Source of the DNA: Chloroflexota bacterium
Lineage (GTDB): Bacteria; Chloroflexota; Ktedonobacteria; Ktedonobacterales; Ktedonobacteraceae
DNA: 53,057 nt
NCBI GenBank assembly: GCA_902810755.1
Contig: CADDYT010000030.1
Coordinates: 1 to 53,057, forward strand
Reading direction: 5' to 3'
The notes under the pieces were generated by a model. It was not told where the DNA came from. It saw nothing but the letters and a program-made list of their open reading frames with translations, and did not search any database. Numbering within the stretch: position 1 is the first letter of the stretch; each line of letters starts with the position of its first letter. This document shows positions 1 to 53,057 of this stretch, one piece after another. The position numbers were made by a program, and so were the translations under genes.

Positions 1-42
1 CACGAGGCGTTCGTGCCGCTGGTGAAGGGGTCGTATATAGTA

Positions 43-127
43 GGGCCACCCCTGGCGGATGGCCTGCCAGGCGCGCGCACGGGCTTCCGTTACCGCTGAT
101 GGGGCCACCCCTGGCGGGTGGCCTGCC
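43..127. repeat. Two tandem copies of a GC-rich palindromic motif
   Basis: A 26-base unit occurs at 43-68 and again at 102-127 with one difference. The second copy contains GGCCACCC (103-110) and GGGTGGCC (116-123), which can pair as an 8-bp hairpin around CTGGC. Related sequence occurs inside the palindromes at 9568-9609 and 42301-42321, so this is a dispersed intergenic repeat. Bases 1-42 hold no supportable gene: one frame stays open to a stop at 97-99 and could be the 3' end of an upstream gene, but it is too short to judge. Confidence 0.6.
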
Positions 128-161
128 CCGCGCGGCGATTAGCCTGCTGATGCATGGCTTG

Positions 162-1595
162 CTACTCTGGTAGTGGAATGGGAACCAGCGCATTACGCTG
201 CGGGAAGGCAGCGGCGCGCAGGGCGACATACAGGATGCTATCGGCGCTGGTAGAGGCCAGATCTCTGGGCCATGCTATGAATTCCTCACCGGCAGCCTGC
301 ACAATTTGCAGCGTATGGCCCTGATCGAGGGTGGCATCGGCCTGCGAGGCGACGAGGCCAACGGTGGCGAAGAGGGCGCGCGCATCATGGCCGAGGCGCA
401 GGTAGCGACGGGCTGTGCCGAATGCCCCATCCAGATCGCGGTCAAGCAGTTGCCGGGTGAGCGTATCGAGCAGGGCAGGGGCGAGCAGGCCACCGCCGAG
501 GCCGAGCGAGGCTGGCGGTTGCGCAGGCCCCTTTTGCTCGCCGAGTTCCTTGCTGAGCGCGTTGACATACACGGCGGCAGTGAAGAGCAGGGGCATCGCC
601 TCGATATCCTGAAGCTGGGCGAAAACAACGCGGGTGGCGGCGGCAAAGAGCAGGCCATGTGCGGCCTTGATGAAGGCTTCGCGGTCTCCATCGCCGACCT
701 TCTGCATCACGTCGGCGGCGGCTATCGAGATGACGGAGCCAACGCCGCGCGCGGACGCGCCACCGGGGATGAGAGCGTTATAGACGCCCTGGCAGATCTG
801 TTCGGCGTCGGCATTGCCCGTAATCAGGGAGCGCAGCGGCAGGGCATTTTCGTTCTTCGGCGCGGCCAGCCGCGTGCGATAGCTGGCGACGCTATGGGCC
901 GGGTCGGCAAGGAAGGCGCGCACGGTATTGACCCAGTCCGGCTCCTCGGTGTGCAGCGGCAGATGGGGCGTCAGCCAGTGAATATAATTGGGGGCGCGGT
1001 CCCCCCATTCGACAGCATCGAGCAGCTGCGAGCCGCGTACCGCGAAGGTCAGGGGATGGCCGCCATGCTGGAAGGTGGTAGAGATGCCGTCGTAGATGCG
1101 CACCAGCATGGTGCGATAATCCGCGCCAGTGCCATAGAGGCCGAAGAGCAGGCGTTCGACCATCGCGGGGTCGTTGTTGAAGACGGCCTCGTGCATCATA
1201 TCGGCCATTGTCTTATCTTCCGGTAGGTCGCTGGGGAAGAACGGCTCAGGGTAGGTGTCCTGCGTATTGCGGCCTGCCCGCACGGCTGGCAGCGTGCCGA
1301 CGAACGCCGGGGTAAGGACGGCAATTTCTCGCTCGCGATGCAGCAGATCATACTCTGGCCCGCGCGGCAGCGAATTGAGCCAGAAGCTGAGCATGCTGGC
1401 TGCTGTCAGCGTCAGGATGGCGTGACCGTCGGGGTCGCCGTGACAGGCAATCATGCCGATACGTCCGGCCAGCTTGTAAGCAAGATCGCCCTGGCGCAAC
1501 AGTTCGCGAGTGGCGGAAATAATTTGCTCAGTGTTGCCATAGACAAGCGCGTCAAGGAGAGCCGAGATATCGGCTCTCATCCCTACTAGTGCCAT
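162..1595 (-). CDS. Uncharacterised all-helical protein (477 aa)
   Basis: I do not recognise this protein with confidence. It is 477 residues, looks soluble and almost entirely alpha-helical and Ala/Leu-rich, with no signal peptide or membrane segment. Several His residues lie in helices (HGDPDGH near residue 52, GGHPLTF near residue 178). By eye this faintly resembles the helical domain that is sometimes fused to Rieske ferredoxins, but no Rieske motif is present, so that is only a hint. The start is ATG at 1595 with AGGAG eight bases upstream. It lies 27 bp downstream of the 263-aa gene on the same strand and is probably the last gene of a three-gene unit with the TPR protein. A real gene, function unknown. 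Confidence 0.75.
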   Translation of the reverse strand: MALVGMRADISALLDALVYGNTEQIISATRELLRQGDLAYKLAGRIGMIACHGDPDGHAILTLTAASMLSFWLNSLPRGPEYDLLHREREIAVLTPAFVGTLPAVRAGRNTQDTYPEPFFPSDLPEDKTMADMMHEAVFNNDPAMVERLLFGLYGTGADYRTMLVRIYDGISTTFQHGGHPLTFAVRGSQLLDAVEWGDRAPNYIHWLTPHLPLHTEEPDWVNTVRAFLADPAHSVASYRTRLAAPKNENALPLRSLITGNADAEQICQGVYNALIPGGASARGVGSVISIAAADVMQKVGDGDREAFIKAAHGLLFAAATRVVFAQLQDIEAMPLLFTAAVYVNALSKELGEQKGPAQPPASLGLGGGLLAPALLDTLTRQLLDRDLDGAFGTARRYLRLGHDARALFATVGLVASQADATLDQGHTLQIVQAAGEEFIAWPRDLASTSADSILYVALRAAAFPQRNALVPIPLPE

Positions 1596-1622
1596 AAAAT
1601 CACTCCTGAAAAAAGATGGGTG

Positions 1623-2414
1623 TTATTGCTGATCGATTGTTTCTTGCAGTTCGCGAATAGCGCGATCGATGCGCGGAATCTCAGCATACTCTTCGTCGGC
1701 CAGTTTGAGGCCGCGTTCCATGTAGAGTTCCGCGAGCCTGGCGCCCCGGTCGCCGGGGGTGAAGGCAGCCGCCAGCAGGTCGGAGGCGCGGTACTTTTCC
1801 GGCAGGAAGCGGGCGATGCGCTGCATTTTCCGGCGCGTTTCCTGAAGCAGGCCGCTATCGCGCCCCTCCAGCGCGTAGCGGGCCATGCCCACCAGCTTGC
1901 CCAGTTCTGCCAGGCGCTGCCGGTCGGTCATGGATTGTAAGAGCAGTTCTTCAGCGTCCAGTTCATCCAGGGCTGGCAGCTCCTCTTCCCCGGCCTCTTC
2001 GAGCGTGGGCAGCTCCCCGGCGGATTGCATATATTTCACATACAGCAGGCCATATTCCTGACAGCCCTCGGCCACCAGCTGCATGCGCGCCGCCTCGTCC
2101 CTGGCATTGACGGTTCCCAGGTCGCACAGGTCGTCGTCGCGCCGCTCGGCCAGCACACGCAGTTGCTCAAGGCTGCGCCCCTCCTCCAGCATGGGTGGAA
2201 TAGGCATCACGGGGACATTGGTCGCCTGGCGCAGTTCTTCCGGCGGCAGTTGCGCAGCCAGGAAGGATGGCAGGTATTTGGCCAGGGAGAGCGGAGTGGG
2301 CGGAACAACGCAATAGGTGCAAAAAACGGCCCGTGAATCGACGCTGCTGGTGGCGTAAAAGATGGCATGGCCTTTTGGTGCCTGTGGATTACCTCGAACA
2401 AAACGAAAACTCAT
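1623..2414 (-). CDS. Uncharacterised protein (263 aa), middle gene of TPR cluster
   Basis: I do not recognise this family. The 263-residue product is soluble, with an N-terminal half containing FCTYC (near residue 31) and a Pro-rich stretch, followed by an acidic, helical second half rich in Glu and Leu. FCTYC alone is not a full zinc site. The start is ATG at 2414, preceded by TAGGAGGA with good spacing. It sits 70 bp downstream of the TPR gene and 27 bp upstream of the 477-aa gene, all on the minus strand, so the three are probably co-transcribed. Being adjacent to a TPR scaffold suggests a role in a protein assembly, but that is inference only. Confidence 0.75.
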   Translation of the reverse strand: MSFRFVRGNPQAPKGHAIFYATSSVDSRAVFCTYCVVPPTPLSLAKYLPSFLAAQLPPEELRQATNVPVMPIPPMLEEGRSLEQLRVLAERRDDDLCDLGTVNARDEAARMQLVAEGCQEYGLLYVKYMQSAGELPTLEEAGEEELPALDELDAEELLLQSMTDRQRLAELGKLVGMARYALEGRDSGLLQETRRKMQRIARFLPEKYRASDLLAAAFTPGDRGARLAELYMERGLKLADEEYAEIPRIDRAIRELQETIDQQ

Positions 2415-2484
2415 CAGAAAATCCTCCTACCCGAATCTGCTCCTTCATACATAATAGGCCGTTTTGCTGCTGATAACAAGGCTA

Positions 2485-4698
2485 TTATAACCCCTGAATC
2501 AACTGTTTGAGTCGTGTGGCCAGTTGTTTGTTCCGCTCGCTTTCTTCCCTGCTCATCTCTTCGCCGCCGGTTGGAATGCTCGCGATGTAGTCTTTGATCT
2601 GCCGGGCAATCTCTGTTGCTCCGGCGATGCGTACATAGCCGGTGAGCAGGGTGCGCGCCTGTTCCTCCTGTTGCAGGAGGACGAGCGTAATAGCGGCCTG
2701 CGCATACAACTCACTATATTGACGAAGGAACGTTGTCCATTGTTGTGCGGTGGTGAGCGTCTTCATGACCTGTTCGACCAGTTCAATGGCCCTGTTCATG
2801 GCGGTCAAGGCCTGTGCCGGTTCGTGGCGCGCCAGCCAGACTCCTGCCAGTGCATACTGTGTATCGGCCTCGCCCAGGGGCTGCTGCTGCTGGCGGTAGA
2901 GTGTCAGGGCCTGTTCCAGATCGCTCTGCGCCTCGTCCAGTTGCCCGCTGCCCCGGCGCGCGAGGCCAAGCGAGAGCATGCTATCGGCCTGCCCGACGAG
3001 GTCGTCGCTCTGGTTAAAGCGGGCCAGAGCCGCTTCGCATTGCTCGATGGCCTCTTCCCATTGTTCTCCACGTCCGATCAGCGTCTGCGCGATACCGAGC
3101 AGCGCGGCGCCGTCGCCGTTGAGGCTTTCAAGCAACTGGAACTGGCGACCGGCCTGCTGGAAGGTTGAAGCGGCTATGTCCAGTTCATTGCGAGCCAGCC
3201 GCGAGCGCGCCATGCCGAGCAGCGCCTCGGCCCCGATCAGCGGCTCCTGCTGCCCCTCGGCCTGGTTATGGGCGTCGCTGAAGCGCGCCTCGGCCTGGGT
3301 GAAATCGCCTTCGGTCAGCAGCAACTGTCCCTCGGCCAGCAGAAGGGTCGGCAGAACCTGCTGGCTGAGGGGGCTGTCGTTCGCGCTGGCCCGCGCCTGC
3401 TTGAGATAGGTTGCAGCCTCGCCCAGTTGCCCGGCGAAGATGGCCAGGCTTGCCAGCCGTGCCTGGGCCTGCGCAACGCCTGCTGCTTCCGCGATCCGGG
3501 CCAGCATCTCCTGCGCTTCCCGGTACACGAGCCGCGCCTGCACCGTGCGTCCCTGCTGGCGGTAGATGTCGCCGAGGCCGAGCAGGGCGCGGCTTTCTGC
3601 CTTCACATCTTGCGTTGCCTGCGCTACACGCTGCGCGTCGTCAAAGGTTCTGGCCGCCCGTTCCAGCAGGCCCTGGCGGCGCTGTATCTCGCCCAGATTG
3701 ACGGTGGTATCCGCCACCTCTTCGCGATAGGCAAGCGATTTGTAGGTACGCAGCGCGCGCTCCGTCATGGAACTGGCGTAAGCAAGCTGGCCGCGCCGCA
3801 TGTTGATCTCGCCGAGCAGGCGATTGGCGTTAGCGACTCCCAGCGCGTTCTGCATGTCCGTATAGCGTTGGAGCGCCGACTGCGTGCTGATGAGCGCCTG
3901 ATCGACGCGCCCGTGCAGCAGGGAGACCTCTGCCAGGCCGAAGTTGGCATCGGCCTCGCCCAGTTCGTACTCGATCACTCGCGCCAGATTCACTGCTTCG
4001 GCAAACGTACTGCTGGCCCGATCGAGTTGTAGCTCGTCGAGATAGATGCGCCCCAGACCGAGCAGGGCATCCACCACGCCGAAGTTATCGCGGTTGGCCC
4101 GGTACACCTCCAGGGCGCGCTCGTAATCGGCGGTGGCCCCGGCAAACTGGCGCAGGATGCGCTGAATATCGGCCAGGCTGCGCCGCGCATCCGCCTCGTT
4201 GATGCTATCATGGGAAACAGCATATTTATCGATAGCCTGCCGATAGTATGCTGCCGCACGCTCATAAAGGCCGCGTTGCAGATTGATATGGCCCAGCGCC
4301 AGGGCTACATTACCCTCCCCCTGCGCATCGCGTTCGGCGCTGTAGAGCCTGCCCGCATCTTCATAAGCATCCTGCGCGCGATCCAGGTGGGCCATCTGTC
4401 GCTCGACGTGGCCCAGCGCCAGCTCCGCCCCGGCCTCGTTCAGCGGTCGCCCCGCCTCCTGGTAGAGCTTGATGGCGCGCCGGTAACTGCTCGCCGCTTT
4501 GTCCAGCAGATTGTTCTGCCGCTGCACATCCGCCAGCAAGAAGCGGCTATCCCCGGCGCGTTTGTAGTCACCCGCCAGGCGAAACCGTATCTCAGCATCG
4601 TTGAATGCCTCTGATGCCACATCCAGTTTGCCCTCGTTGAGGGCCTCGATCCCACGCTGCCAGCTCTGTTCCGCAGCTTTTGTATCCTGTGTTGTCAT
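2485..4698 (-). CDS. Large tetratricopeptide repeat (TPR) protein
   Basis: A 737-residue soluble protein built of about 16-17 tandem helical repeats with a 40-residue period, each with the pattern A..LG.....G....A...Y..A. The 40-residue spacing is that of the kinesin-light-chain/LGN-like TPR subclass rather than the usual 34. TPR arrays bind proteins or peptides. No enzymatic or DNA-binding domain is seen, nor a signal peptide or membrane segment, so it is probably a cytoplasmic scaffold or a regulator that has lost its effector part. The start is ATG at 4698 with GAGAGGA upstream. A sigma-70 type promoter lies at 4770-4798. First gene of the cluster with the 263-aa and 477-aa proteins. Confidence 0.85.
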   Translation of the reverse strand: MTTQDTKAAEQSWQRGIEALNEGKLDVASEAFNDAEIRFRLAGDYKRAGDSRFLLADVQRQNNLLDKAASSYRRAIKLYQEAGRPLNEAGAELALGHVERQMAHLDRAQDAYEDAGRLYSAERDAQGEGNVALALGHINLQRGLYERAAAYYRQAIDKYAVSHDSINEADARRSLADIQRILRQFAGATADYERALEVYRANRDNFGVVDALLGLGRIYLDELQLDRASSTFAEAVNLARVIEYELGEADANFGLAEVSLLHGRVDQALISTQSALQRYTDMQNALGVANANRLLGEINMRRGQLAYASSMTERALRTYKSLAYREEVADTTVNLGEIQRRQGLLERAARTFDDAQRVAQATQDVKAESRALLGLGDIYRQQGRTVQARLVYREAQEMLARIAEAAGVAQAQARLASLAIFAGQLGEAATYLKQARASANDSPLSQQVLPTLLLAEGQLLLTEGDFTQAEARFSDAHNQAEGQQEPLIGAEALLGMARSRLARNELDIAASTFQQAGRQFQLLESLNGDGAALLGIAQTLIGRGEQWEEAIEQCEAALARFNQSDDLVGQADSMLSLGLARRGSGQLDEAQSDLEQALTLYRQQQQPLGEADTQYALAGVWLARHEPAQALTAMNRAIELVEQVMKTLTTAQQWTTFLRQYSELYAQAAITLVLLQQEEQARTLLTGYVRIAGATEIARQIKDYIASIPTGGEEMSREESERNKQLATRLKQLIQGL

Positions 4699-4769
4699 AT
4701 TGTTCTATTCTATTTCCTCTCTGAAGAAGAGGAATACTCCTGCTTTGATCTGGATTCCATGTTTCATTC

Positions 4770-4798
4770 ATTGTAATGCGTCCTGACGCGAAAGTCAA
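4770..4798 (-). promoter_or_regulatory. Sigma-70 promoter for the TPR gene cluster
   Basis: On the minus strand, -35 TTGACT (4793-4798) and -10 TACAAT (4770-4775) are separated by 17 bases. The predicted start of transcription is near 4763, giving a leader of about 65 bases before the TPR gene. Confidence 0.65.
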
Positions 4799-4851
4799 AA
4801 CACAGCAGGCGTCTGGCTGGCAGACCGCGCGGCAGCGCGGCAGATTGCCAG

Positions 4852-4880
4852 TAGGCAATGCAGAAGAGTTGTGGTAAAAT
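4852..4880 (+). promoter_or_regulatory. Sigma-70-like promoter for the cNMP-binding gene
   Basis: TAGGCA (4852-4857), a 17-base spacer and TAAAAT (4875-4880) lie upstream of the gene at 4949. The same TAGGCA/17-base arrangement recurs upstream of rpoN (23225-23253). The -35 match is partial. Confidence 0.5.
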
Positions 4881-4948
4881 AGCGTGGGACATCGGGCGCG
4901 AACTATTTCTTTGATTCTGGTATTATTTCCTGTAAGGAGAGAGGAAGC

Positions 4949-5383
4949 ATGAACGAAGAGACTTTGAGACAGGTACCGCTTTTTGCCGATCTGAGCAAGA
5001 AGGAATTGCAAACGCTGGCGAAGAGTTGTCAGGAGCGCACCTATAAGCCTGGGACAACGCTTATGAAGCAGGGTGATACGGGAGTAGGCCTGTATATCAT
5101 CACGAAGGGCCATGCAAAGGTGACGCAGGAGCAAGACCCTGACCGTGCGGAAGTGACATTGAACCATGTTGGTCCCGGCGACGTGCTTGGCGAAATGGCC
5201 CTGCTGGACGATTTACCCCGTTCGGCCAACGTGATTGCCGAAGATGAGGTAACGGCAGTGCTGCTGCCTGTCTGGGAGTTCCGTGCCGCTCTGCGCAGCA
5301 ACCCTGAAATCGGCCTCAAACTGCTCTCCGTTCTCAGCCACCGCCTGCGCAACGTCCAGCAACCGGGCCATACGCAGGGCTAG
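4949..5383 (+). CDS. Stand-alone cyclic nucleotide-binding domain protein
   Basis: A 144-residue protein consisting of one Crp/Fnr-type cyclic-nucleotide-binding beta-roll. The phosphate-binding cassette is clear: GDVLGEMALLDD followed by LPRSA (about residues 76-92), with the Glu and Arg that contact ribose and phosphate in cAMP/cGMP sites. The C-terminal winged helix of CRP-family regulators is absent, so it is not a DNA-binding regulator by itself. It may be a sensor subunit acting on a partner protein. The start is ATG at 4949 with AAGGAGAG upstream. It is transcribed divergently from the TPR cluster and is monocistronic. Confidence 0.88.
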   Translation: MNEETLRQVPLFADLSKKELQTLAKSCQERTYKPGTTLMKQGDTGVGLYIITKGHAKVTQEQDPDRAEVTLNHVGPGDVLGEMALLDDLPRSANVIAEDEVTAVLLPVWEFRAALRSNPEIGLKLLSVLSHRLRNVQQPGHTQG

Positions 5384-5503
5384 TTTCAATCCTCCAGCGC
5401 GCTTCGGCGGCCTGGAGCAAGCGGGCGAGGGCCGGGGCGAGCCTGCCGGTCGCCCTGCCGTTCCATCCTTACCTACCTCGCTTTAGAACAGGGGGGCGCA
5501 GGT

Positions 5504-5591
5504 GTGTCATGCTGAGCGGGCGCGAAGCATCCACCTGTGGGGCTACGCTGGCAAGTTCAACTGGATACTGAGCGGGCGCGAAGCATGACAC
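5504..5591. repeat. Inverted/direct repeat element, TCATGCTGAGCG family
   Basis: GTGTCATGCT (5504-5513) and AGCATGACAC (5582-5591) are perfect inverted ends. Within them a 19-base direct repeat starting CTGAGCGGGCGCGAAG occurs at 5512-5530 and 5569-5587. A shorter member of the family is at 21671-21706. The element lies between convergent genes and could act as a transcript-end hairpin. Confidence 0.7.
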
Positions 5592-5603
5592 GTCTCAACC
5601 CCT

Positions 5604-6092
5604 CTACTCACTCCCGTTGTCAGTGGAGTTTCGTTCTGTGCGGTTATCGGGGTTGAGCAGATTTTGAATCTCCTCGAACATGGTCTGCACGTCGGCGAAG
5701 GAGCGATAGACGCTGGCAAAGCGGATATAGGCGATTTTGTCCAGGCTGCGCAAATGCTCCATCACCAGTTCGCCGATCACGCTGCTGGCTACCTCCTGTT
5801 TTCCCAGGCGGTAGAGTTCCTGCTCGATTTCCTCGACGGCGTTCTCGATTTCACCGGCTGGCAGCGGACGTTTCTCACACGCCTTACGCATGCCGATATA
5901 TAGCTTCTCACGGTCAAACGGCTCGCGCCTTTGATCCCGTTTGATTACCAGCAACTGAAATTTCTCAACTCGTTCGTAGGTACTGAATCGTCCCTTGCAG
6001 TGTTCACATTCACGCCTGCGATGGATGGCGTCCCCGATGTCACGCGAGTCTTTCACCCGTGACTCGGTGCCTCCGCAGAATGGACACTTCAT
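5604..6092 (-). CDS. nrdR: Transcriptional repressor NrdR
   Basis: NrdR is the ATP/dATP-sensing repressor of ribonucleotide reductase genes. The 162-residue length is typical. The N-terminal zinc ribbon is intact (C3, C6, C29, C32) with the family motif around VKDSRD and RRRECE. The ATP-cone follows at about 49-139, beginning VIKRDQRREPFDREKL. The start is ATG at 6092 with GGGAG upstream. No ribonucleotide reductase gene lies in the window, so its target is elsewhere. Identification is firm. Confidence 0.97.
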   Translation of the reverse strand: MKCPFCGGTESRVKDSRDIGDAIHRRRECEHCKGRFSTYERVEKFQLLVIKRDQRREPFDREKLYIGMRKACEKRPLPAGEIENAVEEIEQELYRLGKQEVASSVIGELVMEHLRSLDKIAYIRFASVYRSFADVQTMFEEIQNLLNPDNRTERNSTDNGSE

Positions 6093-6192
6093 GCCTGCGC
6101 TCTCCCGGATATGCTGATACGTCGTTTATAACCAGACCTATTGTACCACAGAGAGCAACACAGGCAGGAGACCTCACAGTTTGCGCTTCCAG

Positions 6193-6468
6193 TCAGGCGT
6201 GGGTAGGGATTTGCCCGGACTCGATGTGGCCGCCGTCTCGCCTGCCGCTTGCGCCGGAGATGGGCGCGGCTACCGGGAAGTTGAGGCCGAGCTGCGATGG
6301 ATGCACTTTGCCGATATAGCCTGAGCGCAGGCGAGAGCCGTCGCGCCAGTAGGCATACCAGTAGGGGCCATGCCCCTGCCCGGTGCGGCACGTGCTGCAC
6401 GACTCTTTGCCGCACTTGCGGTACTGCAATTGATACGTAATGTGCTGGTTACTTGGAAGCTGCGTCAT
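6193..6468 (-). CDS. DUF6788-like small Cys-containing protein
   Basis: A 91-residue protein with the pattern YRKCGKESCSTC, then GHGPYWYAYWRDG and YIGK, which is the hallmark of the DUF6788 family (a small domain often found near mobile elements; function unknown). Family members usually carry an N-terminal coiled coil, which is mostly missing here. The frame is open up to 6498, but ATG at 6468 has GGGGAAGGG upstream and fits better. The C-terminal part (after about residue 60) is low in recognisable features. It is 100 bp upstream of nrdR on the same strand, but co-transcription is uncertain. Confidence 0.65.
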   Translation of the reverse strand: MTQLPSNQHITYQLQYRKCGKESCSTCRTGQGHGPYWYAYWRDGSRLRSGYIGKVHPSQLGLNFPVAAPISGASGRRDGGHIESGQIPTHA

Positions 6469-6776
6469 AAAACAAATCCCTTCCCCAGTTTTTAACAATG
6501 TACATACATGTTACAACAATCAGCGTCAATCTGCTACACAGAATACCATCAATGCGTGAATATTGTCTGAATTATCGCTTACAAAAGATGAGAAAATGTT
6601 CATTTTGTCGGTCGCTCCCTGACGCAAAAACCGGCCTTTTCTAAATATTTTTTCATGTACCCCATTTTTCCCAGAAAAATTCCTTTTGCTGCCCGGCTGT
6701 GCTATGATGTTCTTCAGGAAAAGTCAGTAAGAGGAACGTTTTGCTTTGCCGGAAGATATAAGGAGAAAAGCGAGCG
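6469..6776. other. AT-richer intergenic region between divergent genes
   Basis: No gene is seen in these 308 bases, which are clearly more AT-rich than their surroundings. They must hold the promoters of the DUF6788-like gene and of the GH18 gene. TATGAT at 6704-6709 is a plausible -10 for the latter, though the -35 17 bases upstream is poor. Confidence 0.5.
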
Positions 6777-8006
6777 ATGCGACCGGGTCACAGGCTGTTC
6801 AGTCAATGGCGTTTTTTTGTGCCACTGCTCTTACTGGTGCCTGTCTTGATTCTGGCAGGCCACACGCTGGTCAACGCGCCCGCCTCTGAATTTCTTATGC
6901 AGCAGTTGAATGTGCAGCAGGCGCCTGCCGTGCGCACGCTCCATCTCTTGAACGGCAAAACGGCCTCGCTGAGCTGGATTTTCGGGCGCGATTGCAGCAG
7001 CGGCGTGCGGGCATATCTGCTCAGCGCGGCCCACGACCCTGATGCCGCGCTGATTGGCAGCGGCTGGGTCGATCCGACGAATGGCCAGCTCATTGAGGGC
7101 GAGAACAACAACTGCGTTCCCGGCAGCCTCAGCATGGATAGCGTGGTGCGCCTGGTCCACAGCAAGGGCGGCATGGCCTATCTTACTGTGACGATGGATA
7201 CCGACCAGTCATGGACGACGCAGCAGGCCGCCGCCTACATCGATAAGGCGACCACTGATGCCGCCTACATCCAGGCCATTGTCAACACAACGGTGCAGGG
7301 CGGTTACGATGGCGTGATTATGGATTTAGAGGGCGTCGATCTTACGTACCCCAACATTCAGCAGAAATTTGCCCTTTTTAACCAGCGCGTGTGGGCCGCT
7401 TTACGCCCGTTGCACAAACCCTACGGTATCGCCCTGCTGCACAAGCTCAGTGACCATGATGCCTATTACACCCTCAACGGCTTCGAGAACTGGAGTTTGC
7501 TGGGTCGCGCCGCCGATTTCATCGTCATTATGGCCGTTGACCAGGCGTACTGGACCCCCGGCCCGACGGTCAGCGATCCCTGGCTCAATCAATTGCTGGC
7601 CTACGCCCTGCACACTATGCCGCAGATGCTGCCGCGTATCATCTGGGAGTTGCCCCTTTATGGCGATACCTGGCACCAGGCAAACGGCGGCTGGGTCTTC
7701 GATGGTGATGTGACCTTTCAGACTTCTCAGTCCATTCTTGGCCAGTTGACCCCCGCGCAGATTGACGCCGCCGCGACCGACGAGCAGGATGCCTACACGC
7801 CCCACGTCGTCTATACCGATGCTTCTGGCGTTAAACACTCGCTCTGGTATCTCAGCCCGCAGAATCTCTACAACATTGTGACCGGCTTCTGGCAAACCCT
7901 GCAGATGGAGCCGCAATTCAACAACTCGCGCCTTCAGATCGCTGTCTGGTGGCGCACAACCGCAGAACCCCAGAATTTCTGGCCCCTGCTCGATAAACTC
8001 TATTGA
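6777..8006 (+). CDS. Membrane-anchored glycoside hydrolase family 18 protein
   Basis: A 409-residue protein with a short basic N-terminus and one hydrophobic segment (about 13-30), then an extracellular domain resembling the GH18 (TIM-barrel) proteins related to spore cortex-lytic YaaH/SleL and to chitinases. The catalytic signature is YDGVIMDLEGVD, residues 177-188. The general acid E185 and D183 are present, but the first Asp/Asn of the inner triad is Ile181, which is unusual. Substrate could be peptidoglycan, chitin or another GlcNAc polymer. The start is ATG at 6777, with AAGGAGAA upstream. Monocistronic by position. The GH18 assignment is moderately sure; activity is not. Confidence 0.75.
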   Translation: MRPGHRLFSQWRFFVPLLLLVPVLILAGHTLVNAPASEFLMQQLNVQQAPAVRTLHLLNGKTASLSWIFGRDCSSGVRAYLLSAAHDPDAALIGSGWVDPTNGQLIEGENNNCVPGSLSMDSVVRLVHSKGGMAYLTVTMDTDQSWTTQQAAAYIDKATTDAAYIQAIVNTTVQGGYDGVIMDLEGVDLTYPNIQQKFALFNQRVWAALRPLHKPYGIALLHKLSDHDAYYTLNGFENWSLLGRAADFIVIMAVDQAYWTPGPTVSDPWLNQLLAYALHTMPQMLPRIIWELPLYGDTWHQANGGWVFDGDVTFQTSQSILGQLTPAQIDAAATDEQDAYTPHVVYTDASGVKHSLWYLSPQNLYNIVTGFWQTLQMEPQFNNSRLQIAVWWRTTAEPQNFWPLLDKLY

Positions 8007-8081
8007 TGTCCCTGTAAGCATGCTTTTCACCTGGCGCAAGCATACCGTGATGAGTCTGTGAGGGTCGGATGAAGTTGTCGA

Positions 8082-8090
8082 TGGTATAAT
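8082..8090 (+). promoter_or_regulatory. Extended -10 promoter upstream of hpf
   Basis: TGGTATAAT (TG at 8082-8083, TATAAT 8085-8090) is an extended -10 element; no good -35 is visible. Transcription from about 8097 would give an 89-base leader for hpf. Confidence 0.55.
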
Positions 8091-8185
8091 GAGAGATGGA
8101 GGGAGCGTTTTTCTTCGATGTTCGAGAAACGCCTGCTTCGATGCTTTGTCCGTTGTTGGATCGAATTGTGAAGGAGGGGTTGTCA

Positions 8186-8842
8186 ATGCAAATCGTTCTC
8201 AAGGGCAAACAGTATGAGATCACTCCCCGACTGCGTCAGATGATTGAGCGCAAGACAAAACGCCTTGCCCGCCTGGTTGATGGCGATACTCGCATTGAGA
8301 TCACCATCACGGAAGAGAAGACGCGCAGCGCGCAGGATCGCTTCACGGTCCAGGTGGCTATTCCTGCTGGTTCGCATCCTGTGCGCGGCGAAGTCAGCGC
8401 GACCAACGTCAATAGCGCGCTCGACGTGGTACTGGATAAAGTGGTCAAGCAACTTGGTCGCCAGAAGGACCGGCAGACCACAACCATACGCCATCATACC
8501 CCCCCCATTCGCGTGCTTTCGCTCTCGCGCGCCGGTTTGCTCTCCGCGTTAGAGGAGCGGGAGGTGGAACCGGTAGGCGCGCAAGCCCGGGGCGCGAAAC
8601 GTACAAAGGCGCAGCAATCGCTGGTAACTATCGGCCACGAGCGCAACGAAGAGATCTGGTCGCAGGTGCTGGAGATTCGCCGCGTTCCCGGCAAACCCAT
8701 GAATCACGAGGAGGTCATCGCCCAGATGGAGGCGCAGGGCCTCTCGTTTCTGCCTTTCTATAATGAAGCCACCGGCAGCGTCAATGTCATGTATCGCCTC
8801 GACAAAGGAGGCTATGGCCTGCTCTTACCCACGCTTGAATAG
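8186..8842 (+). CDS. hpf: Long-form ribosome hibernation promoting factor
   Basis: A 218-residue long HPF. The N-terminal S30AE/RaiA domain (about 1-100) begins MQIVLKGKQYEITP and has the usual K/R-rich helix. A variable linker follows, and the C-terminal dimerisation domain (about 155-218) contains the family pattern KPMNHEEVIAQME with NVMYRLDKGGYGLL. Long HPF binds the 30S decoding centre and pairs two ribosomes into inactive 100S dimers in stationary phase. Although the frame is open from 8096, ATG at 8186 is preceded by AAGGAGGGG and matches the family N-terminus. Identification is firm. Confidence 0.93.
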   Translation: MQIVLKGKQYEITPRLRQMIERKTKRLARLVDGDTRIEITITEEKTRSAQDRFTVQVAIPAGSHPVRGEVSATNVNSALDVVLDKVVKQLGRQKDRQTTTIRHHTPPIRVLSLSRAGLLSALEEREVEPVGAQARGAKRTKAQQSLVTIGHERNEEIWSQVLEIRRVPGKPMNHEEVIAQMEAQGLSFLPFYNEATGSVNVMYRLDKGGYGLLLPTLE

Positions 8843-8960
8843 TTCTCCGCCTGCTTCCTGCGTCCTTTTTGCGCGTCTCGCGTCCATCATGATGGATCAT
8901 GCTATCATGATGGGCGCAATGACAGCAAGAACAGAGAAAGGATTGAGAACAGGGATAAGG

Positions 8961-9512
8961 ATGATAGCAACAACAGAGACAATCTGGGAGGATTTTCACG
9001 GCAGACTGAAGCAGTTCATTCTCCGGCGCGTGCCTGATGAGCAAAACGCGGAGGATATCCTGCAAGACGTTTTCCTGAGGATCCACCTGCATATCGATAC
9101 GCTGCGGGACGAGCGGCGGCTGGAGAGCTGGATTTATCAGATCACGCGCAATGCCATCGCCGATTATTACCGCGTCCGGCGGGAGGCAAACTCCTTGCCA
9201 GACGCGCTGCTCCTGCCAGAACTGCCAGCCGAGGACACGCTCAACGACGCGGTACGCGAATTGATTCCTTGCGTGCGCGCGATGGTAGACAGCCTGCCAG
9301 ACGAATACCGGCAGGCGCTGCTGTTAACGGAGTACGAGGGGTTGACGCAGAAAGCAATGGGAGAGCTGCTGGGCCTGTCTTTCTCTGGTGCCAAATCGCG
9401 CGTGCAGCGGGCCAGAGAGAAGCTCAGGGATATGCTGCTCGATTGCTGTCATTTCGATTTTGATCGCTTCGGCAGGATTATTGATTATCGCCCCAACTGT
9501 CGGTGCTGTTGA
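8961..9512 (+). CDS. sigZ: SigZ-like ECF sigma factor with Cys-rich C-terminus
   Basis: A 183-residue ECF-type sigma-70 factor. Region 2 (about 8-75) contains DEQNAEDILQDVFLRIH and ESWIYQITRNAIADYYR, which bind core and the -10. Region 4 (about 105-160) contains LPDEYRQALLLTEYEGLTQK and a helix-turn-helix for -35 recognition. The C-terminus ends NCRCC and also has DCC about 20 residues earlier, so four or five Cys could form a metal or redox site. No anti-sigma gene is adjacent. I chose ATG 8961 with AGGG six bases upstream; ATG 8919 in the same frame is an alternative. Confidence 0.85.
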   Translation: MIATTETIWEDFHGRLKQFILRRVPDEQNAEDILQDVFLRIHLHIDTLRDERRLESWIYQITRNAIADYYRVRREANSLPDALLLPELPAEDTLNDAVRELIPCVRAMVDSLPDEYRQALLLTEYEGLTQKAMGELLGLSFSGAKSRVQRAREKLRDMLLDCCHFDFDRFGRIIDYRPNCRCC

Positions 9513-9545
9513 GCCTGTAGAAGAGAGCGATGGCGGAGTGCTGAA

Positions 9546-9609
9546 CGCGCAAAACCGGTTTTGCGCGGCAGGCTATCCCTGGCAGGCTAGCCTGCCAGGG
9601 ATAGCCTGC
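9546..9609. repeat. Two adjacent perfect palindromes (22 and 42 bp)
   Basis: 9546-9567 is a 22-base perfect palindrome centred on AACCGGTT. 9568-9609 is a 42-base perfect palindrome with no spacer, centred on GGCTAGCC. The second includes ATCCCTGGCAGGC, related to the repeats at 43-127 and 42301-42321. They lie in the 120-base gap between convergent genes and could serve as a two-way terminator or form a cruciform. Confidence 0.85.
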
Positions 9610-9632
9610 TGTGCGGTGTCTGTTTAATCTGT

Positions 9633-10274
9633 TTAAATCGTGACTTCAAACTGCCAGGGACGGGGTGGGCTGTCTTCAAACTGGCCCAATGGGTCGGCGG
9701 CGCGGATGGTCAGCAGGCGGGCGTCGTTGGAGGGCAGCGGGCGGAAGCGGGCGCTGCCCTGGTAGACGGCGTGATTAGGGTCGCTGGCCAGATCCGGGCG
9801 GGCCAGCAACATGCCGCCGCGATCACCACTCCACTGCATGCCGGTATTATCCTTCACGAAGAAGATGATACGCGGCACAAAGGCGAAGCCTGCGGTCAGT
9901 GGTGGCCGCATCCACAGGTAATGAATCTCGAAGTATCCCTCGAAAAATTGTATCTGGTGCAGCAAGAGGAGCATGCCCTGCTGCTTCTGTTCCAGTTCAA
10001 CGTTGACGGTACGCCAGGGGGCGCGGGGACGTGGAAGCTCGCCTTCGCTCGCTTCGCCCGTGAGTCCCTGAGGCGCGGCAATCACCACCGGGGGACGCGA
10101 GGCCAGTTCCAGGGCTTTGGCCGAGAATGGCGCTGTGTCATGCATAATGTCGTTACAGAGTTCGAGACAGGCGTCACAGATGTATGCCGCGCCTGGACCA
10201 GCTACCATCCGTCCAACTTCTGGCGGGCGACGCCCGCAGAAAGAACAGCGTGGCTGTGACCGATCAAAACTCAT
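9633..10274 (-). CDS. Protein with stand-alone ClpX-type zinc finger
   Basis: A 213-residue protein. The N-terminal 40 residues are a ClpX-type C4 zinc-binding domain (C10, C13, C33, C36) with the ClpX-like ending YICDACLELCNDI. The AAA+ ATPase of ClpX is absent. In its place is an unrecognised domain of about 130 residues containing aromatic beta-rich stretches. In ClpX this zinc domain dimerises and binds substrates and adaptors, so this protein could be an adaptor, but that is inference. The start is ATG at 10274 with GAGGAA upstream. It lies 25 bp after gatD on the same strand and probably belongs to the murT-gatD transcript. Confidence 0.8.
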   Translation of the reverse strand: MSFDRSQPRCSFCGRRPPEVGRMVAGPGAAYICDACLELCNDIMHDTAPFSAKALELASRPPVVIAAPQGLTGEASEGELPRPRAPWRTVNVELEQKQQGMLLLLHQIQFFEGYFEIHYLWMRPPLTAGFAFVPRIIFFVKDNTGMQWSGDRGGMLLARPDLASDPNHAVYQGSARFRPLPSNDARLLTIRAADPLGQFEDSPPRPWQFEVTI

Positions 10275-10299
10275 TGTGCTATTCCTCGTCGTTGGATGA

Positions 10300-11229
10300 T
10301 TATTTTGCCTGATAATTCCTTAACGCGCTCACCGCAGCTTTTTGTAATCCCATGCGTTCCAGCATGGCCGCGTGGGCTTCCCATTCCAACCGATCGTCAA
10401 GAGGCGTGAGCATGGCTGAAAGATCAAGAACGTTCGTCTCCGGCGCTATGGCGCCGTTGGCGTTGACTTTTCCGTTTCCGTTTTCCTCGGCGAGTGCGTA
10501 ATCGCCTTCGCCTTCAATGTCGCTGGCACGTTCACTTTTACTGAACGCCAGATCAATGCCATACGTGCGTTGTAAGGCCAGGCCGATCAGAAAATCGGCA
10601 AAGTGCGGATTCTTGGGCAGGAGCGAGCCGTGCATGTAGGTGCCGAACGCATTGCGGTAGACCGCGCCCTCGGTATGGTCTGCCGCATTGTTGCCATAGC
10701 CCTTGAGGACGCGCCCCAGCGGTCTGGCCGTTCCCAGGTAGGTGCGCCCGCCATGATTTTCAAAGCCCACCAGCGTACTGCCGTTCCAACTGACAGCAAT
10801 GTCGCCGATGCAGCGTGGCGAGCGCGGCCCTTTATGGATGGTCCAGGCATCGAAGACGCCGAGGCCGCGCATATCGGGTCCATTGGCCGGGCGATAATAA
10901 TGCGCGAGCAACTGGTAGCCGCCGCAGACTGCCAGAACGGGCATATTATCCTCGATAGCCGCCCACAGCCCGATGCCCTTTGTCTCGAACAGGTCCTGTG
11001 CGACGGGCGCCTGCTCTCTATCCTGTCCCCCGCCAATAAACAATAGATCATACTCGTCCGGGGCCAGAGCATCGCCGAGGCCGAGACCGACGACGCGCAG
11101 CGTGATGCCGCGCCGCTCACAGCGTTGGCGCAGCGCCAGAATATTGCCGCGATCCCCATACAGGTTGAGCTGGTCGGGATACAGATGGCCCAGCGTCAGG
11201 GTGAGCCGCGAAGAGATACCCTGCTTCAT
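10300..11229 (-). CDS. gatD: Lipid II isoglutaminyl synthase, glutaminase subunit GatD
   Basis: GatD is a class I (CobB/CobQ-like) glutamine amidotransferase that supplies ammonia to MurT for amidation of the D-Glu of lipid II. The 309-residue protein has the nucleophile C102 in VCGGYQLL and the catalytic His in GTYMHGSLLPKNP (H200). The N-terminal YPDQLNLYGDRGN motif is characteristic of GatD. The last 60 residues are a low-complexity tail beyond the usual length of about 240. The ATG at 11229 overlaps the murT stop in ATGA, so the two are translationally coupled. Identification is firm. Confidence 0.95.
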   Translation of the reverse strand: MKQGISSRLTLTLGHLYPDQLNLYGDRGNILALRQRCERRGITLRVVGLGLGDALAPDEYDLLFIGGGQDREQAPVAQDLFETKGIGLWAAIEDNMPVLAVCGGYQLLAHYYRPANGPDMRGLGVFDAWTIHKGPRSPRCIGDIAVSWNGSTLVGFENHGGRTYLGTARPLGRVLKGYGNNAADHTEGAVYRNAFGTYMHGSLLPKNPHFADFLIGLALQRTYGIDLAFSKSERASDIEGEGDYALAEENGNGKVNANGAIAPETNVLDLSAMLTPLDDRLEWEAHAAMLERMGLQKAAVSALRNYQAK

Positions 11230-13007
11230 GCGTCTCGTCCTTCCCAGTAGTGCGGGGTCAAACCGCGTTGCTCTAGCAGACGATGTATTTCCAGTAAGCC
11301 TGTATACGTTGGTACAACGAACAAAGTTTCACCGGCTGGTGTCTGGCGGATTGCGCTGTCGAAGGCCTCGGCAATGCCATATGGCCTTGTCGTCTTCTCA
11401 CTCGCGGCTGTGCCAGCCTCAGCCGCCATTTCGGCCACCGCGCCGCTCGCGCCGCTCGCGCCAGCTTCTTCCTGCCCTTCCGGTTCCTTCTCGCGGCGGC
11501 TTTGCAAGAACTTACCGCGATAGGCGGAGGGTGTGGGCGCGCCACGCTTACCGCCTGGCGCGGTCTGTGCCAGCAGGCGGCGTAGAGAGCGCAGCGCGGC
11601 AGGCGGGATGACCGTCATCTGGCCGGGGTCGATGCCGGCATATTTCAAACGAATGGCGAGGTCAAGAGAGCGGGTTCCTCCTACCACCAGTGTAGCCACC
11701 TGCCCAACTATGCGTTCAAAGTCTACATCCCATATCCATGATATATCACGTCCATCGGCGATGTTGTCGTTGAGGATGAACAGTACGTGTCGCTGTGTGT
11801 CGGCGCTGAAGAGGGTGCGCAGCACTTCGTTGAAGCCGGTCGGATTTTTTGCCAGCAGCAGGCGCACCGTGCGCCCCTCGACCTGTACGCGCTCTCCCCG
11901 CCCGAAGACGGGTTTGAACTGCTCAATGCCGCTTTTCATCGGCTCCCAGCTAATTTGCAGCGCCTGCGCGGCAGCAATGGCCGCCAGGGCGTTATAGATG
12001 TTGTACAGGCCGGGCAGGGGAACGACGATCTGCCGCTGCCCCATCGCGGTTTCCACCTGCATGCGCAGGCGGTCAAAGCCATCGGCCTCGACCTCAACGG
12101 CGCGCACATCCGGTCGGGGGCGGCTCAACCCGCAGTTCGTACAGAGGTAATGGCCCATGTGGCTGTAGAAACGCAGGTCGTAACTATATTCACTGCCGCA
12201 CTTCGGGCAGCTGCGCGTATCGACTACCTGGTGTCGGGTGCCGACTACCTGCTGGCCGCCGAGGTCACTAGCGGGGGCATCGATGCCGTAGTAGAGGACA
12301 GGCCCCTCATATTCCCTTCCCAGTTGTGCAGTAGCCGGGTCGTCCGCGTTTAGCACGAGCATGGTTCCCGTCGCCAGCGTCTGGATGGCCGCCTGCCAGC
12401 GCGCCGCCACGCTGTCGACCTCGCCAAAGCGATCCAGTTGGTCGCGGAAGAGGTTGGTAAAGACGGCCACGCGGGGCGTAATCGATTTCAATGCCTGTGG
12501 CACAACGGCCTCATCTACTTCAAAGATGGAGATGGCGCGCCCTGAGCGGCGCAGGCGACCATTGGGCAGGGCGCGAATGACCAGCGAACTGGCAATGCCG
12601 CGCATCAGGTTCGAACCTTCGCGGTTACGCCACACGCGCAACCCGGCATCGCTCAAGATAGCGGCGATCAAGCCACTGGTGGTTGTCTTGCCATTCGTTC
12701 CGGTGACCAGCACGCTGCCGTACTCCAGTTGTGACGAAAGATGGCCCACAATATCGGGGTACAGGCGCTGGGCAACAAGGCCCACAATACTTGTCCCGCC
12801 ACCCAGATGCAGGCGGCGGCTTAACGCCCCGACTGTGCGCCCGCTCACAACGGCCAGGCCCGCCCGCAGCGAGCCGCGTTTCCGCCGCGCCTGCGGGCGC
12901 GCCTGTTCAGCGTGCGCTTTCGACGTTTGCCCGTCCTTCATCTCCTTTTTTTGCAACCGTGTGCGCTTTTCTTTCGATCCTACCCGTGATGGCCCCCGTT
13001 TTGGCAT
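11226..13007 (-). CDS. murT: Lipid II isoglutaminyl synthase, ligase subunit MurT
   Basis: MurT is a Mur-ligase-like enzyme that, with GatD, amidates lipid II at position 2 of the stem peptide. It has the P-loop VTGTNGKTTT, the MurT-specific Cys4 zinc ribbon (CPKCGSEYSYD and LCTNCGL) in the middle domain, and the DUF1727 C-terminal domain with DGRDISWIWDVDFE. A Glu/Ala/Gly-rich insertion of about 65 residues lies near the C-terminus, and a basic K/R-rich extension of about 55 residues precedes the core. The frame is open to 13127, but ATG 13007 has GAGGAG nine bases upstream, and a promoter lies at 13053-13081 inside the longer frame. So 593 residues is preferred. Confidence 0.95.
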   Translation of the reverse strand: MPKRGPSRVGSKEKRTRLQKKEMKDGQTSKAHAEQARPQARRKRGSLRAGLAVVSGRTVGALSRRLHLGGGTSIVGLVAQRLYPDIVGHLSSQLEYGSVLVTGTNGKTTTSGLIAAILSDAGLRVWRNREGSNLMRGIASSLVIRALPNGRLRRSGRAISIFEVDEAVVPQALKSITPRVAVFTNLFRDQLDRFGEVDSVAARWQAAIQTLATGTMLVLNADDPATAQLGREYEGPVLYYGIDAPASDLGGQQVVGTRHQVVDTRSCPKCGSEYSYDLRFYSHMGHYLCTNCGLSRPRPDVRAVEVEADGFDRLRMQVETAMGQRQIVVPLPGLYNIYNALAAIAAAQALQISWEPMKSGIEQFKPVFGRGERVQVEGRTVRLLLAKNPTGFNEVLRTLFSADTQRHVLFILNDNIADGRDISWIWDVDFERIVGQVATLVVGGTRSLDLAIRLKYAGIDPGQMTVIPPAALRSLRRLLAQTAPGGKRGAPTPSAYRGKFLQSRREKEPEGQEEAGASGASGAVAEMAAEAGTAASEKTTRPYGIAEAFDSAIRQTPAGETLFVVPTYTGLLEIHRLLEQRGLTPHYWEGRDA

Positions 13008-13052
13008 GCTGTCTTGCTCCTCTACATCAGCCTGACTCTCTCTCACGCATTC

Positions 13053-13081
13053 AGCATAGCATGCGCATGCATGCTGGTCAA
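13053..13081 (-). promoter_or_regulatory. Sigma-70 promoter of the murT-gatD operon
   Basis: Minus-strand -35 TTGACC (13076-13081), 17-base spacer, -10 TATGCT (13053-13058). Transcription would begin near 13046, about 40 bases before the chosen murT start. This rules out the longer murT frame. The spacer is itself palindromic (GCATGCATGCGCATGC). Confidence 0.65.
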
Positions 13082-13172
13082 GTGTCATTGATAAGTTCTT
13101 CCATATCCGTTGAAAACTGGTACCCATTATGATAGGCTTATTCCATTCTAGATAAATAAAGAGGAAACGGGC

Positions 13173-13319
13173 ATGGACAACGAGGAACTCAGTGTCCGGC
13201 GCTCACTCTTTCGTGAAGAAGCCAGAAACGCGGTCAATACCGGCGAGCAATGTCTGCGCGAAATTGTTCGTTTTCCCATGTTTTGCCCGTTTTCCTCTTC
13301 TCCGGGCTGGCGTCTATAA
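13173..13319 (+). CDS. Possible small protein or gene remnant (48 aa)
   Basis: ATG at 13173 is preceded by GAGGAAAC at a suitable distance and opens a 48-codon frame beginning MDNEELSVRRSLFREEARNA and ending at TAA 13317-13319. The N-terminal 30 residues look like ordinary protein. The second half (FPMFCPFSSSPGW) does not, which suggests the start of a larger gene truncated by deletion. No function can be assigned. Confidence 0.3.
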   Translation: MDNEELSVRRSLFREEARNAVNTGEQCLREIVRFPMFCPFSSSPGWRL

Positions 13320-13413
13320 ATGGCGCCGGTTCGGGGTCTGGCCGCTATCGCCAGGTTCCTCCCTCTAGGAATTTCTGCTCAGTAGAGTCAATGGAACTCC
13401 ATACCCCCTTGTC

Positions 13414-13451
13414 AACGTGTGCTATTCTATGCATTTAGAACGTGTGCTATT
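13414..13451 (+). repeat. Direct repeat pair upstream of topA
   Basis: AACGTGTGCTATT occurs at 13414-13426 and 13439-13451, 25 bases apart, and the following bases are also similar (CTATGCAT versus TTCTGCAC). Two and a half helical turns apart, they could be operator half-sites or leftovers of a mobile element. The remaining bases to 13573 hold no gene and must carry the topA promoter. Confidence 0.45.
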
Positions 13452-13573
13452 TTCTGCACGCAGAAGGAATAGTCTGATATATGCAGGCGTTCTTACTGTA
13501 GTGAGGTATATCGTGGTGCGAGCCAGGCGCGCTATGCTATGACATTTTGTGAAACCGGGTACAGGACAGGGAT

Positions 13574-16060
13574 ATGGGAAAGAAACTTGTTATTGTAGAG
13601 TCGCCCGCGAAAGCGAAAACGATCGAAAAATTTCTGGGGCGCGATTTTGAGGTCAGAGCCTCGATGGGGCATATCATCGACCTGCCTAAAAAAGGGCTTG
13701 GCGTCAATACGCGCAAAGATTTTGAGCCGGCCTATGAAATTATCGAGAAAAAAGACAAACTGATCGACGAATTGAAAGCTGCTTCCAGGCGGGCAGAAGA
13801 GGTCTACCTGGCGCCAGACCCCGACCGCGAGGGCGAATTTATCGCCTGGTCATTGATGCATACGCTGGGTTTGCAGCATCCGCGCCGCGCCGTCTTCAAC
13901 GAAATTACCAGAGGGGCGGTGCAGGATGCAATCCGCCATCCACGTGAAATCGACGAGGATCTGTTCAATGCACAGCAGGCGCGGCGCGTGCTTGACCGGC
14001 TGGTGGGCTACAAAATTAGCCCGCTACTCTGGCGGCGCATTCAGTCCGGCACCAGCGCCGGGCGTGTGCAATCGGTGGCCCTGCGGCTGATCTGCGACCG
14101 CGAGGCGGAGATTCGCGCTTTTGTGCCGGAAGAATACTGGAGCATTACCGCGACCCTGAGCAAGCAGAAAGCGGCGGAACGCTTCGAGGCCGTGCTGATA
14201 ACGCGACTTGCCGAGATGGCGACGCTCGACGGCGAAGAGAACGGGAACGGCAATGGCGCTGAGGGCGAGGAGACGGCGGCGCAGAACGGGGCGAAAGCGG
14301 CGAAAGCTGAGAAGGGGCGCATCAAAATCTCCTCGAAAGAAGAGGCCGACGCTATCCTGGCCGATTTGCGGGGCGCGACGTATAGCGTGCTGAAGGTGGA
14401 CGAGCGCGAGCAGCGCCGCCAGCCCGGCCCACCCTACACGACCAGCACCATGCAGCAGGATGCCTCGTCTCGCCTCTACTTCAAGCCCAGGAAGACCATG
14501 AGCCTGGCGCAGCAGCTCTATGAAGGCATAGAGCTGGGCGAGCGCGGCCACCAGGGCTTGATTACCTACATGCGTACCGACTCCACGCGCATTTCAGAAG
14601 AGGCGCAGGCCAGGGTCAAACAGTATATCGGGCAGGAATACGGCCAGCCTTATGTCGGACAGGGACGCATGGGCAAGGCAAAGGCGACAACGCAGGACGC
14701 CCATGAAGCCATTCGCCCCACCGATGTCACATTGACGCCGCAGATTGTCAAACCTTACCTGTCTGCCGACCAGTTCAAGCTTTATAACCTGATCTGGCGT
14801 CGCTTCGTTGCCAGCTTCATGACGCCTGCCGTCTTTGATACGGTACGCGTCGATATCGTGGCCGCGCAATATGTCTTCCGCGCCAACGGCTCCAACCTGA
14901 AGTTCCCCGGCTTCTACGCCGTCTGGCCGCGTGAGGAAGACGAGAAGCAACTGCCGAAGCTGAGCGCGAACGAGGTTCTTGACCTGCACAGCCTGAAACC
15001 GGAGCAACACTTCACGCAGCCGCCCCCGCGTTACAGCGAGGCCAGCCTGATTAAAGAGCTTGAGGAGCAGGGTATCGGACGCCCCAGCACCTACGTTCCC
15101 ATCATCAGCACTATTCAGGATCGTGGCTACGTCGAGCAGGAGCAGCGCCGCTTCATTCCGACCTGGCTGGGCGAAACGGTCAACGAGGTGATGAACAAAC
15201 ACTTCCCCGAAATCGTCGATGTCAGCTTTACGGCGGATATGGAACACAAACTGGATGATGTTGAAGAGGGCAGGCAGTCCTGGCGAGAGTTCTTGCACGG
15301 CTTCTACGATGATTTCAAAGAGACGTTGAAGCGCGCTGAGGCCGAGATGGAGCGGGTCGATAAACCGATGGAAGAGATCGACGAGGCCTGTCCTGAATGC
15401 GGGCGCACCCTGGTGATTCGCACGGGCCGCTTCGGGCGTTTCATCTCCTGCTCTGGCTTCCCGGAGTGCAACTACCGGCGCTCCATTGTCAATAAGACCG
15501 GCGCCCTCTGCCCACAGTGCGGCGGCGATCTGGTGGAGCGCAAGACACGGCAGAAGAAACGCCTGTTCTACGGGTGTAGCAACTATCCCGCCTGCAACTT
15601 CGCCATCTGGGAGAAGCCTGTTGCCGAACCCTGCCCCAACTGCGGCGGCCTGATGGTGGTTCCACGCCCCGGCCAGGATGCCGTTTGCTATCAAGAGGTC
15701 GTGGCGCCGCGCAGCGAGGAGAGGCCGCAACAAAACGGCGCGACTGCACGGCGCGCAACGCGCAGGAAGACTGCCACGACTGCAACAATGGACGATGTGG
15801 TAGAAAATGGCGCAGCTCCGGCGAAAACACGGGCCAGAACGACCGGCGCGGGTCGCACAACGAAGATCGCAGCAGACCCTGATGGAACTGGTACAGCGGG
15901 GAAAAAGACGACGGCGGCAAAGACAACCACCAGAAAGCGTGCCACCACTACGCGAGCCTCGTCTCGCAAGACTGCGACTGCAAAAAAGTCAACGAGTGCA
16001 AAAAAGACCACGACCGGCAACGGCAACAGGCGTAAAACGACCGGGAAAACGGTACTATGA
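13574..16060 (+). CDS. topA: DNA topoisomerase I (type IA)
   Basis: TopA relaxes negative supercoils by single-strand passage. The 828-residue protein starts with the Toprim domain (KLVIVESPAKAKTIEKFLG; acidic triad near PDPDREGEFIAW). The active-site Tyr is Y332 in ITYMRTDSTR. The C-terminus carries three zinc ribbons (about 605-710: CPECG..CSGFPEC, CPQCG..CSNYPAC, CPNCG..C). The last 110 residues or so are a Lys/Thr/Arg/Ala-rich disordered tail like those of actinobacterial TopA, which bind DNA and raise processivity. An acidic/Ala-rich insertion of about 35 residues near 215-250 is unusual. Identification is firm. Confidence 0.97.
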   Translation: MGKKLVIVESPAKAKTIEKFLGRDFEVRASMGHIIDLPKKGLGVNTRKDFEPAYEIIEKKDKLIDELKAASRRAEEVYLAPDPDREGEFIAWSLMHTLGLQHPRRAVFNEITRGAVQDAIRHPREIDEDLFNAQQARRVLDRLVGYKISPLLWRRIQSGTSAGRVQSVALRLICDREAEIRAFVPEEYWSITATLSKQKAAERFEAVLITRLAEMATLDGEENGNGNGAEGEETAAQNGAKAAKAEKGRIKISSKEEADAILADLRGATYSVLKVDEREQRRQPGPPYTTSTMQQDASSRLYFKPRKTMSLAQQLYEGIELGERGHQGLITYMRTDSTRISEEAQARVKQYIGQEYGQPYVGQGRMGKAKATTQDAHEAIRPTDVTLTPQIVKPYLSADQFKLYNLIWRRFVASFMTPAVFDTVRVDIVAAQYVFRANGSNLKFPGFYAVWPREEDEKQLPKLSANEVLDLHSLKPEQHFTQPPPRYSEASLIKELEEQGIGRPSTYVPIISTIQDRGYVEQEQRRFIPTWLGETVNEVMNKHFPEIVDVSFTADMEHKLDDVEEGRQSWREFLHGFYDDFKETLKRAEAEMERVDKPMEEIDEACPECGRTLVIRTGRFGRFISCSGFPECNYRRSIVNKTGALCPQCGGDLVERKTRQKKRLFYGCSNYPACNFAIWEKPVAEPCPNCGGLMVVPRPGQDAVCYQEVVAPRSEERPQQNGATARRATRRKTATTATMDDVVENGAAPAKTRARTTGAGRTTKIAADPDGTGTAGKKTTAAKTTTRKRATTTRASSRKTATAKKSTSAKKTTTGNGNRRKTTGKTVL

Positions 16061-16090
16061 GGAGATTTTAAGAATATGCTCTTGCCGTTG

Positions 16091-16099
16091 TGATATAAT
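16091..16099 (+). promoter_or_regulatory. Extended -10 promoter of the isocitrate dehydrogenase gene
   Basis: TGATATAAT (TG 16091-16092, TATAAT 16094-16099) is an extended -10 element with no clear -35. The gene begins 60 bases downstream. Confidence 0.55.
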
Positions 16100-16159
16100 T
16101 CTCAAAGAGTTATGATTGACTCTGCTGAAAAGTAATCTCTGCTGTTATGGAGGATTTTC

Positions 16160-17245
16160 ATGCCGCACGCAGTAACGTTAATTCCCGGCGACGGCACCGG
16201 GCCAGAAATTACCGAGGCGACGCGCCGTGTGCTGGAGGCGACGGGCGTTGAGTTTGAGTGGGATGTGCAACCTGCGGGGCTGGATGTATTCGAGCAAAAA
16301 GGCACGGTTTTACCTGATGAGGTGATCGAATCGATAAAACGTACCAGAGTCGGTCTGAAAGGTCCCATCACCACTCCTGTCGGGAAGGGATTCCGTAGTG
16401 CGAATGTCGCGCTTCGCAAAAAGCTCGATCTGTATGCGAACCTGCGACCGGCCAAGTCTTATCCCGGCCTGCGTTCTCGTTATGAGAACATCGACCTGAT
16501 TATTGTCCGTGAGAACACGGAAGACCTGTATGCAGGCGTCGAATTCCAGCGGGGAACGCCCGCGCAGGAAGAGATCATCGAGACCATTGCCCGTACCACC
16601 GGCACGCGCCTCGACAGTGACTCTTCCATCAGTATCAAGTTTATCTCTGTCGCCGCCTCGCGCCGCATCGTCAAATTCGCTTTCGACTATGCGCGCGCCA
16701 ATGGTCGCCACAAGGTCACGGCGGTTCACAAGGCCAACATCATGAAGTTTTCGGATGGCCTCTTTCTTGCCACCGCACAGGATGTCGCGAAAGAGTACCC
16801 CGATATCCAGTTCGAGGATCGCATCGTCGACAACATGTGCATGCAACTGGTGCAGAAGCCGGAAATTTACGATGTACTCGTGCTGCCCAATCTCTACGGT
16901 GATATTATCTCCGACCTCTCTGCCGGTCTGATCGGGGGTCTCGGCGTCGCGCCAGGCGCGAACATTGGCAGCCAGTATGCCGTCTTTGAGCCGGTGCATG
17001 GCAGCGCCCCCAAATACGCGGGTCAGAACAAAGTCAACCCGATGGCGATGATGTTCTCCGGCGTCCTCATGCTGCGCCACCTCGGTGAGCGTGCCGCCGC
17101 CGACCGTCTGGAAAAGGCGATGGCGCAGGTGATCGCCGAGGGCAAAAGCGTCACCTACGACCTCAAGCCGCGTCCCGATGATCCCACCGCCGTCGGCACT
17201 TCCCAGGTCGCCGATGCTATCATTGAGAAGATGCAGAAACTCTAG
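16160..17245 (+). CDS. Isocitrate dehydrogenase (NAD-type, IDH/IMDH family)
   Basis: A 361-residue beta-decarboxylating dehydrogenase. It has the N-terminal [11 protein letters not shown], the substrate Ser/Arg region [31 protein letters not shown], the catalytic Lys/Asp regions ([22 protein letters not shown]) and the nucleotide loop [12 protein letters not shown]. The combination [12 protein letters not shown] with [12 protein letters not shown] is typical of the small NAD-dependent isocitrate dehydrogenases, related to mitochondrial IDH3, rather than of isopropylmalate dehydrogenase. Homoisocitrate dehydrogenase is a less likely alternative. The start is ATG at 16160 with GGAGGA upstream. 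Monocistronic, convergent with glpX. Confidence 0.88.
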
Positions 17246-17251
17246 ATTCCC

Positions 17252-17279
17252 GCAGGCACGCGATTCATCGCGCGCCTGC
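17252..17279. terminator. Two-way hairpin terminator between IDH gene and glpX
   Basis: GCAGGCACGCGAT (17252-17264) pairs with ATCGCGCGCCTGC (17267-17279), with one mismatch and a two-base loop. The hairpin occupies most of the 52-base gap between convergent genes. T-runs are weak on both sides. Confidence 0.6.
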
Positions 17280-17297
17280 AAGGTTTCTATTTACTGC

Positions 17298-18287
17298 TTA
17301 CTGCGCTTTGCGCCACCTGTGACGCGACTGGATGTAGCGAATGGTACCGGAGCGCGAACGCATCATCACCGAGTTGGTGCGCGCGCCCCAACCATAGTAG
17401 TAGACGCCGTCGAGCAATTCGCCTTTGGTGATGCCGGTGGCGGCAAAGGATACGTCATTGCTTCTCACCAGGTCTTCCGTGCGGAAGACTTGATCGAGAT
17501 CAATTCCTTCGGCTTTCAGCTTTTCGCGTTCCTCATCGCTGCGCGGCCAGATTTTGCACTGGATTTCGCCGCCGACGCATTTGATGGCCGCCGCCGCCAG
17601 CACGGCTTCCGGCGCGCCGCCCGTTCCCATCAGGACATCGATGCCGGTATAGTCTTCCATTGCCGCCTGAATACCTGCCGCCACATCACCGTCGGTGATC
17701 AGGCGAATGCGCGCCCCCGCCTCGCGAATCTGGCGAATCAATTCCTGGTGGCGCGGGCGGTCAAGCACCACAACGGTCAGGTCTTCGATGCTGGCGCTCT
17801 TCGCTCGCGCTATGCGGTCGAGATTGACGGCGACAGGAGCGTTGATGTCGATGACGTTGCGCGCCGCCGGGCCAACGGCGATCTTTTCCATATAGAAGAC
17901 GCCGGGCGGGGCCTTGTACATAGAGCCGCGCTCAGCGGTGGCGATCACCGCCAGCGCGCCGGGCAGGCCGAGCGCGAGCAGGCGCGTTCCATCAACCGGG
18001 TCAACCGCTACATCGACTTCTGGCGGCAGGCCGTTGCCTATGTGTTCGCCCACATAGAGCATCGGGGCCTCGTCTTTTTCCCCTTCGCCGATGACCACCA
18101 CGCCATCCATATCCACCGCCTCAACCGCCTGGCGCATGGCATCTACGGCGGCCTGATCGACCATCTCCTTGTTGCCTTTGCCCATCCAGCGGCCCGCGCT
18201 CAAGGCCGCCGCCTCCGTGACACGCACCAGCTCCAACCCCAGGTTGCGCTCCTTCGTACCCGACTGCTCAAAACGCCCTTCAGTCAT
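17298..18287 (-). CDS. glpX: Fructose-1,6-bisphosphatase class II (GlpX)
   Basis: GlpX hydrolyses fructose 1,6-bisphosphate in gluconeogenesis and sugar-phosphate cycling, using divalent metal. The 329-residue protein has the family motifs RVTEAAALSAGRWMGKGNK, GEGEKDEAPML, VDVAVDPVDGT (metal-binding Asp residues) and GTGGAPEAVLAAAA. A GTG two codons upstream is possible, but ATG at 18287 has AAGGAGG six bases upstream and is preferred. Some GlpX enzymes also act on sedoheptulose 1,7-bisphosphate. Identification is firm. Confidence 0.95.
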   Translation of the reverse strand: MTEGRFEQSGTKERNLGLELVRVTEAAALSAGRWMGKGNKEMVDQAAVDAMRQAVEAVDMDGVVVIGEGEKDEAPMLYVGEHIGNGLPPEVDVAVDPVDGTRLLALGLPGALAVIATAERGSMYKAPPGVFYMEKIAVGPAARNVIDINAPVAVNLDRIARAKSASIEDLTVVVLDRPRHQELIRQIREAGARIRLITDGDVAAGIQAAMEDYTGIDVLMGTGGAPEAVLAAAAIKCVGGEIQCKIWPRSDEEREKLKAEGIDLDQVFRTEDLVRSNDVSFAATGITKGELLDGVYYYGWGARTNSVMMRSRSGTIRYIQSRHRWRKAQ

Positions 18288-18680
18288 GCTCACCCTCCTT
18301 ATTTTTGCGCTGCGCTGTAACCATCCAGCCTCTATTCGCCGCTTATCCCATCACTCCTGGCGGCTATACGAATAGATCACCGTTTGCTATACTTGTTCTT
18401 AGCGTTGATAAGTATGTCCAGGGCAAGAGCCTGCGCTTGTTTCTGCTCTTCCACTGCTATCATTACGTCTATCGGTGAAAAACAGAATACTGTTAGCTGT
18501 GCAGGCCCAAAGGCTGCTACTTATCGTGCCAGAAGCTATGCATATGTATTGTACAACAGTTACGTTTCAGTTTGTAGTCTCATTGCCTGCCTGTTTTTCG
18601 CAGTGGGCGATGATGAGTTCTCACCATCGAAACCAGTCATGGCATGGCTGGATAAACGAGAGATAGATAAGGAAAACCGT
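18288..18680. other. Regulatory gap between divergent glpX and rqcH
   Basis: These 393 bases carry no independent gene. The rqcH frame is open without a stop from 18384, but its first 99 codons lack a ribosome site and give Cys-rich, non-homologous sequence. I see no strong sigma-70 promoter; TATACT near 18390 is a possible -10. Confidence 0.4.
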
Positions 18681-20654
18681 ATGTACGTAGATGCTCTAAC
18701 CCTGGCGGCGATTGCCGATGAGTGGCGCGCCCTGCTCGTGGGTGCGCGTATTGATACAATCATTCAGCCAACAGCATATGCCATTGCGTTGCAGTGTTAC
18801 ACCTCTGGCAGCGAGGGACAACCGGGACGCAATTCCTGGCTCTATCTCTCAGCCCACCCACAACTGGCGCGGGCGCACCTGACGGCGTTCAAACCGCAGA
18901 AAATCGCCAGCGAACCGCCTCCCTTTGTGATGTTGTTGCGCAAACACCTGGAAGGCGCGCGCATCGAGGCAATTGTGCAGCCGCGCTGGGAGCGTGTGCT
19001 GGAAATCGTCGCGGGCTATCGCAAGGGACCTGAAAGCGAGGAGCGCACGCGCTTCCGCCTCATCATCGAAATCATGGGCCGTCTCAGCAACATCATCCTC
19101 GTCGATGAGCAGGGCATGATTCTGGGCAGTCTCAGGCGTGTCGGCGCGGAAGTCAACCGCTATCGCACGATTGCCGCCACTGTTGCCTATCTCCCGCCGC
19201 CGCCCCAGCAGCGCACCATCGCCGGTCAGACCGTCCCACGCCTTGAGCCAACGACCGTCACCGCCGCCCAACTTGCCATCAGCGCGGCGGAGAAAGAGGG
19301 AGCTGAGCTTCCTGCTGAGCAAACGGCTCGTCGCAAATCCGGGGCAAAGCCAGCAAAGCAGCCGAAGCTCTGGCAATTGCTGACGCGGCACCTGCTCGGT
19401 TTCAGCCCGCTCTCCGCGCAAGAGGCCGTGTTCCGCACGACGGGCGATATCGAAACCTTGCTTGAACCGAACAACATCGCCGAAGAGACCTGGGAAGAAC
19501 TGGCCTGGAATGTGCGCTCGCTGGCCGCGCTCTACGATACCCACGCCTGGCAGCCGCAGCTTGTCGAGCGCGCAGGGCAAAGCGAAGGCAGGCCGGAATC
19601 ATTCACGCCGGTCGCTTTCGCCCCTTATATGCTGGAACAGTATGCCGAAGCGCAGGATATGCGTATCCGCTCGCTGCCATCCATGAATGCTGTGCTGGAT
19701 GAGTTCTATGCCCGTGCGGAGTGGCGCGACGCGATGGAAGATGTGCGCGCCCCCATTCGCAAGGCGTTGCAAACGCACCTCGAACGCAGCAGGCGCAAGG
19801 CCGAACTGCTGCAACAGGAACTGGTGAAGACGGAAGAGGCCGCTCAGTACCGCTTGCAGGCCGAATTGCTGCTGGCGCACCAGCACGAGGTGCAGCAGGG
19901 CCAACCCACCGTCTCGCTGCCGAATTTCTACGCCGAAAGCGATGCCGACGGCAACCTGCCCACCGTCACCATCCCGCTCGACCCGCGCTTCGATGCCGTC
20001 GGCAACGCCAACCGCCTGTTTAACCGCTACCACAAATTGCGCCGCGCGACGGAACTCGTTCCCGCCCAGATCGAGCAGAATGCCGTCGAGCTGGCGACCA
20101 TTGAACAACTGCTGGCCGATCTCATGCTCGCCGAAACGCCAGCCGAAGTCGCGCTGGTCAAAGCCGAAGTGCAGACGGCAGGCTACATGCGCGGCACCCC
20201 TGGAGAGCAGCAAAAGAACCAGAAAGCCCGGAAACAACAAAAGGGCGGCAAGAAGGGCGGCAGGCCGGTCAAAGGCAAGCCAACACCGCCGGGAGGCGGC
20301 GTCCCGCTCCACGTGCAGAGCCGCGAGGGCTTCACGCTTCTCATCGGCAAGAACAGCCGCCAGAACGAGGATGTCACCTTCCACCAGGCCGCGCCCAACG
20401 ACCTCTGGCTGCATGCGCGCGGCGTGCCGGGCGCGCACGTCATCATCAAAGCGGCGGGCCGCGAAATCCCCCGCGCCACTATCGAGCAGGCCGCTCAACT
20501 CGCCGCCTACTACAGCCAGGCGCGCGGCAGCACCAGCGTCCCCGTCGACTACACCCTCCAGCGCCACGTCCGCCACATGAAAGGCGGCGGCGCCGGCATG
20601 GTCATCTACGAACGCGAGCGCACGATCTACGTGGAACCGAGGGGGGTGGAGTAG
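18681..20654 (+). CDS. rqcH: Rqc2 homolog RqcH (NFACT ribosome quality control factor)
   Basis: RqcH binds obstructed 50S subunits and recruits tRNA-Ala to add C-terminal alanine tails that mark stalled peptides for degradation. The 657-residue protein has the NFACT-N domain (from MYVDALTLAAIADEW), a central helical/coiled-coil region (about 350-470), a Lys/Gln-rich basic linker (about 510-540) and the NFACT-R domain. The last contains GKNSRQNEDVTF, DLWLHARGVPGAHVI and a PVDYTLQRHVRHMKG-like ending. The start is ATG at 18681 with AAGGAAA upstream, where family similarity begins. Older annotations call such proteins fibronectin-binding. Identification is firm. Confidence 0.94.
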   Translation: MYVDALTLAAIADEWRALLVGARIDTIIQPTAYAIALQCYTSGSEGQPGRNSWLYLSAHPQLARAHLTAFKPQKIASEPPPFVMLLRKHLEGARIEAIVQPRWERVLEIVAGYRKGPESEERTRFRLIIEIMGRLSNIILVDEQGMILGSLRRVGAEVNRYRTIAATVAYLPPPPQQRTIAGQTVPRLEPTTVTAAQLAISAAEKEGAELPAEQTARRKSGAKPAKQPKLWQLLTRHLLGFSPLSAQEAVFRTTGDIETLLEPNNIAEETWEELAWNVRSLAALYDTHAWQPQLVERAGQSEGRPESFTPVAFAPYMLEQYAEAQDMRIRSLPSMNAVLDEFYARAEWRDAMEDVRAPIRKALQTHLERSRRKAELLQQELVKTEEAAQYRLQAELLLAHQHEVQQGQPTVSLPNFYAESDADGNLPTVTIPLDPRFDAVGNANRLFNRYHKLRRATELVPAQIEQNAVELATIEQLLADLMLAETPAEVALVKAEVQTAGYMRGTPGEQQKNQKARKQQKGGKKGGRPVKGKPTPPGGGVPLHVQSREGFTLLIGKNSRQNEDVTFHQAAPNDLWLHARGVPGAHVIIKAAGREIPRATIEQAAQLAAYYSQARGSTSVPVDYTLQRHVRHMKGGGAGMVIYERERTIYVEPRGVE

Positions 20655-20711
20655 GCTGAAGCTCGAGCAGACCTCTTTGAACTGGCAGAGCGGCGTAGCA
20701 AAAAAGTAGTA

Positions 20712-20740
20712 TTGATAAAGCTTTCAGATGAGAATATGTT
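20712..20740 (+). promoter_or_regulatory. Sigma-70 promoter upstream of the lipoprotein gene
   Basis: TTGATA (20712-20717), a 17-base spacer and TATGTT (20735-20740). Transcription would start near 20747, immediately before the hairpin at 20750, so the lipoprotein mRNA could begin with that hairpin. Confidence 0.5.
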
Positions 20741-20749
20741 ACTATATCT

Positions 20750-20777
20750 CCGGGCTTTTCGGCCCGGTTTCGCTTTT
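20750..20777 (+). terminator. Rho-independent terminator after rqcH
   Basis: CCGGGC (20750-20755) pairs with GCCCGG (20762-20767), followed by TTTCGCTTTTT. It lies 95 bases after the rqcH stop. Because a promoter ends just before it, it could instead be an attenuator or 5'-end hairpin of the lipoprotein transcript. Confidence 0.65.
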
Positions 20778-20822
20778 TGTCCCGGTATATTATTGTCCTC
20801 TGGCACGGAGGAGGCGAGAGAT

Positions 20823-21659
20823 ATGTTTAAGCGTTTTGTAGGAGCAGTATTTCTTGGCTGCTTGCTTCTATTCTGGCTCACAGGCTGTGGCGGTTCAACC
20901 CCTGCTGACACTTCGGGAGATGTAACGTCCTCTCCGACAGCTGCGCCATCTGTCATGGTTTCACCGACGCCCTCGCCGGTAGCGCCGAGTGTGACCGGCA
21001 TAGCGATGGGGGTCAGTCCTGCCAGCTTTAGCAGTATTGGCTGTGGCAGCGCGACGAATATTGTTTTTAGCGCGGCCATTACCATCGCGGCTGGCAGCAC
21101 CGGCGGCCAGATACCCTATACGTGGAATATTGACCATACGAGCATTGCGGGTAGCGTGACCTTTGCGGCGGGGGAGACGAGTAAGACGGTGACGTACACG
21201 CTGAGCAACTATACCGTTCAGTTAAGCTCGACATCCGCCGTAAGCGGGTCGATCACCGTAGGAACGCCGGGCAGCTCGGTGACTTCCTCTTCGATCGGGC
21301 CGACAGGTACCTGCAGACTGCCGGGGCCATTTGAGGTGACAGGCATTGCCCTCTCGGTCAGCCCCGCGTCGCTCACCTCGATTGCCTGTAATACAACAAT
21401 CACTGTGACGTATACCGCTACTGTCACCATCGCTGCCGATAGCAATGCCGGAACGGTCGTGCTTGTCTGGACGATTGGCTCATATCACCAGACGGTGAGC
21501 CTTGTCTTCGCGCCGACACAAACGGTACACACGGTTTCCTACTCACAGACAGGCAAGGTGGTGAAGGTGAGTACCTTTCCGCGCCTGGCGACGATTGCCT
21601 CAACCAGTCCCAATGCCGTAACCTCTGCCTCAGTCAAACCGGCGGGAACTTGCGCTTGA
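20823..21659 (+). CDS. Secreted lipoprotein with two Ig-like repeats
   Basis: A 278-residue predicted lipoprotein. The signal peptide MFKRFVGAVFLGCLLLFWLTGC ends in a lipobox (LTGC, Cys22), so it is likely lipid-anchored outside the membrane. A Ser/Thr/Pro linker follows. Two tandem beta-sandwich repeats of about 110 residues each start VTGIAMGVSPASF and VTGIALSVSPASL; each has a Cys shortly after its start and ends GTC or GTCA, suggesting one disulfide per repeat. No enzymatic motif. Function unknown; surface adhesion or structural roles are possible. Start ATG 20823 with GGAGGAGG upstream. Confidence 0.8.
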   Translation: MFKRFVGAVFLGCLLLFWLTGCGGSTPADTSGDVTSSPTAAPSVMVSPTPSPVAPSVTGIAMGVSPASFSSIGCGSATNIVFSAAITIAAGSTGGQIPYTWNIDHTSIAGSVTFAAGETSKTVTYTLSNYTVQLSSTSAVSGSITVGTPGSSVTSSSIGPTGTCRLPGPFEVTGIALSVSPASLTSIACNTTITVTYTATVTIAADSNAGTVVLVWTIGSYHQTVSLVFAPTQTVHTVSYSQTGKVVKVSTFPRLATIASTSPNAVTSASVKPAGTCA

Positions 21660-21670
21660 TGAGGTCACGA

Positions 21671-21706
21671 ACATGTCATGCTGAGCGCGAGCGAAGCATG
21701 ACATGT
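21671..21706. repeat. Palindrome of the TCATGCTGAGCG family
   Basis: ACATGTCATGCT (21671-21682) and AGCATGACATGT (21695-21706) are perfect 12-bp inverted arms around GAGCGCGAGCGA. It matches the element at 5504-5591. It sits between the convergent lipoprotein and rpoN genes and may act as a two-way terminator. Confidence 0.75.
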
Positions 21707-21724
21707 TATGGAGTGAGGTCTGTG

Positions 21725-23194
21725 CTAGTGGGTCTGGCCGCGCTCGCGTGAGGAGCCAATGCCCATTTCCTCGCGGTACTTGGTGACGGTGCGCCGGGCC
21801 ATGGGGAGGCCACGCGCGCTGAGCAGGCGCGCCAGTTCATCATCGCTGAAGCGGCGTTGCGGGTCTTCGGAGGCGATCAGTTCGCGCAGGATATCTTTGA
21901 TGCCGAGAGAGCTGTCGAAGAAATCGGCGAGAGGGATGAGTCGACCGTTGGGCAGCAAGGCGTATTTGTTGGCGGTGGCGCGGCTGATCGTTCCCTCATC
22001 GAGATGCAGGCGGGCGGCGACTTCCGCGCGCGTGAGGGGGTGCAGGTAGCGCACGCCCCGTTCGAGAAATTCGCGCTGGTAGCCCACGACCAGTTCGGCC
22101 ACGCGCCGCAGCGTTTGCCAGCGTCTCTGCACGCAATCGACAAAAAACTTTGCCCGCTCGCCCTGATGATGCAGGTAACGCTGCATCTCCCCGGCCTCAC
22201 TGCTGGCCCTGTCATTGCTGCCGTTGAAAGAGAGAGCGGTATAATCGCTGCTGATGGAGAAGCGATAGCGTTTTTCCTCGATCAACTCGACTTCAAAGCC
22301 TGTCTCTGTTTTGCGAATAAGGATATCCGGGCGCATATAGGCTGTGCCGGGGGAGGAGTGTGTATCAGCGCGATAGATGTGGGCGGGATAGGGGTGCAGC
22401 ATTCTACGAATGTACTGACCGGCCTGGCGCACCTCGGCTTCCGGCACGCGCATGAGGCGGGCGATTTCCGCGAACTGGCCGCGCCCCAGCAGGTCTAAAT
22501 ATTGTTCGATGAGCGGGTAGGCCAGGGGATGAGGCTCGGTCAGTTCGCTCAGGGCGCGCAACTGGATGAGGAGACATTCGCGCAGGTCACGCGCCCCGAT
22601 GCCCGGTGGCTCCAGCGTCTGGAGCTGGCTCAGCACGTATTCGACGCGCTCAACCGGCACGTGCAGGTGTTCGGCCACCTCGCCAATGCCGATATCCAGG
22701 TAGCCGCGTTCGTTGAGGTTGCCGACCAGTTGCTCGGCAATCAACGCGTCGGCGGGCGAGACCAGAGCTTCCAGTTGTTGCAGTAATGCCTCGGCCAGCG
22801 TCTCGCCTGTAGGGATGCTGGCTATCGGGTCAAAGTCATCGTCCTCGTCGCCATCGCCGCTACGGCTGTCATAGCTGTCGATGGTGGAAAATGAGAAGAA
22901 CTGGTCGCTCCACTGCATTTCCGGGGCAGCAGGATCTTGTGGGGCCGTTTCTTGTACGGTGGATGGGGCCTGCGCGAAATGGCCGCAGGATGGGCAGGTC
23001 GTTCCCTGCATCAGGGTGCCGCAAAACAGGCAGATGCGCTGCTCGCTGACTTCCAGCGCCGGATTCTCGATCTGTTCCTGGTTTACCGCCCGTTCCAGTT
23101 CGTCCGCCGAGAGGTGCAAAATGGTACTTGACGTGATGAGCTTCGCACTCACGCGCAGGATATGATCTGGTTTTTGTACGGGTTCGAGTCGCAT
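21725..23194 (-). CDS. rpoN: RNA polymerase sigma-54 factor (RpoN), zinc-ribbon variant
   Basis: Sigma-54 directs RNA polymerase to -24/-12 promoters and normally needs an AAA+ activator. The RpoN box ARRTVTKYRE is intact (about 466-475), and the upstream helix-turn-helix (LTRAEVAARLHLDEGTISRA) and core-binding domain (about 135-340) are present. Two features are odd. Region I (about 14-48) aligns to the usual LS..EL.......ENP.LE but is about six residues short in its first, Gln/Leu-rich helix. Region II is replaced by a zinc ribbon (C55, C58, C67, C70) followed by an acidic linker. No sigma-54 activator gene is in the window. Start ATG 23194 with GGAGAG upstream. Follows rnc by 56 bp. Confidence 0.92.
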   Translation of the reverse strand: MRLEPVQKPDHILRVSAKLITSSTILHLSADELERAVNQEQIENPALEVSEQRICLFCGTLMQGTTCPSCGHFAQAPSTVQETAPQDPAAPEMQWSDQFFSFSTIDSYDSRSGDGDEDDDFDPIASIPTGETLAEALLQQLEALVSPADALIAEQLVGNLNERGYLDIGIGEVAEHLHVPVERVEYVLSQLQTLEPPGIGARDLRECLLIQLRALSELTEPHPLAYPLIEQYLDLLGRGQFAEIARLMRVPEAEVRQAGQYIRRMLHPYPAHIYRADTHSSPGTAYMRPDILIRKTETGFEVELIEEKRYRFSISSDYTALSFNGSNDRASSEAGEMQRYLHHQGERAKFFVDCVQRRWQTLRRVAELVVGYQREFLERGVRYLHPLTRAEVAARLHLDEGTISRATANKYALLPNGRLIPLADFFDSSLGIKDILRELIASEDPQRRFSDDELARLLSARGLPMARRTVTKYREEMGIGSSRERGQTH

Positions 23195-23224
23195 AACTTC
23201 TCTCCACCTCTCCGTTACCGCTCC

Positions 23225-23253
23225 ATTATATGCTATCCCGACCTGTCTGCCTA
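23225..23253 (-). promoter_or_regulatory. Internal promoter for rpoN
   Basis: Minus-strand -35 TAGGCA (23248-23253), 17-base spacer, -10 TATAAT (23225-23230). The -35 overlaps the rnc stop codon. Transcription would start near 23218, giving rpoN its own short leader besides read-through from selD-rnc. Confidence 0.6.
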
Positions 23254-23931
23254 GACCCAGCCGCGATTGACGAGGGCATTGTGGGCCGCTTCTTGCTCTG
23301 CCGCCTGCTTATTGCGTCCGTGTCCTGTTCCGGCAACCTGCTCGCCCAGCATGACCTCGACCGTAAACTCGCGATTATGCGAGGGGCCTTCCTGGCTCAC
23401 AAGTCGGTACGAGGGCGTGATGCCGTCCTGAGCCTGCGCCAGTTCCTGAAACAGCGACTTGTTATCTTTGAAGAGCCGTTTTGTGATGATCTTCTGTGCC
23501 AGAGGCTCCAGGCGTTTGAGCAGGAACTGGCGCGTTACCTCGATACCCTGATCCAGGTAGATCGCCGCCAGCAGGGCCTCGAAGGCGGAAGCCAGGACAC
23601 GCTGGCTGCCGCCCGTATAATGCTCTCCCCTGCCCATGCGCAGGAACCGGCCCAGCTCAATCTCGCGGGCAAAGGTCGCCAGCGTATCCGTTTTCACCAG
23701 AATGGCGCGTACATCGGTCAGTTCGCCCTCGCTCAACTGTGGATAGGTGCGATAAAGAAAGTCGGCACTGATGAAGGCAAGAATGGAATCGCCCAGGAAC
23801 TCTAACCGCTCGTTTGATTCCTGGCCCGCGCCCGGCGTCTCGTAGATGTACGAGCGATGGGTGAGGGCCAGTTGTACCAGTGCTGGATTCTGGAAATGGA
23901 TACCCAGAATATCTTCCAGCGTTTCAGCCAT
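23251..23931 (-). CDS. rnc: Ribonuclease III
   Basis: RNase III cleaves double-stranded RNA in rRNA and mRNA processing. The 226-residue protein has the signature NERLEFLGDSIL (catalytic E44 and D48) and a C-terminal double-stranded RNA-binding domain (about 155-224, ending AAEQEAAHNAL). The second metal-binding pair normally reads D..E; here it is S115 and E118 in LASAFEALL, so the Asp equivalent to E. coli D114 is Ser. The codon (TCC) was checked in the sequence. The ATG overlaps the selD stop by one base (TAATG), so translation is coupled. Confidence 0.94.
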   Translation of the reverse strand: MAETLEDILGIHFQNPALVQLALTHRSYIYETPGAGQESNERLEFLGDSILAFISADFLYRTYPQLSEGELTDVRAILVKTDTLATFAREIELGRFLRMGRGEHYTGGSQRVLASAFEALLAAIYLDQGIEVTRQFLLKRLEPLAQKIITKRLFKDNKSLFQELAQAQDGITPSYRLVSQEGPSHNREFTVEVMLGEQVAGTGHGRNKQAAEQEAAHNALVNRGWV

Positions 23932-24989
23932 TATACTACCTCCAGCACTACCTGAGATTCGTTCTGTACCCGCTCCGTCACCTTACCGACGCGCCAGAAC
24001 GGCACTTCCGGCGCGAGTATGGCAAGCTCTGGCCACAGTGCGGGGTCGATGGCGGCAAAGAGGCCGCCGGAGGTCTGTGGATCCCAGAGGAGCTGCCGCT
24101 CAACTTCGCTCAGCCGCTCGCTGAAACGCACATGAGGCGAGAGATAGGTTTCGTTGCGATGGGCGCCGCCAGTGATACAGCCCTCTTCCGCGTAGCGCAG
24201 CGCGCCGGGGAGCAGAGGAAGCGCGGCAAAATCGAAGCGCATACTGGTCAGGCTCTGTGCGGCCATCTCCCAGGCGTGGCCCAGCAGCCCGAAGCCGGTG
24301 ATGTCGGTAACGGCATGCACGCCTTTGCCCGATCGCACCAGCGCCTGGCTCGCCTGCTTATTCAGGCGCGTCATCGAGGCCACCGCCGCCTCCAGATCGC
24401 TCGCCAGCACCTTCTCCTGCTTGTGCGCTGTCGTAATCAGGCCGGTGCCGAGGGGCTTACCGAGAATGAGCAGATCGCCGGGCTGAGCGCCGCCTTTGGT
24501 CAGGATATGGTCGGGATGCACCATTCCGGTCACGGCCAGCCCGTATTTGGGTTCTTTATCGGTCACGGTATGCCCTCCGGCGATGATACCGCCCGCCTGT
24601 GCCACGATATCGGCGCCGCCGCGCAGGATGTCGCTGAGCAGGCTCGTCTCCAGATTGTCCGGCCACGCCACCAGATTAATGGCCATAAGCACCTGACCGC
24701 CCATCGCATAGATATCGCTCAGGGCGTTAGCGGCGGCAATCGCACCGAAGGTGTAGGCGTCATCGACCACCGGCGGGAAGAAGTCAGCGGTACTGATAAT
24801 CGCCTGTTGCTCGTTCACGCGATAGACGGCGGCATCATCGGCGGCGTGCAGCCCGACCAGCAATTCAGGTGGCACGGTATGGAATGTGAGTGGACGCAGG
24901 ACCTGCGCCAGGGTCCCTGGACCCATTTTCGACGCTCAACCGGCGCAACTTGCCAGCGAGGTCAGGCGTATTCTTCTGCCTGTCGACAT
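23931..24989 (-). CDS. selD: Selenophosphate synthase SelD, selenoprotein (in-frame UGA)
   Basis: SelD makes selenophosphate from selenide and ATP, the selenium donor for selenocysteine and selenouridine. A conventional caller would start at ATG 24926 (331 aa), but that lacks the N-terminal catalytic loop. Extending the frame upstream gives MSTGRRIRLTSLASCAG, then TGA (24936-24938), then ASKMGPGTLAQVL. The TGA falls exactly at the catalytic Cys/Sec of SelD (E. coli C17), followed by the essential Lys (K21 here). Read as Sec18, the product is 352 residues and complete, with the ATP-binding motifs DDAAVY, GGHTV and the C-terminal TSGGLF. A SECIS-like hairpin lies just after the TGA, and a promoter at 25034-25063. 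First gene of selD-rnc-rpoN. Confidence 0.92.
24908..24938 (-). promoter_or_regulatory. Candidate bacterial SECIS hairpin after the selD UGA
   Basis: The UGA is at 24936-24938. Fifteen bases later, CCAG (24917-24920) and CTGG (24908-24911) can pair around the loop GGACC, whose first base is G. This fits the distance and loop-G pattern of bacterial SECIS elements bound by SelB. An alternative, overlapping GGGTC/GACCC pairing exists. Short stem, so only a candidate. Confidence 0.5.
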
Positions 24990-25033
24990 ATGGAATGTTC
25001 CCCGTTTACAAACTGTTTTCTTCTTATGGAAGC

Positions 25034-25063
25034 ATTGTAGCGCGTTTGCCCGTGAGTCGTCAA
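25034..25063 (-). promoter_or_regulatory. Sigma-70 promoter of the selD-rnc-rpoN operon
   Basis: Minus-strand -35 TTGACG (25058-25063), 18-base spacer, -10 TACAAT (25034-25039). Transcription near 25027 gives a leader of about 38 bases to the upstream selD ATG at 24989, which supports that longer start. Confidence 0.65.
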
Positions 25064-25109
25064 CAAGACTGGACGCGGCAGCGCATATATGCTACTCTTG
25101 GGGGCGTGA

Positions 25110-25543
25110 ATGTGAGGAAGACAGGCAATCGCGGGCTGCACGGCGTGCCGTAGCAGTTCGAGGAAAGTCCGAACTCCACAGAGCAGGATGCTGGATAACG
25201 TCCAGTCAGGGCGACCTGAAGGAAAGTGCCACAGAAACATACCGCCTGGCGCCTGCATCCATCAGAGCGCCGGGTAAGGGTGAAATGGTGAGGTAAGAGC
25301 TCACCGGCAGCCGGGTGACTGGCTGGCCGGGTAAACCCCATCTGGAGCAAGACCAGACAGGAGGGGTAGGAGCAGATGTCGTGTTGCTCTGCAATGCGGC
25401 CTCTCTCCTTGCAGGCTGCTCGTCTGTCAACCTCCGGGTTGGTCGCTAGAGGCAGCAGGTAACTGCTGTCCCAGATAGATGATTGCCCCCCTCTCGGTGA
25501 GAGCCGCCAGGGGAACAGAATTCGGCTTATGGCTTCCTCACAT
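25110..25543 (+). ncRNA. rnpB: RNase P RNA (M1 RNA, type A)
   Basis: The catalytic RNA of RNase P, which matures tRNA 5' ends. Conserved blocks are clear: GAGGAAAGTCC at 25160-25170, ACAGAAACATACCGCC near 25230, GGTAAGGGTGAAATGGTG near 25273, AGATAGATGATTGCC near 25475 and ACAGAATTCGGCTTA at 25515-25529. The ends form an 11-bp P1 helix, ATGTGAGGAAG (25110-25120) with CTTCCTCACAT (25533-25543). Length is about 434 nt. Transcribed divergently from selD; no strong upstream promoter is obvious (TATGCT at 25088-25093 is a possible -10). Confidence 0.96.
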
Positions 25544-25563
25544 CCACTCCCACGCTGTTTTAC

Positions 25564-25624
25564 AGAGGTTCACCCGATTTTTACTGCTGGCTTTCTTTGT
25601 CAGCAGAAAATCGGGTGAACCTCT
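25564..25624. repeat. Long perfect hairpin downstream of rnpB
   Basis: AGAGGTTCACCCGATTTT (25564-25581) pairs perfectly with AAAATCGGGTGAACCTCT (25607-25624). After a two-base bulge, CTGCTG (25584-25589) pairs with CAGCAG (25601-25606), leaving an 11-base loop. It lies between rnpB and the convergent anti-sigma gene. Without a following T-run it is not a classic terminator, but it may protect or end the RNase P transcript. Confidence 0.8.
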
Positions 25625-25658
25625 CGCCTTCACGGGGCGCTGATCTCATCAGGGTCGA

Positions 25659-27089
25659 TCACACAGCCCCGGACAATCCCTTGATCAGCACCTTTTCCAT
25701 CACCGCAGCAGCAATCGAGCCATTTGCATTGCTGGTGACGGAGAGAAGCAATATCCCTTCCTGCGTCCCTGCCGGGAAGGTGGACCGGTAGTTCACGGCG
25801 TTTGAGAAGGAGGTTGGACCCATCCCGATAGCTCCAATGGCCTGCGCATGGCCGAGAGGTTGATACAGATGATCGAGGACGACCAGCTTGCCGATTACCC
25901 CCTCAAATGCCGAACCCGTTCCGCTCACCTGCACCGGGCTGCTGATTTGAGAAAACGGAGCAGGACTGGTGATCGAGAGTCCTGGAGCAGTGACAGAGAT
26001 CACTTCCCAGATGCCGCCGTTGCTGTTGCCTTCCAGCCGCGAGAGCGTGACGTTGATGCTTCCCCCTTCCAGTCCGGCGTTTCTGACTCGCACGACCGCA
26101 CTGACATCATGCGCCCCTCCGCCGCTCAGCAGCGTGGAAGAAGAATTGGAAGACCAGTTGAGCAAGTTCACTGCCAGCGCGGTGGCCACCTGGGTCGCGC
26201 TGAGTTTCCACGGTTGATGTCCCTGATTGACCTGAATTTGATCGGCTTCGGCCTGGTAGCGCGTCATATCGGGGAACATGCCGGGAAAGACCGTTTGCAC
26301 CAGTGTCCCTGCACGCTGCGACCATTTGAACTCGCGGAAAAGGTCTGCCTGCATAGCGGAGACCGATTTGCCTCTGTTGAGCGAGGAGAGTTCGTCGGCC
26401 TGGGCAGTCATCACGGTATTGTAGTGGCTGATTTTTGCCTTCCCCTGTACGAGTCCCATCACCTGAAAGACCCTGGTTGGCTGAGCATCCGTGATGTTGC
26501 TGAAGACAAAGACATCCAGTGTACGACCGTCGTCACCGCGACGAACGGTCACCAGGGCCTGAAGCGAGGGAGTACCCATGATGTTGGCGCAACTGACCGA
26601 CTCGACGTGATGGGGGCCACCATAGGCGTAGGGGTTGATGATCGGCTCCCAGTAGGCGGGGGTCGCTACCTGAGCAGGGCAGGCTCGCGGGCCAAGCGCG
26701 ATGCCCGGTGTAGGTGTGGGTGCAGGCAGGGTACTCGACGTCGGGCCGGGTCCGGGGTGAGCAGGTGTACTGTGGTGATGCAAGACGGAAAAGATTCCGG
26801 CAAGCGCGCCAACCAGCAGCAAGGCGAACAGGGCCGCAGCCAGCGTGTTCAAGCGAGACCAGCGCCGGGCGCTAGTGGTGAAAGGCAAGGTTCCAGACGG
26901 CAGTTCTTGCTTATGCTGAGATGCGACCAGGTGGAATGGTTGGTTTTGCTGAGCATGGAGGAGTTGAGCAGGAATGCGAGGGGTAGTATAGAGCGCATCC
27001 AGGTCGTTGACGAGTTCCCGTAAAGCGGGATCGTCCTGGCCCTCCAGCAGATCAGGATAACGAGCATCCAGTGGCGATTTATTGTTCAT
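25659..27089 (-). CDS. Membrane anti-sigma-like protein with Gmad2-like domain
   Basis: A 476-residue single-pass membrane protein. The N-terminal 80 residues are cytoplasmic, one hydrophobic segment lies at about 80-102, then a Pro/Thr-rich linker and a large extracellular region. The latter ends in a domain resembling Gmad2, an Ig-like domain of spore germination proteins (LSITSPAPFSQISSPVQVSG and FEGVIGKL, about 370-470). Its start overlaps the end of the upstream ECF sigma gene by 11 bases, the usual layout of a sigma/anti-sigma pair, so I infer that the cytoplasmic part restrains that sigma factor. No zinc-finger (ZAS) motif is visible. Confidence 0.72.
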   Translation of the reverse strand: MNNKSPLDARYPDLLEGQDDPALRELVNDLDALYTTPRIPAQLLHAQQNQPFHLVASQHKQELPSGTLPFTTSARRWSRLNTLAAALFALLLVGALAGIFSVLHHHSTPAHPGPGPTSSTLPAPTPTPGIALGPRACPAQVATPAYWEPIINPYAYGGPHHVESVSCANIMGTPSLQALVTVRRGDDGRTLDVFVFSNITDAQPTRVFQVMGLVQGKAKISHYNTVMTAQADELSSLNRGKSVSAMQADLFREFKWSQRAGTLVQTVFPGMFPDMTRYQAEADQIQVNQGHQPWKLSATQVATALAVNLLNWSSNSSSTLLSGGGAHDVSAVVRVRNAGLEGGSINVTLSRLEGNSNGGIWEVISVTAPGLSITSPAPFSQISSPVQVSGTGSAFEGVIGKLVVLDHLYQPLGHAQAIGAIGMGPTSFSNAVNYRSTFPAGTQEGILLLSVTSNANGSIAAAVMEKVLIKGLSGAV

Positions 27090-27672
27090 GATACTGCTCC
27101 TTGAGAGTGTGCAGAAGACGGGTGAGTTGTTTTTTCACGGCAGCGGGGCTTTTGCCAACCACCAGAGCGATCTGCGGCGCGCTCAGCCCGGCGGCGAAAC
27201 GCAAAGCCAGGAGTTCACGCTGCCCGGAATCGAGTCTGGCCAGCAGCGTCTTGAGCTGTACCAGGCGTTCCTGGTGCAAAAGCTGAGTATCCATATCCTG
27301 GTAGCCGCTGGAGCTATGGAACGGGACCGGCAAGGCATCCCAGGAAAGGATGGTTTTGCGACGCCGATGCCGATCAATGATGGCATGGCGAGCAATCTGA
27401 AAAAGCCAGGCCACGAAAGGGCCTCCGCGTGGCTGGTAGCCGGGGAGAGCCTCCAGTGCCTGGAGAAAGATCTGTTGGGTCAGATCGGCCGCATCGTCAT
27501 CGTTTTCCAGGCGCGCACGCACATAGTGGTACACACGTGGAAGGTAGCGTTGATAGAGGAGAGCGAATACGGAGGGGTCGGCCTGTGCCGCCCTCACGAG
27601 TTCGGCTTCGTCCGCATCTGGAGGAGATGAGGCGTGAACAGGTTTTTTCATAGCGGTTTCCTTAAAAGCCAT
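27079..27672 (-). CDS. ECF-type RNA polymerase sigma factor
   Basis: A 197-residue sigma-70 ECF factor. Region 2 (about 30-100) contains FALLYQRYLPRVYHYVRARL, DAADLTQQIFLQALEALPGY and FVAWLFQIARHAIIDRHRRR. Region 4 (about 135-190) contains LDSGQRELLALRFAAGLSAP and the helix-turn-helix QIALVVGKSPAAVKKQL. I chose ATG 27672 with AGAGGA five bases upstream; ATG 27651 with AAGGAA is a good alternative, and a TTG at 27702 is less likely. It overlaps the downstream membrane protein gene, its probable anti-sigma partner. The target promoters are unknown. Confidence 0.9.
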   Translation of the reverse strand: MAFKETAMKKPVHASSPPDADEAELVRAAQADPSVFALLYQRYLPRVYHYVRARLENDDDAADLTQQIFLQALEALPGYQPRGGPFVAWLFQIARHAIIDRHRRRKTILSWDALPVPFHSSSGYQDMDTQLLHQERLVQLKTLLARLDSGQRELLALRFAAGLSAPQIALVVGKSPAAVKKQLTRLLHTLKEQYHEQ

Positions 27673-27875
27673 TTGTATCCTCTTATCGGGTTCTGTGAGC
27701 AAAGCTTACCATAGGAATAAACGTATCCATAAAAACGCAGATCTGGCAAAATGGGGACAGTTTTTTTTAGAAAATGTATCAGCAAAAATGCGGGCGAGTT
27801 CTGTATTGCTGGATAGCCAGATGAGCAGGAGGCATGAGGTTAGAAGCAGTGTGGAAGTTGGAGACGATGGCTCAG

Positions 27876-27968
27876 GGAACCCGGGCAATACAGTAATGCC
27901 AGGACCCGGGCTGTGTAGAAGATACTCTTTTCTATGCTGCCCGGGTCCTGGCATTACTGCCTGGTTCC
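27876..27968. repeat. Long inverted repeat (21-bp perfect arms)
   Basis: The arms 27891-27911 (CAGTAATGCCAGGACCCGGG plus C) and 27939-27959 are perfect complements around a 27-base loop that can itself pair (TAGAA/TTCTA). Outside them GGAACC (27876-27881) and GGTTCC (27963-27968) also match. It looks like a small palindromic insertion lying 20 bases beyond the end of the 66-aa gene. The rest of the gap 27673-27875 holds no gene that I can support. Confidence 0.8.
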
Positions 27969-27990
27969 TGTCCCTCTGTCTTTTTGCCTG

Positions 27991-28191
27991 TTACTTGCTC
28001 AGTCGGTTATGTTCGATCAGCCAGCGAACAAAGTTCATGCGATGTTTTTCTTCCATGATTTCACGGTATTCAGTTTGTTCACTTACATGATTTCTCATAT
28101 AGACCAGACGACCCACCTCTGCTTCGGTGAAACCCAGTGAGAGCAGGCGCTCAATATCCCAATTACTGGCGGTGTAGGTATGTTCTGTCAT
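27991..28191 (-). CDS. Small uncharacterised protein (66 aa)
   Basis: A 66-residue helical, charged protein (MTEHTYTASNWDIERLLSLG at the N-terminus, ending MNFVRWLIEHNRLSK). No domain is recognised. The start is ATG at 28191 with AGAGGAG ten bases upstream, and codon use resembles its neighbours, so it is probably a real gene. It is monocistronic and followed by the large inverted repeat. Confidence 0.6.
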   Translation of the reverse strand: MTEHTYTASNWDIERLLSLGFTEAEVGRLVYMRNHVSEQTEYREIMEEKHRMNFVRWLIEHNRLSK

Positions 28192-28329
28192 AATAGCGAA
28201 GCTCCTCTTCTTTTGTCGTCAGTGCTGTGAGCAACACATTGGCGGCTCTCTTGTCGATTCGCGACCTTGCTTGCAGGTCTATTTGCTATCTATACGGATG
28301 CCGCTTCTCCTGAGATGCACTTTCTGGAT

Positions 28330-28357
28330 TAGAAGCCGCTTACAAGAGCGACTTCTA
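28330..28357. other. Hairpin upstream of ctaG
   Basis: TAGAAGCCGCT (28330-28340) and AGCGACTTCTA (28347-28357) pair with one internal mismatch around a six-base loop. A further TAGAAGT follows at 28361. It lies about 125 bases before ctaG; it could be an operator-like or leader structure. Nothing else was found in 28192-28480. Confidence 0.45.
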
Positions 28358-28480
28358 GCTTAGAAGTTGATTAACTTTCCCATTGCTCCCAGATGCATTT
28401 GCAAGCCCCGCCGCTTTGCCCTATACTACGCAGAGAACAACATCGTCCCGATAGATCTCTTTTCAGCACGGAGACCGGAA

Positions 28481-29350
28481 ATGATACTGGGTTTGAATCT
28501 GACCTGGCACTGGAGTCCAGGTGCGCTTATTTTTATCATTCTGCTCTGCCTGCTTTACGGCCTGGGTATCCGCTACGGGCAGAGACGGAACCCACAGCAA
28601 GCGGTCATCAAACCGCATCATCTTGTTGCCTTTGGAGCCTGCATCGTTATCATGGCGCTGTTGTTGCTCACGCCATTTGACACGCTGGCGCGCACGCAAT
28701 TGTTTGTGGCGCACATGGTGCAGGTGGTCTTTCTGGTGACGCTTTGCGCGCCGCTATTTTTGCTCTCCTGTCCAGAGTGGCTCTGGCAGCCGGTACTGCA
28801 CTGGTCGCCGACGCGCAGTATCCTGAGCAAGTTGACGCGCCCGTTTATCGCCTCGCTCATCTTTAATCTGACCTTTTTCTTCTGGCACGCGCCCAACCCG
28901 TTCCACTACGCGCTCCAGCACGGTTCTGTCTACCATATCGAGCTGCTCAGCCTGTTTCTGGCTTCCCTGCTCAACTGGTGGCCATTAATCGGGCCGGTGC
29001 GTGAGTTGCGCCGCCTGAGCTACCCGTTGCAGATGCTCTACGCCTTTCTCGATGGGCAGCCCGTTGATGTCTTCGCCTTCCTGCTCGTCTTCACCGGCGT
29101 CGTCTTCTATCCTTATTACCAGATTCCCGCCCCTCTGGTTCGGCTCGGCCTCACCGCCTACCCCTTACAGGCGATGGGTGGCACCTTCCTGATGATTCCC
29201 GGCCTCGTTGACCTGCTCGTCATGACCCCACTCTTCTTTCGCTGGCTTGGGCAGATGGAGGCAAAGGCGAAGATCGCCGACCAGAAGATGCAGGAGGAAC
29301 TGGAGGAGGAGGCTGCACTGGAAGAATCGAGCAGTAGTATCATCTCGTAG
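28481..29350 (+). CDS. ctaG: CtaG/caa3-type cytochrome c oxidase assembly protein
   Basis: A 289-residue polytopic membrane protein (about seven hydrophobic segments) of the CtaG_Bacillus (caa3_CtaG) family, which helps assemble the copper-containing aa3/caa3 oxidase. Family features seen: AHMVQVVFLVTLCAPLFLL, then HAPNPFHYALQHGSVYHIE and LNWWPLIGPV. The acidic C-terminal tail (EELEEEAALEESS) is cytoplasmic. The start is ATG at 28481 with GGAG eight bases upstream; the longer open frame from 28367 lacks a ribosome site. The oxidase genes are not here, but heme A synthase is 0.8 kb away. Confidence 0.88.
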   Translation: MILGLNLTWHWSPGALIFIILLCLLYGLGIRYGQRRNPQQAVIKPHHLVAFGACIVIMALLLLTPFDTLARTQLFVAHMVQVVFLVTLCAPLFLLSCPEWLWQPVLHWSPTRSILSKLTRPFIASLIFNLTFFFWHAPNPFHYALQHGSVYHIELLSLFLASLLNWWPLIGPVRELRRLSYPLQMLYAFLDGQPVDVFAFLLVFTGVVFYPYYQIPAPLVRLGLTAYPLQAMGGTFLMIPGLVDLLVMTPLFFRWLGQMEAKAKIADQKMQEELEEEAALEESSSSIIS

Positions 29351-29367
29351 GCGCCGATTGATCGGCC
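29347..29367. repeat. Half-copy of the GTAG...CTAC palindromic repeat
   Basis: GTAGGCGCCGATTGATCGGC begins within the ctaG stop codon. GCCGATTGATCGGC (29353-29366) is self-complementary. Longer copies occur at 43296-43380 and 49725-49803. Confidence 0.65.
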
Positions 29368-29396
29368 ACGCGGACACCACAGGGGAAAAGTCGGCA

Positions 29397-29984
29397 TTAC
29401 CAGCTACAGCGCAATTGCAGCGCCTTAGCCAGGCGGCGCTCGTATTCGCGGCGCGGAATCTCGGTGACGCCGAGCGAGGCGAGGTGGGGCGTGAGAAACT
29501 GCGTATCGTGCAGCGTGTAGCCGCGCGCTTTGAGGTGTTCGACCAGGGCGACGAGGCAGACCTTTGAGGCGTCGGTGGCGCGCGAAAACATGCTTTCACC
29601 CATGAACGCGCCGCCCAGGGCGACTCCGTAGAGGCCGCCGACAAGCAGACCATCTTTCCATGCTTCAACACTGTGCGCCAGCCCGGCAGCGTGCAGCGTG
29701 GTATAGGCTTCGATAAAGGCTTCGTTGATCCATGTCTCCGCTCGCGCGGCGCAGCAGCGCATGACAGCCTCGAATGCGCTATCCATCCGTATCTCATACG
29801 TATTCTTTCGTAGAGTGGCACGCAGCGAGCGCGAAATGCGCAGGTTGGCATGTTCCAGAATGGCGCGAGGGTCGGGCGCGTACCAGAAGATACGCCCATC
29901 TGGCTCGGCCATCGGAAAAATACCCCGTGCATACGCCTGAATGACCAGCCTCGGATCAAGTGGTTGCAATCTCTTTTTTCGCAT
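29397..29984 (-). CDS. aat: Leucyl/phenylalanyl-tRNA--protein transferase
   Basis: Aat attaches Leu or Phe from aminoacyl-tRNA to proteins with N-terminal Lys or Arg, marking them for degradation by the N-end rule through ClpS and ClpAP. The 195-residue protein shows YARGIFPMAEPDGRIFWYAP, the central DSAFEAVMRCCA, and the active-site region GGLYGVALGGAFMGESMFSR followed by DASKVCL and DTQFLTPHLASLG. Slightly shorter than the 230-residue E. coli enzyme but complete for the family. The ribosome site before ATG 29984 is weak. Convergent with ctaG. ClpS is not in the window. Confidence 0.94.
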   Translation of the reverse strand: MRKKRLQPLDPRLVIQAYARGIFPMAEPDGRIFWYAPDPRAILEHANLRISRSLRATLRKNTYEIRMDSAFEAVMRCCAARAETWINEAFIEAYTTLHAAGLAHSVEAWKDGLLVGGLYGVALGGAFMGESMFSRATDASKVCLVALVEHLKARGYTLHDTQFLTPHLASLGVTEIPRREYERRLAKALQLRCSW

Positions 29985-30086
29985 AGATGCTTGTGCCGAT
30001 GAAAGATGGTAGAGATATATGATATATTATGCGAGAGCGATGAAGGAAGGTCAATAGCGAAAGGGTAGGGAACTGGCGAAAAACTT

Positions 30087-30115
30087 TGACTTTTGCCCCA
30101 TCTTCCGTTATGCTC
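30087..30115 (+). promoter_or_regulatory. Sigma-70 promoter of ctaA
   Basis: TTGACT (30087-30092), 17-base spacer, TATGCT (30110-30115). Transcription near 30122 gives a leader of about 69 bases. Confidence 0.65.
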
Positions 30116-30190
30116 AGATAGAGGTTTGCTTTCGTCCGTCGTTGTTTGTCAGGATGGGACGAAGTATTGTAGAGAGGTTGAAATGGAACT

Positions 30191-31174
30191 GTGAATACAG
30201 GACGTTTGATACGCATATTTTCAGTCATCACTGCTATTCTGGCGTATGTGATGGTGTTGCTGGGAGTGCTGGTGACAACCACCGGGTCGGGACATGGTTG
30301 CGGCAACACCTGGCCGTTCTGTCACGGAGAAATTATTCCCGGCGTCATCACTATCGCAGGCGTGATTGAGTACAGCCATCGCGTCATGTCGGGCCTCGAT
30401 GGCTTTCTGGTATTGATCCTGGCCGTCTGGACGTGGTTGCTCTATCGCAAAGATTTCCAGGCGAAGCTCTTTGCTTTTCTCAGCCTGCTCTTTGTCGTTT
30501 TACAGGGTGTGCTGGGCGCGCTGACCGTCATCTACGAGGGGACATGGGCGCTCACCTGGCTGCTCTCCATTCACTTTGGCCTCGCCCTGATCGCCTTTGC
30601 CAGCGTGATTTTGCTAACGGTGCGGCTGTTTCAATCTGGCAAGGAGCCAGAGGAGACGCGCGCGCCGGCGGCAGGTCGGGGGCTACAGGGACTGGCCTGG
30701 GGTCTGGCGGTCTACACCTATATCGTCGTCTATACGGGCGCGCTGGTTGAACATAGCGGGGCGGTGGCGGCATGCGGCCCACAGTTTCCTGCCTGTAGCC
30801 CGACCTATGTACCCGGCCTCACATCGCTGGCCGGTATTCAACTCCTGCATCGCTACTTTGCCGGACTGCTCTGGCTGCTTGTCCTTGCCCTGCTCGTTGT
30901 TGCCACCCGCCGCTATCGCGAGCGCCACGACATCGTCCGGGCGAGTCGGTGGGCCTTCGCGCTGATTACCTTGCAGGCCATCAGTGGCATGTTCAACGTC
31001 TGGACGGAAGGCCAGCTTTTAGCGGCTCTTGTCCACACCACCCTGATAGCCGGGTTTTTCTCCGTTCTCTGCCTGCTCTGCGCGCAGGTTGGCTGGCCCT
31101 GGAAACGAACGAAGCCGGTGACAGGCGGGGAGAGTGGCGAGAGCAAACGGTTGGAGTTGAAAACAGTTCCCTGA
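30191..31174 (+). CDS. ctaA: Heme A synthase (CtaA/COX15)
   Basis: CtaA oxidises heme O to heme A for aa3-type oxidases. The 327-residue protein has eight predicted membrane helices. It carries the first Cys-pair loop TTGSGHGCGNTWPFCHGEI, the heme-ligand His in IEYSHRVMSG and IHFGLA, and a second-half Cys loop AACGPQFPACS with LLHRYFAG. The start is GTG at 30191; a ribosome site (GAGAGG) is about 12 bases upstream. The C-terminal 25 residues are a basic cytoplasmic tail. Heme O synthase (ctaB) is not adjacent. Identification is firm. Confidence 0.93.
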   Translation: MNTGRLIRIFSVITAILAYVMVLLGVLVTTTGSGHGCGNTWPFCHGEIIPGVITIAGVIEYSHRVMSGLDGFLVLILAVWTWLLYRKDFQAKLFAFLSLLFVVLQGVLGALTVIYEGTWALTWLLSIHFGLALIAFASVILLTVRLFQSGKEPEETRAPAAGRGLQGLAWGLAVYTYIVVYTGALVEHSGAVAACGPQFPACSPTYVPGLTSLAGIQLLHRYFAGLLWLLVLALLVVATRRYRERHDIVRASRWAFALITLQAISGMFNVWTEGQLLAALVHTTLIAGFFSVLCLLCAQVGWPWKRTKPVTGGESGESKRLELKTVP

Positions 31175-31309
31175 TTTTCATCCCGATTGGGAGATTGAGA
31201 AAGAAACCCATTTCTGCCGCCTGCGCCTCGGAAAAGTATATCGTTAAGCCAGGGCGAAATCCCTGTTGCCCGACCATGTTTCTTATGCCAGTTGTCTGGC
31301 AAAAAGCTC

Positions 31310-31338
31310 TTGCCGTTCGTTATTAAGAGTGGTATCCT
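31310..31338 (+). promoter_or_regulatory. Sigma-70 promoter of the YbjQ-like gene
   Basis: TTGCCG (31310-31315), 17-base spacer, TATCCT (31333-31338), with the gene start at 31367. Confidence 0.55.
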
Positions 31339-31366
31339 TGAAATATCACAACCGTTGGAGGGATAT

Positions 31367-31699
31367 ATGGATCACAATCTTGTAACAACCGGCTTTGAAC
31401 TGGCGGGGCATCGCATCGTGCGTCAATTTGGCGTCGTGCGTGGCATTATCGTGCGCTCGCGCAGTGTCGTGGGCAATATCGGGGCCGCGTTCCAGCAGCT
31501 TGTAGGCGGCAATATCTCCATCTACACACAGTTGTGCGAGCAGGCGCGCAATGATGCTTACGAACTGATGATCCAGCACGCCCAGCAGGTGGGAGCTAAC
31601 GGCCTGATCGGCGTGCGCTACGACGCCACCGAAATTGCCCCCGGCGTCACCGAGGTTCTCTGTTACGGCACCGCCGTGTATGCTGTACCGCTGGAGTAA
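31367..31699 (+). CDS. YbjQ/UPF0145 family protein
   Basis: A 110-residue protein of the YbjQ (DUF74) family, of unknown function and sometimes called a heavy-metal-binding domain. Family features: VTTGFELAGHRIVRQFGVVRGI, the R..S..GNI..A...LVGG segment, then ARNDAYELMIQHAQQVGANGLIGVRYD and the closing VLCYGTAV. The protein forms homo-oligomeric rings in known structures. The start is ATG at 31367 with GGAGGG; the upstream in-frame codons cover the promoter and are not used. Monocistronic, ended by a strong terminator. Confidence 0.9.
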   Translation: MDHNLVTTGFELAGHRIVRQFGVVRGIIVRSRSVVGNIGAAFQQLVGGNISIYTQLCEQARNDAYELMIQHAQQVGANGLIGVRYDATEIAPGVTEVLCYGTAVYAVPLE

Positions 31700-31736
31700 C
31701 CCGGCCTGTGCCGGAGGTTGAAGGTTTTAGCCTTCG

Positions 31737-31759
31737 CGGCCTTCCATGGCCGTTTTTTT
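31737..31759 (+). terminator. Rho-independent terminator after the YbjQ-like gene
   Basis: CGGCC (31737-31741) and GGCCG (31748-31752) form a stem around TTCCAT, followed by a run of T. Two further small hairpins (CCGGC/GCCGG near 31701-31714 and GAAGG/CCTTC at 31720-31735) precede it. Confidence 0.8.
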
Positions 31760-31761
31760 AT

Positions 31762-33564
31762 TTATGCGAGTTGTTTTTTCTCTCCCCTCGCGAACCATCT
31801 GAGATACTTCACCAGCTTTGGATTCAGCGTCCCGATCATCTCCATATCTTCGCCGGTCAGGGGGCGGATCAGGGTGAGGAGGGCGGCGCAGAGGATGAGG
31901 AAGATGAGGCCAGAGAGGATGAGCAGGGGGCGGCTTTGCGGGTGCCAGAGGATGCCCGGCAAGGCGGCGAGAACGAGGGTGAGCAGGAAACGCAGGGTGA
32001 AGCCGAGCGGGTATTTGCGCGGCAGCACGTTCCAGAGGAAGGCGAGCAGCAGCGCGCCGGTGAGCAGTTGCGAGATGCCGTCGGCGACGAGCGCACCGGC
32101 AGGACCCCAGCGCGGGATGAGGATGATGCCGATGAGCGCGACGGCGAGCAGGCCCAGCCACTGGCCCAGCACGACCAGCCGGGGCTTGCCGACGACGTAG
32201 AGCGTGGATTGATGGATGGTGGTGCCGAGGACGCGCACCAGAATGTTGAAGAACAGGAAAATCGCCAGCAGCGGGCCAACCGGATCGTAGCTGCTGCCGT
32301 AGAGGGCGTGGGCGACATTCTGCGCGTTGAAGAGGCAGAAGACGAGGCCCGGCGCGGCCAGCAGCGTCTCGATCTTGATCAGCGCCTGCCAGGCCCGCGC
32401 CAGTCGTGCGGAGTTGTGGCCGACGTAGGCGGCGGCCAGGGCGGCCACGCCGACGCCGCCGAAGCCGGAGACGAGCAGCAGGCTGGCGGCATGCGCAAGC
32501 TGGAACGAAAGGTTGAAGTAGCCGATCTCCACCAGCGAGATGGCGAAGTAGCCGAGCAGGATGATAGACACCTGCTTGAGCAGCGCGCCGGAGACCAGGT
32601 TGGTCAGCCATGCCGAGAGGCCGAGATCAAGCACCGGTTTGAGCGACTGCCTGTAGCTTTCGCCACGCAGGAAGAGCATGGGTGCGAGCCAGGCCACAAA
32701 GGCCAGAGCGGTGAGCAGCGAGATGACGGCGAGAACCCAGAGGACGCCGTCGATGCCCCAACCCATTTGCAAGACTATGAAGCTCAGCGCAAGGATGGCG
32801 AACTGGGCGATGCTGCCTGCGATGAAGACGAAACGCATGCGCATGAGCGCGGCACAGACGGAGGTGAAGAGGCTGCTGATGCCGTTGCCCACCACGTAGA
32901 CGGCGATGGGCGCGATATGGCCGATCAACTGCGGGTCGCGCATACTGGAAGCCATTGCCGCTGTGCCGCTGATGGGGATAGCGTCGATAATGTTTGCCAG
33001 CACGGGCATGCCGAAGAGCATGATGACGGCGCTGGCGCTCAGGATGACAATGCGTAACGCGAGCAGGCGCCGTATTAGATTGGCGGCAGATGCTCGCCCA
33101 TGCTCGGCAAAGACGCGCGGCACAAACGTTGTCGTGGCGTCTTCCAGGCCAAAGGCCACAATATAGGCGATGGTGTTGAACGCGGCCATCACTACCGCGT
33201 AGACTCCGTATTCCACAACGGAGACTTTGCGTGTGACGATGACGGTGAGCAGGAAGAGGGAAATAAAGACCCAGAGTCCATATATCTGGTTGAGCAGGTA
33301 GCTATTGGGCGTGCGTCTCAGCAGGTGCCGTGCCTCTACCTCACTGCCCGGCAGTTTGCCGCTCTTGCTACCGTTTTCGGCTTCGGGGGCAGGTTCCACC
33401 AGCGTCTCACTGGCAACCGGCGAGAGCATACCTTCCATATGTTGGAATTTGTTGACATCTCCCACTTCTCTTACACTCCCGTTCGCCGCCTCTGATGGCG
33501 CGATATACCTGTTATCCTCTAACTGGCCGGTCACCAGCCGTACCAGCCGTAACGGTCTCAGCAT
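31762..33564 (-). CDS. Polysaccharide flippase (Wzx/MATE-like)
   Basis: A 600-residue polytopic membrane protein with about 14 hydrophobic segments, of the polysaccharide-biosynthesis (Wzx/MurJ/MATE-like) exporter superfamily that flips lipid-linked sugars across the membrane. It begins with a hydrophilic cytoplasmic extension of about 90 residues; the transporter then opens with LNQIYGLWVFISLFLLTVIV and the family-like REVSVVEYGVYA pattern (here RKVSVVEYGVYA). No glycosyltransferase or polymerase is adjacent, so the substrate cannot be inferred. The ribosome site before ATG 33564 is poor; an internal ATG at 33438 is possible. Confidence 0.82.
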   Translation of the reverse strand: MLRPLRLVRLVTGQLEDNRYIAPSEAANGSVREVGDVNKFQHMEGMLSPVASETLVEPAPEAENGSKSGKLPGSEVEARHLLRRTPNSYLLNQIYGLWVFISLFLLTVIVTRKVSVVEYGVYAVVMAAFNTIAYIVAFGLEDATTTFVPRVFAEHGRASAANLIRRLLALRIVILSASAVIMLFGMPVLANIIDAIPISGTAAMASSMRDPQLIGHIAPIAVYVVGNGISSLFTSVCAALMRMRFVFIAGSIAQFAILALSFIVLQMGWGIDGVLWVLAVISLLTALAFVAWLAPMLFLRGESYRQSLKPVLDLGLSAWLTNLVSGALLKQVSIILLGYFAISLVEIGYFNLSFQLAHAASLLLVSGFGGVGVAALAAAYVGHNSARLARAWQALIKIETLLAAPGLVFCLFNAQNVAHALYGSSYDPVGPLLAIFLFFNILVRVLGTTIHQSTLYVVGKPRLVVLGQWLGLLAVALIGIILIPRWGPAGALVADGISQLLTGALLLAFLWNVLPRKYPLGFTLRFLLTLVLAALPGILWHPQSRPLLILSGLIFLILCAALLTLIRPLTGEDMEMIGTLNPKLVKYLRWFARGEKKQLA

Positions 33565-33682
33565 AACACAGATTGTCCGTTTCGTATATTCTCTTGTTTC
33601 ATATCCTGTTTCTCTAGCCCATTGGAACTACACCGATGTGTCGGCGCCTTTCTCGATCCTGACAGGTATACTTTCTCCAGGG

Positions 33683-33709
33683 GGAAATGGTCGGTATCAG
33701 ACCATTTCC
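33683..33709. other. Intergenic hairpin
   Basis: GGAAATGGTC (33683-33692) pairs perfectly with GACCATTTCC (33700-33709) around a seven-base loop. It lies 28 bases beyond the stop of the 146-aa gene and upstream of the flippase; it may reduce read-through between them. Confidence 0.6.
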
Positions 33710-33736
33710 TGGCTTCCTGTCCGGGATTGCAATAAG

Positions 33737-34177
33737 CTAATTCACTTTATAGAGTGAACGCCCCAGCCAGCCAATTCCCCCCAGTGCCGCAAAAAGTTCC
33801 AGGATGCTGACGTTGGCGGTCACGTGATCGGCGGAGATGAGGTAGAATGTGCCGACTTTGAAGGTGGCAGCAATGACGAAGAGGCCGAGGCCAATCCACG
33901 CGGGCAGCGTCGCGTAGAGCAGGGCGCGCTGCCAGTTGCGCGTCAGGTAGCCGATGGCGACGGGCAACAGATAGAGCAAGGCGGTAATGACGGGGGCGAT
34001 GGGCGCGGGAAATGGCCCGTCGAGGGCCGCGCTGCTCGATTGTGGCAACAGGCGCGTCCAGAGCTGCGCCGGTACCAGCGCCAGCGTCACCAGCAGCGTC
34101 TCTACAACGATCAGAGCGATTGTCAGGATTGTCCAGAGTTTTTCGCGTTCGATATTCTCCGTGCTTGAGTGTAACAT
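33737..34177 (-). CDS. Small four-helix membrane protein of unknown function
   Basis: A 146-residue protein with four predicted membrane segments (about 15-37, 58-78, 85-107 and 122-140) and a short charged N-terminus. No family recognised. It lies 11 bp downstream of the GH3 gene on the same strand and is probably co-transcribed with it, so it may act at the same membrane site. The ribosome site for ATG 34177 is AGAAAG, weak. Confidence 0.65.
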   Translation of the reverse strand: MLHSSTENIEREKLWTILTIALIVVETLLVTLALVPAQLWTRLLPQSSSAALDGPFPAPIAPVITALLYLLPVAIGYLTRNWQRALLYATLPAWIGLGLFVIAATFKVGTFYLISADHVTANVSILELFAALGGIGWLGRSLYKVN

Positions 34178-34188
34178 ACGCTTTCTTT

Positions 34189-35898
34189 CTAACTGGTCGG
34201 CAAAGGCAGCAACCCCATTTGATACTTCAGCATCAGAATGCGGCGCACCGAGTCATCGATGCGCTGCTGGCTGATCTGCCCGTTATTGACTGCCTGTTTG
34301 ATGCCCTCAACCATAGCCGCGACATCGGATGGAGTTGCGGCGCCCATCAGTAGATCGTCGCCTGCCTGAATGGCCATGACTGCTGCCTGCGCCTCTGTAT
34401 AGTAGGCGCTAATCCCTTCCATTGTCAAGCTATCGGTAATAATGACCCCCTGAAATCCCAGGCGGTCGCGCAGTATTCCGGTCACAACTTTATAGGAGAG
34501 CGATGAGATCGTTGTGGGATCGACTGCCTGCACGATTTCGTGCGTGACCAGCACAGCGTGGACATTGCCCTGGGCGATCAACGTGCGATACGGCGCCCAG
34601 TCAATGGCGTCGAGCTGGTCCAGAGGGCGCGTGAGGCGCGGCAAGCCAAGATGCGGGTCCGTACTGACATCGCCCAGGCCGGGGAAATGTTTTAACGCGC
34701 CAAGTACCTTGCCGCTTTGTTGCAGGCCCTGAAGATACGCGCTCGCCATGCGCGTCACCAGCGCCGGGTTGTTGCCGTAGGTGCGCATGTACAGTTGCGG
34801 GTTGTATACCGAGTTCACATCGATTACCGGGGCCAGATTCAGGTTGAAGCCGTATGAAGCCAGGTCCTGCGCGTCCTGCGCGCCTTCTTCCCGCGCGCGG
34901 CTGGGATCATTGGTCGCGCCAATGGTCGTCTCCGAGGGACGCGGCCCATCCAGCTTTGCCAGCCGATCTACCAGGCCGCCTTCCTGATCGATGGCGACAA
35001 TCAACGGCACCGCGCTGTTTTTCTGCATCTGCTGAATCAGCCCGGTGAGCTGTGGCTTGCTGATAATGTTGTTATTGGCCGTGAAAAGCAGGACTGCCCC
35101 GATATCGTACTGGCTAATCATGGTGCTGATGTCATAGGAATATTCCGGGCCAACGAATTGTACCAGCATCATCTGGCCAATCTTCTGATCTAGCGTCATA
35201 TTCTGCACAATCAGGTTGATGTACTGTTGAGGAGTTATTTGCGTTCCGCGCGTCGCCGTTGTCTCCGCGGTAGGTGTCGCGTGCAGTTGCTGTTTGATCT
35301 TGTCGAGGACATTGTTGTTGCTACTGGACGGGCCAGCCAGCACATAGGACCATCCCTGCGGGCCAATAAACTGGGTGAAGCCCAGGTTGGTGGCATTGAA
35401 GACAAGGATGCAGAGCAGGGCAATGAAGAGAACAGCCTGCCGACGCGGGAAGACGGTTGTTGCTCCCTGGCTGCGAACTGGCTCTACAGCCGGTACCGTT
35501 TCTGGCACGGGTGGCATGGCTTTTGGCAGTTTGATAGTCGATATGGCTGCCAGCGCGAAGTTCTCTTCCTGTCGGGTGTCTTCCGCCTCTGCCTCTGCCG
35601 CTCTCGTAGCGGTAGCCTCCGGCGACTGAACGACAGGCCCCGTTGATTGCGCCTCTACGGGGTCTGCTATTGCAGCCTGTAGCTCAGGATGGTCGTGAGC
35701 GGTTTTCTGTTGTGTTTCCATCTCCGCGATACTGGCGGCAACTGCCGGGATGAGCCGGGGCGGGGCGGAAGGCCGTTCCAGAACGCTGGAAGTCGGATGG
35801 CGAGACGGGATGGTGCGCGTTTTGCGTTGAACTTCCCTATCATTGTTGTGATCCGGTTGCTCCGCTGAGCGCCGGGGCGTTGGCTCGTCCATAAACAC
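34189..35898 (-). CDS. Membrane-anchored GH3 beta-N-acetylhexosaminidase-like enzyme
   Basis: A 569-residue protein. Residues 1-150 are hydrophilic and low-complexity (cytoplasmic), one membrane segment lies at about 153-172, and the extracellular GH3 domain follows (about 225-565). NagZ-type motifs: VAIDQEGGLVDRL, LNLAPVIDVN, KHFPGLGDVSTDPHLGLP (the loop carrying the catalytic Asp/His pair, here DPH) and GVIITDSLTMEGI with the nucleophile Asp. Likely removes beta-linked GlcNAc, for example from cell-wall fragments outside the membrane. The start is ATG at 35898 with AGAGGTG upstream. Divergent from the NACHT gene. Confidence 0.87.
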   Translation of the reverse strand: MFMDEPTPRRSAEQPDHNNDREVQRKTRTIPSRHPTSSVLERPSAPPRLIPAVAASIAEMETQQKTAHDHPELQAAIADPVEAQSTGPVVQSPEATATRAAEAEAEDTRQEENFALAAISTIKLPKAMPPVPETVPAVEPVRSQGATTVFPRRQAVLFIALLCILVFNATNLGFTQFIGPQGWSYVLAGPSSSNNNVLDKIKQQLHATPTAETTATRGTQITPQQYINLIVQNMTLDQKIGQMMLVQFVGPEYSYDISTMISQYDIGAVLLFTANNNIISKPQLTGLIQQMQKNSAVPLIVAIDQEGGLVDRLAKLDGPRPSETTIGATNDPSRAREEGAQDAQDLASYGFNLNLAPVIDVNSVYNPQLYMRTYGNNPALVTRMASAYLQGLQQSGKVLGALKHFPGLGDVSTDPHLGLPRLTRPLDQLDAIDWAPYRTLIAQGNVHAVLVTHEIVQAVDPTTISSLSYKVVTGILRDRLGFQGVIITDSLTMEGISAYYTEAQAAVMAIQAGDDLLMGAATPSDVAAMVEGIKQAVNNGQISQQRIDDSVRRILMLKYQMGLLPLPTS

Positions 35899-36261
35899 CT
35901 CTTTTTTACATCACAGATACTGGCAGGAGAGATAGTACTTCGTTTGAAGCGAGCAGCCGTAAAGTCATCCATATAATGAACGGCTTGCACGCATGAGTTG
36001 TAACTGTCAAGGACTTTAACCTGTACAGTCAAGCAGATTATGCCCGGAAAAGCTGTGAAATAACTCACAATTTGCGCCCTTTTTCTCTGTGTACAGTATG
36101 TCACAGGGAGAAATTTAAAATCTTTTTCCTGTGTGCGTCTCTTCTCTTAGAATAGCTTTATGCAAAAAGGCGAAAATATCGTACTGCTTGTTCAAATTGC
36201 GGGTGTGCGTTATACTGTGTCCACAGGTATGTGAACTTTGCTGAAAGGGAACCTGCTGAAA
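35899..36261. other. Regulatory gap between divergent GH3 and NACHT genes
   Basis: No gene seen in 363 bases. It contains AACTGTCAAG (35999-36010 area) and TACAGTCAAG (36024 area), related direct copies, TGTACAG twice, and several AT-rich tracts. The NACHT promoter is at 36188-36216. A GH3 promoter was not identified with confidence. Confidence 0.45.
36188..36216 (+). promoter_or_regulatory. Promoter of the NACHT-HEAT gene
   Basis: TTGTTC (36188-36193), 17-base spacer, TATACT (36211-36216). Transcription near 36223 gives a leader of about 39 bases to ATG 36262. Confidence 0.55.
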
Positions 36262-39200
36262 ATGCTCAGCGTGCCACAATCTGCGATTTCTACGAAGCGG
36301 CAAAGGCCGCCGCGTGCGCTTGCCAGCGTGCTAGTGGGAGCGGGGATGACTGTTCTCCTGGCCTGCCTCGTCATTCTCATTATCTGGCTTCTCAGGCTGT
36401 CCCATGCCAGCGGCCCGGCTCTGAGCCAGTTACTTGTTTTACTGACGACGCTCTTGCATACACCCGCGTTTCTGATCGCTTTCGTTGTGGCTCTGGTCGT
36501 CTTTAGCCTGCTGTTCTGGCTGCTGGCCCGGCCCCGCGCCATTGCCGCTTATCTGCGCGAAGCGGCAGGCGCCCAGGAACCATATCACCGGCGCTACATT
36601 TCCCTGGCGCATGCTGTACCGGCGCAGCCCCAGAATTCCTCTGCGAACCCCGTGCAGCCTGCTCCTGTCGCTGATCTGCTCCTGCCGGATACGTTCTGGC
36701 TACTCTCCGGCGAGCCGGGCATGGGCAAGACGATGGCTCTGCGCGAATACCTGTATCAAAGCGCGCAAGATCGCCGGGGCAAGAGACGCGAACGCATTCC
36801 CCTTTACGTGCCGTTGCCCCACTACGCTCTCTACCTCAAGGCTCACCTGCAAACTGACCCGGAGACCGGGCAACTGTTATCTCCCGTCGTGACCATCGTC
36901 GATTTCCTGCGCGAAACCAAGCTGCCCGGCCTCACGCACCTCGGCCCGTTTTTGCAACGACTGAGCGAGAAAGGACGCCTGCTTTTGCTCTGCGACGGCC
37001 TCGATGAAGTTGACGCCGAGTCCCGGTCGTTGATTGTGGATGAGCTGGTGGAAGAGATACGCCAGGGCGATAATCGTATGGTACTGGCATGCCGTGAGGA
37101 AGTCTATCGCGCGCAGGCATCGCTGGTACAACTGGTGCAGGATGGCAGGTTGGAGCGGCTGGAGCTTCAACCTCTGGATGAGGAGCAGATGCGCGCGTTC
37201 ATCGAAAAGGCCTCGCTCAACGCCGCTCGTCCCTGGCAGCATACGGTAGGGCAGGTCATGCAGGTCATAACCTCCAGTCGTTTGCAGACGCTCTGTACCA
37301 GTCCGTTGCTACTCTCCTGCCTGGTAGAAGTAGTCGATCAGGTGGGCGTCAGGCAGATGCGGCAACTGGATACGCGCGGCGCGTTATTGCGTGCCTGTGT
37401 TGCGCAGACGATTGAACGGCAGCGAGCCGCGTGGAAACAGCAGGCTCCGGCAGCGCGCAGCCTGCTCGATTTCCTGGGGCGGCTGGCCTACGTTGCCCGC
37501 CGCGCAGGGAACCTCAACGCCATTCCATTGGCTGAGGGCAGCGAAACGGCGGATGCGCTGCAGGCGTGGCTTGACGAACATCCCACTCCATATCCGTTCA
37601 GAACCGGCGCGACAGAACAGATACTCTCTTTTGCCGCCGATGATGTGCCGCTGCTGGTGCAGTTCGCGCTGGATGCAGGTTTGCTCGTTCTCACCCCTGA
37701 TGGCGTCCTGAGCTTTGCGCATGTGCTGTTTGCGGAATATTTTATCGCCGAATACTTCGCGCTCGCTGCTCAGGTGCAGGGCAATCAATCCTGGCTGCGC
37801 ACAGACATTCTGATGGATGTTGAGCGATGGAGCGGCCCGGTCGCCCTGTGGGCGGGCCTTGTCGATAATCCCCTTGCGCTGGCGGCGCGCTTACAGCTTG
37901 CCGGGCGCAGTGGACCCGCGCTGCTGCCCGCGCTGGCCTTGAGCCTTGTCGCCGCCGGTGTCTATGATGTGGTGCCGCACGTAAGAACGGCAACGCTGGC
38001 CCCGGTCATGCTGCCGAAAGGGATGGAAGAGGCGCTGGCAAAAGTCATGCAGTCCCAGGCAGCGCGGGAGAGTCTTGCCCGGCTCTGCACGCTGTGCGCG
38101 CAACATGGCGGCCCGGAAATCTACTCCTCACTGCCGTTGCTGCTCACCATCACGGGCAGCGCCAGTTTCATTGAATTGCTCGATCACGAGATTGTGCCGC
38201 GCCTGCTGTGTGACTACCTTGTCGATATCGTCAACAAGCAATCGTATGATGCGCAGGTCAGGAGCCTGCTGGTGGTGCTGGGGCGCTTCGGTGATGCGGT
38301 AGTGGAGCGCGCCGCCGCTTTGAGCCAGCCCGGCGGCGGCAGGAGCGAGCGTCTGCGCGTCGCCGCCATTCAGATTCTTGGCCGCGCGGGTACGCCGAAA
38401 GCGATAGAACTCATCCTGCCTTTCCTGCGCTCCGCCGAACAATCGATTAGCAGGGCCGCCATGCACGCGCTGATTCGTCCCGGCCCGGAACGCACCCTGC
38501 GCCATATCCTGCCTCTGCTGGAAAATTCCGCACCTGCTCCCACAGAAGAGGCGGCACAGGTCATTGTGCTGGAAGTTCTGCTGCGCTTCCTTCAGGAGAC
38601 CAGGGAGGAACGCCAGCTCACGCCCGCGCAATACCAGCATGTCCTGACCGTGCTGCTCACCCTGCTGAGCGGCAATTATGCCTCTGCCGCCGCGCTGCAA
38701 CAGAAGGCGGGCGAGTTGCTGGTATGGCAGGGGCAGCAACAGACGAGCCGGGGAGCGAAGGCGCTTGAGTTGCTGATCCAGACGCTGGCCGCACCTGATG
38801 ACACGCAGGCAAATAACGCCGTGCAGGTCTTGCTGGCAATCGGCCCGGCGGCAACACCATCCCTGCTGTCGTATTTGCAGACGCAGCCGCCCAACGCGGT
38901 GCGCGTGCGCATTGTCGAAGTGCTGAAAGGCGGTCGCGACCGGCAGGCACTGCCGACCTTACTACAACTGGTAGCCGACCCATCAACTGCCGTGCAGCAG
39001 CAGGTGGCGGCTGCCCTTGCCGCTCTTGCCCCTGCCAGCATTTTCGGCCTGATTGACCTTGTCACCACCAGCCCCGACGCTCTGGTGGCCAGACGTGCCG
39101 CTCAGGTGTTGATCTCGATAGGCAGCGAGGTCGTCGAGCCGGTTGTTTCTCACCTGCATCCCGTTGTGCCGGAACGCACGCGCCTGCTCGTTGAAGTGCT

Positions 39201-41376
39201 GGAAGAGGTTCCCGATGCGCGCTCCATCGAGGCCCTCGTCTCCTTCCTGCAAACGCCACAGCCGGAACCCCTGCTGACCATAGCAGCCATTCGCGCACTG
39301 GGGCGCATTCCCGATCAGCAGGTGGTGCCGCCATTGCTGAGCATGCTAGAGCAGCCACAGGCACAGCTATACGAGGAAGCTATCACCTCTCTCGGCCAGC
39401 TTGGCGAACTGGCCCTGCCTGCTGTACTGGCCGCGCTGGAGAGCTGGCAGGAACCGAAGCTGCAAGAGCGGGCGCGCCGCGCTATCCTCTGCATGGCCCC
39501 TTTTCCCGGTGAGGCATTGATGGCGGCAATGGCAACCGGCAGCGATACGCTGGCCAACCAGCTCGTGCGCATCTTCAGCGAGCAGGGGCAGGAAGCCGCG
39601 CAGACGCTGGTCAATCACCTGCTGGATACAGATACCCGCGTCAATGCGTATATTCACCAGGCGCTGGATGCCATTCCCGGCGCGATCATCGTTCCCGCCT
39701 TGCTTGAGGTGCTGGATCGTCCGACCTGGCAGCGGGTTGTCTCTGCTTTACTGCTGAAATATCCAGAAGCCATTGCGCCTCTGGTCTCCCTGCTCGACGA
39801 CCCCGCGCGCGACTCCGTTGCCGCGTCCATCCTGCCGCAATTTGGCCCGGATGTGCTTGACCCCCTGCTTGCCAGCCTGACAGCAAATAATCTTGAGGTG
39901 CAGGAACACGCGAGCCGGGTGATCGTGGCCCTGGTGCGACAGAGGCCGGAGACCATTGATCGCGTGGTGCAACTTTTTGGCAGCAACCTGTCACCGCAGG
40001 CGCGCGAAGTCCTGCTTGATGCCCTGACCGGGCCACTGGCCGATGTCAGCCTGCCCGGCCTCATGGCCGGTCTGGAAGACGCCCATCTGGTCGAGGGCGT
40101 CTCTGAGGCTCTGGTGCGCCTCGAAAGCGAGGATGAGAAAGCGGACGACGTGCTGGAGAAATTGCTGCACGCCCTGCGCGAGCCGGGGCGGCAGTGGGGC
40201 GCGGAACGCACCCTGGTGAAAATTGGCGCCCCGGCAGTACAGAGCGTCGGAAATCTGATCACCGATGCCGACCCGTCCATTGCCAGAGCCGCACAGCGTA
40301 TTTTGATACATATTGGCGCGCCCGCTCTGCCCTTTATCTGGGCTGCTTCCAGCGACACCAGCAACGCGCCCCGACGAGAAGCCGCTCTCTCCATCCTGAA
40401 CCAGATGCCCACTCCGGTCATACAGGATAGGCTGCTCTGGAACCTGACGAGCGATCAGCCTCAGGACGTGGCGATGGCCGTTGCCCTGCTGCTGGAGCGC
40501 ATCCATACCGAGTCGAAGCTGGCGCTTGAAGAGCAGGAGATGATTCCATCGCTGCTCAAAAGTGTGGAGCAACAGGGCGGCGAGCGCACATTGCTGCGCA
40601 TCCTCTCCCTGCTGCTCTTCATCGGCAGCCCGGATGTGGTGGATTACCTGGTGCAGGCGCTGTATGAGCAGCGGGAATATAGCGAGCAGATCATTCAGGC
40701 GTTCCTGCTGCTGGGTAAAAGCGCGACGGGGACGCTGGAAGCTATCCTGCGTGACCAGCAGGCGACGCAGGAGTTGCGCGCTTCCGTCGTGGCTATTCTG
40801 GCTATGCTTGAGCCGACGCAGAGTGTCACCGAGTACGTTAGAAATATCAGCAGCTATGGTTATGGCGTCACGGCGCGCCCGGAGATGCTGCAAGACCCGG
40901 CCATGCTCAACGTGGCCCTGCGCGCGCTCGGCGGCTTGCTGGCAGGGGGTCACTGGGATGTTTCTACCCTGCTCGACCTGCGCACAAAAAACCTGGAAGC
41001 CGATCTTGCCACTGCCCTGCTCGGCTGGCGCTACGGTGTCTATATTCAGAAGTTGCTCGGCGACCTGCGCAACCAGCACGAAGCGCACCAGATGGAGGTG
41101 CGCAACTTGCGGATACAGATCGCGATGGCACAAGAGGATAACCAGCGTTTGCAGGAAGAACTGGAACATGCTAACCAGGAACACGACCTGCGCGTGGAAG
41201 AACTGGAGCATAGCAAGTATCAGCACCAGGAACTGCGCCGCCGCCTCGATTACCGTGAGCAGCAATACGAGGAGTTGGAGCGCGAAAACAGCCATCTCAG
41301 GCACGAGATAGATGTGCTGCGCTACGAAAATAGCGTGCTGCGCCGCGAAAACGAGCAGTTGAAACAGGAAGCCTGA
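36262..41376 (+). CDS. Giant membrane NACHT NTPase with HEAT repeats and coiled coil
   Basis: A 1704-residue protein. Two hydrophobic segments (about 21-45 and 68-89) precede a NACHT-type STAND NTPase: Walker A GEPGMGKT (150-157), Walker B LLLLCDGLDEVD (to 251), and a sensor-like ACREEVYR. After a helical linker come many HEAT-like repeats (about 580-1560; e.g. A...LG....P.A...L......). The last 105 residues or so are a charged coiled coil. STAND proteins act as ligand-triggered switches; some bacterial NACHT proteins are anti-phage defences. Here the HEAT array could be the sensor and the N-terminal membrane helices the effector, but a housekeeping signalling role is equally possible. TTG 36238 in frame is less likely than ATG 36262. 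Confidence 0.85.
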   Translation: MLSVPQSAISTKRQRPPRALASVLVGAGMTVLLACLVILIIWLLRLSHASGPALSQLLVLLTTLLHTPAFLIAFVVALVVFSLLFWLLARPRAIAAYLREAAGAQEPYHRRYISLAHAVPAQPQNSSANPVQPAPVADLLLPDTFWLLSGEPGMGKTMALREYLYQSAQDRRGKRRERIPLYVPLPHYALYLKAHLQTDPETGQLLSPVVTIVDFLRETKLPGLTHLGPFLQRLSEKGRLLLLCDGLDEVDAESRSLIVDELVEEIRQGDNRMVLACREEVYRAQASLVQLVQDGRLERLELQPLDEEQMRAFIEKASLNAARPWQHTVGQVMQVITSSRLQTLCTSPLLLSCLVEVVDQVGVRQMRQLDTRGALLRACVAQTIERQRAAWKQQAPAARSLLDFLGRLAYVARRAGNLNAIPLAEGSETADALQAWLDEHPTPYPFRTGATEQILSFAADDVPLLVQFALDAGLLVLTPDGVLSFAHVLFAEYFIAEYFALAAQVQGNQSWLRTDILMDVERWSGPVALWAGLVDNPLALAARLQLAGRSGPALLPALALSLVAAGVYDVVPHVRTATLAPVMLPKGMEEALAKVMQSQAARESLARLCTLCAQHGGPEIYSSLPLLLTITGSASFIELLDHEIVPRLLCDYLVDIVNKQSYDAQVRSLLVVLGRFGDAVVERAAALSQPGGGRSERLRVAAIQILGRAGTPKAIELILPFLRSAEQSISRAAMHALIRPGPERTLRHILPLLENSAPAPTEEAAQVIVLEVLLRFLQETREERQLTPAQYQHVLTVLLTLLSGNYASAAALQQKAGELLVWQGQQQTSRGAKALELLIQTLAAPDDTQANNAVQVLLAIGPAATPSLLSYLQTQPPNAVRVRIVEVLKGGRDRQALPTLLQLVADPSTAVQQQVAAALAALAPASIFGLIDLVTTSPDALVARRAAQVLISIGSEVVEPVVSHLHPVVPERTRLLVEVLEEVPDARSIEALVSFLQTPQPEPLLTIAAIRALGRIPDQQVVPPLLSMLEQPQAQLYEEAITSLGQLGELALPAVLAALESWQEPKLQERARRAILCMAPFPGEALMAAMATGSDTLANQLVRIFSEQGQEAAQTLVNHLLDTDTRVNAYIHQALDAIPGAIIVPALLEVLDRPTWQRVVSALLLKYPEAIAPLVSLLDDPARDSVAASILPQFGPDVLDPLLASLTANNLEVQEHASRVIVALVRQRPETIDRVVQLFGSNLSPQAREVLLDALTGPLADVSLPGLMAGLEDAHLVEGVSEALVRLESEDEKADDVLEKLLHALREPGRQWGAERTLVKIGAPAVQSVGNLITDADPSIARAAQRILIHIGAPALPFIWAASSDTSNAPRREAALSILNQMPTPVIQDRLLWNLTSDQPQDVAMAVALLLERIHTESKLALEEQEMIPSLLKSVEQQGGERTLLRILSLLLFIGSPDVVDYLVQALYEQREYSEQIIQAFLLLGKSATGTLEAILRDQQATQELRASVVAILAMLEPTQSVTEYVRNISSYGYGVTARPEMLQDPAMLNVALRALGGLLAGGHWDVSTLLDLRTKNLEADLATALLGWRYGVYIQKLLGDLRNQHEAHQMEVRNLRIQIAMAQEDNQRLQEELEHANQEHDLRVEELEHSKYQHQELRRRLDYREQQYEELERENSHLRHEIDVLRYENSVLRRENEQLKQEA

Positions 41377-41433
41377 GCAAATCCTCTCCCCTGACCCTTT
41401 TTTTGCATATCTCCAAAAAAGTCGGAAAAAGGA

Positions 41434-41462
41434 TTGACAAAAAGAGATTTGTTGAGTATTCT
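41434..41462 (+). promoter_or_regulatory. Strong sigma-70 promoter before the FadR-type regulator
   Basis: Consensus -35 TTGACA (41434-41439), 17-base spacer, TATTCT (41457-41462). The predicted start of transcription, about 41469, is only eight bases before ATG 41477, so the mRNA would be nearly leaderless or translation may start further in. Confidence 0.75.
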
Positions 41463-41476
41463 CATAACAGCAGGAA

Positions 41477-42235
41477 ATGTATTTGGTCTGTTCATCATAC
41501 CAACCAGGTTTGGAGAAAAGCGAGAACGTTCCATTGGATTATACACCGGTGCAGCCGAGCAAGGTTTTTGAGCAAATTGTGGAGCAAATCGAGCGGCGCA
41601 TTTTGAGCGGCGAGTTGCGTAGCGGCGATCGGCTGCCCAGCGAGCGCGAACTGGGTGAGCAATTTCATGTCAGTCGCACAGCGGTGCGCGAGGCGATGAA
41701 AACGCTGGCGCAAAAAGGGCTGGTGGATATGCGACCGGGGCGAGGAACCATCGTCATCGATGGCACGTCGCGGGCGGTTAAGCATTCGCTGGACCTCATG
41801 TTGAGCGTCGGCCAGGCAAATGGGTCGCAGAATCTGGTGGAGGTGCGCGAGATTCTTGAACCCGAAATTGCTGCTCTGGCGGCGGCACGGGCCACAGAAG
41901 AGGAGATTGCCGCGATGCGCGAGGCTGTGGAGATCATGGACAACAACCTGACCAACGCCAACGCCTATATCGCCGCCGATAACGATTTCCACCGCGCCCT
42001 GGCTAAAGGCACGCAGAACGTTCTCATTCTCCGGCTCGTCGATTCCATCGTCGACCTGCTCAGCGAGCAGCGCAAGCAGATTTTTGCGGTCGAAGGCGGC
42101 CCGGAACACGGCCAGTTCCACCACAAACGTCTACTGGATGCGGTGATTCGTCGCGATCCTGAAGCGGCTCGCCAGGCAATGCATGCCCACCTGCGGCAGG
42201 TACGCGAGGATGCCAGTATGGACTCGAAAGCGTAA
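41477..42235 (+). CDS. FadR/GntR-family transcriptional regulator (FCD domain)
   Basis: A 252-residue regulator. The N-terminal GntR winged helix (about 28-95) contains SGELRSGDRLPSERELGEQF and the recognition helix SRTAVREAMKTLAQKGLV with PGRGTIV. The C-terminal FCD domain (about 115-245) has VREILEPEIAALAA, the metal-ligand pattern DNDFHRALA and a His in HAHLRQV. FCD regulators bind organic acids or other small carboxylates. As the first gene before the dehydrogenase/E1/E2/Liv cluster, it is likely that cluster's controller. Start uncertain: ATG 41477 has AGGAA very close; TTG 41534 is possible. Confidence 0.87.
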   Translation: MYLVCSSYQPGLEKSENVPLDYTPVQPSKVFEQIVEQIERRILSGELRSGDRLPSERELGEQFHVSRTAVREAMKTLAQKGLVDMRPGRGTIVIDGTSRAVKHSLDLMLSVGQANGSQNLVEVREILEPEIAALAAARATEEEIAAMREAVEIMDNNLTNANAYIAADNDFHRALAKGTQNVLILRLVDSIVDLLSEQRKQIFAVEGGPEHGQFHHKRLLDAVIRRDPEAARQAMHAHLRQVREDASMDSKA

Positions 42236-42250
42236 TATCCCGGTTGAACA

Positions 42251-42341
42251 GGCCAGCGCGCACTATCCCATAAGCGGCACGAACAGCCGCAATAGAGCAG
42301 GGCCATCCCTTGCGGGTGGCCTGGGATAGGGCGCGCTGGCT
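42251..42341. repeat. Compound palindrome between regulator and dehydrogenase
   Basis: GCCAGCGCGC (42252-42261) pairs with GCGCGCTGGC (42331-42340) and ATCCCA (42265-42270) with TGGGAT (42322-42327). Inside is GGCCATCC/GGGTGGCC (42301-42321), the motif shared with 43-127. It separates the regulator gene from the next gene and may end its transcript. Confidence 0.75.
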
Positions 42342-42384
42342 TGCGGTAGGGCATTGATCGAAATATTTTCAGGAGTGTATTCTT

Positions 42385-43299
42385 ATGACTACTCTTGGCT
42401 TTGTGGGCCTCGGTGCGATGGGAAGCCGCATCGTCAAGCGCCTGCTGGACGCGGGCGAGACCGTCGTCGGCTACAATCGTACCAGGGCGAAGGCGCAGTG
42501 GCTGTTAGAGGCCGGGATGCAGTGGGGGAATTCGCCGCGCGAAGTGGCGGAGAAGGCCGATGTGGTCTTCACGATGGTCACCAACACTGCCGCCCTGCAA
42601 GACGTTTTCAGCGGTTCCAACGGCATTCTGGCCGGTCTGGGGCCGGGCAAAATTTTCATTGATATGAGTACCGTCAGCCCCCACAAATCACGGGAACTGG
42701 CGGCACAGGTGGCTGAAAAGGGCGCGCAGATGCTCGACGCGCCGGTCTCCGGCAGTATCCTCACTCTTGAACAGGGCAATCTCTCCATCATGGTTGGCGG
42801 CGAGCAGGCGGCTTTCGAGCGCGTCAAACCCATTCTGCTGCATATCGGCCCGAAGGTGAACTATGTTGGCGGCAACGGGCAGGCCGTACTGCTGAAGATC
42901 GCCATTAATCTCAGCTTGCAGGTGCAGTTTATGGCTTTCTCTGAGGGCCTGCTGCTGGCCGAAAAGGGCGGCATCCCCCGTGAAGTAGCCATGGAAGCCA
43001 TGCTCAACAGCGCCGTCGCCTCGCCATCGTTGAAGTATCGCGCCCCCTTCATTCTCAATATGCCGGAAGAGGCATGGTTCGATGTCAACATGATGCAGAA
43101 AGATATGCTGCTGGCGCTGGAAATGGGCCGTGAACTGGATGTCGCCATGCCCACCACCGCCATCAGCAACCAGTTCCTCACTGCTGCTCGCGCGCTGGGG
43201 CTGGCAAAGAAAGATTTTGCCATCACCTACGAAGTGCTTGCCCGTCTGTCCGGCTGGAATACGCAGAAGACAACAAAAGACGAGAATGAAAGCTCGTAG
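42385..43299 (+). CDS. Beta-hydroxyacid dehydrogenase (3-hydroxyisobutyrate dehydrogenase family)
   Basis: A 304-residue NAD(P)-dependent oxidoreductase. The N-terminal Rossmann motif is GFVGLGAMGSRIVKRLLDAG (5-24). The substrate-binding DAPVSGS...GNLSIMVGG and the catalytic Lys region GNGQAVLLKIAINL follow. Members oxidise 3-hydroxyisobutyrate or reduce tartronate semialdehyde, among others; R31 after the second strand (GYNRT) suggests NADP preference. The true substrate is unknown but probably related to the pathway encoded downstream. Start ATG 42385 with a weak AGGAG upstream. The stop lies inside a palindromic repeat. Confidence 0.88.
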   Translation: MTTLGFVGLGAMGSRIVKRLLDAGETVVGYNRTRAKAQWLLEAGMQWGNSPREVAEKADVVFTMVTNTAALQDVFSGSNGILAGLGPGKIFIDMSTVSPHKSRELAAQVAEKGAQMLDAPVSGSILTLEQGNLSIMVGGEQAAFERVKPILLHIGPKVNYVGGNGQAVLLKIAINLSLQVQFMAFSEGLLLAEKGGIPREVAMEAMLNSAVASPSLKYRAPFILNMPEEAWFDVNMMQKDMLLALEMGRELDVAMPTTAISNQFLTAARALGLAKKDFAITYEVLARLSGWNTQKTTKDENESS

Positions 43300-43380
43300 A
43301 TGCCGATTGATCGGCCCGTTTTAGCCGCGCTGTGCGTTCTGCCGATCAGTCGGCAGGGCGCACGATCAATCGGCGCCTAC
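43296..43380. repeat. Full copy of the GTAG...CTAC palindromic repeat
   Basis: The element starts at GTAG overlapping the preceding stop codon and ends at CTAC 43377-43380. TGCCGATTGATCGG near the left end and CGATCAATCGGCG near the right end are inverted copies, with GCCGATCAGTCGGC in the middle. Imperfect palindrome of 85 bases. Confidence 0.75.
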
Positions 43381-43420
43381 GAGAGTCCGTATGACCCTTT
43401 TTCTATCAACGGAGAACAAC

Positions 43421-44431
43421 ATGTCGCAATCCCAAACAACTCGTCCCGAGCAGGAGGTTGAGCCTGTCGGGGCGGAGCGCGCACGCTGGCTGCGTATGTA
43501 CGAGTTGATGCTCAAGATTCGCCTGTTTGAGGAGCATGTCAACGAACTCTATTTGAGCGCGAAGATGCCAGGACTCGCCCACCTCTATTCGGGTGAGGAG
43601 GCCGTAGCCGTTGGCGTCTGCTCCGCATTACGCAACGACGACTACATCACCAGCACGCATCGTGGTCACGGTCACTGCCTGGCGAAGGGTGCCTCGGTGG
43701 ATCGTATGTATGCCGAACTGCTGGGCAAGGAGGCCGGCTACTGTCGAGGCAAAGGCGGTTCCATGCATATTGCCGACCAGGACACAGGCAATCTGGGAGC
43801 CAACGCCATCGTTGGCGGCAGCGCGGGCATCGCCACCGGTGCGGCCATGTCGATCAAGATGCGCGGCAGCGATCAGGTTGTCGTCTGTTTCTTCGGCGAT
43901 GGCGCGCTGGGGCAGGGGGTGCTGTACGAAGTGATGAACATGGCCTCGCTCTGGAAATTTCCGGTCATCTACGTCTGTGAGAACAATCTCTACAACGAGT
44001 ACACCCACAATTCCCAGACGACGGCGGGCGACATGTGCGCTCGGGCCAGGGCCTTTGGCATTCCGGCTGAGGAGGTGGACGGGCAGGATGTGCGCGCCGT
44101 CTATGCCGCCGCCTCGCGTCTGGTCGAGCGGGGGCGGCGGGGCGAAGGCCCGGCTTTCTTGCTCTGCAATACCTACCGCTACTACGGCCACCACGTCGGC
44201 GACATCCAGCGTGCATACTATCGCTCCAGAGAGGAGGAAGAATACTGGAAGACGCAGCGCGATCCGTTGAAGATTCTGGCCGACTGGATGATCGAGCAGG
44301 GCATGGCCGACGAACAGAGCTTTGAGCAGATCGCACAGCGCGTGCAGGCCGAGGTGAAGGCGGGCGTCGAATTTGGCCTGCAAGCTCCCTACCCGGAGCC
44401 GGAAGAGGTGGTGCAAGATGTCTACGCTTGA
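43421..44431 (+). CDS. 2-oxoacid (pyruvate/acetoin) dehydrogenase E1, alpha subunit
   Basis: A 336-residue thiamine-diphosphate-dependent E1 alpha subunit. The ThDP/Mg motif GDGALGQGVLYEVMNMASLW ends near VCENN. The loops HRGHGHCLAKGA and GKEAGYCRGKGGSMH are those of pyruvate and acetoin dehydrogenases, and the phosphorylation-loop-like TYRYYGHHVGD is present. With E1 beta it decarboxylates a 2-oxoacid (or cleaves acetoin) and passes the acyl group to E2. The frame is open from 43391, but ATG 43421 with GGAG is preferred. Its 3' end overlaps E1 beta by 14 bp. Confidence 0.93.
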   Translation: MSQSQTTRPEQEVEPVGAERARWLRMYELMLKIRLFEEHVNELYLSAKMPGLAHLYSGEEAVAVGVCSALRNDDYITSTHRGHGHCLAKGASVDRMYAELLGKEAGYCRGKGGSMHIADQDTGNLGANAIVGGSAGIATGAAMSIKMRGSDQVVVCFFGDGALGQGVLYEVMNMASLWKFPVIYVCENNLYNEYTHNSQTTAGDMCARARAFGIPAEEVDGQDVRAVYAAASRLVERGRRGEGPAFLLCNTYRYYGHHVGDIQRAYYRSREEEEYWKTQRDPLKILADWMIEQGMADEQSFEQIAQRVQAEVKAGVEFGLQAPYPEPEEVVQDVYA

Positions 44432-45443
44432 CATACTGAGCAGCCAGCAGACCGGCAGAGCCGTGCGTGAGATCACGCTAGCGCAGGCCATTCGCGAGGC
44501 GCTGGCTGAAGAGATGCGCCGCGACCCGCGCGTCTTCATCATGGGTGAAGACGTGGCCGAGGCCGGCACCCCCTTCAAAGTGCTTTCCGGCCTTGTAGAA
44601 GAATTTGGCCCGCAGCGCGTCATCGATACCCCTATCTCCGAGTCGGGTATCACCGGCATGGGCGTGGGCGCGGCCATGACCGGCATGCGCCCGATAGTCG
44701 ATATCATGTTCGGCGACTTTCTGGGCCTGGCAATGGATCAGATCGTCAATCAGGCGGCGAAAGTCCACTATATGTCCGGCGGCAAGCTCAAGGTGCCGCT
44801 GGTCGTGCGCACCACGCTGGGCGCGACCCGGCGCAGCGCCGCCCAGCACAGCCAGAGCCTGCACGCCTGGGTCAGCCATATCCCCGGCCTCAAGGTGGCG
44901 CTGCCCTCGACGCCCTACGACGCCAAAGGGCTGCTCAAAACGGCCATTCGCGACGAGAACCCGGTCATTTTCTTTGAGGATAAGATGATGTACCAGCTTA
45001 AGGGGCCGGTGCCTGAAGGCGACTATAGCATCCCCTTCGGCGTCGCCGATATCAAGCGCGAGGGAACGGATATCACCATCGTTGCCACCAGCAGCATGGT
45101 GCAGGTTGCCCTCGCCGCCGCCGATCAACTGGCCGCACTGGACATCAGCGCGGAGGTTATCGACCCGCGCACCACCTATCCGCTGGATAAGAAGACCATG
45201 ATAGAATCGGCGAAAAAGACGAGCCGCGCCATTGTCATGGACGAGGGCTACGAACGCTACGGCGTCACGGCGGAACTGGCGGCCATTATCGCCGAGGGCG
45301 CGTTCTACTACCTGGACGCCCCGGTCAAGCGTATGGGCGCAATGGACGTGCCGGTACCTTTCTCGCCCGTGCTGGAAGACCAGACCGTCCCCACGCCCGA
45401 CGCTGTCGTCCAACTGGCAAAAACGCTCTGTGGGCGCGTATAG
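44418..45443 (+). CDS. 2-oxoacid (pyruvate/acetoin) dehydrogenase E1, beta subunit
   Basis: A 341-residue E1 beta subunit. Motifs: MGEDVAEAGTPFKV, the DTPISESGITGMGVGAAMTG region, GATRRSAAQHSQSLHAWVSH and the C-terminal transketolase domain (VIDPRTTYPLDKKTM). The ATG at 44418 lies inside the last codons of E1 alpha, so the two are translationally coupled and made in equal amounts. RBS GGAAGAGG lies upstream within E1 alpha. Substrate as for E1 alpha; pyruvate, acetoin or a branched oxoacid cannot be told apart by eye. Confidence 0.93.
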   Translation: MSTLDILSSQQTGRAVREITLAQAIREALAEEMRRDPRVFIMGEDVAEAGTPFKVLSGLVEEFGPQRVIDTPISESGITGMGVGAAMTGMRPIVDIMFGDFLGLAMDQIVNQAAKVHYMSGGKLKVPLVVRTTLGATRRSAAQHSQSLHAWVSHIPGLKVALPSTPYDAKGLLKTAIRDENPVIFFEDKMMYQLKGPVPEGDYSIPFGVADIKREGTDITIVATSSMVQVALAAADQLAALDISAEVIDPRTTYPLDKKTMIESAKKTSRAIVMDEGYERYGVTAELAAIIAEGAFYYLDAPVKRMGAMDVPVPFSPVLEDQTVPTPDAVVQLAKTLCGRV

Positions 45444-45469
45444 AGACCGCAAACGGAAGGAGCAGAATC

Positions 45470-46849
45470 ATGGCACTCAAGACCTATGGCCTGATGGGTG
45501 TAGACTGGGAAGAACGAGTCAATTTTGAACGGTTGCGCACCGAGCGGCTCAATCGCATCAAGAAACTGCTGAAAGAATCGGAACTGGGCGCGCTGCTCTG
45601 CTTTGACATGAACAATGTTCGCTACATCACCGCCACGCATATCGGTACGTGGGCGATGGATAAGCTGGCGCGCTTCAGCCTGTTGCCGCAGGACGACGAG
45701 CCGATTATGTGGGACTTTGGCTCCGCCGCCCGCCACCATCAACTGTACTGCCCCTGGCTGGGCGAGCGTTCCCGCGCCGGTATCTCCACGTTGCGCGGGG
45801 CCATGCTGCCGGAGGCCGGACGCGCCGAGGACGTGGCGCACAAGATTCGCGTCGAACTGGAGCAGCGCGGCCTGCTCAACGAACCCCTCGGCGTGGATGC
45901 TATCGAACTGCCTGTCCTGTTTGCCCTGCAAAAAGAGGGCATCAAGGTTGTCGATGGGCAGCAGTTGATGCAGCAGGCTCGACTCATCAAGACGCAGGAT
46001 GAGATCACCCTGCTGACCACCGCCTGTATGATGGTCGATGCCGCCTATGACGAACTCTACCGCGCCATGAAGCCCGGCTTCCGCGAAAATGAGTGCGTTG
46101 GCCTTGTCAGCAAGGTGTTGTATGACCTGGGGTCGGAGCATGTCGAGGGCGTCAATGCCATCTCCGGCGAGCGGTGCAGCCCGCACCCGCACGTCTTCAG
46201 CGACCGCGTGCTGCGCCCCGGCGACCCGGCCTACTTCGACATCCTGCACAGCTACAACGGCTATCGTACCTGCTACTACCGCACCTTCGCCATCGGCAGC
46301 GCCTCGCAATCGATGGTCGATGCCTACAAACGCTGCCGCGACATCCTCGACCGCGCCATCAGCGAGATTCGCCCCGGCGTCACGACGGCGGATATCGTCA
46401 GGCTGTGGCCGAAGGCGCAGGAATTTGGTTTCCCGGACGAAGAGGCGGCCTTTGCTTTGCAATACGGGCATGGCGTGGGCCTCTCTATCTGGGAAAAGCC
46501 GGTCTTCAGCCGCCTCGTCTCGCTCGACCATCCAGAGGTCATTCAGGAGGGCATGGTCTTCGCGCTGGAAACCTTCTGGCCCGCCAGCGATGGCTGGACC
46601 GCCGCACGCATCGAGGAGCAACTGGTGGTGACGAAGGATGGCTGCGAGGTCATCACGCGCTTCCCCGCCGAGCAATTGCTGGTCGCCGGCGTGCGCTACT
46701 ACACCGTCAACGGCCCGCTGCCCACCACACGCGAGACGCAATCGAACCTGAACAACAACGGCTACGGCAGTTTCGCCGACCTGAGCATGCAGGGAACGCC
46801 CCTGCATGGTGCGCAATCGACGGCGGCTGTGCCAACAATGGGAAGCTAG
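45470..46849 (+). CDS. M24 (creatinase/aminopeptidase P-fold) protein lacking a metal ligand
   Basis: A 459-residue protein with the N-terminal creatinase domain (about 20-170; FDMNNVRYIT and PIMWDFG) and the pita-bread catalytic domain (about 175-410). Of the five M24 metal ligands, D257, H334, E367 and E382 are in place, but the second Asp of the usual GY.SD.TRT motif is Cys268 (GYRTCYYRTF). A normal dimetal peptidase is therefore doubtful. The RYIT...W...MWD arrangement recalls the non-peptidase DddP-like branch of the fold, so a lyase or hydrolase on a small molecule is plausible. Located between E1 beta and E2 with short gaps (26 and 6 bp), so it belongs to this pathway. RBS GGAAGGAG. 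Confidence 0.85.
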   Translation: MALKTYGLMGVDWEERVNFERLRTERLNRIKKLLKESELGALLCFDMNNVRYITATHIGTWAMDKLARFSLLPQDDEPIMWDFGSAARHHQLYCPWLGERSRAGISTLRGAMLPEAGRAEDVAHKIRVELEQRGLLNEPLGVDAIELPVLFALQKEGIKVVDGQQLMQQARLIKTQDEITLLTTACMMVDAAYDELYRAMKPGFRENECVGLVSKVLYDLGSEHVEGVNAISGERCSPHPHVFSDRVLRPGDPAYFDILHSYNGYRTCYYRTFAIGSASQSMVDAYKRCRDILDRAISEIRPGVTTADIVRLWPKAQEFGFPDEEAAFALQYGHGVGLSIWEKPVFSRLVSLDHPEVIQEGMVFALETFWPASDGWTAARIEEQLVVTKDGCEVITRFPAEQLLVAGVRYYTVNGPLPTTRETQSNLNNNGYGSFADLSMQGTPLHGAQSTAAVPTMGS

Positions 46850-46855
46850 GCAGAG

Positions 46856-48337
46856 ATGGCAACAAACGTTATTCTGCCCGCGCTGGGCATGGCACAGGAG
46901 ACGGGCCTGATTGTGCGCTGGCTCAAAGCCGAGGGCGAGGCTGTCAAAAAGGGCGAGCCGCTGCTTGAAGTTGAGACCGATAAGGCAACGGTCGAGATTG
47001 AGGCAGCGGCGGACGGCATCCTGAGCGGTATTGCGGCAGCCGCCGGAGATGAGGTTCCCGTCGGACAGGTCATCGCACAGATTCTTGCCCCCGGCGAGGC
47101 ATCCCCCAGAAGTACCATTGCTCAACCGGGAATTCCGGCGCCGATAGGCAATGAAAATGGGACCGCTGCCGCTCCTGCCCGGACGGCTCAAGAAGGCGTG
47201 GCAACGTCTTCAGGCAGGGATAATGGCGCGCCCATCGTTGCTGCAACTCCCCTGGCCTCGCGCATCGCTGCCGAGCATCATCTGGACTTGCGCTTGATTA
47301 CGCCGTCGGGGAGGCGCATTCAGAAAGCTGATGTGCTAACATATATTGGTGATCGGGAAAAAACGGTAGCAGCCACTGTTAGCGTTAGTCCGCGCTTGCC
47401 CGCTGCATCGCCGAAGGCGCGGCGGCTGGCAAGAGAGCAACAGAAGGAACTGGCTACCATACATGGCAGTGGACCAGGTGGCGCGGTACTCAGCGTAGAT
47501 GTACTCAATGCGCCACAGGTGGAGGAGCCGACTGCCGTGTCCGTTGCCACATCGGCCCCGCTTCCGGTCGAGGTGGGTGAAGAGCCAACGGTAACAGGCG
47601 TGGAAGGTATGGGAGGCACGGGAGGCACGGGAGGTGGTCAGGAACTGGCGGTCAGCCATAGCTGGCGCGTGATGGCCGAACGCATCACGCAGAGCTGGAC
47701 GAGCGCGCCGCACTTTTATCTTGTACGCGAGGTGCGGGCCAACCGGCTGATGGCGTGGCGCGAACTGGCGCAGAAGCGATCAATCGAAAAAGTGACCTAT
47801 AGCGATCTGCTGGTCAAGGCGGTGGCAACTGCTCTGCGGCTCCATCCGCGACTCAACGCGACCTGGAACGCGGATCGCCTCACGCTCAACGAGCAGATCA
47901 ATATAGGGCTGGCTGTGGCCACCGGGATGGATGGAAGCGGGCAAGGAAGCCGCGCGGGGCTGGTTGTCCCGGTGATTTCTCACGCGGATGGGCTGGGAGT
48001 GAGCGAGATTGCACGCCGCCGTCGCGAACTGGTGGCGCGTGCGCAGGAGGGAAGACTCCGGCCACAGGATCTCAGTGGGGGTACGTTTACCATTAGCAAC
48101 CTGGGTATGTACGGCGTGGATGCCTTTAACGCGGTCATCAACCCGCCGCAGGTCGCCATCCTGGCGGTGGGTCGCATCGCCGAACGGGTCATCCCGCTGG
48201 ATGGCCAGCCATCGGTACAGCCCATGATGCTGCTCACGCTCTCGTGCGATCATCGAGCAGTCGATGGCGCGCGCGGGGCGCAATTCCTGGCGACGCTGGC
48301 AGAGATGCTGGAGGAGCCATTAGCCCTTCTTGGTTAG
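46856..48337 (+). CDS. Dihydrolipoamide acyltransferase (E2) with two E1/E3-binding-like segments
   Basis: A 493-residue E2. The lipoyl domain (1-78) has the lipoylated K43 in EVETDKATVE. Ala/Pro linkers follow. Two segments resemble the peripheral-subunit-binding domain: 131-165 (PLASRIAAEHHLDL, shortened loop) and 184-218 (ASPKARRLAREQ with GSGPGGAVLSVDV). The catalytic domain (about 265-493) ends with the active-site SCDHRAVDGARGAQF. One such binding domain is usual; the first here looks degenerate. The gene follows the M24 gene by 6 bp. No E3 (lipoamide dehydrogenase) gene is present, so E3 must be shared from elsewhere. Confidence 0.92.
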   Translation: MATNVILPALGMAQETGLIVRWLKAEGEAVKKGEPLLEVETDKATVEIEAAADGILSGIAAAAGDEVPVGQVIAQILAPGEASPRSTIAQPGIPAPIGNENGTAAAPARTAQEGVATSSGRDNGAPIVAATPLASRIAAEHHLDLRLITPSGRRIQKADVLTYIGDREKTVAATVSVSPRLPAASPKARRLAREQQKELATIHGSGPGGAVLSVDVLNAPQVEEPTAVSVATSAPLPVEVGEEPTVTGVEGMGGTGGTGGGQELAVSHSWRVMAERITQSWTSAPHFYLVREVRANRLMAWRELAQKRSIEKVTYSDLLVKAVATALRLHPRLNATWNADRLTLNEQINIGLAVATGMDGSGQGSRAGLVVPVISHADGLGVSEIARRRRELVARAQEGRLRPQDLSGGTFTISNLGMYGVDAFNAVINPPQVAILAVGRIAERVIPLDGQPSVQPMMLLTLSCDHRAVDGARGAQFLATLAEMLEEPLALLG

Positions 48338-48350
48338 TTTTCCCGACATG

Positions 48351-48381
48351 CTGAGAAGCGGATGTGAGGAATGCTTCTCAG
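48351..48381. other. Hairpin between E2 and livK
   Basis: CTGAGAAGC (48351-48359) pairs perfectly with GCTTCTCAG (48373-48381) around a 13-base loop. It lies 14 bases beyond the E2 stop. With no T-run on this strand it is more likely an RNA-stability or processing element allowing higher expression of the binding protein. Confidence 0.6.
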
Positions 48382-48445
48382 AAAAACGTACTTCTACCGT
48401 CGAAGCACTGGCAACTGTGCCAGAACACACAAGGAGAGCAAAAAC

Positions 48446-49702
48446 ATGTATGGACGACACAGCAGCCGACTGACAAATATGCTCAGTATCGGCACCAGCC
48501 TTTTCGTAATCCTGCTATTTTTGGTAGGCTGCGGGCAGACGCCCACGACGGGCGGCACCAATCAGCCCAAAACGCCCATCCTGATCGGCACTTCTCTCTC
48601 TCTTTCGGGCGACTTCTCTGATGACGGGAAGGCGTTCGAGCGAGGCTATCAGCTCTGGGCCGATTATGTGAACTCACACGGCGGCCTTCTTGGTCGCCAG
48701 GTCAAGCTGGATATCCTCTCGGATGCCAGCAGCCCCGATCAGGTCACAACCAACTATCAGAAGCTGATTACCGTTGACAAAGTGGACCTGGTCTTTGGAC
48801 CATACTCCACCCTCTTGACGAAGCCCGCTTCGGTCGTCGCGAACCGCTATGGTTATGCAATGGTAGAGGGCGCGGGCGGCGGCCCTTCTGTCTTCACTCG
48901 CGGCTTGAACAACGTGTTCGACGTTTCGCTGCCCGTTGAGAATAACCTGGTCAGCTTCGCGCAGTACATTCTCGCGCTCCCTGCCTCGCAGCGCCCGACA
49001 ACTGCTGCCTACGCGACCGAGGACGACCCGTTCACGCAGCCGCAGGTTGACAAGGCCAGGCAGTTGCTGGAGCAGGGCGGCGTCAAGACCGTCTCCTACC
49101 AGGTCTACCCGGCAGAGACTACGGACTACACGCCTATCATCCAGAAGGTGATTGCCTCTCATGCACAGATCAATATCTTCGGGACTATGCTGCCTGACAT
49201 CACTGCCTTTATCCAGGCCGAAAAGCAGCAGCATTACAATCCTGAGGCAATCGTTGCGACTGCCGGACCCGATCAGGGCGCTGAGTTTATCAAGGCAGTC
49301 GGCGGAGCGCAATCGGCTGAAGGCGTGATGGTACCCAACGACTGGTGGCCGGGAGTCAACGTTCCCGGCAATGCCCAGATGGTTCAAGCCTACATTGCCA
49401 AATACGGTGGCACGGCCAGCGATATCAGCGCGGATGTAGCCGAGGGTTACTCTGTCGGCCAGGTAGTACAGCAGGCTATCGAGAAGATCGGGGTTGTCGA
49501 CAACGCGAAGCTCATCCAGGAATTGCACTCTGGCGACACATTCCAGAGCGTGCAGGGGCCTGTGAAGTTCGACTCGACCGGCCAGAATGTTGATGCCTCT
49601 GCCTACCTGTTCCAGTGGCAGAAGGGGCAGTACGTTCCCATCTATCCCGCTTCCGCCGCCGGTAGCAACGTCGCAGAGTTCCCGAAACCAGCGTGGCCGT
49701 AA
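48446..49702 (+). CDS. livK: Liv-type ABC transporter substrate-binding lipoprotein
   Basis: A 418-residue periplasmic-binding-protein type I receptor, lipid-anchored in a monoderm cell. The signal peptide ends in the lipobox LVGC (about residue 29). The mature domain opens IGTSLSLSGDFSDDGKAFERGYQLWADYVN, the usual start of leucine/branched-chain amino-acid receptors, followed by KLDILSDASSPDQVTTNYQKL and DLVFGPYSTLLTKP. The ligand may be an amino acid, an amide or another small carboxylate; the neighbouring E1/E2 genes favour a substrate feeding that complex. The open frame begins at 48371, but ATG 48446 with AAGGAGA is preferred. Confidence 0.9.
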   Translation: MYGRHSSRLTNMLSIGTSLFVILLFLVGCGQTPTTGGTNQPKTPILIGTSLSLSGDFSDDGKAFERGYQLWADYVNSHGGLLGRQVKLDILSDASSPDQVTTNYQKLITVDKVDLVFGPYSTLLTKPASVVANRYGYAMVEGAGGGPSVFTRGLNNVFDVSLPVENNLVSFAQYILALPASQRPTTAAYATEDDPFTQPQVDKARQLLEQGGVKTVSYQVYPAETTDYTPIIQKVIASHAQINIFGTMLPDITAFIQAEKQQHYNPEAIVATAGPDQGAEFIKAVGGAQSAEGVMVPNDWWPGVNVPGNAQMVQAYIAKYGGTASDISADVAEGYSVGQVVQQAIEKIGVVDNAKLIQELHSGDTFQSVQGPVKFDSTGQNVDASAYLFQWQKGQYVPIYPASAAGSNVAEFPKPAWP

Positions 49703-49724
49703 TCGCGCAACTGTAGCCAGTTTT

Positions 49725-49803
49725 CCGTAGGCGCGCAGTTGATTGTGCGCAGCGCCGATTGATTGGCCTCGTCATCACAGGCCGATCAATCGGTACCCTA
49801 CGG
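49725..49803. repeat. Full copy of the GTAG...CTAC palindromic repeat
   Basis: CCGTAG (49725-49730) and CTACGG (49798-49803) are the inverted ends. Inside are GCGCGCAGTTGATTGTGCGC and GCCGATTGATTGGCC with GGCCGATCAATCGG. It lies 22 bases after livK and resembles 43296-43380. Confidence 0.75.
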
Positions 49804-49883
49804 GTATCGTAATCACTGTAATGGGTATGCGTAAATCGTGAGGTGAGCGAATTTGAAGAGGGAGATGCGAGAAAGGTTTTGTC

Positions 49884-50759
49884 GTGAATATCATCGTTGA
49901 AGCAATTATCACGGGAATATTGACAGGCGGTATCTATGCCCTCATGTCATCCGGCTTGACCCTCATCTTTGGCGTGATGGAGATCATCAATATTGCTATC
50001 GGCGCGCTCGTGATCCTGGGCGGCTACTTAAGCTATGTGTTGCAGCAGTACTGGCATATCGATCTGTTTGTGAGCCTGCTCATCACTATGCCGGCCATGT
50101 TTTTGCTTGGCCTCTTGCTCGAATGGGCTTTCATTCGCCCGCTCAAGCGCGACCGCGTCATGCTCTCAATCCTGGTGACGTTTGCTATTGCATTGATTAT
50201 CGAGGGGGTACTGAGCCTTATTTTCGGCACCGACTACGTACAACTCCATGCGTGGTACGTTGGCGCATCGATTAATATTGGCGGCTTTTACCTGGCGTAT
50301 ATCTATATCTTTGGCTTCCTCTTGAGCATCGTCCTGCTCACCGGCCTCTACCTGTTGCTGTACCGCACAAAGTTCGGGCAGAGCGTGCGCGCCGCCATGC
50401 AGAATCGCACGGCGGCGGAACTGATTGGCATCGATGTCGAAAAAGTTTCCATGATTACCTTCGGCATCGGCATCGCGCTGACAGCAGCCGGTGGTATGGC
50501 GTTCGGCGCCACCACCAGTTTCAACCCGAACAGCGCCTATGACCTGATCTCGCGCTTGCTGGTCATCATCATTCTCGGCGGTATGGGCAGCCTGCGCGGC
50601 GCGCTGGTTGCTTCTCTGCTCATGCTGGTGGTAGAGGATGTCACTGCCGTTGTCTGGTCGCCTGTCTGGTCAAGTACCGTTTTCTTTATCTTACTGGTCA
50701 TTGTCCTGGTGGTTCGCCCGCAGGGCATTTTCGGGCAGCTGGAGGCAAGAAAACAATGA
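49884..50759 (+). CDS. livH: Branched-chain amino acid-type ABC permease LivH
   Basis: A 291-residue permease with about eight membrane segments, of the LivH family. The N-terminus IITGILTGGIYALMSSGLTLIFGVM and the cytoplasmic coupling region RAAMQNRTAAELIGIDVEKV are typical, as is GGMGSLRGALV. It forms the channel with LivM. The start is GTG at 49884 with AAAGG upstream. Its stop overlaps the livM start in ATGA. Confidence 0.93.
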   Translation: MNIIVEAIITGILTGGIYALMSSGLTLIFGVMEIINIAIGALVILGGYLSYVLQQYWHIDLFVSLLITMPAMFLLGLLLEWAFIRPLKRDRVMLSILVTFAIALIIEGVLSLIFGTDYVQLHAWYVGASINIGGFYLAYIYIFGFLLSIVLLTGLYLLLYRTKFGQSVRAAMQNRTAAELIGIDVEKVSMITFGIGIALTAAGGMAFGATTSFNPNSAYDLISRLLVIIILGGMGSLRGALVASLLMLVVEDVTAVVWSPVWSSTVFFILLVIVLVVRPQGIFGQLEARKQ

Positions 50760-51829
50760 GAGTAGTGAAAATCGCAGGATTGCTCATTTTGCTGGCCTTC
50801 GCCATTGCATTTCCGCTGCTGTTTCCGAACCCGGCGGTCACTACTGTAGCGGTCTTTACGCTGATGTTCGCGGCGGCTGCCACAGCCTGGAATATCTTTT
50901 CGGGCTACACCGGCTACATCGCCCTCGGCCATGCTGCCTTCTTCGGCACCGGGGCCTATGTGATGGCTATTCTCTGCGAGGACTGGCATATTCCGGCGGG
51001 CTATGCCCCCTTCTCTCTGATTCCGCTGGGGGGATTGGTTGCCGCTCTCTTTGCCGTCCCGCTTGGTATCATCGCCCTGCGCACGCGGCGGCACACCTTT
51101 ATTGTGATTACCATTGCCTTTTTCTTCATCTTCCAGTTGCTGGCCTATAACCTGAGAGGGATTACCAACGGCTCCGCTGGCTTGAGCCTGCCTATCCCGA
51201 CGTGGAGCGGTGATTTCTACAATGAGCCGTTCTACTACACCACGCTGGCAATCCTCTTGCTGGCACTGGCCGTTTCCTGGTGGGTACGCAACTCCAAATA
51301 TGGTCTGGGTCTGCTGGCCATCCGCGACGATGAAGATCGGGCGCTGGGCTTAGGCGTCAAGACGGGGCCGTCTAAACTGACTGCTTTCGTCATCTCTGCC
51401 TTTTTCGTTGGCATGCTTGGCGCTCTCAATGCCTACTTCGTCGAGGCCATCTTCCCCCCATTTGTCTTTGACCCGCTCTATGATGTCGCGATTGCCTTGA
51501 TGACTTTCATGGGTGGTCTCGGTACGCTCTCCGGTCCCATCATCGGCGCGCTCATCCTGGAGCCGACACAGCAATACTTCACGCTCATCTATGGCGAAAA
51601 TGGCTGGTACCTGGTCATTTATGGCGCACTGTTCATCGTGATTATTCTTCTGCTGCCGCGCGGCATCGTGCCGACGATCAGCGAGCGGTGGGCACAGTGG
51701 CGCGCCTCGCGTAGCAACACCGTTGAACCGGTCGTTGCCCCTGCCCTCAACGACAACCCGACTGCCAGTAATCAGGGAGGGCGGCCACTGGCCGAAACGA
51801 GTGAAGGGGTGAAGGAGGTGAATCTGTGA
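50756..51829 (+). CDS. livM: Branched-chain amino acid-type ABC permease LivM
   Basis: A 357-residue permease with about nine membrane segments, the partner of LivH. Family features: AATAWNIFSGYTGYIALGHAAFFGTGAYV, RTRRHTFIVITIAF, and the coupling segment GLGLLAIRDDEDRALGLGV. The C-terminal 50 residues are a cytoplasmic low-complexity tail. ATG 50756 overlaps livH by 4 bp; its own end overlaps livG by 4 bp, so all three are translationally coupled. Confidence 0.93.
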   Translation: MRVVKIAGLLILLAFAIAFPLLFPNPAVTTVAVFTLMFAAAATAWNIFSGYTGYIALGHAAFFGTGAYVMAILCEDWHIPAGYAPFSLIPLGGLVAALFAVPLGIIALRTRRHTFIVITIAFFFIFQLLAYNLRGITNGSAGLSLPIPTWSGDFYNEPFYYTTLAILLLALAVSWWVRNSKYGLGLLAIRDDEDRALGLGVKTGPSKLTAFVISAFFVGMLGALNAYFVEAIFPPFVFDPLYDVAIALMTFMGGLGTLSGPIIGALILEPTQQYFTLIYGENGWYLVIYGALFIVIILLLPRGIVPTISERWAQWRASRSNTVEPVVAPALNDNPTASNQGGRPLAETSEGVKEVNL

Positions 51830-52557
51830 ACATTCTGGAAGTGCATAACGTCTCGAAAGCCTTTGGCGGCATTCAGGCGCTCAATACCTGCTCGCTTACG
51901 GTCGAACAGGGAAAAATTACAGGCCTCATCGGCCCCAACGGCTCCGGCAAGACGACGCTCTTTAACGTCATTACCGGCTATGAGCGCGTGGATAGCGGCG
52001 AGGTGCAGTTCAACGGCAGACGCATCACCAACTCCTCGCCTGATAAAGTGTTTGCCATGGGCATTGGCCGCACCTTCCAGTTGACGCGCATCTTTCCCCG
52101 CCTCACCGTGCTGGAAAACATGCATGTCGCGGCACAGCGCAACGATTTGAAGGGCCTGCTCAGCCGCTGGAGTTCCTCGCATGAGCAGCGCCGGGCTATC
52201 GAGCTACTCGATTTTGTCGGTATTACCCGTCTCAAAGATGTCCCGGCGGCCAATCTCTCCTACGGGCAGAAAAAGCTGCTGGAATTCGCCTTCATCCTGA
52301 TTGCTGAGCCAAAAGTGATCCTGCTGGACGAACCCGCCGGTGGCATCAACCCGACTATGATTAACCATATCGGCGCTCGTATCCGCGAACTCAACCAGCA
52401 GGGCGTGACCTTCCTGGTGGTCGAACATAATATGGAATTTGTCATGAAGCTCTGCAATACCGTCAATGTCATGCATCGTGGCACGAAGATCGCTGAGGGA
52501 CCACCGGAAGCCGTGCGCGAGAATCCAGACGTGCTGGATGCCTACCTGGGAGGGTAA
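51826..52557 (+). CDS. livG: Liv-type ABC transporter ATP-binding protein LivG
   Basis: A 243-residue ABC ATPase. Walker A GPNGSGKTT, Q-loop near GIGRTFQLTR, signature LSYGQKKLLEFA, Walker B VILLDEPAGGINP and the H-loop VVEHNMEFVM are all intact. The FQLTRIFPRLTVLENM segment and the C-terminal DVLDAYLGG are typical of LivG. The start is GTG at 51826 with GAAGGAGG seven bases upstream. It powers solute import through LivHM with LivF. Confidence 0.94.
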   Translation: MNILEVHNVSKAFGGIQALNTCSLTVEQGKITGLIGPNGSGKTTLFNVITGYERVDSGEVQFNGRRITNSSPDKVFAMGIGRTFQLTRIFPRLTVLENMHVAAQRNDLKGLLSRWSSSHEQRRAIELLDFVGITRLKDVPAANLSYGQKKLLEFAFILIAEPKVILLDEPAGGINPTMINHIGARIRELNQQGVTFLVVEHNMEFVMKLCNTVNVMHRGTKIAEGPPEAVRENPDVLDAYLGG

Positions 52558-52563
52558 AGAACA

Positions 52564-53057
52564 ATGACAACCATGCTGAATTTGCGCAACATCTATGCCG
52601 GCTATGATGGCAGCGATGTTCTCAAGGGCGTTGAACTGGAGGTGCAGGAAGGCTCGATTACCTGCATCGTTGGCCCTAACGGCGCGGGCAAATCCACTGT
52701 GTTGCGCGTCCTCAGCGGCCTGCTCAAGCCGCGCCTGGGCGAGATTGTCTTTAATGGACGTTCCCTCGTCGGCCTGAGTCCGCGCCAGATACTCTCGCTG
52801 GGCATTGTGCAGGTGGCGCAGAACCACAGCCTGTTTACCGATATGACGGTGCAGGAGAATGTGCGCCTGGGTGGCTATATCCTCAACCACCCCGCACTGG
52901 TGAGCAATCGCCTCAAAGAGGTTGAGAACCTTTTTCCTATAGTCAGAGAACGCGCGAAAGATAAGGCGGGCAGCCTCTCCGGCGGGCAACAGCGGCTTGT
53001 CGAATTTGCCCGCAGCCTGATGCTCGATCCAAAGCTGATCCTGCTGGACGAACCCTC
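52564..53057 (+). CDS. livF: Liv-type ABC transporter ATP-binding protein LivF (3' end beyond window)
   Basis: Partial gene, 164 codons before the window ends. It begins MTTMLNLRNIYAGYDGSDVL and contains Walker A VGPNGAGKST, the signature LSGGQQRLVEFARSL and the Walker B LILLDEP at the very end. The QVAQNHSLFTDMTVQENVRLG stretch matches LivF proteins (which usually have VPEGR..F), here a somewhat diverged form. Starts 6 bp after livG at ATG 52564 with GGGAGGG upstream. Confidence 0.9.
   Translation, partial: MTTMLNLRNIYAGYDGSDVLKGVELEVQEGSITCIVGPNGAGKSTVLRVLSGLLKPRLGEIVFNGRSLVGLSPRQILSLGIVQVAQNHSLFTDMTVQENVRLGGYILNHPALVSNRLKEVENLFPIVRERAKDKAGSLSGGQQRLVEFARSLMLDPKLILLDEP

Follow-up and report, generated by a model that had tools for sequence, protein, structure and literature searches.

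Does a TGA near the start of a selD reading frame in a Ktedonobacterales bacterium end translation, or is it read as selenocysteine (Sec)? The frame lies on the minus strand of the window, by which we mean the whole stretch of 53,057 nucleotides analysed. Read from ATG 24989, it runs through 16 further codons ending in S-C-A-G, meets the in-frame TGA as codon 18, resumes as ASKMGPG and closes at a TAA (23931-23933), giving 352 residues if the TGA is counted as Sec. An earlier note made from the raw sequence had described precisely this layout. By comparison, the version in the list of open reading frames has 331 residues and begins at ATG 24926. Our analysis indicates that the gene almost certainly specifies a Sec-containing selenophosphate synthetase in which UGA codon 18 is read as Sec.

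The catalytic site and the start of translation

We aligned the full-length frame to chain 3u0o, which we take to be the solved structure of E. coli SelD. U18 pairs with Cys17 and K21 with Lys20, two residues presumably essential in the E. coli enzyme. The TGA therefore falls at the catalytic Cys/Sec position with a lysine three residues later, as the earlier note had proposed. The protein belongs to the SelD equivalog family: with its 21 N-terminal residues it scored 386.4 bits against TIGR00476 (cut-off 125) compared to 363.6 bits without them, and their addition moved the start of the profile match from position 16 to position 1. The promoter that the earlier note described upstream of the longer start is present as a promoter-like site, TTGACG-18 nt-TACAAT, for which shuffled sequences contained a mean of 0.2 such sites. 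Inspection by eye also identified a possible ribosome-binding site ahead of ATG 24989 (Table 1), and none stood out before ATG 24926. Finally, codons 1-17 of the TGA genes had 2775 silent versus 1117 replacement differences, summed over row pairs; for the ten codons that precede the ATG the figures were 178 silent versus 3155 replacement differences. The predominance of silent change in codons 1-17, unlike in the ten codons that precede them, argues that the sequence ahead of the TGA is translated in the selD frame.

The nearest SelD loci come from Ktedonobacterales, where a SelD match was present in 40 of 47 genomes. Twenty-six of these carry a single in-frame TGA and 14 carry none, having Cys at the site. 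Thermosporothrix hazakensis ATCC BAA-1881 (L002) also has the TGA. With the window included, the site codon is TGA in 27, TGC in 11 and TGT in 3 of the 41 genes of the order, 14 of which are thus Cys homologs. Of the best 80 of 274 SelD loci, 50 carry TGA at this position and the other 30 Cys. Chance does not account for a codon shared by so many SelD genes, both within the order (26 of 40) and among these best 80 loci (50). A rapidly built tree of 51 rows, in which the Sec/Cys column had been masked, placed the 14 Cys rows as one group nested among the Sec rows (support 85, not starred) and required at minimum one change of state. One loss of Sec in favour of Cys would be the simplest reading, in a tree whose ten outgroup rows were all picked for carrying TGA, so that the direction of change rests partly on that choice. 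PMC1794560 reports that SelD has undergone Sec-to-Cys conversion, and it reports no case of the reverse.

The earlier note had also claimed that the usual start call hides the Sec site. We searched a protein database with the short form of SelD, under length limits that admitted full-length proteins. In 119 of the 120 relatives listed the annotated start is the residue matching M22, four codons past the Sec codon, and in the remaining one it is later still; none of the 120 (lengths 314-340; 8000 scored) has the N-terminal loop. At the level of DNA, all 40 relatives of the order that we read have it. The prospect that all homologs start after the site, named in the note as grounds for abandoning its claim, is therefore real in annotation (119 of 120 listed) but not in DNA (loop in 40 of 40). 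A start assigned by a gene finder is no evidence that translation begins there, and the family is a clean example of a selenoprotein lost by annotation, its members filed without their catalytic residue.

Table 1 Features of the selD locus (positions in the window)
Feature	Position	Strand	Remarks
selD, full frame with TGA as Sec, 352 aa	23931..24989	-	Frame, TIGR00476, alignment to 3u0o
TGA codon 18, Sec at the catalytic Cys/Sec position	24936..24938	-	Frame, alignment, relatives
Lys21 codon	24927..24929	-	Aligned with Lys20 of chain 3u0o
ATG chosen as start by gene finders	24924..24926	-	Product without Sec and Lys
Best SECIS candidate, GGCGCAG-GUC-CUGCGUC	24893..24909	-	Loop with G first, 26 nt after UGA; pairing, covariation
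Second hairpin, GGGUC-CAGG-GACCC	24911..24924	-	11 nt after UGA; conserved mainly within Ktedonobacterales
Stem of the earlier note, CCAGG-GAC-CCUGG	24908..24920	-	15 nt after UGA; overlaps both hairpins, less conserved
GGGGAA, purine-rich, possible ribosome-binding site	24998..25003	-	8 nt before ATG 24989; by eye
Promoter-like site, TTGACG-18-TACAAT	25034..25063	-	Upstream of ATG 24989; 10/12 matches
rnc (RNase III)	23251..23931	-	ATG overlaps selD stop (TAATG); sequence, profile search
RNase P RNA gene (class A)	25113..25544	+	Divergent from selD; RNA gene search

Silent sites and hairpins downstream of codon 18

We compared fourfold-degenerate sites downstream of the codon in the 27 TGA genes and the 14 Cys genes of the order. 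Identity over codons +6 to +10 was 0.83 in the TGA genes versus 0.47 in the Cys genes, and over codons +11 to +15 it was 0.54 versus 0.36, in comparisons that share ancestry and whose counts are therefore not independent. Later parts of the gene gave 0.38-0.45 in the TGA genes (from +16) and 0.34-0.47 in the Cys genes. In the TGA group the five most conserved of 331 five-codon windows begin at +6 to +10. None of these positions figures among the ten highest-ranking of 332 windows for the Cys group, whose best window (0.89, 116 comparisons) lies at +259. Relatedness is not the cause of the constraint, because it holds in subsets of the TGA rows, both the nine nearest (0.69 at +6 to +15 versus 0.33 over +21 to +330) and the eleven basal ones (0.70 versus 0.51 in the rest of the gene), and not in the 14 Cys rows (0.41 versus 0.40). 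The order thus provides a natural experiment, in which a constraint present in Sec genes and gone in Cys genes marks the SECIS region without any experiment.

RNAalifold predicted two hairpins (-13.88 kcal/mol) from the 27 TGA rows and no structure from the 14 Cys rows. Taken together, the hairpins at 24911-24924 and 24893-24909 had 92.0% of cells paired in the TGA genes of the order compared to 60.7% in the Cys genes. Outside the order, hairpin 24893-24909 had 256 of 315 cells paired in 45 TGA loci and 71 of 161 in 23 Cys loci (L063, also Cys, was left out), the latter a weak control because Cys proteins from beyond the order are more divergent in sequence. For the hairpin tests we pooled TGA genes from several phyla (72 rows, 69 distinct). 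Over these rows, hairpin 24893-24909 had 85.7% of 483 cells paired, compared to 30.6-56.7% when slid, and two-sided changes in all seven pairs, which none of 500 shuffles reached. Hairpin 24911-24924 had 66.1% of cells paired, compared to 63.5% when slid by one; it has two-sided changes within the order. RNAalifold returned no structure for all 72 TGA rows together. Sliding by -1 yielded 20 two-sided cells versus 19 unslid for hairpin 24893-24909 (72 rows), with only 30.6% of cells paired, and 16 versus 12 for the two-hairpin structure within the order, with only 39.1% paired. Since slid structures give as many two-sided cells or more, covariation carries less of the argument than pairing and silent sites do. 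Folding of a single sequence gave a weak signal (window's 48 nt after the UGA: z -1.22, with 24 of 200 shuffles folding as well), and it is comparison among genes that reveals a SECIS-type structure downstream of the UGA.

The earlier note had placed a SECIS-like stem 15 nt after the TGA. A stem with a loop beginning with G is indeed present there (24920-24908), but the other hairpins are better conserved: it had 70.8% of cells paired within the order, compared to 92.0% for the two hairpins together, and 63 of 500 shuffles reached its covariation score. We therefore rejected it as the SECIS. Bacterial SECIS elements are described in PMC1088965 as stem-loops in the coding sequence after the UGA, with a small apical loop that contains G. 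Hairpin 24893-24909, with its loop GUC, has these properties, and as judged from sequence the SECIS appears better placed there than at 24908-24920.

Selenocysteine decoding in the order and the neighbours of selD

There is no tRNA gene in the window, and we infer selA, selB and selC of this organism from those of its relatives. Among 18 genomes reached through the loci, SelB was above cut-off in 16 and SelA in 16, and ARAGORN confirmed tRNA-Sec(UCA) in 14 of 16 loci from an Rfam search. Two candidates, L107 and L108, proved to be tRNA-Leu, and their genomes (G016 and G014) were left uncounted. SelA, SelB and tRNA-Sec(UCA) were present together in 10 of the 11 Ktedonobacterales genomes checked (G001-G010), four with Sec-SelD and six with Cys-SelD; the eleventh, G014, has SelA and SelB, its tRNA-Sec match being a tRNA-Leu. 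Across the order, 41 of 47 genomes have a SelA match, among them every one of the 14 Cys-SelD genomes. No SelA match was found in three of the 40 SelD genomes (G026, G033, G053), all with Sec-SelD.

The gene that keeps Sec decoding in the order is probably a formate dehydrogenase with TGA. In 33 of 47 genomes the gene for the alpha subunit of formate dehydrogenase-N/O (TIGR01553) contains an in-frame TGA (loci L222-L251 were fetched), and the site motif ARI-U-H could be read in 28 of 30 loci, L246 and L250 being fragments that begin past the site. The TGA form occurs in 14 of 14 Cys-SelD genomes and 17 of 26 Sec-SelD genomes; two Sec-SelD genomes (G001, G053) have only a fragment past the site, and seven have no TIGR01553 match. 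Because all 14 Cys-SelD genomes have this gene, the Sec system there is not kept for SelD. Accordingly, the proposal that SelD is the sole selenoprotein of the order, prompted by the scarcity of TGA in FdhF-type subunits and of selenouridine synthase, was rejected for most of it. The earlier note's view that SelD needs its own product applies to the Sec form. The order can dispense with this arrangement, as 14 of its 40 SelD genomes have the Cys form.

Other families with in-frame TGA were rare. FdhF-type alpha subunits (TIGR01591) have it in 1 of 41 among the matches listed, and G031, a genome with no TIGR01553 match, carries an in-frame TGA in an FdhF-type subunit. The UGSC family has TGA in two of 47 genomes, both near relatives of the window (L255 and L256; G054 and G052) and both reading U-G-S-C. 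AhpC-TSA matches have an in-frame TGA in three of 15 genomes, at the active site of a peroxiredoxin-like protein as U-P-N-C in G035 and G019, two more of the seven genomes with no TIGR01553 match, and off the site in G046. The Rdx/SelW family has TGA in one of 47 genomes, in a SelW-like protein of G028 with C-H-T-U (L252, L253 and L257 are the loci of the peroxiredoxin-like and SelW-like proteins). In the remaining four of those seven genomes (G020, G022, G023, G029) no second selenoprotein was found among the formate dehydrogenase, UGSC and SelW families. PMC1794560 describes several species with selenouridine synthase in which SelD is the only selenoprotein. Among 18 genomes that enzyme was above cut-off in a Paenibacillus alone, and the 11 Ktedonobacterales of this set gave no match above it.

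Two neighbours flank selD (Table 1). The gene for RNase P RNA lies no more than about 2 kb upstream of selD in five of 11 relatives' loci (L002, L003, L004, L006 and L158). Downstream, rnc follows selD in 25 of 25 Sec rows tested (L184 and L185 lay outside this check) versus 3 of 14 Cys rows, a loss that falls inside one Cys group and may be one or two events. In 35 Sec loci outside the order (of the 45 TGA loci), rnc was absent downstream of selD within the flanks examined. A coupling of rnc translation to passage of the Sec codon is conceivable, yet we consider it improbable; if it were true, RNase III levels would track the supply of selenium, and most of the Cys-SelD lineage would have escaped from this link. 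We hold a second reading, that SelD is the sole selenoprotein of G020, G022, G023 and G029, to be similarly doubtful; if true, the Sec system there would be a loop serving itself. Among open-licence papers, we found none linking selD with rnc or RNase III with selenium.

Rival readings and comparison with known systems

If the TGA were a true stop, SelD would be made as a shorter enzyme from ATG 24926. The annotation of 119 of the 120 listed database relatives from the equivalent codon speaks for this reading, but that product would be missing the lysine as well as the counterpart of Cys17. The 17 codons ahead of the TGA change in the manner of coding sequence, each of the 14 Cys homologs in the order is open through the site with Cys there, and no ribosome-binding site is evident by eye before the internal ATG. 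We consider such a truncated enzyme very unlikely. Still less credible is the idea that a Cys gene or pseudogene acquired the TGA by mutation or through a sequencing error: TGA is one base away from TGC and TGT, but the same codon, as the only in-frame stop of each gene, recurs in 26 genomes of the order, and T. hazakensis has it too, so that the relatives already refute the idea. An equally negligible probability attaches to UGA being read as an ordinary amino acid throughout the organism, in favour of which we found nothing. Homologous positions hold Cys or TGA only, the relatives have tRNA-Sec(UCA), and a predicted gene at 25659-27089 (Pfam match below cut-off) ends in TGA, a thin argument given that the other eight frames examined end in TAA or TAG. 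Collectively, the position of the codon, the silent-site constraint and hairpin conservation restricted to TGA genes, and the Sec machinery of the relatives support the earlier proposal that the UGA is read as Sec.

A different alternative accepts Sec-SelD and assigns SelB binding to hairpin 24911-24924 or to stem 24908-24920 instead of hairpin 24893-24909. The SECIS of E. coli fdhF lies 11 nt after its UGA, the spacing of hairpin 24911-24924, which also shows two-sided changes in the order, and the loop of the stem begins with G. However, across the 72 genes hairpin 24911-24924 is hardly better paired than when slid and falls well below hairpin 24893-24909, and the stem is the less conserved within the order, its covariation score being matched by shuffles. 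We regard an element other than hairpin 24893-24909 as possible but rather unlikely. In the mechanism that we favour, translation of SelD would start at ATG 24989, SelB would bring Sec-tRNA(UCA) to UGA codon 18 with the aid of a hairpin that lies a short way past the codon within the coding sequence, and Sec would occupy the place of Cys17 in E. coli SelD. Here we infer both Sec insertion and the identity of the hairpin that SelB binds.

The Sec-containing SelD is very probably genuine and was correctly recognised from raw sequence. Sec-SelD is a long-known family seen in many bacteria, and what is added here is the likely location of the SECIS, along with the evolutionary setting. FdhA and SelD are named as the most widespread selenoproteins in PMC1794560. 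In the passages of PMC5330540 examined, the sole mention of Ktedonobacter racemifer is in a legend to an AhpC alignment, and a search of the open-licence literature found no papers joining "Ktedonobacteria" with "selenoprotein".

The protein resembles bacterial Sec-SelD in being a SelD equivalog with a catalytic UGA, a downstream hairpin, Cys homologs and relatives with Sec machinery, and we see no difference of principle. With the Cys-SelD of chain 3u0o it shares, by sequence, the family and the active-site layout, but Sec would replace Cys and the region downstream is under silent-site and hairpin constraint. Like other bacterial SECIS elements, the candidate is a coding-sequence stem-loop after the UGA whose small apical loop contains G. 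It differs in that two adjacent hairpins are kept in the order and in that the widely conserved one lies farther from the UGA than the element of fdhF.
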